This document shows, piece by piece, positions 1 to 26,121 of a stretch of 26,121 nucleotides of DNA. A program made the position numbers and the translations under genes. The stretch lies in assembly GCA_001789205.1 (NCBI GenBank), contig MFYT01000098.1, positions 1 through 26,121 of the forward strand, written 5' to 3'. How positions within the stretch are numbered: the stretch's first letter is position 1; each line of letters opens with the position of its first letter. This stretch comes from Candidatus Raymondbacteria bacterium RIFOXYA2_FULL_49_16. Lineage in GTDB: Bacteria > Fibrobacterota > OXYB2-FULL-49-7 > XYB2-FULL-49-35. The notes beneath the pieces were generated by a model, which did not search any database, was not told where the DNA came from, and saw only the letters and a list, made by a program, of their open reading frames with translations.

Positions 1-557
1 CTCGTGGAGACCTGCACATGATAAGTCGCAGCGCCTGTTGCCGTGTTCCAGGACAGGGTAAGAGAGGTTAATTGATTAGCGGCAGCATCGGTCGGAGAAT
101 TCAGGATCGGGGTGGAAGGTGGCGTTGTGGCGGAAAGCGACGCGAGAACTGCCATTCCATCAACAGAATAATCCGGGCCGCCGGAAGCATAGGCAACCGT
201 TGCAGGCGCCTCTTTTGCAGCCGAAGCATCCCAGACTTTATAGGACAGTAATTCCCCGGCCACGCATCCATCTATGGGCACGGTCTGGTCATTATCGCCC
301 CATACGGCAAGGGCGGTGTTTACGCCATTCCAGGCAACAGCACCCACACAAAGTCCCGCAGGTGTGAAGACGCCTATCTCGTCACCATTCGCGATTGCCG
401 AGCCGTCGATAGCGGGGTTGATGGCGGCCTGGACAAGGACCGTCATGTTATCGCCGGTGTTGGCCGTAAAGGTGAAGTGGCTCTGGCCATATGCCCCAAA
501 AACCGAGATTGCGATAAAAAAGGCGACAAGAAACCTTCGAGAATTGAATGGGCACAT
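1..557 (-). CDS. Secreted protein with FCB-type surface module, 3' end cut by window edge
   Basis: This frame is open from an ATG at 557 to the window edge (185 codons seen). A Shine-Dalgarno AAAGGA lies 7 bases before the ATG. Residues 1-24 form a signal peptide (basic start, hydrophobic core, then AYGQS). Residues about 28-140 form a module with NTGDN, DEIGVF, VGAVAW, WGDN, DGCVAGE and VWDAS. The same module occurs near the C-terminus of the upstream polysaccharide deacetylase (577-2904), so the two are related surface proteins. From about residue 147 a Pro/Thr linker leads into what looks like a fibronectin-III-like domain (PILNSPTDAAANQL, then LTLSWNTATGAATYHVQVS). The gene starts 19 bases after the deacetylase stop, so co-transcription is likely. 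Function is unknown; cell-surface or extracellular is the most that can be said. The C-terminus, where a sorting domain would be expected, lies outside the window. Confidence 0.8.
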   Translation of the reverse strand, partial: MCPFNSRRFLVAFFIAISVFGAYGQSHFTFTANTGDNMTVLVQAAINPAIDGSAIANGDEIGVFTPAGLCVGAVAWNGVNTALAVWGDNDQTVPIDGCVAGELLSYKVWDASAAKEAPATVAYASGGPDYSVDGMAVLASLSATTPPSTPILNSPTDAAANQLTSLTLSWNTATGAATYHVQVST

Positions 558-576
558 AGTGCAGTCCTTTCAAAAA

Positions 577-2904
577 CTATCTAATCATAAACACTTTCAG
601 GTTCTTGCTGAAATTACTGGCTTTCATCTGAATAATGTACACGCCGCATCCCAGCATGGCCCGCTCGTTGTTTGTCCCCTGCCAGAAAACCCGATAGTGG
701 TTTGCTTTGTATTTGCCTTTGGCCAACTGATGGACCAGGCGCCCTCGAACATCGTAGATGGCAATATCAATATCCTGCCTGTCGACGCCGCCCAGAGCTG
801 GAACATCAAACAATATCTGTACCTGGCCACCGCACGGGTTGGGATAAACTTTGCTTAAAGCAAATTTAGAAATTGGCAGACCTTTTGGTACCGAGAGACT
901 GCCGATGAAAAGCCCGTCTTCCCTATAAGAAATGCTGGATTGACCCTCGAACTCAACCGGGTATTCCCTGGCGCCGTCCCAAAGCAGGAAGGTAACTTTT
1001 TCTCCCGGATTACAGCCGTCCTTTTCGGACGTCAGGGCATTATCACCCCATATTGAGAACGCCGCAATCCCATGGATATTGACCCCGGCACCGACCAGAA
1101 CGCCGTTTTCATCAAAAGCGCCGATTTCGCTGGTATCAGGCAGCGTGTTGCCATTCAGGGCCGCCTGATTGGACAGCAGGGTTGCGTTATTGCCGGTATT
1201 CATACTCATGAGGTAATGCTTGGGTATTGGTATATTCAGAAGACCGGTTGCGTTGGTAAGATATTTTCCAGCCGCCGTGGCCGGGTAGATTAAAGCTGCC
1301 GTGCTCTTCATATAAATTTTGTACCCTTGCCCGGCCTTCATGTTTCCCATGGTGTTGGTGGTGAAATCAGGGCAATAAATCTGGCCCTGGCCATTTTTAA
1401 CAATCGCAGTTTGAGCGGTAATTGTTTGCAACGCGATTTCGGCGGGAATATCAACTTCGGGCAGATAAGCTATCAGGTTCCATCCCGCGGACAAAGGAAT
1501 GGGCGTGGAAGCCGCGTCGATTCGGGTGCCCGAGGCGCGCACCGTATCCGCGGAATCGGCATAGGCCGTATACCCTTGTCCGGTATGGAGGCTGCCGATG
1601 GAGTCAATGCCGTACGCCGGCCAATAGAGTTGTCCCGCGCTGTTCTTTAATAGTCGAAAACCATGAAGCGAGCCGAATAATCCGTTTACCGAGGAATCCT
1701 GAGGATGAACGTTCAGGGACAGCATGTTCCAGCCGGGGTTGACGGGAATAAGCGCAAGATTCGTTGTTCCTGTCTTCGCCAGCACCACTTCGCCCCGGTC
1801 CGGCGCTGCCTTGACCAAAACGTAATCAAGACCGCCATTCGTCACCCGCCGTACCGGTACCGCTTTCCCGTCCTGGACGGCGTCAACGGAGTCGCCCCAG
1901 CTGTTATTCACCCGTACTTTGACGGTAAGCGGATAGGTGTAGATGGAATCGGCCATGGAATCGGACAGCGAAAACCGTATCAGGCTGTCCGTCGCCTCTG
2001 TTACATTTAGTGTGTGGGTGGCATATTCCTGGCTATACATGGCCGCGTCCGTATACGTACCGACCCATAGATTCGATTCTTGACCTTTAACCATATCCAA
2101 TTCCGATATGGTGTTTGTGTCGTAACCATGCCAGAACACGTTGAGCCAGCCGCGATAATAGCTCTCGTATCCCGGTGTCGGATGAGTAATTTCTTGTATC
2201 CAACCGACGGTGTTCCATGGTGCAAAAAACTCCCCGGTCAGCACCTCCATATAGGATATTTGGTTCGCCTTGTCGGCATGGCCGGAGCAGGTGCGCGCGG
2301 ATATGTAGTATTTCGCCGCAAGTGAAGGTCTGCCTTGACACCCGGGATATGCCAGCGTCCAGCACGTGTGTCCGGGTATGCTGTCCTCGATCGCTTTTTG
2401 GGACAATCGGTATTCCGCGTCCACGACGGAGTCGGATGCGGTATCAAGCGCCTGGTCAAACAGATGATTCACGGTATGGGACCCTATGTCGTGACCCAGG
2501 GAATCAAGCCTGCGGAAATCTTGCCAATAACCATACTCCGGTTGCATATTACTATTGACATGATGTGTAATTACAAACCAGGTCATTTTCCATCCGCGCT
2601 GGTCCATTTGTTGCACCCACCAATCGATTTCGGGCGCATCATTATCGTCAATGCTGAACGTGACGGCCGCCACTTTATCATCCGGCCATAGGCACACATC
2701 AGCCTCTCCGTAATTGGCCGGCCATACAATGTCGGTAATGGGGAACCGTGGATCAGCGGCCGAATCGGGCAAATTGAACTTTTGCGTGGGATTTTGACCT
2801 GAAAGAGGGCTGATCAGTATCGAGTTAACGGCTAAGCAGAGTAATAGTAAGATACTGCCTTGCTTGAAGGTGCGCATGGTGCGGTCGTTCGGGTACCGTT
2901 TCAT
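577..2904 (-). CDS. Secreted polysaccharide deacetylase (NodB domain) with T9SS-type C-terminal sorting domain
   Basis: The 775-residue product starts with an extended signal peptide (hydrophobic core about 17-33). A NodB-type deacetylase domain follows: TFSIDD at 82-87 matches the catalytic/metal Asp motif, GSHTVNH at 141-147 carries the two metal-binding His, and YPGCQGRPS (186-194) and WHG (258-260) fit the later motifs. The family removes acetyl groups from chitin, peptidoglycan or xylan; the substrate cannot be told here. Residues about 388-458 and 472-540 are two tandem copies of one domain (GWN, then KN..GQ.Y.P, then GQGY). Residues about 563-672 hold the module shared with the next gene. 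The C-terminus (KVYPNP at 685, GCGVYIIQM, final VFMIR) is a type-A T9SS-like sorting domain, implying export across the outer membrane. AAGGA 6 bases before the ATG at 2904 supports this start; M10 is an alternative. Confidence 0.9.
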   Translation of the reverse strand: MKRYPNDRTMRTFKQGSILLLLCLAVNSILISPLSGQNPTQKFNLPDSAADPRFPITDIVWPANYGEADVCLWPDDKVAAVTFSIDDNDAPEIDWWVQQMDQRGWKMTWFVITHHVNSNMQPEYGYWQDFRRLDSLGHDIGSHTVNHLFDQALDTASDSVVDAEYRLSQKAIEDSIPGHTCWTLAYPGCQGRPSLAAKYYISARTCSGHADKANQISYMEVLTGEFFAPWNTVGWIQEITHPTPGYESYYRGWLNVFWHGYDTNTISELDMVKGQESNLWVGTYTDAAMYSQEYATHTLNVTEATDSLIRFSLSDSMADSIYTYPLTVKVRVNNSWGDSVDAVQDGKAVPVRRVTNGGLDYVLVKAAPDRGEVVLAKTGTTNLALIPVNPGWNMLSLNVHPQDSSVNGLFGSLHGFRLLKNSAGQLYWPAYGIDSIGSLHTGQGYTAYADSADTVRASGTRIDAASTPIPLSAGWNLIAYLPEVDIPAEIALQTITAQTAIVKNGQGQIYCPDFTTNTMGNMKAGQGYKIYMKSTAALIYPATAAGKYLTNATGLLNIPIPKHYLMSMNTGNNATLLSNQAALNGNTLPDTSEIGAFDENGVLVGAGVNIHGIAAFSIWGDNALTSEKDGCNPGEKVTFLLWDGAREYPVEFEGQSSISYREDGLFIGSLSVPKGLPISKFALSKVYPNPCGGQVQILFDVPALGGVDRQDIDIAIYDVRGRLVHQLAKGKYKANHYRVFWQGTNNERAMLGCGVYIIQMKASNFSKNLKVFMIR

Positions 2905-2958
2905 TTTGAGTCCTTAAATCGGTTTTCTCAATTACTATGGAAGACCACACCCTGCAAA

Positions 2959-3264
2959 TTAGCGTTTCAAACGCTGGATCGCCTCGTGGACAACGCGCGA
3001 AGCCATGTGGAGCGCCGCCTTGGTTTCTCCGAGGGCCTCGTCAATGTTTTGTCCAAAGCGCCGCCCCAGTCCGAAGTCGCTGGTTTCTTCAATGGCAGCC
3101 GCGGCTTTTTCAAGGTTTTCGGCGGCTTTTTTAGCCGTCGCATCCACAGCATGGCCGGCCTTTTCAACAGGACCCATGCGGTGCCTGAAAAAAAGACGCC
3201 ATGCCGCATACGCAACAGTACCCATTGCCGCCACGGTGAAGGTTGTTTTAAGAGGATGTTTCAT
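2959..3264 (-). CDS. Small membrane-anchored helical protein (YtxH-like)
   Basis: The 101-residue protein has one N-terminal membrane segment (about residues 8-26) followed by an Ala/Lys/Glu-rich amphipathic helical region (AKKAAENLEKAAAAIEE and an AALHMASRVVHEAIQRL tail). This layout resembles YtxH-type or apolipoprotein-like stress-envelope proteins, but no diagnostic motif is seen. The start at 3264 is chosen because AAGGAG sits 6 bases upstream of that ATG; an in-frame upstream start at 3297 has no such site. It lies 54 bases upstream of the deacetylase gene on the same strand and may be its operon leader. An intergenic repeat element begins 40 bases upstream. Function is unknown. Confidence 0.7.
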   Translation of the reverse strand: MKHPLKTTFTVAAMGTVAYAAWRLFFRHRMGPVEKAGHAVDATAKKAAENLEKAAAAIEETSDFGLGRRFGQNIDEALGETKAALHMASRVVHEAIQRLKR

Positions 3265-3303
3265 TCTGATCTCCTTGGTTTGCTGGTTTAGTATCAATCA
3301 AAA

Positions 3304-3437
3304 CAGTAGTGTCCGGTTAAATACAACAATATGCAATCTTTGTCCGGCGGGACAGAGCCCGCCGGTTGGTCAGGTCTTTCTTTGTTTTTCCAGCGCACAG
3401 CCGTATGGAGGGGCCCTTACAACGGACGGCTGTGCGC
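3304..3437. repeat. Intergenic repeat element, copy A (two hairpins)
   Basis: The element begins CAGTAGTGTCCGGT (3304-3317), identical to the start of copy B at 22314. It contains hairpin 1, CCGGCGGG-ACAGAG-CCCGCCGG (3344-3365), followed by TTGGTCA. Hairpin 2 has arms GCGCACAGCCGT (3393-3404) and ACGGCTGTGCGC (3426-3437) with a 21-base loop. A weak inverted match of the outer end (GTGTCC-GT) occurs near 3486-3499 (CTACAGGACACAAT), so the element may reach about 3500 and resemble a MITE. It occupies most of the 489-base gap 3265-3753. No ORF with a ribosome binding site was seen inside it. Confidence 0.7.
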
Positions 3438-3707
3438 GATTCATGAAAGAGCAACCCTTATTGGGATCATCCGTTCCTGCAGAACACTACAGGACACAAT
3501 AAAGCAATAAGCAATTCTCATACCGCAAAAGAAACAGGTGCAAGGTGCTGTACTGTGTATTTTTGCGCCGTGCAGGCTGTCAAAAATGAGATTTGGGTTC
3601 TTAAAATCGTCATTGAAAAAACCTGTTGGCCTAAAGCCGGACTCAAAATACCGGCCAAATGAATGTCACATTGTGAGATCGCTATGAGCCCAAGAACATG
3701 GTTTGAT

Positions 3708-3723
3708 TGGCATGAAATTTGTA
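3708..3723 (+). promoter_or_regulatory. Candidate sigma54 promoter (weak) for the small Cys protein gene
   Basis: TGGCATGAAATTTGTA matches the -24 element fully (TGGCAYR) with correct spacing, but the -12 element reads TTGTA instead of TTGCW. The predicted transcript would start near 3734, 20 bases before the ATG at 3754. The changed -12 C makes this the weakest plus-strand candidate. Confidence 0.35.
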
Positions 3724-3753
3724 TCATTGTCAGTGAGCGACGGGGTAAAATCG

Positions 3754-3909
3754 ATGGTCAAAAAACCAAAGAAAAAACAAAAAACCAGCAAGAAGGCCAC
3801 CCTTTCCTGCAGTGAATGCGGAGTGGTAATACAGGTCGTTGACGACTGTTGCAGTGCGGATCCGTGTGGTGCCGTATTTTGCGGGGAAAACATGGCTTTG
3901 GAAGAATAA
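3754..3909 (+). CDS. Small Cys-rich, Lys-rich protein (possible zinc/iron knuckle)
   Basis: The 51-residue product has a strongly basic N-terminus (MVKKPKKKQKTSKK) and a Cys-rich half: CSECG, then DDCCSADPC, then VFCGENM. The CxxCG...CGxxM layout recalls desulforedoxin or zinc-ribbon knuckles, but the spacing is not an exact match to a family I can name. The start is uncertain. TTG 3703 and ATG 3712 are in frame upstream, but 3754 is preferred: a sigma54-like promoter overlaps the upstream candidates and a purine stretch (ACGGGG) precedes this ATG. A clear terminator follows 33 bases after the stop, which supports a real transcription unit. Confidence 0.6.
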   Translation: MVKKPKKKQKTSKKATLSCSECGVVIQVVDDCCSADPCGAVFCGENMALEE

Positions 3910-3941
3910 AACAGATCTGCTTTCTTTATTTCCTATAACAC

Positions 3942-3971
3942 AATGCCCGGCAACGGGCATTGCGCCTTTTT
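3942..3971 (+). terminator. Rho-independent terminator
   Basis: An 8-bp perfect stem AATGCCCG / CGGGCATT closes a GCAA loop (3942-3961) and is followed by GCGCC and five T. It lies after the small Cys gene and before the convergent GGDEF stop. On the minus strand the stem has no T tract, so it mainly serves the plus-strand gene. Confidence 0.8.
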
Positions 3972-3980
3972 GGAACATAA

Positions 3981-4709
3981 CTAATCGCTGATAACGACCT
4001 GGTTTTTACCGTTTTTTTTCGCCTTGTACAGTGCAATATCAGCCTTTTCTACAATTTCCTGGGAAGTACTCACCATTTCCGAGCTCGCTGCCACACCAAT
4101 ACTGACCGTCAACCCGGCCCCCTGGATGAGGTCCTTTTCGAGGATTGCCTGCAGCCGTCCGGCCAGAATGCCTGCTTCATCCGCGTCCGTAGAAGGTAAA
4201 ATTACCGCGAACTCTTCTCCGCCATAGCGGCAGCAGATGTCCGAGTCGCGCAACATTCCCCGGATGGTCGCACCGATCGTTGACAGGACTTTGTCTCCCT
4301 CCTGGTGGCCATGGAGGTCGTTGAACTCCTTGAAATTGTCGAGGTCTATCATAAGCACGGAAACTTTTGTGCCATACCGTGTAAAGCGTTTGAGCTCAAT
4401 ATCCAGCTTTTTATAGCAGAATGCGTGGTTGAAGAGTCCGGTGAGGCTGTCGCACTGGGAGAGGCGGATTATGCCGGTTATCTGTTCTTCGCTTATGACT
4501 GTGGCGGCGGGGAGAAGATCGTGCAGGTTCGACAGCTCGTCGAGTGCAGCCACGGTGATCCGTATGTTTCTGCCCATGATCAGAGACATATCGTATTTGT
4601 GCTGCAAAATGGTGTTCCAGAGCCCCTCGGCCGCGTCAGGGGTGAATATCTGGTGGGTGATCACATACAGAAGATCGGAAAAGAACATCTCACCCCTGCT
4701 AACTCTCAA
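3981..4709 (-). CDS. GGDEF diguanylate cyclase (start uncertain)
   Basis: This protein should make cyclic di-GMP from two GTP. Its C-terminal GGDEF domain has RYGGEEFAV with the GGEEF signature at 163-167, the Mg-binding IDLDNFKEFND at 121-131, and a product-inhibition I-site RDSD (154-157) exactly five residues before the signature. There is no membrane segment. The N-terminal helical region (SRGEMFFSDLLYVITHQ, GRNIRITVAALDELSNL) resembles a conserved cytosolic domain found ahead of GGDEF domains. The first conventional start in this frame is TTG 4709, with ATG 4688 next (AGGGG upstream). The frame is open and protein-like for 47 further codons, back to the stop of the preceding gene at 4851, yet holds no ATG, GTG or TTG. 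The true start is therefore unclear. It is the last gene of the minus-strand run. Confidence 0.88.
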   Translation of the reverse strand: MRVSRGEMFFSDLLYVITHQIFTPDAAEGLWNTILQHKYDMSLIMGRNIRITVAALDELSNLHDLLPAATVISEEQITGIIRLSQCDSLTGLFNHAFCYKKLDIELKRFTRYGTKVSVLMIDLDNFKEFNDLHGHQEGDKVLSTIGATIRGMLRDSDICCRYGGEEFAVILPSTDADEAGILAGRLQAILEKDLIQGAGLTVSIGVAASSEMVSTSQEIVEKADIALYKAKKNGKNQVVISD

Positions 4710-4850
4710 TTTATCAAACAGCGCTGTTTCAGACGCGGACAGGGGCCGGTCTCCGGCAAAAGCGGAAACAGCGTCCAGTGTTAGCTGGTCGGCGGCAGAG
4801 AGGTCTTCGGTTTTGGTTGTTTCGATGTGGTTCCCGTCTATATGAAGTTG

Positions 4851-5384
4851 TTACGATGCATGGAATTTCCCGGCTATGGCGTGATAGCCTTTGCGTATAA
4901 ATCGTTTCAGGCGTTCGAGATGCCGGAACCGCGCCTTGGCGGCCGGCTGGACGCCGGCAGTCCCGACGTTGACGAATTCCGAGTATTGCACCTGATAGAG
5001 TACCTGGGTAGTATCGCTTCGCGGAACCAGTTTCCATTCCTGCTGGCATACATACGACCCGTCCTCGGGAGCAAAAATATACCGGATCTCCCTGAGCGGT
5101 TTCATGTGGGTCATTATAATCCTTCCTGTGTCCGATCCTGCGATCATGACCGCCGCATCGCCCGGCCGTTTAAATCGTTTGACCCCATGCAGGAAACGGT
5201 AATCCATAACATTGCAGATGATGGACACGTCGGACAATATCGACCATACAGCCTCTGGCCTGGAGGAAATAGTTACGCTCCCCGAGAGGAGACCGTTTTC
5301 AATGCCTGCCTTGTCTTTCCAGGAAGATCCCCAGGAAGTAACGGACAAAACCAGGAGAAGAAGATACGTACAGTATGGGCGCAT
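4851..5384 (-). CDS. Secreted SRPBCC/START-like domain protein
   Basis: The 177-residue product has a signal peptide (hydrophobic core about 6-15, then WGSSW). The rest looks like a START/SRPBCC helix-grip fold: GSVTISSRPEAVWSILSD is the typical opening of such domains, followed by beta-strand-like segments (GRIIMTHMKPLREIRYIF, then WKLVPRSDTTQVLYQVQ) and a C-terminal helix (RHLERLKRFIRKGYHAIAG). These domains bind hydrophobic ligands; no ligand can be predicted. The ATG lies 6 bases after the stop of the GH57 gene, so translation is probably coupled. The stop at 4851 is in the same frame as the GGDEF gene that follows. Confidence 0.75.
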   Translation of the reverse strand: MRPYCTYLLLLVLSVTSWGSSWKDKAGIENGLLSGSVTISSRPEAVWSILSDVSIICNVMDYRFLHGVKRFKRPGDAAVMIAGSDTGRIIMTHMKPLREIRYIFAPEDGSYVCQQEWKLVPRSDTTQVLYQVQYSEFVNVGTAGVQPAAKARFRHLERLKRFIRKGYHAIAGKFHAS

Positions 5385-5390
5385 AATGGT

Positions 5391-6578
5391 TTATTGTTCC
5401 CTGGATAGACTCAATTCAAGGTCCTTTGCCGCGTTATTATAGTTGGTATAGGCGTCGTATGGGCTTCCATAAGGATTGAAATATTTATGGACATCGCCAT
5501 CGGAAAACCATTTGGTGCACATGTAGTAGAAATGGTCAGATGTCTGCAGGGTACGCCACACATGTATCAGGTCAGGGTTCCGTGTTTCACGGACAGCTCC
5601 TTCAAGACTGAAGATGTGCTCCATGGCATCTTTCTGCATGGCGTTTCCGGTCCAGGCCGAGAGGTCCCGTTCCGTGTCGGCCCATGAGATGAAATCGGGT
5701 ACGTCTATTTCCCCTTCAGCCGCGACTGTTGCGGATACTTCCCCGGGTGTAGCAAACCGGAAGTCCGGATGCGAAAGGACCTGGGACGGAAGATGGTCCA
5801 GAAACTTAAAGATTCCCGTATCTTGCCACTGGTGCTCTCCAAAGGTCTCGTAATCCATGAACAAGTTGATTGTTGTGCCAGCACCGTTGCTGGAGTGCAG
5901 CCATTTGGTGTATTTATCCGCTGTTAGCGGATGCTCCTGCCAGCCCCGGTTTGAGAACCTGAAGGCGATATCATCGGATAATTGGTAGTTTTTCAGCAAT
6001 AATTTCAGATGGGAACATGGTGCGGGCCGGTACACGTAATTCGGGCTGCGCCACTGGAGAATCCTGTCCGCGCCTTCCGTGATAATCGTTTTATAGCCCA
6101 GGCGTTCAATGCATGTGGCCAGGTCGTTGTTATAGATCAGTTCGGTGTTACGGAATGTTGAAGGCCATTGCCCGAATTCATCGTGAATGAGCTGCCGGTG
6201 CATGGCCACCTGGTCTTCAAACTCGGTTTGCGAGAACAGGAACGACAGACTGTGATAATAGGTTTCGTTGATGAATTCAACGCACCCTGTGGCCGCGAGC
6301 TGCCTGAACGAATCAAGGGTCTCGGGGCTGAATTTCCTGAATTGTTCGATGGCCGTGCCCGAGACCGCATAGGCTATGCGGAACTGGCCTTGGTGCCTGT
6401 TTATCAGGTCAAGCATAAGCCTATTGGCGGGGAGGTAGCATTTTGCCGCGACTTTCCGCACAATACTCCCATTGGCCGCTTCATCATGATACAAATGGGA
6501 TTCCCCAATGTCAAAAAAGGAGTAGTTTCGCAGCCGGTGGGGCTGATGGACCTGGAAATAAAAACAGACATTAACCAT
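5391..6578 (-). CDS. GH57 family glycoside hydrolase (alpha-amylase type)
   Basis: The 395-residue protein carries the conserved GH57 regions in order: HQPHR at 11-15, ETYYHSL at 105-111, FRNTELIYNND at 142-152 (E146 would be the nucleophile), MDYETFGEHQ at 241-250 (D242 the likely acid/base), and WTGN in the C-terminal helical part. There is no signal peptide, so it acts in the cytoplasm, probably on glycogen or maltodextrin as an alpha-amylase or 4-alpha-glucanotransferase. It starts 4 bases after the stop of the glycosyltransferase gene, and the ribosome binding region (GGCGGG) lies inside that gene's end. The pairing with a glycogen-synthase-like enzyme suggests storage-polysaccharide turnover. 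Exact specificity within GH57 is not clear from sequence alone. Confidence 0.92.
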   Translation of the reverse strand: MVNVCFYFQVHQPHRLRNYSFFDIGESHLYHDEAANGSIVRKVAAKCYLPANRLMLDLINRHQGQFRIAYAVSGTAIEQFRKFSPETLDSFRQLAATGCVEFINETYYHSLSFLFSQTEFEDQVAMHRQLIHDEFGQWPSTFRNTELIYNNDLATCIERLGYKTIITEGADRILQWRSPNYVYRPAPCSHLKLLLKNYQLSDDIAFRFSNRGWQEHPLTADKYTKWLHSSNGAGTTINLFMDYETFGEHQWQDTGIFKFLDHLPSQVLSHPDFRFATPGEVSATVAAEGEIDVPDFISWADTERDLSAWTGNAMQKDAMEHIFSLEGAVRETRNPDLIHVWRTLQTSDHFYYMCTKWFSDGDVHKYFNPYGSPYDAYTNYNNAAKDLELSLSREQ

Positions 6579-6582
6579 GGGG

Positions 6583-7881
6583 TCATCCCGCCTTTTCTAA
6601 CTGGTAATATACTTCACCGACACGGCGGGCCGCCTTTTCCCAGGTAATGGTGTTGAGTTCAACGGCAGCCTCCCCGGTCATGACATCCCTCAGGGGTTTA
6701 TAGGTGAGCAGCGCCAGAATTCTGTCAGCCAATTCGCGTACATCCCAGAAATTGACCTTGAATATGTTGCCTACCGCCTCGGAAATACCCGATTGCCGCG
6801 AAACAATAACCGGTACATCGTGTTGGATCGCTTCAAGCGGGGAGATGCCGAAAGGCTCCGAAACGCTGGGCATTACATAGACATCGCTTTTGCCAAAGAT
6901 CCGGGAAACGTCGTTTCCCCGTAAAAAACCGGTAAAGTGGAAATACCGGCCTATCCGGAGTTCAGTGACCCTCTCGATCATGCGATGCAGCATGTCGCCG
7001 CAGCCGGCAACGACAAAACGGACATCTTTTCTGAGAGATAGCACTTTGGCGGCCGCTTCAACGAAATAATCGGGTCCTTTCTGGAAGGTGACCCTGCCCA
7101 GAAAGAGCACGGTTTTTACCGGGCATTTTATTGGCGCAGGGGCCGCATGCGCACGCGCTCTTTTTATGACCGCATTATGGACAACCGTGATCTTGTCCGG
7201 ATTGATTCCATAGTGCCGTGTTATTTTGTTTTTTGTAAAATTACTTACCGCGATTATTCTGTCCGCCTGTTCCATACCGGCCCGTTCTATGTCGTAAACG
7301 TGCTGGTTAACATGGTCGCCGCTGCGGTCAAACTCGAGTGAGTGGATATGGACCACAAGCGGGCGTTTGCTCGCTCTCCGGGCCTCGATGCCCGCGGGGA
7401 TGGTGAGCCAGTCGTGCGCATGCAGCACGTCGTGCTGGACCTTTGTTGCTATGGAACCGGCAACCGAGGCGTACCGGCGGATTTCGTGCAGCAGATTTGG
7501 ACCATATTCCCCTTCGCCGGAGGTGGTTTTTTCAGGAATATCAGAGGCTATTTCCCGGTCTTTCCGGCCCCGGGCGAATGCCTCCATGTATTTTGTGTAT
7601 TCCTCCTGATTAACGTAGGGATACAGCGGAGAATCAACAGTTTCGATAGTCAGATATTTTTCCAGAAACTCTTCAGGTGTCCTGCTGTATTCGGCTTCGA
7701 CCTGGTCGCACCCGAGTAAGGTCACTGGAGACCCGCTGGAACCTGTTGACGATGTCCGTGGAAGCACGAAGGTGATGCGCTGCCCTTGCAGGGCCATTGC
7801 CTGCGTCAGCCCGAAACAGGCTGTGCCAAGACCGCCGCTTATATGCGGTGGAAATTCCCAACCATACATGAGGACCCTCAT
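6583..7881 (-). CDS. GT4/GT5-type glycosyltransferase, glycogen-synthase-like
   Basis: The 432-residue GT-B fold protein starts with the nucleotide-sugar loop of starch/glycogen synthases (EFPPHISGGLGTACFGL, residues 9-25). It has HAHDW at 154-158, a second Rossmann domain beginning FLGRVTFQKG (260-269), and the retaining-enzyme motif SEPFGISPLEA at 341-351 with the catalytic-region Glu residues. It likely transfers glucose from ADP- or UDP-glucose to a growing alpha-glucan. A mannosyl or other GT4 activity cannot be excluded. There is no signal peptide. It sits directly upstream of the GH57 gene (4-base gap), an arrangement that fits glycogen or maltodextrin metabolism. Confidence 0.88.
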   Translation of the reverse strand: MRVLMYGWEFPPHISGGLGTACFGLTQAMALQGQRITFVLPRTSSTGSSGSPVTLLGCDQVEAEYSRTPEEFLEKYLTIETVDSPLYPYVNQEEYTKYMEAFARGRKDREIASDIPEKTTSGEGEYGPNLLHEIRRYASVAGSIATKVQHDVLHAHDWLTIPAGIEARRASKRPLVVHIHSLEFDRSGDHVNQHVYDIERAGMEQADRIIAVSNFTKNKITRHYGINPDKITVVHNAVIKRARAHAAPAPIKCPVKTVLFLGRVTFQKGPDYFVEAAAKVLSLRKDVRFVVAGCGDMLHRMIERVTELRIGRYFHFTGFLRGNDVSRIFGKSDVYVMPSVSEPFGISPLEAIQHDVPVIVSRQSGISEAVGNIFKVNFWDVRELADRILALLTYKPLRDVMTGEAAVELNTITWEKAARRVGEVYYQLEKAG

Positions 7882-7900
7882 AATACATTTTCTCCGTGGA

Positions 7901-8131
7901 TTAGCCTGCCAGGGTCAGTTCTTGGCCCTGGTCAATGCAGGTGAATTGATACGAAGACCGGTGTTTTGAGTGATATGCAGGGGGGAGGTGTTGTCCGGGA
8001 ACCACGGGAACTCCGCGTTCATTGCCGCCTCCGTTTCTTTTGTTATCATGAAAATCGATGTGGTTTGTACCGATTCTCCGGATTTGCTTTCCCCTAAACT
8101 CATTGCAGTAGTCAATATATTCAAAAAACAT
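7901..8131 (-). CDS. Possible small protein of unknown function
   Basis: A 76-codon frame from ATG 8131 is preceded by GGAG at 8 bases. It fills the gap between the superoxide reductase stop (41 bases away) and the glycosyltransferase start (19 bases away). The product starts MFFEYIDYCNEFRGKQIRR and is rich in His, Gly and Asn, with no membrane segment or known motif. A second open frame of similar length overlaps it (7915-8145). The stretch may instead be non-coding, so this entry is tentative. Confidence 0.35.
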   Translation of the reverse strand: MFFEYIDYCNEFRGKQIRRIGTNHIDFHDNKRNGGGNERGVPVVPGQHLPPAYHSKHRSSYQFTCIDQGQELTLAG

Positions 8132-8172
8132 GGGAGTCTCTCCAATACTTATGAAATGTTCAGGCGCTTTTG

Positions 8173-8613
8173 TTAGAGGGCAATTTTTAGGTCCGTCTCG
8201 GCCATCCAATGTCCGTGGACCGTGCAGTTCTCGACAATGGTAAGCGTCACGCCTTGTGTTTTTAAATGAAAACAGGCGGCAGGGTTCACGCGCGGCGACA
8301 GCATTACGCGGGCAATGTATCTTTTATCGACATAACAATCCATGAAGCTGATGAAATGTTTTTCCTCCATTGGATGCAGGACTTTGCCGATCCGCACTGT
8401 TGCGTCCATGCACGGCGTCTCGGGGACCAATCCGCAGGTTGTTTTAACCGTTATAACCGGGATGTGTTTTGCCGGCGCTTCCGGGCTTTTTTTCTCCGCC
8501 TCCTCGAAAATGGAGTCTTTCTGGTCAAACGTCTGCGATCCGCACACAGGGCATTTCTGCGGCTGGGTTATAAAGGCGATATAACTGCATATTTTGCATT
8601 CAAAGAGATTCAT
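8173..8613 (-). CDS. Superoxide reductase (desulfoferrodoxin family) with rubredoxin-like N-domain
   Basis: The 146-residue protein reduces superoxide to hydrogen peroxide without releasing oxygen, a defence typical of anaerobes. Residues 6-24 form a CxxC...CxxC metal knuckle (C6, C9, C21, C24), closer to rubredoxin than to the CxxC...CC of classical desulforedoxin. The C-terminal domain keeps all five ligands expected of the catalytic Fe(His)4Cys centre: H50 (AKHIPV), H80 (LHPMEEKH), H86, C130 and H133 (ENCTVHGHW). The start at 8613 is preferred over upstream in-frame starts because AAAGGG lies 8 bases before it. A sigma54-type promoter match ends about 60 bases upstream. The gene heads the minus-strand run leading to the GT, GH57 and GGDEF genes. 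Confidence 0.9.
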   Translation of the reverse strand: MNLFECKICSYIAFITQPQKCPVCGSQTFDQKDSIFEEAEKKSPEAPAKHIPVITVKTTCGLVPETPCMDATVRIGKVLHPMEEKHFISFMDCYVDKRYIARVMLSPRVNPAACFHLKTQGVTLTIVENCTVHGHWMAETDLKIAL

Positions 8614-8672
8614 AACGGTCCCTTTCTTAGGTGAGGTCCACGAGTACGCATCCGGCAACATGATAAACCAAA

Positions 8673-8688
8673 TGCAAAAACACTGCCA
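8673..8688 (-). promoter_or_regulatory. Candidate sigma54 promoter of the superoxide reductase gene
   Basis: On the minus strand the site reads TGGCAGTGTTTTTGCA. The TGGCA and TTGCA core elements are exact and the spacing is correct (GG to GC 12 bases); only the two degenerate positions after TGGCA differ. Predicted start is near 8662, giving a 49-base leader to ATG 8613. The -24 end touches the inverted repeat at 8688-8722. Confidence 0.65.
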
Positions 8689-8722
8689 TTTATTCGCAAA
8701 CGGCAATAGTTTGCCAATAAAT
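8688..8722. promoter_or_regulatory. Inverted repeat, 14-bp arms (13 of 14 paired)
   Basis: Arms ATTTATTCGCAAAC (8688-8701) and GTTTGCCAATAAAT (8709-8722) flank a 7-base spacer. There is no T tract, so it is not a standard terminator. It abuts the -24 element of the superoxide reductase promoter and lies about 160-195 bases before the enzyme I promoter. A regulator binding site is the best guess. The 349-base gap 8614-8962 otherwise holds two sigma54 promoters and a 17-bp palindrome, and no convincing gene. Confidence 0.5.
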
Positions 8723-8767
8723 GAAATAGCGGGAGCGCAGGAATGTATCTGAACCATTCATATGCGG

Positions 8768-8784
8768 CCGAATCTCAGATTCGG
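8768..8784. promoter_or_regulatory. Perfect 17-bp palindrome between divergent sigma54 promoters
   Basis: CCGAATCT-C-AGATTCGG is a perfect 8-1-8 palindrome. It lies 79 bases from the -24 element of the superoxide reductase promoter and 98 bases from that of the enzyme I/Kor operon. That is the usual distance for an upstream activator site of a sigma54 enhancer-binding protein. A related sequence (15 of 17 bases over AATCTCAGATTCGGAAA) occurs at 15776-15792, upstream of the receiver-gene promoter. Confidence 0.6.
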
Positions 8785-8882
8785 AAATTTTATTCACGAT
8801 ATCGGCAATGACCGTACTACTATTATCCCATGAACAAGGCTGATCTAAAAGGGTTAGCGGGGCTAAACGCATATGCCGGCTA

Positions 8883-8898
8883 TGGCATGGTCATTGCT
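8883..8898 (+). promoter_or_regulatory. Sigma54 promoter of the enzyme I / Kor operon
   Basis: TGGCATGGTCATTGCT matches TGGCAYRNNNNTTGCW at every defined position. Predicted start is near 8909, giving a leader of about 54 bases to ATG 8963. It is the best match in the window and very unlikely by chance at this location. Confidence 0.8.
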
Positions 8899-8962
8899 AA
8901 AGCATGGGTATCACTGCCCTGGGACCATATCTTTAATGATAAATGTAATACCGGCAGACTAA

Positions 8963-9796
8963 ATGAAAAAACAACAAACATATGCCAGGGAATTGATCCT
9001 GTATGGCATGCCTGTTTCCAAAGGCATTGCCGAAGGCGTGGCCCGGGTCGTGTACATTGAAGCAGAGGACTTTGAACTGCGGCCTGTTCTCAGACGCGAT
9101 CAAATCGCAGAAGAGATTGCACGCATCAAAAAGGCCTGTCAACTGCTCCTGGTGGTCATCGAACATTCTGAAATGTTTCTGCATGATCACACCCCGCATC
9201 GTCATCTGAACCTCTTTGCCATGCACAAGATACTATTGGAAGACAAGGCGTTCAGGGACCGGATGATTAATATTGTTACTGAAATGAAATCTTCCGCTGA
9301 AACAGCAGTCCTCCAGGTCATTGACGAGTACAAGCGCCGGTTGGCCGAAAGCCGGAGCCAGTTTGTCCTGGAAAAGCTCTCCGATCTTCTTGATCTGCGT
9401 CTTGGACTCATCGACGCGTTAAAAAGGCCCCATATTTTTATTGAAGACCGCGAATTTGTCGGTACGAAATTAGGCAGCCCGAAAAGGATCGCGGTCACCA
9501 AAGAACTCACGCCGCGGTTTGTCATTGAACAGCACAAGGAAAATGTGCAGGGGATTTTGTCCGAGGTGGGAGGCAAAGGTTCGCATGCCGCGATCCTGTG
9601 CCGGGCATTGGAAATACCTGTTGTCAGCGCGCTGGAAGACATCTGCGATCTGGTTGTGGACGGGGACACGGTATGTGTGGACGGCGCCAAGGGAAGCGTG
9701 CGGATATTAAAGGCGCGGCGCGGGGTACGCGCCAGCACGGTGAAAGGGAAAGTAGAGACGACACCACGAAAGGCGCTACCCCATGCGGCAGCCTGA
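8963..9796 (+). CDS. ptsI: PTS enzyme I, N-terminal half (HPr-binding and phospho-His domains)
   Basis: The 277-residue product matches the N-terminal half of PEP:protein phosphotransferase. It has the opening GMPVSKGIAEG (15-25), a helical HPr-binding domain (about 45-155: LLEDKAF, SAETAVLQVIDEY, LIDAL) and the swivelling phosphohistidine domain with GGKGSHAAILCRALEIPVV (203-221; H208 is the phosphate acceptor). The frame ends at TGA 9794-9796, in the linker just before the PEP-binding barrel. The barrel continues in the +1 frame from ATG 9783, so the two ORFs overlap by 14 bases. Enzyme I is normally one protein of about 570 residues, the sum of these two. A run of four C at 9779-9782 precedes the second ATG, and loss of one C would fuse the frames. 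The Shine-Dalgarno for ATG 8963 is weak. No HPr or EII gene is nearby. Confidence 0.88.
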   Translation: MKKQQTYARELILYGMPVSKGIAEGVARVVYIEAEDFELRPVLRRDQIAEEIARIKKACQLLLVVIEHSEMFLHDHTPHRHLNLFAMHKILLEDKAFRDRMINIVTEMKSSAETAVLQVIDEYKRRLAESRSQFVLEKLSDLLDLRLGLIDALKRPHIFIEDREFVGTKLGSPKRIAVTKELTPRFVIEQHKENVQGILSEVGGKGSHAAILCRALEIPVVSALEDICDLVVDGDTVCVDGAKGSVRILKARRGVRASTVKGKVETTPRKALPHAAA

Positions 9797-10622
9797 CGGG
9801 CCACTCAGACTCATGGCAAACATCAGTTTTGCAAAGGACGTTCTGCCTGCGCTGAACGCTGGGGCGGAAGGCGTGGGTTTGTACCGGACCGAATTTGAGT
9901 TCATGGTCGCGGGCCGCCTGCTCGATGAAACAGAACAATATCTTCTCTATAAAACAGTGGTGGAGGCGCTTGCGGGCAAGCCCGCCTATATTCGCCTGCT
10001 CGACATTCACAAGGAAAAGAACTTCCCGGCCTTCATGACAAGCTATGGCGCGCGGCCTTTTCCCGCCCCCTATGGCGCCCGTTTTTTGTTGGGTCACCCG
10101 GAAATATTGGCCACACAGGCGCGCGCCCTGGCCCGTGCCTCACAGCACGGCGCCATTAATGTTGTTTATCCTTTTGTCTCAGACGTTAAACAATTCCTCG
10201 CATTAAAGGAACTATTCGTCACTTCGGTCTTGGGCGTATCCTCTGGTGACATTCGGCATGGGGCGATGTTCGAACTGCCGTCAATCTGCCTTGAATCGCG
10301 CCGCGTTTTTAAACACTCTGATTTCGGCGCTATTGGGACAAACGACTTGGTCCGTTATTTATTCGGCCTGGACCAGAACAACGACAGCAAACTGGCGCGG
10401 AAGGTCTCCCATCATCCGATATTGCGTTCGCTCATCAAAAAGGTCGCTGCAACAGCCTTCAAGGCAGACCGGCCCCTGTTGTTCTGCGGGGAATTGGCCA
10501 AGGACCCGAAGAACCTCAACTGGTTGCTGCAGGCAGGCATACGCATTATCAGCATGCCGCCCGAGGCGATTCCCCTTGTACGGCAAATGATCCAGAAACA
10601 GTCCGACAGCAACATACCTTAA
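9783..10622 (+). CDS. ptsI: PTS enzyme I, C-terminal half (PEP-binding TIM barrel)
   Basis: The 279-residue product is the PEP-binding and dimerisation barrel of enzyme I. It keeps the expected active-site segments: ANISFAKDV then GAEGVGLYRTEFEFM (PEP-binding Arg), RLLDI, FELPS (metal Glu), GAIGTNDLVRYLFGLDQNN (metal Asp) and LLFCGELAKDP (catalytic Cys). It begins at the hinge, right where the phospho-His half stops. The ATG is inside the end of the previous frame, with AAAGG 9 bases before it, so it could be translated independently by coupling. The alternatives are a disabling frameshift or a one-base indel in the C4 run. All catalytic motifs look intact, which argues against an old pseudogene. 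The KorA gene follows after 16 bases. Confidence 0.85.
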   Translation: MRQPDGPLRLMANISFAKDVLPALNAGAEGVGLYRTEFEFMVAGRLLDETEQYLLYKTVVEALAGKPAYIRLLDIHKEKNFPAFMTSYGARPFPAPYGARFLLGHPEILATQARALARASQHGAINVVYPFVSDVKQFLALKELFVTSVLGVSSGDIRHGAMFELPSICLESRRVFKHSDFGAIGTNDLVRYLFGLDQNNDSKLARKVSHHPILRSLIKKVAATAFKADRPLLFCGELAKDPKNLNWLLQAGIRIISMPPEAIPLVRQMIQKQSDSNIP

Positions 10623-10638
10623 TAAAGGCGGTGCAAAC

Positions 10639-12354
10639 GTGCGAAATGAGATTACCATAAGGATCACCGGCCAGGCCGGTCAGGGCATGCAGACCATTGG
10701 AAATGCAATGGTGCGAATGTTCAAACAGGCGGGATTGCATGTGTTTTCCAACCAGGATTATATGTCAAGAATACGGGGCGGGAACAACTATTTTCAGATA
10801 CGAGTATCAACGCAACCGGTTTTCGCCCTTCGCCAGCAGTGCGATATCATAGTTGTTTTAGACAAAACAGGCGTTCCAATACACCAGGACAGCCTTTCGG
10901 AGCATGGCGTTCTGATAGTTGACAAGGAACAGTTCGGGATATCCGATCCTGCCCGGATTTTTTACGATATTCGAATGGCCGCCCTGACCAAAGACCTGGG
11001 CGGGAACGGCCATTCCGTGAATTCAATTGCATCGGGCGCTCTGGCGGCCCTGACCGGCGTATCTTTTTCCATAGTCGCGTCGGTGATGAACACCGTGTTT
11101 GCCGCAAAAGGGGAGGAGACCCTCGATGCGAATGTGCGCATGGCAAAGGCCGGTTATGATGCCGCGCGCCAGGACCTCCGGGACAATGCATTCATGCTTC
11201 CGCAGGACGTTGATCCGGGCGGGTTGCTGATGAATGCCAACGAAGCGATCGGCTTGGCCGCCATCTGCGCTGGCTGCAAATTTTACTCAGCGTATCCCAT
11301 GACCCCCTCCACCGAGATCATGGAAACCATAGCCCGCTATGCCGGCATATTCAATATCATGGTTGAACAGGCCGAGGACGAGATTGCGGCCATTAACATG
11401 GTCGTAGGCGCCTCGTTTGCCGGGGTACGCGCCATGACCGCAAGCTCAGGCGGAGGGTTTGCGCTTATGACCGAGGGTTTAAGCCTTGCAGGGATGACCG
11501 AGACACCGGTTGTGGTTGTTGATGGCCAGCGGCCAGCGCCCGCCACGGGCCTTCCCACGCGCACCGAACAGGCCGACCTTGATCTGCTTATCAACGCGGG
11601 ACACGGGGAATTCGCGCGCGTTGTCTATAGCCCGGGCACGGTTGAGGAGGCGTTTTCCCTGACCATCGACGCGTTTAATCTTGCTGAGAAATATCAGATA
11701 CCGGTCCTCATCCTCACCGACCAGCACCTTGCGGATTCTGTCAGGAACATCAAACCACTGAGTCTTTCGCATCCGGTGGTCATTCGGCATATTATTCCCA
11801 AGGAGCAGTCGGAGGGGGTTGTTGAGTACAAACGGTACGCCTTTACCGAGGAAGGGATTTCACCCCGGGCAGTGCCCTCGTGGATACCCGGCGTTGTCTA
11901 TTCAGACAGTGACGAGCACACCGAGGAGGGCCATATTACCGAGGATCCGGTAATCCGAAGGCGCATGGTAGAAAAACGGCTGTACAGAAAAATGGAACTG
12001 TTGCAGGACGACATCAAGGAACCCCTTGCCTGCAACATGGAAGGTGCGGAAACAGTCCTTGTCGGGTTTGGTTCCACCTGCGGTGTTGTCCGGGAAGCGA
12101 CCCAGGTCCTTAAAGGGCGGAACATTGGGTGCATCCACCTTTCCCAGGTATGGCCTTTCCCGGCCCAAGCCATGAAAAGACTGCTCAAAAGCGCCAAAAA
12201 AATATTGACCATTGAGAATAATGCTGGTGCGCAACTCGCTGGTCTGCTCCGCAGGCAAACAGGAATTGCCGTCCATGGGTCTATCCTGAAATTTGACGGC
12301 AGGCCCTTTGACCTCGATTATCTGCTGGATAAATTAACGGGTGAGGCGCACTGA
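10639..12354 (+). CDS. korA: 2-oxoacid:ferredoxin oxidoreductase, fused gamma-alpha subunit
   Basis: The 571-residue protein combines two parts. Residues 1 to about 185 are the gamma domain (ITGQAGQGMQTIGNAM, then DYMSRIRGGNNYFQIR). The remainder is the pyrimidine-binding alpha domain, beginning FYSAYPMTPSTEIMETIA, with EQAEDEIAAINMVVGASFAGVRAMTASSGGG typical of KorA. With KorB it oxidatively decarboxylates a 2-oxoacid (2-oxoglutarate, pyruvate or similar) to an acyl-CoA and reduces ferredoxin, or runs in reverse for CO2 fixation. The substrate is not decided by sequence. The start is GTG 10639, with AAGGCGG 8-10 bases upstream; this start aligns with the family N-terminus. It is co-directional with and 16 bases after the enzyme I C-half, and its TGA shares one base with the korB ATG. 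Confidence 0.92.
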   Translation: MRNEITIRITGQAGQGMQTIGNAMVRMFKQAGLHVFSNQDYMSRIRGGNNYFQIRVSTQPVFALRQQCDIIVVLDKTGVPIHQDSLSEHGVLIVDKEQFGISDPARIFYDIRMAALTKDLGGNGHSVNSIASGALAALTGVSFSIVASVMNTVFAAKGEETLDANVRMAKAGYDAARQDLRDNAFMLPQDVDPGGLLMNANEAIGLAAICAGCKFYSAYPMTPSTEIMETIARYAGIFNIMVEQAEDEIAAINMVVGASFAGVRAMTASSGGGFALMTEGLSLAGMTETPVVVVDGQRPAPATGLPTRTEQADLDLLINAGHGEFARVVYSPGTVEEAFSLTIDAFNLAEKYQIPVLILTDQHLADSVRNIKPLSLSHPVVIRHIIPKEQSEGVVEYKRYAFTEEGISPRAVPSWIPGVVYSDSDEHTEEGHITEDPVIRRRMVEKRLYRKMELLQDDIKEPLACNMEGAETVLVGFGSTCGVVREATQVLKGRNIGCIHLSQVWPFPAQAMKRLLKSAKKILTIENNAGAQLAGLLRRQTGIAVHGSILKFDGRPFDLDYLLDKLTGEAH

Positions 12355-13211
12355 TGAATGCCGATGCGTTTACTAGCGCGGACCCTGTTGCATGGTGCCC
12401 TGGTTGCGGTAATTTCGGCATTCTAAATGCCATGAAAAAGGCGTTGACCGGGCTTGGCCGCCTGCCAAAGGACATTGTGCTTGTGTCCGGGATCGGACAG
12501 GCAGCCAAGCTTCCCCATTATGTGCATTGCAATTGCTTCAACGGACTGCATGGACGGGCGTTGCCCGCAGCCACAGGCATAAAAATCGCCAATACGAATC
12601 TCACGGTCATTGTCACAACAGGAGACGGGGATTGCTATGGAGAAGGGGGCAACCACCTCATCCATGCCATCAGAAGAAACATCGACATCACTGTTGTTGT
12701 CCACGATAATCAGATATACGGCCTTACCAAGGGCCAGGCTTCACCGACAACGGAGAAAGGCCAGATCACTAAAACGCAGCGGAACGGCGTTATTACCGAG
12801 CCGTTGCATCCCATGGAGATGGCTATTGCGCTGGGCTGCGGTTTTGTAGCGCGCGGTTTCTCAAAGGAGTTGGACCATTTGTCATGGTTAATCAGCGAAG
12901 GCGTCCGGCACAGAGGATTTTCACTTATCGATGCGCTTCAGCCGTGTGTAACGTTCAACAAACACAACACCTATGAATGGTATTCAGAACGCGTATACAA
13001 GCTCGGAGAGCAGGTTCCCTACGACCCGTCGATAAAGGCGGCCGCATATGAAAAAGCGTCTGAATGGGAAAACAAAATTCCGATAGGCATCATCTACCGG
13101 AAAGAAGCCCCCAGTTATGACCAGATGACCGGTCTGGATAAAATGCCACCGCTTGTTGAACATGATGTCGAAAGGACCAGGATTGATGAGATCTTGGATG
13201 ATTTTAAGTAA
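12354..13211 (+). CDS. korB: 2-oxoacid:ferredoxin oxidoreductase, beta subunit (ThDP-binding)
   Basis: The 285-residue protein has WCPGCGNFG at 14-22 (two Cys ligands of a [4Fe-4S] cluster), C59 or C61 (HYVHCNCF), and C198 (LQPCVTFN) as probable further ligands. The ThDP/Mg motif runs from GDGDCYGEGGNH (90-101) to HDNQIYGLTKGQASPT (117-132). SGIGQAAK (45-52) replaces the SGIGCSS of other subfamilies, so one cluster Cys is displaced to the HCNC segment. It forms the catalytic complex with KorA, with which it overlaps by one base (TGATG). Its stop overlaps by 8 bases with the end of the convergent gene at 13204. Confidence 0.93.
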   Translation: MNADAFTSADPVAWCPGCGNFGILNAMKKALTGLGRLPKDIVLVSGIGQAAKLPHYVHCNCFNGLHGRALPAATGIKIANTNLTVIVTTGDGDCYGEGGNHLIHAIRRNIDITVVVHDNQIYGLTKGQASPTTEKGQITKTQRNGVITEPLHPMEMAIALGCGFVARGFSKELDHLSWLISEGVRHRGFSLIDALQPCVTFNKHNTYEWYSERVYKLGEQVPYDPSIKAAAYEKASEWENKIPIGIIYRKEAPSYDQMTGLDKMPPLVEHDVERTRIDEILDDFK

Positions 13212-13683
13212 GAGAGGCTTCCAGACGCATCTCCAAGCAGTCTTTATTTATACTGGAACGCGTCAGTATTTCAGGGTTTTCCAGCGCATCAATAAGCATT
13301 TCCATAAGGGTGGTAATGTCCGACGCTCTGTACCGTAAGTACGGGCTGCTCGATATTCTCATCCGGTAACGATAGACTTCCAAAACCGCATGGACCGCGG
13401 ATTCAGCCGAACAGTTTTGTTGTTTTATCTGGGCCGATAATTGATGGCCAAGGACCGGATCTTCCAGATACTGGCGCAGAATAGCGAATGTTTTAGCACG
13501 TTCATTTTTGGACTGATCGAGGAAATCCTCCGAATATTGGCATATGACCCGCAGTTTTTGAATTGAGTGTTTTAAGCGGATTATTTCCTCAAGGAGCTGC
13601 GGCCCAGGCATGTGTTCCTGGCGCCTTGAAGCAGGATAATCACTGATATCTGGTTCGCGCTCGCATATTGCCTGTGGTGTCAT
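13204..13683 (-). CDS. Stand-alone helical protein homologous to the HPr-binding domain of enzyme I
   Basis: The 159-residue product resembles only the helical HPr-binding subdomain of enzyme I. EEIIRLKHSIQKL...SEDFL (32-55), YLEDPVLGHQL (72-82), SAESAVHAVLEVYRYRMRIS (92-111) and LMEMLIDALENPEI (126-139) align segment by segment with residues 50-158 of the nearby enzyme I N-half (EEIARIKKAC, LLEDKAF, SAETAVLQVIDEY, LIDALKRP). There is no GGxxSHAA phosphohistidine motif and no barrel, so it cannot be phosphorylated in the usual way. A role as an HPr-binding competitor or partner of the split enzyme I is inference. GAGGGGGG precedes ATG 13683, and a sigma54-type site lies just upstream. It converges on korB. 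Confidence 0.75.
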   Translation of the reverse strand: MTPQAICEREPDISDYPASRRQEHMPGPQLLEEIIRLKHSIQKLRVICQYSEDFLDQSKNERAKTFAILRQYLEDPVLGHQLSAQIKQQNCSAESAVHAVLEVYRYRMRISSSPYLRYRASDITTLMEMLIDALENPEILTRSSINKDCLEMRLEASLT

Positions 13684-13710
13684 TCGCCCCCCTCTGTTTT
13701 TCTATTAAAC

Positions 13711-13726
13711 TGCAATATTCGTACCC
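13711..13726 (-). promoter_or_regulatory. Candidate sigma54 promoter of the enzyme I helical-domain paralogue
   Basis: The minus strand reads GGGTACGAATATTGCA. The GG of -24, the ACG after it and the full TTGCA are correct with right spacing; positions 1 and 4 differ from TGGCACG. Predicted start near 13700 leaves a short 17-base leader that still holds the Shine-Dalgarno of ATG 13683. Confidence 0.5.
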
Positions 13727-13860
13727 GGAAAGTTGCGGTTTGTTATTGTATGATAATCAACTGGTTAGGCTTTGGCACGGGAGGGGGCTTCCACCGGATA
13801 TTTGCGCTTATAAGACTTCGGGTGTAGTGACAATAATTTCCAGCGGGGAAGCAGGGCGCT

Positions 13861-15183
13861 TTAAGCGTGAATTTTTGTTTTGCTCAGCTTTCTGTAGAGG
13901 GAGGCCCGGGAAATCCCCAATACTCTGCTTGCAGTTTTGGTATCGCCGTTGCATTCGGAGAGGGTTTTCTGCAAGTGCATGTTTTCCACGTCTTCGAGCG
14001 TGCCAGTGGCTGATGGCGGCAATGGCGCTTTTCTGGATGTCTCGAGCCCGGGGAAATGGGCGCATCGCAGGGTTTCGCCCTGAGACAATATGACCGCACG
14101 CTCCAGCATGTTTCTCAGTTCCCGCACATTGCCCGGCCAATGATACTTTTTCAAAAGCAGCACAACATCTTCCGCAATATCCGGGATGACGGAGCACATG
14201 CCGTCGAGAAGACCATGGATAAGACCGGGAAGGTCTTCGTACCGGTCTTGCAAGGCGGGCATATCGATCGGGAAGACGCAGATGCGGTAATACAGGTCGG
14301 TACGGAACCGGCCTTCCTCAACTTCGAGGGAAAGATCGTGGTTTGTGGCGCAGATCAGGCGGAAATCGCTGGTCCGTTCACGGGTCTCGCCCAGGCGTCG
14401 GTAGGTTTTTTCCTCGATGGCCTTGAGAAATTGTGATTGGATGGAGACATCCATGTCGCCGATCTCATCGAGGAAGAGCGTGCCGCCATTTGCCACCTCG
14501 ATAAGCCCCTGCCGGTCCTGGACCGCGGAAGTAAACGCGCCCTTGACGTGGCCAAAGAGCTCGCTGCCAAGCAGTTCGCCGCGCAGGCTTGCGCAATTGA
14601 CCTCAACGAACGGTTCTGAAGCGCGGGGGCCTCGTTCGTGGATCCAGCGTGCAAGCACTCCTTTTCCCGTGCCTGTCTCGCCTTGCACAAGGACCACGGA
14701 ATTGTTGTCCGCTGCCAGGGAGGCGTGTTCAAAGATGGTTTTCATGGCAGGGCTAGTGCCAAAGTATGGATCTCTTTTTTTAGCGGTCCTTCGCTGGGCC
14801 TCGTCTTTTTGCCGCAGGTGCCGCAGTTCAATATTTTTAGATAGATAGGCGTTCAACGCTTCCAGATTGACCGGTTTTGTGAGGTAATGGTCTGCACCAC
14901 GCCGCATGGCTTCAACAGCGGAGTTTATCTCGTTGTCGCCGGTGATGATGACAATGGTGGTGTCAGGGTTTTTCTTTTTTATTTTGGGGATCCAGTCGAG
15001 GCCATTGCCGTCGGGCAGCGTAAGATCGAGTAAAATGATGTCGAGGTTCCGGGAGAGCAGTATGGTGTCGGCCTCCTGAAGGGTGGATGCGGTCTGGACG
15101 CTAAGGCCCATGTTTGAAAGATATCTTGAAAAACCGAAAACAGTCGCGGAATCATCGTCCACGATAAGCAAGGATACGGTCAT
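13861..15183 (-). CDS. NtrC-family sigma54-dependent response regulator
   Basis: The 440-residue protein has three parts. The receiver domain (1-120) has acidic pocket D10/D11, phospho-acceptor D53 in ILLDLTLPDGNG, T81 and K103. The AAA+ domain has GETGTGKG at 168-175 as Walker A and GGTLFLDE at 233-240 as Walker B. The Fis-type helix-turn-helix lies at about 400-437 (TKTASRVLGISRASLYRKL). The sigma54-contact loop reads GAFTSA (215-220) in place of the usual GAFTGA. It should activate sigma54 promoters after phosphorylation, and the several such promoters in this window are candidate targets. It is 93 bases downstream of the single-domain receiver and in the same orientation as the histidine kinase. 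The Shine-Dalgarno is weak. Confidence 0.93.
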   Translation of the reverse strand: MTVSLLIVDDDSATVFGFSRYLSNMGLSVQTASTLQEADTILLSRNLDIILLDLTLPDGNGLDWIPKIKKKNPDTTIVIITGDNEINSAVEAMRRGADHYLTKPVNLEALNAYLSKNIELRHLRQKDEAQRRTAKKRDPYFGTSPAMKTIFEHASLAADNNSVVLVQGETGTGKGVLARWIHERGPRASEPFVEVNCASLRGELLGSELFGHVKGAFTSAVQDRQGLIEVANGGTLFLDEIGDMDVSIQSQFLKAIEEKTYRRLGETRERTSDFRLICATNHDLSLEVEEGRFRTDLYYRICVFPIDMPALQDRYEDLPGLIHGLLDGMCSVIPDIAEDVVLLLKKYHWPGNVRELRNMLERAVILSQGETLRCAHFPGLETSRKAPLPPSATGTLEDVENMHLQKTLSECNGDTKTASRVLGISRASLYRKLSKTKIHA

Positions 15184-15276
15184 GAGTGTGTTTAAGTATA
15201 GTTATTAATTTTTAAATTAGCAAGAACTCCGGCCTTGCAACCCGGGGCCATTCGGCCGCTTTCATTGCAGTCCAAT

Positions 15277-15648
15277 TTATGAAGCGTTCAGTAATTCTTT
15301 TATTTTTGCCGGCGAAACCGGTTTCTCAAGAAAATGGTCCACATTAAGGCCGGCCGCGCTCCCGTTGGGGCCACCGTCCTCGTACGCGGTTATAACTATT
15401 ATCATGCTGCCTTTCTGGAACTCTTTAGCTAGTTTTATGACGTTGTACCCTTCGACCAATGCAGTGTTTGACAGGCGGAGATCTGTGATGATCGCGTCAT
15501 ATTTATTTTCGGTTATAAGGAGATGCGCTTCAGGAAGCGACTGTGCGGTATCAACAAGCATGGTCCCGGATTGAAGCAGTTTTTTCAGGCCGAATAACAG
15601 GGCTTCCTCATCTTCAACAATTAAAATTTTCTTTATTTTTTCATTCAT
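15277..15648 (-). CDS. Single-domain response regulator (receiver)
   Basis: The 123-residue protein is one CheY-like receiver with E12/D13 in VEDEEAL, phospho-acceptor D56 (IITDLRLS), T87 (VITAYED) and K109 (FLEKPVSP), and no output domain. It probably passes phosphate between the kinase and other partners or acts by protein contact. ATG 15648 is chosen because it begins right at the domain and a sigma54 promoter predicts transcription from near 15680. That rules out the longer in-frame start at 15753. It lies between the histidine kinase and the NtrC-family gene. Confidence 0.88.
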   Translation of the reverse strand: MNEKIKKILIVEDEEALLFGLKKLLQSGTMLVDTAQSLPEAHLLITENKYDAIITDLRLSNTALVEGYNVIKLAKEFQKGSMIIVITAYEDGGPNGSAAGLNVDHFLEKPVSPAKIKELLNAS

Positions 15649-15690
15649 TGCCAGGTGTTTGGTTAAGTATACTTTTCCTTTAAATAGACA

Positions 15691-15706
15691 AGCAACTATC
15701 GCGCCA
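15691..15706 (-). promoter_or_regulatory. Sigma54 promoter of the receiver gene
   Basis: The minus strand reads TGGCGCGATAGTTGCT: GG and TTGCT exact, one change (A to G) in TGGCA, correct spacing. It is 15 of 16 bases identical to the site before the DUF2934 operon at 20937. Predicted start near 15680 gives a 32-base leader to ATG 15648. Confidence 0.7.
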
Positions 15707-15775
15707 ACCATGGAGTTTTTGTTTCCATTGAAAAGGCAGGATATTAGCGGCATTGAGCAGGAGCGATTTGGTGCA

Positions 15776-15815
15776 TATTCTCATATTCGGAAACTGAATT
15801 TTGATAATTGAGAAT
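15776..15815. promoter_or_regulatory. Possible activator site upstream of receiver promoter
   Basis: ATTCTCATATTCGGAAA (15776-15792) matches 15 of 17 bases of the palindrome region at 8771-8787. It also forms a spaced inverted repeat, ATTCTCA (15777-15783) with TGAGAAT (15809-15815). It lies 70-110 bases upstream of the sigma54 promoter at 15691-15706, a suitable place for an enhancer-binding protein. Confidence 0.45.
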
Positions 15816-15874
15816 GTATCTATGCTATTTTCCGGATTGGTAATATAATTCCGCTAATCAATGGCTATGAATGC

Positions 15875-18109
15875 TCATGTTTCAAACTTGAAATAGATGG
15901 TTGCGCCCTTGTCTTTTTCCCCTGTGGCCCAGATAGTCCCATTGTGTTTGCTTATGATCCGTTCCGCAAGGGCAAGACCCAGGCCCAAGCCCCGGAATTC
16001 CTGCTGAGAATGCAGGCGCTCGAAGGGTTTAAAAAGCCTGTCAACATCTTTCATGTCAAACCCCGCGCCATTGTCCCGGATAAAATAGGTTTTTTCGCCG
16101 TTTTTGACCTCTTCACCGAATTCGATACGCGAAAGCATGACATGGGAAGAGTATTTCCAGGCGTTTCGGACTAGGTTCTCTATCAATATCTGCATGAGTC
16201 CTGCGTCTGCGTTTACCATGACGCCGGGTTGGATGACAGCTTCAATATTTCTTTCAGGGTTGGCTGACTGCAATACTCCGAGGAAGGTCTGGACAAGGTT
16301 GCTCAGGTCAACTGGTTTGCGCTCGATTTTTTTCCGGGAAAGGCCGGAGAGTGTCAGAAGATTGTTGATTACTTCAACCATGCGGTTGGCGGACTGGACA
16401 ATATACCCCATGGCCGTTTTGGAATCGGCCCCCATGGCGTTCCGGTTTTCCATTGCCAATATTTCGATGTTTGTCAAAATGGCGTTGAGAGGGTTTCGCA
16501 GGTCGTGCGACACAGAATAGGAAAAGGCCTTCAGATCGTGGTTTGCGTAGGATAATTCCCTGGCCCGGTGTTCAAGAGAAACGTTGAGTGAACGCAGCGC
16601 CTCCTCCGCCTGTTTGTTGTTGGCAATTCTCCAGGCCGCATCCATGAGCAGCGTGAGCTGGGTCGCATCCGTGGAGTCGTACTCATTCTCCTTGTTGGCC
16701 ACTCCCACTACGCCAACAATGGTGTCTTCAATAAAAACCGGGATGGTCAGGAGCCGGTGCAGTGGCGAGTTGTCAAAAGGCATGCCTTGTTTCAATGGAT
16801 TTGGCGCCTGGAAGTTGTTTATTATTATCGCTCTTCTTTGCCGCACTGCCTCGCCCCATATGCCGGTTTTATCGAGCTGATAGACGGTTTGCTGGTCTGC
16901 AATGGAACACTCTTTCATCACCTCTTTTGACTGAGAAATAAGGGTACATTCCTTTGTTTCTTCGTTGTAGGAGTGCACATACCCGATTTTGCTGGCCGTA
17001 AGGGTGATTGCTTCGCTCAAAGCAAAATCAAGCAGTTCGTAGATGGTGACCGCCCGATGCTGGGTCAGGTTTAGCAGACTGACGAGTCTCAGGTCGTTTT
17101 GTTTTATCTTTTCTTCGGCTTCCCTGCGCTCCAGTTCGCCAGCCGCACGCATAGAGACCAGCTTAAGTATCACTTCAGAGAGTGCAGGATTTACCAGGGG
17201 CTTTCGGCTGATGAGCGCGATAAGACCGATCGGGTTACCGTTAAATCCCCACAATGTGGCCCCCATATAGCCTTCGGCCCGCAGGTCCAAAAGCGCCTTG
17301 TCGTTTGGAAACAGATGGCACACCTTTTCCGGGAAAGAGCAGATTATTTTTCCCATAACAGCGCCGCACGGGGTATCTTTAAGAGCATACAATACATTGG
17401 TGTCAAATTTCCCATCGTTAAATATTGCCACTGTCTCCGCGTGGAGTTTATCTCCCGAAAGCCTGTCAATGCAGACATAATCCATTTCCAGGTTTTGGGC
17501 AAGGTATTGGGCCAGCAATTGAAAGAAATCCCCGCTGGACCCCGGATATCCGCATTGGACAAGGAATGTCTGGGTGGTTTCCAATTGCTTGCGCACGGAA
17601 ATATCGCTTATGGTGATACGGCACACGGTTTGGCCGTCTTGGGCAAACGCAACAGTAGCTTGCAGGGAAACCCAGAAGGGAGTGGCGCCTTTTATCATTC
17701 TCAGCTCAAACGCCTGGGGCGTGCCGGATTTGATAAGGGTGTTGCGGCGCAGATAAAACAAGTCCTGGTCTTCCCGGAAAATATAATGGGAGAGGGGTTG
17801 CGTAATTAAACCGCTCCGGTCCATGCCCAGCATGTTGGCCGCGGTCAGGTTTGTTTCGAGGACCAGACCGCCTTGGTTTACGGTGAAGTAGCCCACAGGC
17901 GCCATGTCGTAGAGGTCAAAATACCTGGTGCGCGACTCCTCCAGGTCCAACTGTGTTCGGCGAAGCTCATCGTTCTGCATTTCCAGTTCTATCTGGTGCA
18001 CCTGCAGTTCGTGGAGCTGCTCCCTGGCCTGTTCGGGGGTTAGGGTCGCTGGATCAATTGGCCGCTTGAACAGCTGTTCTTCGGCTTTTTGGCGTAGGAT
18101 ATTATCCAT
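15875..18109 (-). CDS. PAS/GAF sensor histidine kinase (cytoplasmic)
   Basis: The 744-residue kinase has no membrane segment. It opens with a coiled region (LTPEQAREQLHELQVHQIELEMQ), then a PAS domain (about 55-175), a first GAF-like domain (about 185-325) and a second GAF (about 365-505). The HisKA helix carries SYSVSHDLRNPLNAI, whose His is the phosphorylation site. The ATPase domain has ENLVRNAWKYS (N box), DNGAGFD (G1) and GLGLGLALAERI (G2). ATG 18109 lies 7 bases after the stop of the CheB-CheR gene; an in-frame TTG at 18145 would overlap that gene instead. Tight spacing with CheB-CheR and the two response regulators downstream points to one signalling pathway. The signal is unknown. Confidence 0.9.
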   Translation of the reverse strand: MDNILRQKAEEQLFKRPIDPATLTPEQAREQLHELQVHQIELEMQNDELRRTQLDLEESRTRYFDLYDMAPVGYFTVNQGGLVLETNLTAANMLGMDRSGLITQPLSHYIFREDQDLFYLRRNTLIKSGTPQAFELRMIKGATPFWVSLQATVAFAQDGQTVCRITISDISVRKQLETTQTFLVQCGYPGSSGDFFQLLAQYLAQNLEMDYVCIDRLSGDKLHAETVAIFNDGKFDTNVLYALKDTPCGAVMGKIICSFPEKVCHLFPNDKALLDLRAEGYMGATLWGFNGNPIGLIALISRKPLVNPALSEVILKLVSMRAAGELERREAEEKIKQNDLRLVSLLNLTQHRAVTIYELLDFALSEAITLTASKIGYVHSYNEETKECTLISQSKEVMKECSIADQQTVYQLDKTGIWGEAVRQRRAIIINNFQAPNPLKQGMPFDNSPLHRLLTIPVFIEDTIVGVVGVANKENEYDSTDATQLTLLMDAAWRIANNKQAEEALRSLNVSLEHRARELSYANHDLKAFSYSVSHDLRNPLNAILTNIEILAMENRNAMGADSKTAMGYIVQSANRMVEVINNLLTLSGLSRKKIERKPVDLSNLVQTFLGVLQSANPERNIEAVIQPGVMVNADAGLMQILIENLVRNAWKYSSHVMLSRIEFGEEVKNGEKTYFIRDNGAGFDMKDVDRLFKPFERLHSQQEFRGLGLGLALAERIISKHNGTIWATGEKDKGATIYFKFET

Positions 18110-18116
18110 TATATGA

Positions 18117-20726
18117 TCATTTTTTCCGTTCAATAATTTTAACAAAGGTGATCACCACGCCCTCGATGACGTTTTCCAGGGTCCGGTAGGGCTGAATGCG
18201 CATCTGATACCATTGGCCCTCTTTTGTCAGCACTTCAGCTTCCTTGGGAACAAGTGTGTCCAGCACGGCCCGTGCATCCTGCACCAGGGAATCGTATCCA
18301 TCGAGACGGGAGACAATGTCGCTTATGGGCCGGCCGATGTCGGTCTGGATGAGGTTGATTATATGCGTTGTGGCCGGGGTGAAGCGCTGGATGCGTAGAT
18401 TGAGGTCTACAAAGAGGGTGCCGATATTGGTACCGGCCATGAGGTTGTTCATGTCGTTGTTTGAGCGCGACAGCTCCTCTATTTTTTTCTGGAGTTCATT
18501 GTTTACGGTGATCAGCTCTTCGTTGACCGACTGCAATTCTTCCTTTGAGGTTTCCATTTCCTCGTTTGTTGATTGCAGTTCTTCGTTCGAGGATTGCAGT
18601 TCCTCGTTGGTCGATTTAAGCTCTTCGTTGGCGGTTTCAAGTTCCTCAATGGTGGCCTGCAGGTACTCTCCTTTGGCCTGGACTTCCAGTTCCAGGGCAA
18701 CAAGGCGCTGGTTCTGGCCGCTTTTTTTAGCCGCCTTTAGCATGGTCCGGCCAGCCTCTTTTGCAGCTGGTTTCGCTGTTTCCTCGAAAATGACCATGAG
18801 CATGCCCTGAGAGCCTTTGGGCCCGATCACGGGCTTGACCACAAGGTTTATCAACGAGGTTTTTCCATTGGTCGCGATCCGTATGTTGTTGTGACGCGCT
18901 GGTGTGCGGCTGGAAAGGGCTTTTCGCGTTGCCGCAGCCAGTTCAGCACGCAGACCGGGTCGCGCCAATTTGAGCAGGTTCAGAGTGGCTTCGCCAGTGG
19001 CTGGCTCCAGATATTCGCCCGTATGGCCGTGGATAAACAGTACGTCCAAATTCATGTTGACAAGAACACTTGCTGGCACATATGTGTCCAGCATGGTTTG
19101 TTCAGCCAGCTGGCGATGGGTTGCGGGCTGCACCGGAATGGCTATTGGGGAGGTCTTTCCGTTTCTTGTTTCCATGCCCGGGGGCGGCAAGATGGGGATG
19201 GTTGCCGGACGGTACAGTGTGATGGTTTTGCGCGCGAATATCTTCCATTTTTTGTCCACGCTCGCGAACATGGTGGTTAATTCGCCCACGCTTTCCGAAT
19301 TCCCGAGGAAAAGATGGCCATCGGGGTTGAGGGCATAGTGGAAGAGAGGGAGCAGTTTTTTTTGGGCCTCAACGTCGAAGTAGATGAGGAGGTTGCGGCA
19401 GCTGATGAGGTCGACCTTTGAAAAGGGCGGGTCTTTGAGCACGTCCTGTTTGGCAAATACCACCAGATCGCGGATCCTTTTTCCAATGCGGTACGACGTA
19501 TTGGTACGGGTAAAGAAACGGGCGATTCGTTCCGGGGAAACATCCGCGGCAATGCTGTCGGAAAAAACGCCTGCCCGCGCTTTTTCAATGGCTTCGGCGT
19601 CGATGTCTGTGGCAAAAATCTGCGCTGGAAAATTCTGTTTTGAATTGTCCAGGTGTTCCCTGATGAGCATGGCAATGGAATAGGCTTCTTCACCCGTGGA
19701 GCAGCCAGGCACCCAGATGCGCACGCCGCCGGCCGCGGGTTTTTTCAACAGGCCCTGGATGACATTTTTTCTGAGCGACTCGAACGCTTCGGGGTCGCGG
19801 AAAAAGCTGGTGACCCCGATCAGGAGCTCTCGGAAGAGGATGTCGACCTCGGCCTTGTTTTCGCGCAGGAAACGGATGTAATCCTCGGGCCGGGAAATCT
19901 GGGTAACGGCCATGCGGCGTTCTATGCGCCGGTTGATTGTGTTGCGTTTGTAGAGTGAAAAGTCGTGGCCGGTTTGGTCGCGCAGCATTAAAAAGACCTT
20001 GTGGAGTACGTCCGAGCTGTCTGGAGATTGGGCCCGGAGTCCGGGAGCGTGGCGGTTGAACGTTCGCTGACCATAGAGTATAAGCTGTTCCGGCATCTTT
20101 TCCGGGGGCAGTACGTAGTCTGCCAAGCCCGTGGCAATGGCGTTGCGGGGCATGCCGTCGTAGGCCGCGGATTCAGGGGTCTGGACCATGGCCATACCGC
20201 CTTCGCCCTTGATTGCCTTTAGACCTGCTGATCCGTCGGTCCCTGTACCTGAAAGGACAACGCAGATTGCGCGTTCGCGCTGGTCTTGCGCCAGGGAGCG
20301 GAAGAAAAAGTCAATGGGAAGGCGCAAACCGTGCGGCGTTTCGGGCTCGAGCAGGTGGAGTTTGCCCGTATGAAACGCCATGTCCTGGTTTGGGGGGATA
20401 ATATACACGCAATTGGGCCGGACCTCCATCGCGTCTTCAACAATGGTCACGGGCATTGTGGTATATTTTTTAACCAGGTCGACAAGAATGCTTTTATGAT
20501 CAGGGTCGAGATGTTGCACCACAACAAAGGCCATGTCCATTGGTGCGCCTTGGGGAATGGCGGAAAAAAAAGACTCAATCGCGGCAAGACCCCCGGCAGA
20601 GGCGCCTATGCCCACAATGGGAAAACCCGTATTCGCCTGTTTTGTCTTTGACCCGGGTTCTGGTATGCCCGGCTTTACGATTTTTTCTGATCTGACAGGG
20701 GGGAAGCGCTGTTTCTTTTTTTTCAT
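18117..20726 (-). CDS. CheB-CheR-PAS fusion protein
   Basis: The 869-residue protein joins a CheB-type methylesterase with Ser-His-Asp residues S43 (GIGASAGG), H72 (VVVQHLDPDH) and D164 (SGTGTDGS) to a CheR-type methyltransferase containing VWVPGCSTGEEAYSIAML and ISCRNLLIYFD. A long coiled coil of seven-residue repeats follows (TNEELQSSNEELQSTNEE and related) and then a C-terminal PAS domain. There is no receiver domain on CheB. No chemoreceptor, CheA or CheW gene is nearby, so a role in kinase signalling rather than chemotaxis is likely (inference). The histidine kinase gene starts 7 bases after its stop. The Shine-Dalgarno is poor. Confidence 0.92.
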   Translation of the reverse strand: MKKKKQRFPPVRSEKIVKPGIPEPGSKTKQANTGFPIVGIGASAGGLAAIESFFSAIPQGAPMDMAFVVVQHLDPDHKSILVDLVKKYTTMPVTIVEDAMEVRPNCVYIIPPNQDMAFHTGKLHLLEPETPHGLRLPIDFFFRSLAQDQRERAICVVLSGTGTDGSAGLKAIKGEGGMAMVQTPESAAYDGMPRNAIATGLADYVLPPEKMPEQLILYGQRTFNRHAPGLRAQSPDSSDVLHKVFLMLRDQTGHDFSLYKRNTINRRIERRMAVTQISRPEDYIRFLRENKAEVDILFRELLIGVTSFFRDPEAFESLRKNVIQGLLKKPAAGGVRIWVPGCSTGEEAYSIAMLIREHLDNSKQNFPAQIFATDIDAEAIEKARAGVFSDSIAADVSPERIARFFTRTNTSYRIGKRIRDLVVFAKQDVLKDPPFSKVDLISCRNLLIYFDVEAQKKLLPLFHYALNPDGHLFLGNSESVGELTTMFASVDKKWKIFARKTITLYRPATIPILPPPGMETRNGKTSPIAIPVQPATHRQLAEQTMLDTYVPASVLVNMNLDVLFIHGHTGEYLEPATGEATLNLLKLARPGLRAELAAATRKALSSRTPARHNNIRIATNGKTSLINLVVKPVIGPKGSQGMLMVIFEETAKPAAKEAGRTMLKAAKKSGQNQRLVALELEVQAKGEYLQATIEELETANEELKSTNEELQSSNEELQSTNEEMETSKEELQSVNEELITVNNELQKKIEELSRSNNDMNNLMAGTNIGTLFVDLNLRIQRFTPATTHIINLIQTDIGRPISDIVSRLDGYDSLVQDARAVLDTLVPKEAEVLTKEGQWYQMRIQPYRTLENVIEGVVITFVKIIERKK

Positions 20727-20802
20727 GTGGTTAATATAGCTATTGTTCGTCGTTCAGGCAGCTATTATTTATTAAAATTAAAAAGAGTAATTACCCGATA
20801 CA

Positions 20803-20818
20803 AGCAATCGAGAGACCG
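20803..20818 (-). promoter_or_regulatory. Weak sigma54-like site upstream of CheB-CheR
   Basis: The minus strand reads CGGTCTCTCGATTGCT. GG and TTGCT are in register, but four positions of the -24 element differ. Predicted start would be near 20792. It is kept only because the gene lies in a sigma54-rich signalling block and is divergent from another such promoter. Confidence 0.2.
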
Positions 20819-20855
20819 CTCGCTTTTTTACGAAGATATCGCGGGTTTTATCGAA

Positions 20856-20919
20856 ATAAGGACCAAATATTCACGGAAATGATAATGGCAGTCTCAAAAT
20901 TCACAAGAGTTGTCCTTAT
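20856..20919. repeat. Spaced 8-bp inverted repeat upstream of the DUF2934 operon promoter
   Basis: ATAAGGAC (20856-20863) and GTCCTTAT (20912-20919) are perfect inverted copies 48 bases apart. They lie 18-81 bases upstream of the sigma54 promoter at 20937. They could be two half-sites for an activator; chance is not excluded. Confidence 0.3.
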
Positions 20920-20936
20920 GTGCTTATTTCAGAAAA

Positions 20937-20952
20937 TGGCGCAATAGTTGCT
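20937..20952 (+). promoter_or_regulatory. Sigma54 promoter of the DUF2934 operon
   Basis: TGGCGCAATAGTTGCT has GG, the degenerate CA and TTGCT correct with exact spacing; only the A of TGGCA is changed. It differs by one base from the receiver-gene promoter at 15691. Predicted start near 20963, 28 bases before ATG 20991, which carries AGGAG at 6 bases. Confidence 0.75.
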
Positions 20953-20990
20953 GTTCTCGTAAATAACCATACATTAACCAGGAGATTTCA

Positions 20991-21194
20991 ATGGCAATCA
21001 CAAAATCGGTAAAAAGCGCGCAGAACCACCAGGCAACGGCAGGAGTGAGCGTATCCGTAGAGCAGCAGTACCATGAAATCAGGAATAAAGCAGAGGAAAT
21101 TTTCAGAAAAAGAAACGGCGGGCCAGGCGATCAGCTTTCCGATTGGCTAAAGGCTGAGAGCGCTATAAAGGAACAGCACCACATCTACGCCTAA
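20991..21194 (+). CDS. DUF2934 domain protein
   Basis: The 67-residue protein contains the DUF2934 pattern in residues 26-60: HEIRNKAEEIFRKRNGGPGD followed by QLSDWLKAES. The family consists of small soluble helical proteins of unknown function, often with a disordered N-terminus as here. AGGAG is 6 bases before the ATG. It is the first gene of a three-gene plus-strand unit behind a strong sigma54-type promoter. Confidence 0.85.
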   Translation: MAITKSVKSAQNHQATAGVSVSVEQQYHEIRNKAEEIFRKRNGGPGDQLSDWLKAESAIKEQHHIYA

Positions 21195-21215
21195 TCCAAA
21201 AAAAAGGACAAAAAC

Positions 21216-21413
21216 ATGACCTGGAGAAAAAGTGAGTGTTCGCACTGCCAGGAAGCCCTGAGGTGCGCCCTTGAAACCAAGTATTATGTGAATTATTGCG
21301 GGAGCAGGCGGGAGCGCCTGGCCAGTGAAATTAAGATTGGATTTGATGACTGTCGCCAGCGTGGCTGGTTGAAAACAAAAGATGTGACAATCCCGCTGTA
21401 TAGCGCGGCATAG
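21216..21413 (+). CDS. Small Cys-containing protein of unknown function
   Basis: The 65-residue protein has Cys at 8 and 11 (ECSHC) plus 17, 28 and 46, which could bind a metal, though no family is recognised. AAGGA lies 7 bases before ATG 21216. It sits 21 bases after the DUF2934 gene and 6 bases before the PAS-LuxR gene, so it is very likely co-transcribed. Confidence 0.7.
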   Translation: MTWRKSECSHCQEALRCALETKYYVNYCGSRRERLASEIKIGFDDCRQRGWLKTKDVTIPLYSAA

Positions 21414-21419
21414 GTCTGT

Positions 21420-22304
21420 ATGTACGATACCGCTGAAATATGTATTCCTGACCATGCTCGGATCGAAGAGGCGCTCCGGGTATCGGAATTGCGCTACCGG
21501 AGACTCTTTGAGACAGCCAAGGACGGCGTTTTGCTTCTTGACGCTGACACCGGACAGATCACCGATGTAAATCCATACCTCATTGAAATGCTGGGTTACT
21601 CCAAGGAAGAGTTTATCCATAAGGCACTCTGGGAGATCGGCGCGTTCAAAGATACCAATCTCAACAAGGCCGCGTTCAAGAAATTGCAGGAACAGGGCTA
21701 TGTCCATTATGAGAACCTGCCTCTTGCAACAAAGGACGGCCATTTGGTCGATGTTGAATTTGTCAGCAATATTTATCCGGTTGATGGAACAAGGGTGATC
21801 CAGTGCAATATCCGCGACATTACGGAGCGGAAAAAAGCTGAAAACGCCCTGCGCGAGAGCGAACAGAAACTCCAGGAACAGAACGTGCTTCTCGAACAGA
21901 AAAACACGGCGCTACGGGAGATCATGAACCAGAACCGCGACGAAAAGGAGCGGGTAGAGAAACAGGTGCAGGCCAATGTTGAAAATTTACTTAATCCGGT
22001 GATTGAAAAACTCAAAGGAAAAGGCACTCTTCTCTCAAAACGGTATATCGCGCTCCTAGAAACAAACCTGAAGGAGATTACCTCGGCTTTTGGGAGCGAT
22101 ATATCCTCCCGCGTACTGAGCCTTACCTCAAAAGAGATCGAAATCTGCAATATGATAAAAAGCGGGTTCAGTTCAAAGGAGATTTCAGAAGCCATCCATG
22201 TGTCGGCGCGGACCATTGAGACCCATAGAAACAGCATCAGAAAGAAGCTGCATATTACGGGAAAAGACGTTAACCTGGCAACCTATCTCAAATTTTTAAA
22301 ATAA
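21420..22304 (+). CDS. PAS-LuxR transcriptional regulator
   Basis: The 294-residue protein has a PAS domain (about 20-135: LRYRRLFETAKDGVLLLDAD, then IRDITERKKAE at its end), a coiled-coil linker (about 138-200) and a C-terminal LuxR/GerE helix-turn-helix (233-278: LSLTSKEIEICNMIKSGFSS with VSARTIETHRNSIRKKL). It senses an unknown signal through PAS and binds DNA through the HTH. There is no receiver domain. It is the last gene of the three-gene unit; no clear terminator follows. The repeat element copy B starts 10 bases after its stop. Confidence 0.88.
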   Translation: MYDTAEICIPDHARIEEALRVSELRYRRLFETAKDGVLLLDADTGQITDVNPYLIEMLGYSKEEFIHKALWEIGAFKDTNLNKAAFKKLQEQGYVHYENLPLATKDGHLVDVEFVSNIYPVDGTRVIQCNIRDITERKKAENALRESEQKLQEQNVLLEQKNTALREIMNQNRDEKERVEKQVQANVENLLNPVIEKLKGKGTLLSKRYIALLETNLKEITSAFGSDISSRVLSLTSKEIEICNMIKSGFSSKEISEAIHVSARTIETHRNSIRKKLHITGKDVNLATYLKFLK

Positions 22305-22313
22305 AAAAGGCAT

Positions 22314-22488
22314 CAGTAGTGTCCGGTAAAAAATGAAAAAACCAGACATTGCCAGGGCTGGATAATCCGGTGGGACAGAGCCCACTGGTTAGTCAATAAT
22401 GGCCGTTCTTCCATGAATCGCGCACAGCCGAAGGCTTTAGAAAGCCTTCCCCGCCCATAAGAGGTGTCATTCAGTCGAACCACGGCTG
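22314..22488. repeat. Intergenic repeat element, copy B
   Basis: It starts CAGTAGTGTCCGGT (22314-22327), identical to copy A at 3304. Hairpin 1 is CCGGTGGG-ACAGAG-CCCACTGG (22367-22388), with the same loop and changed but still pairing stem bases, followed by TTAGTCA. GCGCACAGCCG (22420-22430) follows at a similar distance. CAGCCG (22425-22430) and CGGCTG (22483-22488) can pair around an inner perfect hairpin, GAAGGCTTT-AG-AAAGCCTTC (22430-22449). It lies between convergent gene ends. Confidence 0.7.
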
Positions 22489-22536
22489 AAATTTAAAAAA
22501 TGATACCTTTTCTGTTAAAGTTAAAGAGCAATTACC

Positions 22537-23469
22537 CTATCTGAGCAACATAAGCTCCATGGTTTCAGTATATTTTCCAGTCTGCAACCGGCACATATAC
22601 ACGCCGCTGGGCATAGACGCCGCATTCCATTGCCGTGTATAGGATCCCGCGGACAGTTCTTCTGACGCAAGCGTTGCAACCACTTTTCCCGTCAGATCAA
22701 GAACTTTCAATAAAACAACCGATTTTGCCGGAAGGGTGAACGATATGGTTGTTGTCGGATTAAAGGGATTGGGATAGTTCTGACCGAGTTTAATTTTTCC
22801 CGGGATAGTTCCACGGTAGCTATATTCTGATGTGGTAACCAGCGAATCAAAACTTACATTATCAACATACAATACCGAGTTGCTGATATTAACATTCGTG
22901 AAGCAAAGCAAGAATATCGATGCGGAATCAGGCGTGTCGGAATTGTCATAACTCGCCGGAATTGTCAATGGCGTCCAGGTTGAGACGGTTTGCGGCGACG
23001 CATACCATGCGTAGCCCATGACAATCCCATTTTTATAGAAACGACAAACAATGCCCATGGTATCGTTGCCAGCAGGGAAATACTTGTAATACAGACATAA
23101 TGCGTCGGGTCTGTAGCTTATCGGAAAGGCGGGAAGCGGAAACCACGGATCCCCCACCAGATCTGTTCCATCATAGCTGGATGCGACACCCGATACTCCG
23201 GAAGCGGTGTCCGTATGTATGCGCATTGAATATTGTCCGGTGCCTGCAGGATAACTCTCCATGATTTTTTCAATGGAAAACGAATACTCGCAACCATGCG
23301 GCAGAGAACCGACCCAGAGGTCCGGTTTTTGATACACATTTAGCTGCTGGCACTCTGCACCAGTATCAGGATAATCTTCCCATGTTTCAAAACCACCGTT
23401 CGGGATTTGAGCATTTACCGTAGTTGCCATGGCAACCGCCAAAGTCAGAACACATGCAAGTTTTTTCAT
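22537..23469 (-). CDS. Secreted protein with T9SS-type C-terminal sorting domain
   Basis: The 310-residue protein has a signal peptide (1-20, cut after VNA), an N-terminal region starting IPNGGFETWED that resembles the beta-sandwich carbohydrate-related (PCMD-like) domain of FCB surface proteins, and YVDNVSFDSL near residue 205 at the end of that fold. The C-terminus is a clear sorting domain: LGQNYPNPFNPTTTISF (228-244), then SAGSYTRQW, SGVYMCRL and final LMLLR. It is probably exported to the cell surface or medium; the substrate is unknown. ATG 23469 is chosen because AGGGG lies 7 bases upstream and it opens the signal peptide. A sigma54-type promoter lies 55 bases upstream by predicted start. 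Confidence 0.85.
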   Translation of the reverse strand: MKKLACVLTLAVAMATTVNAQIPNGGFETWEDYPDTGAECQQLNVYQKPDLWVGSLPHGCEYSFSIEKIMESYPAGTGQYSMRIHTDTASGVSGVASSYDGTDLVGDPWFPLPAFPISYRPDALCLYYKYFPAGNDTMGIVCRFYKNGIVMGYAWYASPQTVSTWTPLTIPASYDNSDTPDSASIFLLCFTNVNISNSVLYVDNVSFDSLVTTSEYSYRGTIPGKIKLGQNYPNPFNPTTTISFTLPAKSVVLLKVLDLTGKVVATLASEELSAGSYTRQWNAASMPSGVYMCRLQTGKYTETMELMLLR

Positions 23470-23534
23470 TTGATTTCCCCTTTTAGTGTTGTTGAGCGGC
23501 CGCCCATTATCTTGAGCGTTACTGGAACAGAATA

Positions 23535-23550
23535 AGCAATAACCATACCA
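23535..23550 (-). promoter_or_regulatory. Sigma54 promoter of the T9SS-sorted protein gene
   Basis: The minus strand reads TGGTATGGTTATTGCT, one defined base away from TGGCAYRNNNNTTGCW and very similar to the enzyme I promoter at 8883. Predicted start near 23524 gives a 55-base leader to ATG 23469. Confidence 0.65.
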
Positions 23551-23661
23551 TATATTATAACCGCAATATTTATCTGCCCCGGTTTCAAAAAAACGGAAAC
23601 GGATTCTTGAAAATGATAATCTGGCAATTAGGGTTGAAAAACGCTGTTGATTCACGATTAT

Positions 23662-23678
23662 TAAGAATGACATTCTTA
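23662..23678. promoter_or_regulatory. Perfect 17-bp palindrome downstream of the ABC permease
   Basis: TAAGAATG-A-CATTCTTA is a perfect 8-1-8 palindrome between the permease stop and the sigma54 promoter at 23535-23550, which is 111 bases away. It has no adjacent T tract, so a weak terminator is less likely than an activator or repressor site. Its sequence differs from the palindrome at 8768. Confidence 0.4.
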
Positions 23679-23685
23679 TTTCCTG

Positions 23686-24714
23686 TTACATCAGCCAACG
23701 TTTTTTCATCAAATGACGGGCCAGTGAAAGAGTGATCAATCCCACCAAAATCAGGTAGGCCCATTCCGGCCACAGCTTGGATATTCGGCCCTCTTCCAGC
23801 AGGATCGATTTTATCGGTTTATAAAACTGGTAGGAAGGCAGGATAGGGGCTACAACGGTCAATTTATGCGAAAAATCCGATAACGCGGAAGGAAGCAGGT
23901 GGGGCAAATAGAACATAACGCCTAACGTCCTTGCGCCCGCCTGGTTGCGGCATAAAAAGCCCAGCAGGATTCCGAAAGAGCTGAAGCAGAAGCCGCCGGC
24001 CGCGATAAAGGCCGCATAACCAACGAAGTTATCCGGACAGAACCCGCCCAGCAGATGGAGGAGCAGCACCGCGACGATCATTAAAAACATCCCTGAAAAC
24101 ACCTTTGCGGCAAGCCACTCCGTTTCCCGCATGGGGGTCTGCAGGAGCGCGAGGAGCAGCTTCTTTTCCTTTTCCTCGGCGACCTGCGCTGGCAGGATCA
24201 GGAAACCGACCAGCAGGACCAGCATCAGGGTCCAGGTGGGCAGGGTTTGCCTCTGGGGTCCGCCTGTCTGGAGCGGCCTGATGTCCGAGATCCAGCCGGG
24301 ATTTCTTCCTTCCGTGGCCTTTTGAAGGGCTGAAAAGACCTCCACGAGGGAAAGCGTCACCACGGATTCCTTCTTTAAAACCACCAGAACCAGGCTTTTT
24401 TCCCGGGTCTTGGAATTTAAGAGAAGGCCGTCAATTTTCCTGTCCTTTAGCGACTTGACGCCCTCCTTTTCATCGGAAACAAGGGACACTGTCAATGCTT
24501 TGCCCGCTGATTGGATGGCCTGCAGAATCACAGGATCGGCCATCTCATCCCGGACCAGCCCGATATTCAATTCTACCGGACCAATGTCCTCCCTGTCCAC
24601 CAGTTTCAGGGAGAAAAAAACGAAAAAAGGGATGAAAAAGACCAGATAAATGGTTTTATTCTTGAAGGCGATGGCCAAATCATTCAAGGTCAATGTTATG
24701 ATGTTTCTTATCAT
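23686..24714 (-). CDS. ABC-2 type transporter permease
   Basis: The 342-residue membrane protein has one N-terminal membrane segment (about 24-37), a long extracytoplasmic region (about 40-160) and five further hydrophobic segments (from TWTLMLVLLVGFLILPAQVA onward, ending WAYLILVGLITLSLARHL). EEKEKKLLLALLQTPMRETEW is the coupling segment typical of ABC-2 exporters (NatB/YhaP-like). It should pair with the ATPase encoded just upstream, with which it overlaps by 4 bases (ATGA). The substrate is unknown. Confidence 0.88.
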   Translation of the reverse strand: MIRNIITLTLNDLAIAFKNKTIYLVFFIPFFVFFSLKLVDREDIGPVELNIGLVRDEMADPVILQAIQSAGKALTVSLVSDEKEGVKSLKDRKIDGLLLNSKTREKSLVLVVLKKESVVTLSLVEVFSALQKATEGRNPGWISDIRPLQTGGPQRQTLPTWTLMLVLLVGFLILPAQVAEEKEKKLLLALLQTPMRETEWLAAKVFSGMFLMIVAVLLLHLLGGFCPDNFVGYAAFIAAGGFCFSSFGILLGFLCRNQAGARTLGVMFYLPHLLPSALSDFSHKLTVVAPILPSYQFYKPIKSILLEEGRISKLWPEWAYLILVGLITLSLARHLMKKRWLM

Positions 24715-25397
24715 GACAGGTACAGTTTTTCGTGGATTTCAGATTGAAAGTAATTGTCCGGCGGACCGTCAAAAACCAGGTATCCCTGATGCAGTACGAT
24801 GATTCGTGTCGCAAGGGTTTTTATCTCCTCCGGCCGGTGGGAGGTGAAAAGGATGGTCTTTCCCGCGGCGTGAAAGGCTTTCAGAAGCCTGTAAATTTCA
24901 TGGGTCATCTCAAAGTCCAGGCCTGAGGTGGGTTCGTCAAACAGGAGCATGGGCGGATCCGCCAGTAGCGCGCGCCCGATGCTCACCCTTTGCTTCAGCC
25001 CTTTTGACAGTAGCTGGACGTTGCAGCGCCGGAAAGGCGCGAGCCCGAATTCCTTCAGGACGTATTCCATCCGCGAAAAAGGCGTTTGAAAAAGACGGGC
25101 GAACAGCTTGAGATTGTACTCGACGGAAAAGAATTCGAAAAGATTTGGGGTTTCAGGCACAAAACCTATTTTCCGGGCTACCGCCCGCCTCTTTTCAAGC
25201 GGGAGGCCGTCCACCAGCGCCTCTCCGCCGTCAGGAAGGATCCAATTGGCCAGGATTTTCAAAAGGGTGGATTTGCCCGCACCGTTGTGCCCGATAACAG
25301 CGATCAATCCCCCTTTTTCAACCTTGAAACCGACCGGATGCAATCCTCTTTCATTATTAAAGACTTTTGTTAGATCATGAATCTCTATCCGCATCAT
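24711..25397 (-). CDS. ABC transporter ATP-binding protein
   Basis: The 228-residue ATPase has Walker A GHNGAGKST (about 35-43), signature LSKGLKQR, Walker B MLLFDEPTSGLD and the H-loop FTSH. The Q-loop position reads FVPETPNLF, with Glu in place of Gln, as in many ABC-2 drug/lipid exporter ATPases. It powers the permease encoded next. Its ATG overlaps the stop of the second microprotein by 4 bases (ATGA). It has no strong Shine-Dalgarno of its own, so translation probably depends on coupling. Confidence 0.92.
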   Translation of the reverse strand: MMRIEIHDLTKVFNNERGLHPVGFKVEKGGLIAVIGHNGAGKSTLLKILANWILPDGGEALVDGLPLEKRRAVARKIGFVPETPNLFEFFSVEYNLKLFARLFQTPFSRMEYVLKEFGLAPFRRCNVQLLSKGLKQRVSIGRALLADPPMLLFDEPTSGLDFEMTHEIYRLLKAFHAAGKTILFTSHRPEEIKTLATRIIVLHQGYLVFDGPPDNYFQSEIHEKLYLS

Positions 25398-25468
25398 GTC
25401 CGGCGATAAAAAAAGATAATCACCAGCACCAGCGCCACCACGACCATGACTTCGATGACGAAATCCAT
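25394..25468 (-). CDS. Membrane microprotein B, 24 residues
   Basis: ATG 25468 is preceded by AGGGGGG at 3 bases. The frame encodes 24 residues, starting MDFVIEV and ending FFYRRT, with a hydrophobic span of about 18 residues. The stop overlaps the ABC ATPase start by 4 bases, the coupling pattern used between real genes. It resembles microprotein A in length, single-span design and basic-Thr C-terminus. Function is unknown; a small transporter subunit or stabiliser is inference. Confidence 0.7.
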   Translation of the reverse strand: MDFVIEVMVVVALVLVIIFFYRRT

Positions 25469-25481
25469 ATACCCCCCTAGA

Positions 25482-25556
25482 TTATGTTCTTTGCACCAAA
25501 TAGACAATGGCCAGAACCAAAACGACCACCAGCAGAACACTGGCTAACCATCCCAT
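25482..25556 (-). CDS. Membrane microprotein A, 24 residues
   Basis: ATG 25556 has a perfect AGGAGG 5 bases upstream, the strongest ribosome binding site in the window. The frame encodes 24 residues starting MGWLASV and ending YLVQRT, with one hydrophobic span rich in Val and Leu. It is 13 bases before microprotein B and 30 bases after the FISUMP-type gene. It has the same length as B and a similar C-terminal Arg-Thr. Function is unknown. Confidence 0.72.
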   Translation of the reverse strand: MGWLASVLLVVVLVLAIVYLVQRT

Positions 25557-25586
25557 AGTATCCTCCTTTTTTATTTTAAGAGCCAC

Positions 25587-26121
25587 TCAATTCTTAAGCA
25601 ACCTGACCGAGAAACCGCAACTCTTATAGTTGCTATTCCACCAAAGTTTGCCGGAGTCGTAGTAGAGGTTACGGGCGACTGCACCCGAATCATCGACTGT
25701 CTCAGTAGCACTCCACCAGTTACCGCTGCCGCCAAAGTCGAAGGCGCCATTGGTACCACGAGAACCGCCCGGAAGGGCCAAAAAACCACTCGTGTTATTC
25801 TTTGTCAATTTGTTGCCGACTGTCCCGGTGGCTAATCCAGCTTGTGTAAACCAATCCGTCTTCGCCGACAGGGATTTGGCTATCTTGTTACCAGTTGTTG
25901 TTCCATCCCAATTATACCCGTTGGCAATCAGGTAATTCTCCAGGGTGACCCACTCCGCGTCCGTCGGCACATGCCAGCCTGCGGGGGCGAGCTTCTTGGT
26001 ATCGACGGCATACCAATTATAAAGCGCGCCGAATTTTCTGATACTGTCTGCATTGACCATATTGTTGAAATAGCAGTAGCCAGGGGCAGCAAGATTCACC
26101 CATGCGGTAGTAAGCTTTATA
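25587..26121 (-). CDS. FISUMP-type protein (Fibrobacter succinogenes major paralogous domain), 5' end outside window
   Basis: The frame is open to the window edge and ends at TGA 25587-25589. It carries the TIGR02145-type domain: TTAWVNLAAPGYCYFNN, FGALYNWYAVDTKKLAPAGW, HVPTDAEWVTLENYLIANGY, then GFLALPGGSRG, WWSATE and final GFSVRLLKN. These are typically secreted lipoproteins or surface proteins abundant in Fibrobacterota and some Bacteroidota. Function is unknown. A GTG at 26099 is inside the conserved domain and is not the true start. The N-terminus, including any signal peptide, is outside the window. Confidence 0.9.
   Translation of the reverse strand, partial: IKLTTAWVNLAAPGYCYFNNMVNADSIRKFGALYNWYAVDTKKLAPAGWHVPTDAEWVTLENYLIANGYNWDGTTTGNKIAKSLSAKTDWFTQAGLATGTVGNKLTKNNTSGFLALPGGSRGTNGAFDFGGSGNWWSATETVDDSGAVARNLYYDSGKLWWNSNYKSCGFSVRLLKN

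Follow-up and report, generated by a model that had tools for sequence, protein, structure and literature searches.

The 349-bp intergenic region between a superoxide reductase (SOR) gene and an enzyme I (EI)-like gene is probably a shared control region, in which the NtrC-type response regulator encoded at 13861-15183 would act on two dyads to drive two divergent sigma54 promoters. One of these promoters is predicted to read into the SOR gene, and the other into an operon coding for the EI-like protein and a KorAB-like 2-oxoacid:ferredoxin oxidoreductase. Comparison between genomes demonstrated the operator motif, its spacing, the predicted promoters, their conservation at SOR genes, and the linkage to regulator orthologues. 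The genes concerned are located in the window (the whole 26,121-nucleotide stretch of DNA that was analysed) as follows.

8173..8613, minus strand: superoxide reductase (desulfoferrodoxin) with a rubredoxin-like N terminus (Pfam PF01880)
8963..9796, plus strand: EI-like N-terminal and phosphohistidine domains (domain search)
9783..10622, plus strand: EI-like PEP-binding domain (domain search); in homologues, one ORF with the N-terminal part
10639..12354, plus strand: 2-oxoacid:ferredoxin oxidoreductase alpha subunit, KorA-like (domain search)
12354..13211, plus strand: 2-oxoacid:ferredoxin oxidoreductase beta subunit, KorB-like (domain search)
13861..15183, minus strand: NtrC-type response regulator, the proposed activator (Pfam domains, GAFTSA loop, orthologues and their neighbourhoods)
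15277..15648, minus strand: small receiver protein encoded by the leading gene of the regulator operon, with a re-assigned start

A sensor histidine kinase and a CheB/CheR-type protein, whose domains were read from the sequence, are encoded directly upstream of the regulator operon on the same strand (15875-20726). The EI-like protein is split into two ORFs with a 14-base overlap (9783-9796), whereas each homologue in the phylum is encoded by one ORF of about 550-580 aa; the gene may be truly split, or a frameshift or assembly error may account for the overlap. In addition, a free-standing EI N-terminal-like domain with 34% identity to the EI-like protein is located directly downstream of the NtrC-type regulator (13204-13683, minus strand).

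Predicted sigma54 promoters

The first-pass annotation had proposed divergent sigma54 promoters in this region, and both sites were recovered exactly where it had placed them.

8673..8688, minus strand: predicted sigma54 promoter of the SOR gene, TGGCAGTGTTTTTGCA; exact core, with sigma54-like sites at the SOR genes of relatives
8883..8898, plus strand: predicted sigma54 promoter of the EI/KorAB operon, TGGCATGGTCATTGCT; core matched exactly; the double dyad is 92 bp away

The two sites, each with a TGG-N10-TGC core, face apart with a separation of 210 bp and are the sole matches to TGGCA-N6-TTGCW in the 26-kb window, where 0.24 would be expected; two or more matches were obtained in 1 of 100 shuffles. 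They are located about 59 bp (minus site) and 64 bp (plus site) from the respective start codons, and the corresponding distance for the intergenic sigma54 sites of the genome is mostly 34-114 bp. In the whole genome, the pattern occurred 49 times, compared with 10 times for a reversed control pattern. About 16 of the sites outside the window are intergenic and precede genes such as those for flagellin and hook protein (names read from the sequence), so this genome does have genuine sigma54 promoters. It also encodes RpoN and 27 strong sigma54 activators.

Judged by composition alone, other sigma54 sites of the genome are more typical than the two in the window. A position-by-position comparison gave an equivocal picture for both promoters. 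Position 6 of the minus site is G, while C or T was present in 16 of 16 other intergenic sites, a rule based on sites picked by eye as intergenic. In the plus site, position 6 is T, not C, and the flanks are GC-rich, which is atypical for the genome, and resemble chance matches in coding sequence. The consensus, the position, and the shared operator argue for a promoter at the plus site. A scan of the intergenic region for sigma70-type promoters gave 2 matches against 1.3 expected, Rfam gave no match, and the other sequence of the region had no convincing repeat elsewhere in the genome. Between the glycogen genes and the SOR gene, no sigma54 site scoring 13 or more was found.

Tandem dyads as the predicted operator

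A palindromic motif was fitted to the sequence between both promoters of 11 divergent sigma54 pairs, that of the window included, and its log-likelihood was 55.6, compared with 24-31 for shuffles. When refitted without the window, the motif was TTCNCR-N4-YGNGAA, occurring as two dyads 21 bp apart. Of the spacings from 10 to 60, 21 bp came out best in other genomes. In a scan of the 26-kb window with the motif trained without it, the matches at 15778, 8772, 15799, and 8793 ranked 1, 2, 4, and 6, and these four matches form two pairs with 21-bp spacing each. The pair scores of 27.3 (15778) and 22.6 (8772) were higher than those of all 300 shuffled windows (maximum 21.1). The predicted sites, including two weaker double dyads, are the following.

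8772..8787: predicted activator dyad 1, ATCTCAGATTCGGAAA
8793..8808: predicted activator dyad 2, TTCACGATATCGGCAA; centre 21 bp from dyad 1
15691..15706, minus strand: sigma54-like site of the regulator operon, TGGCGCGATAGTTGCT
15778..15814: double dyad of the regulator operon, TTCTCATATTCGGAAA / TTTTGATAATTGAGAA
20870..20906: weaker double dyad, score 16.5
20937-20952, plus strand: sigma54-like site before a DUF2934 protein; spacing to the 20870 dyads shorter than usual
23535-23550, minus strand: sigma54-like site before a secreted protein, beside the 23584 double dyad
23584..23619: weaker double dyad, score 19.3, spacing 20

The double dyad at 8772-8808 is located about 102 bp from the -24 element of the minus site (8673) and 92 bp from that of the plus site (8883). 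Both these distances and the 21-bp spacing agree with the description of paired upstream activator sites, which are about two helical turns apart and 50-200 bp from the -24 element. The 15778 double dyad is located 90 bp from a sigma54-like site reading into the receiver/NtrC-regulator operon, implying autoregulation.

One central activator site for both promoters had already been postulated, and this idea was supported by a double dyad that was identified with a window-free motif, has 21-bp spacing, and recurs in relatives. The element originally chosen as this site was a palindrome.

8768..8784: perfect palindrome of the first-pass annotation, CCGAATCTCAGATTCGG; exact; overlaps dyad 1 off-centre; probably incidental

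The palindrome itself is real, with 8-bp arms and no mismatch, but taken alone it is weak (p of about 0.02 with a spacer of at most 1, and about 0.075 with a spacer of at most 10). Its motif score was -16 to -36, compared with +11.5 at 8772, and its centre is 3.5 bp off the centre of dyad 1, i.e., off the conserved symmetry axis, suggesting that its perfection is probably incidental. It is unique in the genome within 2 mismatches, which ruled it out as a repeated operator. The two dyads in tandem, rather than this palindrome, are the predicted operator.

A further inverted repeat in the region had been missed.

8687..8723: inverted repeat CATTTATTCGCAAAC-N7-GTTTGCCAATAAATG, abutting or touching the -24 element of the SOR promoter

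Its 15-bp arms (8687-8701 and 8709-8723) contain one mismatch and were equalled in 0 of 1000 shuffles, and by chance tests it is far stronger than the palindrome. It was ruled out as a conserved operator by the lack of a counterpart at the SOR genes of relatives, and may be a lineage-specific repressor site.

Conservation at SOR genes of relatives

Conservation was assessed at the phylum level, the nearest comparison genomes sharing the phylum and not the class; a GTDB genome search with the EI-like protein returned no close relative. Named Chitinispirillaceae bins were present among the Kor homologues, and one of them (L143) has the same SOR upstream sequence as genome G044, which suggests that this branch belongs to Fibrobacterota. 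SOR orthologues with 38-57% identity were found in nine relatives of the phylum. Upstream of five of the nine, a sigma54 site scoring at least 14 (of 15) is located on the same strand within 250 bp, compared with about 0.25 expected by arithmetic from the density elsewhere in the loci. Without any prior motif, the most widely shared 9-mer of the window's SOR upstream sequence was GTTTTTGCA, the -12 element, which was found within one mismatch in all nine relatives, compared with 4-7 in shuffled sets. The conservation of this element supports the minus-strand promoter. For the palindrome, no matching conserved site was found at SOR in the relatives.

In six of the nine relatives (G028, G044, G052, G006, G065, and G056), a double dyad followed by a sigma54-like site was present at SOR (scores 13-15). 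Only G006 belonged to the motif training set, and the other five loci are independent. No double dyad with a promoter was detected at SOR in G032, G020, and G050. The combination of a double dyad and a sigma54 site was frequent near the regulator and SOR, and was absent from 727 kb of Kor loci, mostly of other phyla, from 101 kb of EI loci in other genomes of the phylum, and from a control set of 400 kb of the own genome. A strict double-dyad pattern was enriched in many regulator-bearing genomes (14 vs. 2 in the own genome, 24 vs. 1 in G032, and 17 vs. 2 in G006). Few or no strict double dyads were present in G010, G038, G026, and G024 despite the regulator, and the single match in G010 adjoins its regulator gene.

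The NtrC-type regulator and its orthologues

The NtrC-type protein at 13861-15183 had been suggested as the activator, and the double dyad at its own operon and those beside its orthologues are consistent with this assignment. The protein contains a receiver domain (PF00072), a sigma54-interaction AAA+ domain (PF00158), and a Fis-type HTH (PF02954). Its loop is GAFTSA rather than GAFTGA; FTSA/FTSS loops recur in the orthologues, and for Desulfovibrio vulgaris, loop variants of a similar kind are regarded as active (PMC4641369). The orthologues (44-55%) form a group apart from other receiver-bearing activators (at most 41% over full length), and the recognition-helix core GIS..SLYRKL is common to most of them. 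Across 471 kb of their neighbourhoods, 66 good sigma54 sites were found; among them are 11 divergent pairs, 9 of which are separated by 164-299 bp. Among the examined neighbourhoods of the genome's sigma54 activators, a double dyad scoring at least 20 was found only at the proposed regulator. This lack of strong double dyads near the other activator genes examined, together with the linkage of double dyads to the orthologues, favours the 13861-15183 protein as the probable activator.

Several orthologues are located near SOR, EI, or Kor genes. EI or Kor genes adjoin regulator orthologues in G032, G052, and G028, and adjoin SOR in G044. Along with the shared double dyad, these neighbourhoods support the earlier proposal that SOR and the EI/Kor operon are co-targets. 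KorAB is located 2.4 kb from a regulator orthologue in G028 (L315, G028:C381, 326-6598) and within 3.2 kb of SOR in G044 (L240, G044:C70, 3837-9963), so linkage of Kor, SOR, and the regulator extends to more than one family. Among Kor homologues of other phyla, EI/Kor/SOR adjacency was not conserved.

Other arrangements were also observed. A different sigma54 activator (about 37-43% identical) adjoins an EI gene in many genomes of the phylum (L251, L252, L256, L257, L259, L260, L261, L264, and L265) and also in the own genome (contig C1, 17888-21765). Near a regulator orthologue in G056, there are two divergent sigma54 pairs (L320, 13705-13758 and 14597-14651), each only 38-39 bp apart and thus too close for a central shared operator. 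G036 carries a tandem array with a 21-bp period, TTCTCGGTTTTATGAAGGCTT (L335, G036:C2:32211-32436), in which each unit resembles one activator dyad; it may be an operator array or a coding repeat.

Proposed mechanism and alternative explanations

From these results we infer binding by the 13861-15183 protein, its phosphorylation, DNA looping, and an inducing signal. The regulator, presumably phosphorylated, would bind the dyads at 8772-8787 and 8793-8808, two helical turns apart on one DNA face, and would assemble its AAA+ ring (hexamer) on them. The DNA would loop, and the GAFTSA loop could contact sigma54 RNA polymerase at either flanking promoter (8673, minus; 8883, plus), by which SOR and the EI/KorAB operon would be switched on together. 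At the regulator's own operon, the double dyad and sigma54 promoter would lead to positive autoregulation, and the regulon would reach other oxygen and stress genes. Oxygen sensitivity is typical of KorAB-class enzymes, and SOR eliminates superoxide without producing oxygen. Thus, by inducing both together, an anaerobe exposed to air could protect its ferredoxin-linked metabolism or replace it.

The dyads and promoters might be real and be served by another of the genome's 27 strong sigma54 activators, whose recognition helices are alike within the class; the scarcity of strict double dyads in some of the genomes that carry an orthologue of the proposed regulator would fit this. It is nevertheless unlikely, given the double dyad at the proposed regulator's own operon and beside its orthologues, and the lack of any scoring 20 or more in the examined neighbourhoods of the remaining activators. 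There is also a small chance that the regulon takes in the SOR promoter alone, the plus site at 8883 being a chance match and EI/KorAB using a different promoter. Such a view has to account for an exact core that lies 92 bp from the dyads and 64 bp from the start codon, for divergent pairs with one shared double dyad that recur in relatives and in the own genome, and for the EI/Kor genes beside regulator orthologues (G032, G052, and G028) and SOR (G044). It does agree with the flanks of the site, which are like those of chance matches in coding sequence, and with the Kor/EI arrangement beside SOR, which is not conserved in other phyla.

It is very unlikely that another regulator uses the palindrome at 8768-8784 as its operator, with the overlapping dyad being secondary: the palindrome is unique in the genome within 2 mismatches, has no matching conserved site at the SOR genes of relatives, and disagrees with the conserved motif in its axis, even though its 8-bp arms are perfect (p of about 0.02). 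Single sigma54 matches are common inside coding sequence, and everything observed could in principle be a coincidence of common short motifs, but this is scarcely credible and is contradicted by the blind motif test, the shuffles, and the orthologous, independent SOR promoters. A shared control region under the NtrC-type regulator is the explanation that we prefer.

The predicted regulon

Further predicted members of the regulon of this NtrC-type regulator in the own genome come from a sample of the genome, and the list is a lower bound. They include at least a BON-domain-like protein, an MlaE-like permease, a large glucan-synthase-like ORF, and a secreted protein on contigs C103 and C26 (names read from the sequence), and two of these members have one double dyad between divergent promoters. 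In relatives, the predicted targets include ferritin, a rubrerythrin-like protein, Usp, BON, PRC-barrel, FKBP, and isochorismatase proteins, with ferritin divergent from SOR in G006; an HtrA-like protease and small receivers were added by eye. A link between oxidative stress and carbon metabolism had been suggested for this locus. SOR and EI/Kor as co-targets agree with it, but the physiology is wider, extending to ferritin, Usp, BON, and other proteins. The regulon looks like an oxygen and general stress regulon, for which "oxidative stress" appears too narrow.

Tentatively, the general oxygen/stress response in the Chitinispirillaceae-like branch may be run by sigma54 and one autoregulated NtrC-type regulator, instead of by a dedicated stress sigma factor. 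Its targets would be SOR, ferritin, rubrerythrin-like protein, Usp, BON, HtrA-like protease, and FKBP, and in this organism it would also couple 2-oxoacid:ferredoxin oxidoreductase to superoxide removal. An activator, an operator code, and a conserved regulon were thus defined from sequence alone in a little-studied lineage, which makes testable how strict anaerobes couple oxygen defence to ferredoxin-dependent carbon metabolism. The motif can also be used to annotate stress genes in related metagenome genomes.

Comparison with known systems

NtrC-type activators use tandem upstream sites made up of two dyads on one helix face, about 100 bp from the -24 element, and likewise here. However, the dyad sequence is different, and the sites would be used symmetrically by two divergent promoters. 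In other anaerobes, PerR/Fur control superoxide reductase, a repressor acting with the housekeeping sigma factor. The defence enzyme is the same and the control is likewise oxygen-related, whereas an activator and sigma54 are predicted here. No report of sigma54 control of superoxide reductase was found in the open literature, of which coverage was incomplete. Desulfovibrio vulgaris has divergent sigma54 operons, such as those of DVU2106, where similarly two operons that flank the activator's own gene were assigned to one sigma54 activator; that activator is a single-component protein, however, and cell-division genes are controlled (PMC4641369). The word superoxide is absent from this D. vulgaris sigma54 regulome paper.

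According to the available part of its description, the nearest described regulon is NmpRSTU of Myxococcus xanthus, which also combines an NtrC-like response regulator, sigma54 promoters, and a palindromic operator with an oxygen-related regulon containing a universal stress protein and further operons (PMC11841059). Its operator in that account is GCGCA-N5-TGCGC, which differs from TTCNCR-N4-YGNGAA, and the targets mentioned there include a high-affinity oxidase and not superoxide reductase. Sigma54 activators, paired operators, and divergent promoters sharing operators are therefore already known kinds, while the predicted operator code, the target set including superoxide reductase, and the conservation in this lineage are new.

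Follow-up and report, generated by a model that had tools for sequence, protein, structure and literature searches.

Membrane microproteins of 18-24 residues accompany one lineage of ABC-2 type exporters across five bacterial phyla

Introduction

KdpF, CydX/CydY/CydZ and CcoQ cross the membrane once, and their genes lie in the operon of a large membrane complex, features that they share with the microproteins analysed here. To our knowledge, microproteins of the KdpF/CydX/CcoQ type do not routinely occur as tandem copies, and no type V ABC exporter other than CcmABCD is known to us to have a microprotein partner. Peptides also figure as cargo of ABC exporters: Pmt exports phenol-soluble modulins, and multi-peptide leaderless bacteriocins have an ABC exporter of their own. 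In the case of the oxidase subunit, cydX moves with cydAB and very few orphans are found (PMC4325964). CcmD is a small membrane protein with an N-out/C-in topology that is tied to the CcmABC haem exporter (PMC10903887), while small membrane proteins that bind a transporter and modulate it have been shown for AcrZ (on AcrB) and proposed for LucB (on mycobacterial Mce1) (PMC9882608, PMC10710835). Of comparable size to the microproteins, the IbsC toxin has 19 residues (PMC8309996).

Here we analyse two tandem, unannotated microprotein frames that lead an ABC exporter operon in Candidatus Raymondbacteria bacterium RIFOXYA2_FULL_49_16 (Fibrobacterota; contig MFYT01000098.1); the whole stretch of 26,121 nucleotides that was analysed is referred to as the window. 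The family accompanies the export pump in all relatives that were examined, which span five phyla, so its members probably serve the pump as small components or as regulators.

Results

Two microprotein frames lead an ABC exporter operon

The four genes of the operon lie on the minus strand of the window in the order frame 1, frame 2, ATPase, permease. Microprotein 1 (MGWLASVLLVVVLVLAIVYLVQRT; 24 residues plus stop, 25482..25556) scores 48 bits with the family profile and is preceded by a Shine-Dalgarno site, AGGAGG (25562..25567), 5 nt 5' of its ATG. Microprotein 2 (MDFVIEVMVVVALVLVIIFFYRRT; 24 residues plus stop, 25394..25468) likewise matches the profile and has the site AGGGGGG (25472..25478) 3 nt 5' of its ATG. 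Each consists of one hydrophobic span with an Arg-Thr end, so that the initial annotation of this DNA, which had described two such tandem frames with their ribosome binding sites, is borne out by the sequence. The ATPase (228 residues, 24711..25397; PF00005, E 4e-29) and the permease (342 residues, 23686..24714; PF12698, E 8e-32) are, by their domains and overlapping genes, an ABC-2 type (type V) exporter. The predicted structure of the permease, which is of modest confidence (pLDDT 70), matches ABCH, ABCG and NosY chains, which are type V exporters, as well as ABCA chains. Some type V exporters move lipids, which does not identify the substrate here.

From frame 2 onwards the genes overlap by 4 nt: the TGA of frame 2 shares an ATGA (25397..25394) with the ATPase start, as had been pointed out earlier, and the ATPase and permease genes overlap in the same manner. 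We saw no Shine-Dalgarno site belonging to the ATPase gene of the window, so its translation is probably coupled there to that of microprotein 2.

Neither microprotein matched a family when the Pfam and NCBIfam libraries were scanned, Rfam returned zero families on either strand of window positions 24900-26121 up to E 1, and our literature search found no description of the family. The microproteins thus form an undescribed family, with no matching model in Pfam, NCBIfam or Rfam as scanned.

The frames are conserved coding sequences for probable membrane-spanning peptides

The initial annotation had held the paired design to be hard to obtain by chance. When the 728-nt upstream stretch was resampled from a first-order Markov model (n=5,000), one frame with a Shine-Dalgarno site arose twice and two frames never did, which upholds that view. 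Across 562 kb of strand-bases, the same DNA serving for family and control frames, a Shine-Dalgarno site precedes 32 of 33 family copies as against 0 of 8 unrelated V/I/L-rich micro-ORFs of that size. Closely related microprotein pairs differ by many synonymous and few amino-acid changes (15 synonymous versus 4 non-synonymous differences over 20 codons between loci L070 and L069), and over all pairs the synonymous differences are far more frequent (mean pS 0.72, pN 0.32), the outcome of a comparison between relatives that had been proposed as a check. Chance or artefact as the origin of the frames is ruled out by conservation, Shine-Dalgarno sites and resampling together; judged by their sequences, both 24-codon frames are real and under selection as proteins.

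The family shares a core consisting of Leu8, Val10-Val11, Leu13-Val14 and Ile17, with Leu8 and Leu13 each conserved at 96%, Val14 at 85%, and Val10, Val11, Val14 and Ile17 at 75-85%. Members fall into three length classes (18, about 21, and 24 residues or C-terminally extended), which reflect shortening of a single, almost gap-free core at either end; Arg23 is present in every member long enough to have it and does not vary within the C-terminally extended class. The core is almost uncharged and the hydrophobic moment is very low (0.01-0.23 in 16 listed members), so the microproteins are predicted to span the membrane and are not amphipathic. When conservation was tested for a periodicity that would mark a single helix face, the result was not significant (p 0.18). 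We also considered ordered, differentiated paralogues, which are hinted at in L069/L063 and weak in the other two pairs, and did not retain them.

Microproteins are present at every exporter locus read

Genome contigs were scanned with the permease pair, which yielded orthologues in Desulfobacterota, Nitrospirota, Gallionella, Zeta- and Gammaproteobacteria and Bdellovibrio. Permease orthologues at 30 loci (Fibrobacterota, Desulfobacterota, Nitrospirota, Pseudomonadota and Bdellovibrionota) are 49-72% identical, and an orthologous ATPase was found at 23/23 loci; L050 and L064 were left out since their contigs end before the upstream region can be read. Microproteins of 18-24 residues, in 1-3 copies each, accompany the orthologous exporter at 30/30 loci in these five phyla. 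The frames thus stand ahead of homologous operons, and the outcome that the initial annotation had named as fatal to its proposal, frames lost where the ATPase start is kept, did not occur.

At 28 loci the micro-ORFs closely precede the ATPase gene; at two, L063 and L069, they are 6-11 kb upstream, and each of these loci has two copies adjoining a DUF5670-like frame. At L062, an extra frame separates the microproteins from the ABC genes. Gaps between frame and ATPase gene are elsewhere roughly 16-700 nt, reaching kilobases in those two loci, and the ATGA overlap was absent from every other locus read. The proposed coupling therefore holds for the window, to which the overlap is peculiar, and is not conserved. 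No fusion of a microprotein to the permease or ATPase was seen among the loci, and no plasmid record carrying the permease was found. Two further loci show departures of their own: in Candidatus Manganitrophus GAC4 (L067 6001-7456) the permease is split over two frames, which may reflect a sequencing error, while both microproteins are intact, and in Seongchinamella unica an additional microprotein, MAGVLGLVVLVLLIVFLVNRV (L068 10903-10968), is encoded downstream of the ABC genes at a distance of about 5 kb.

Within the Fibrobacterota sample (167 genomes), a close permease (68% identical) is present in a single further genome, where three 24-codon frames follow one another at the corresponding position (MDFVIGVLVVVVLVFGIIYLAHRA, MDFLYGALVLVVVVLVIVFLANRV and MGFVYGILGVVVLVLLIVFLAHRV). 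In both Fibrobacterota genomes the microproteins begin about 30 nt past the stop codon of a gene whose product is apparently secreted (window 25587-26120, with a Fib_succ_major domain and cut by the contig end; L011 1-432), with which they may share a transcript.

Microproteins and exporter co-occur and appear to move together

A search of 562 genomes of Desulfobacterota and Nitrospirota found the exporter in 11, with a microprotein in 11/11. Among the 345 Desulfobacterota genomes the exporter occurs in 3, and the profile matched those 3 and one PA2779-family protein. The 217 Nitrospirota genomes include 8 with the exporter, of which 5 have free-standing profile matches; in the remaining 3, frames of 18 residues were identified by reading. 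For eight exporter genomes outside the profile its detection is 5/8, the other 3 holding 18-aa frames found by reading; the chance that 5 hits would all fall in those 8 genomes is about 1e-10 by our own arithmetic, which ignores relatedness. Among the 551 genomes that lack the exporter, zero free-standing copies were found with the profile, an absence that is strong but not absolute because the profile misses some 18-residue members. Where exporter genomes were searched whole, the copies were at the exporter locus in 20/20, the single off-locus match being a weak one in genome G183.

Mapped onto a tree of 30 permeases, the microprotein length classes need 7 changes, compared with a mean of 14.3 for shuffled labels (0/200 as low). 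Zetaproteobacteria exporters group with Gallionella, and those of Bdellovibrio, which sit on a long branch, group with Nitrospirota. Since exporters of such distant hosts group together and carry the matching microprotein class in each case, the exporter appears to move horizontally as a unit with its microprotein.

Stress-gene neighbourhoods

Genes for CsbD, BON-domain or DUF5670 proteins are nearby at 14 loci, and PAS kinases at several, which suggests that the exporter loci lie in a stress-response island; no CsbD, BON or DUF5670 gene stands beside the operon in the window. These genes recur around L048-L058, L063 and L068-L070. A CheB-CheR-PAS fusion protein is encoded at window 18117-20726, and L055 and L056 have similar genes close to the exporter. 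Sigma-54-like boxes lie ahead of the microproteins in L055-L057, whereas in L058 they lie ahead of the adjoining CsbD gene; sigma-54 control as a general feature was rejected, convincing boxes being confined to L055-L058, with none in the window.

Alternative roles for the microproteins

These neighbourhoods bear on the alternative that survives best, namely that the microproteins are separate stress-induced, YohP-like membrane microproteins that are merely co-regulated with the exporter and have the membrane or a different partner as their target. The 14 loci with stress genes, the upstream boxes in some of them, and the copies of L063 and L069, which sit beside a DUF5670-like frame and kilobases from the ABC genes, would fit this idea. 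We nevertheless regard it as unlikely: CsbD, BON and DUF5670 genes vary among loci while the microproteins never part from the exporter, the profile found no free-standing copy in the 551 exporter-less genomes, and microprotein type follows the permease tree.

Somewhat more doubtful is that the microproteins are substrates, i.e., hydrophobic peptides that the exporter takes from the inner membrane or secretes. Tandem leaderless peptides of 18-24 residues in variable copy number adjoin an ABC-2 exporter, which speaks for this role, and the ATPase matches TIGR03740, a model of lantibiotic protection, below threshold, although many ABC models give similar matches. Yet the peptides are transmembrane, with the low moments and nearly charge-free core given above, and lack the amphipathic helix that marks the phenol-soluble modulins of Pmt (16 listed members, set against a description of that kind). 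No precursor or processing motif is present, and the core is conserved position by position across phyla, when secreted peptides usually diverge fast.

We give little credence to a type I toxin-antitoxin role like that of Ibs, in which the neighbouring ABC genes would confer immunity or be there fortuitously. The Ibs toxins of ibs/sib loci are, like the microproteins, hydrophobic and about 19 residues long, and composition and tandem copies are similar too; against this role stand the consistent linkage of the microproteins to one exporter across phyla and the Shine-Dalgarno sites of 32/33 copies. No antisense-RNA family was detected at the locus by Rfam on either strand, a scan that an undescribed antisense RNA would escape. 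Finally, it is very improbable that the microproteins are leader peptides (upstream ORFs) whose translation, rather than product, controls the ATPase gene through couplings such as the ATGA. The overlap of frame 2 with an ATPase start that has no evident Shine-Dalgarno site speaks for it, but this overlap is unique to the window, the distance elsewhere is hundreds of bases to kilobases, selection acts on the residues, and copies are repeated.

Discussion

On balance, we consider it slightly on the probable side that the microproteins are an unrecognised single-span family that forms a functional unit with one ABC-2 (type V) exporter lineage, as accessory subunit or modulator. An accessory microprotein is a conserved single-span protein encoded and co-inherited with its complex, and this is what the 30/30 loci, the 562 genomes and the permease tree display. 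More tentative, and a little short of probable in our estimation, is that these 18-24-residue transmembrane peptides are an obligate multi-copy component of the lineage that travels between phyla. The initial annotation had suggested duplicated subunits; the subunit part stands as the best-fitting interpretation, while duplication is not a requirement, as loci have 1, 2 or 3 copies.

As an accessory subunit or modulator, one to three copies of the microprotein would be made, each inserted in the inner membrane with the N-terminus outside and, because it is basic, the C-terminus inside. Leu8, Val10, Leu13, Val14 and Ile17 may pack against the permease dimer or against other microprotein copies, and the microproteins could thereby serve the assembly, stability or activity of the exporter, as KdpF, CydX and CcmD do for Kdp, cytochrome bd and the haem exporter, respectively. 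Given that many loci lie in neighbourhoods with CsbD, BON, DUF5670 and PAS kinase genes, it is probable that the unit serves to export or flip some component of the envelope when the cell is under stress. Several observations count against a subunit: the microproteins of L063 and L069 are 6-11 kb from the ABC genes and those of L062 lie beyond an intervening frame; copy number varies, which a subunit of fixed stoichiometry need not show; the helix-face test gave p 0.18; and no fusion to permease or ATPase was seen.

Frames of 18-24 codons are below most annotation cut-offs, and models in the family libraries scanned do not match them, but operon context, Shine-Dalgarno sites and position-specific conservation can together recover genes of this size. 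If they are indeed an obligate multi-copy component, the microproteins would rank with the smallest subunits dedicated to a transporter, and other type V ABC exporters may likewise have microprotein subunits that were overlooked. The family also offers a testable case of a minimal subunit for such exporters.

Outside the exporter operons, there is a likeness with PA2779-family (NF033919) proteins, in nine profile-found members of which (e.g. GFVIALLVVVILVILILQMT) the C-terminal transmembrane segment matches the microprotein pattern beyond composition (0-1/5000 shuffles). Such proteins are 120-170 aa long and encoded beside a C39-type peptidase gene, not beside the microprotein-linked exporter; they combine a signal peptide, a domain of about 80 residues and the C-terminal segment, whereas the microproteins have no domain and no NF033919 match. 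The profile hits are suggestive, yet 16 PA2779 tails sampled without the profile match poorly to moderately, and homology is not claimed. The resemblance was noted in L109, L115, L117-L122 and L124, with C39-type peptidase and TPR neighbours where these were read, and in some PA2779 proteins a GG or GA just before the transmembrane segment might be a C39-type peptidase cleavage site.

Turning to small partners of known complexes, the scans that we ran revealed no sequence relationship of the microproteins to KdpF, CydX, CcmD, AcrZ or LucB. LucB has four transmembrane helices and AcrZ, with 49 residues, is on an RND pump, unlike the 18-24-residue peptides of a type V ABC operon. Membership in CcmABCD was rejected, as neither a match of the microproteins to CcmD nor one of the permease to CcmB was obtained with Pfam and NCBIfam; CcmD is also longer, and what is shared is a small membrane protein that goes with an ABC exporter. 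Proteins of the KdpF/CydX kind are longer (37 residues in E. coli CydX) and have a P-type ATPase or oxidases as partners, but the co-transfer pattern of CydX is the same as that of the microproteins.
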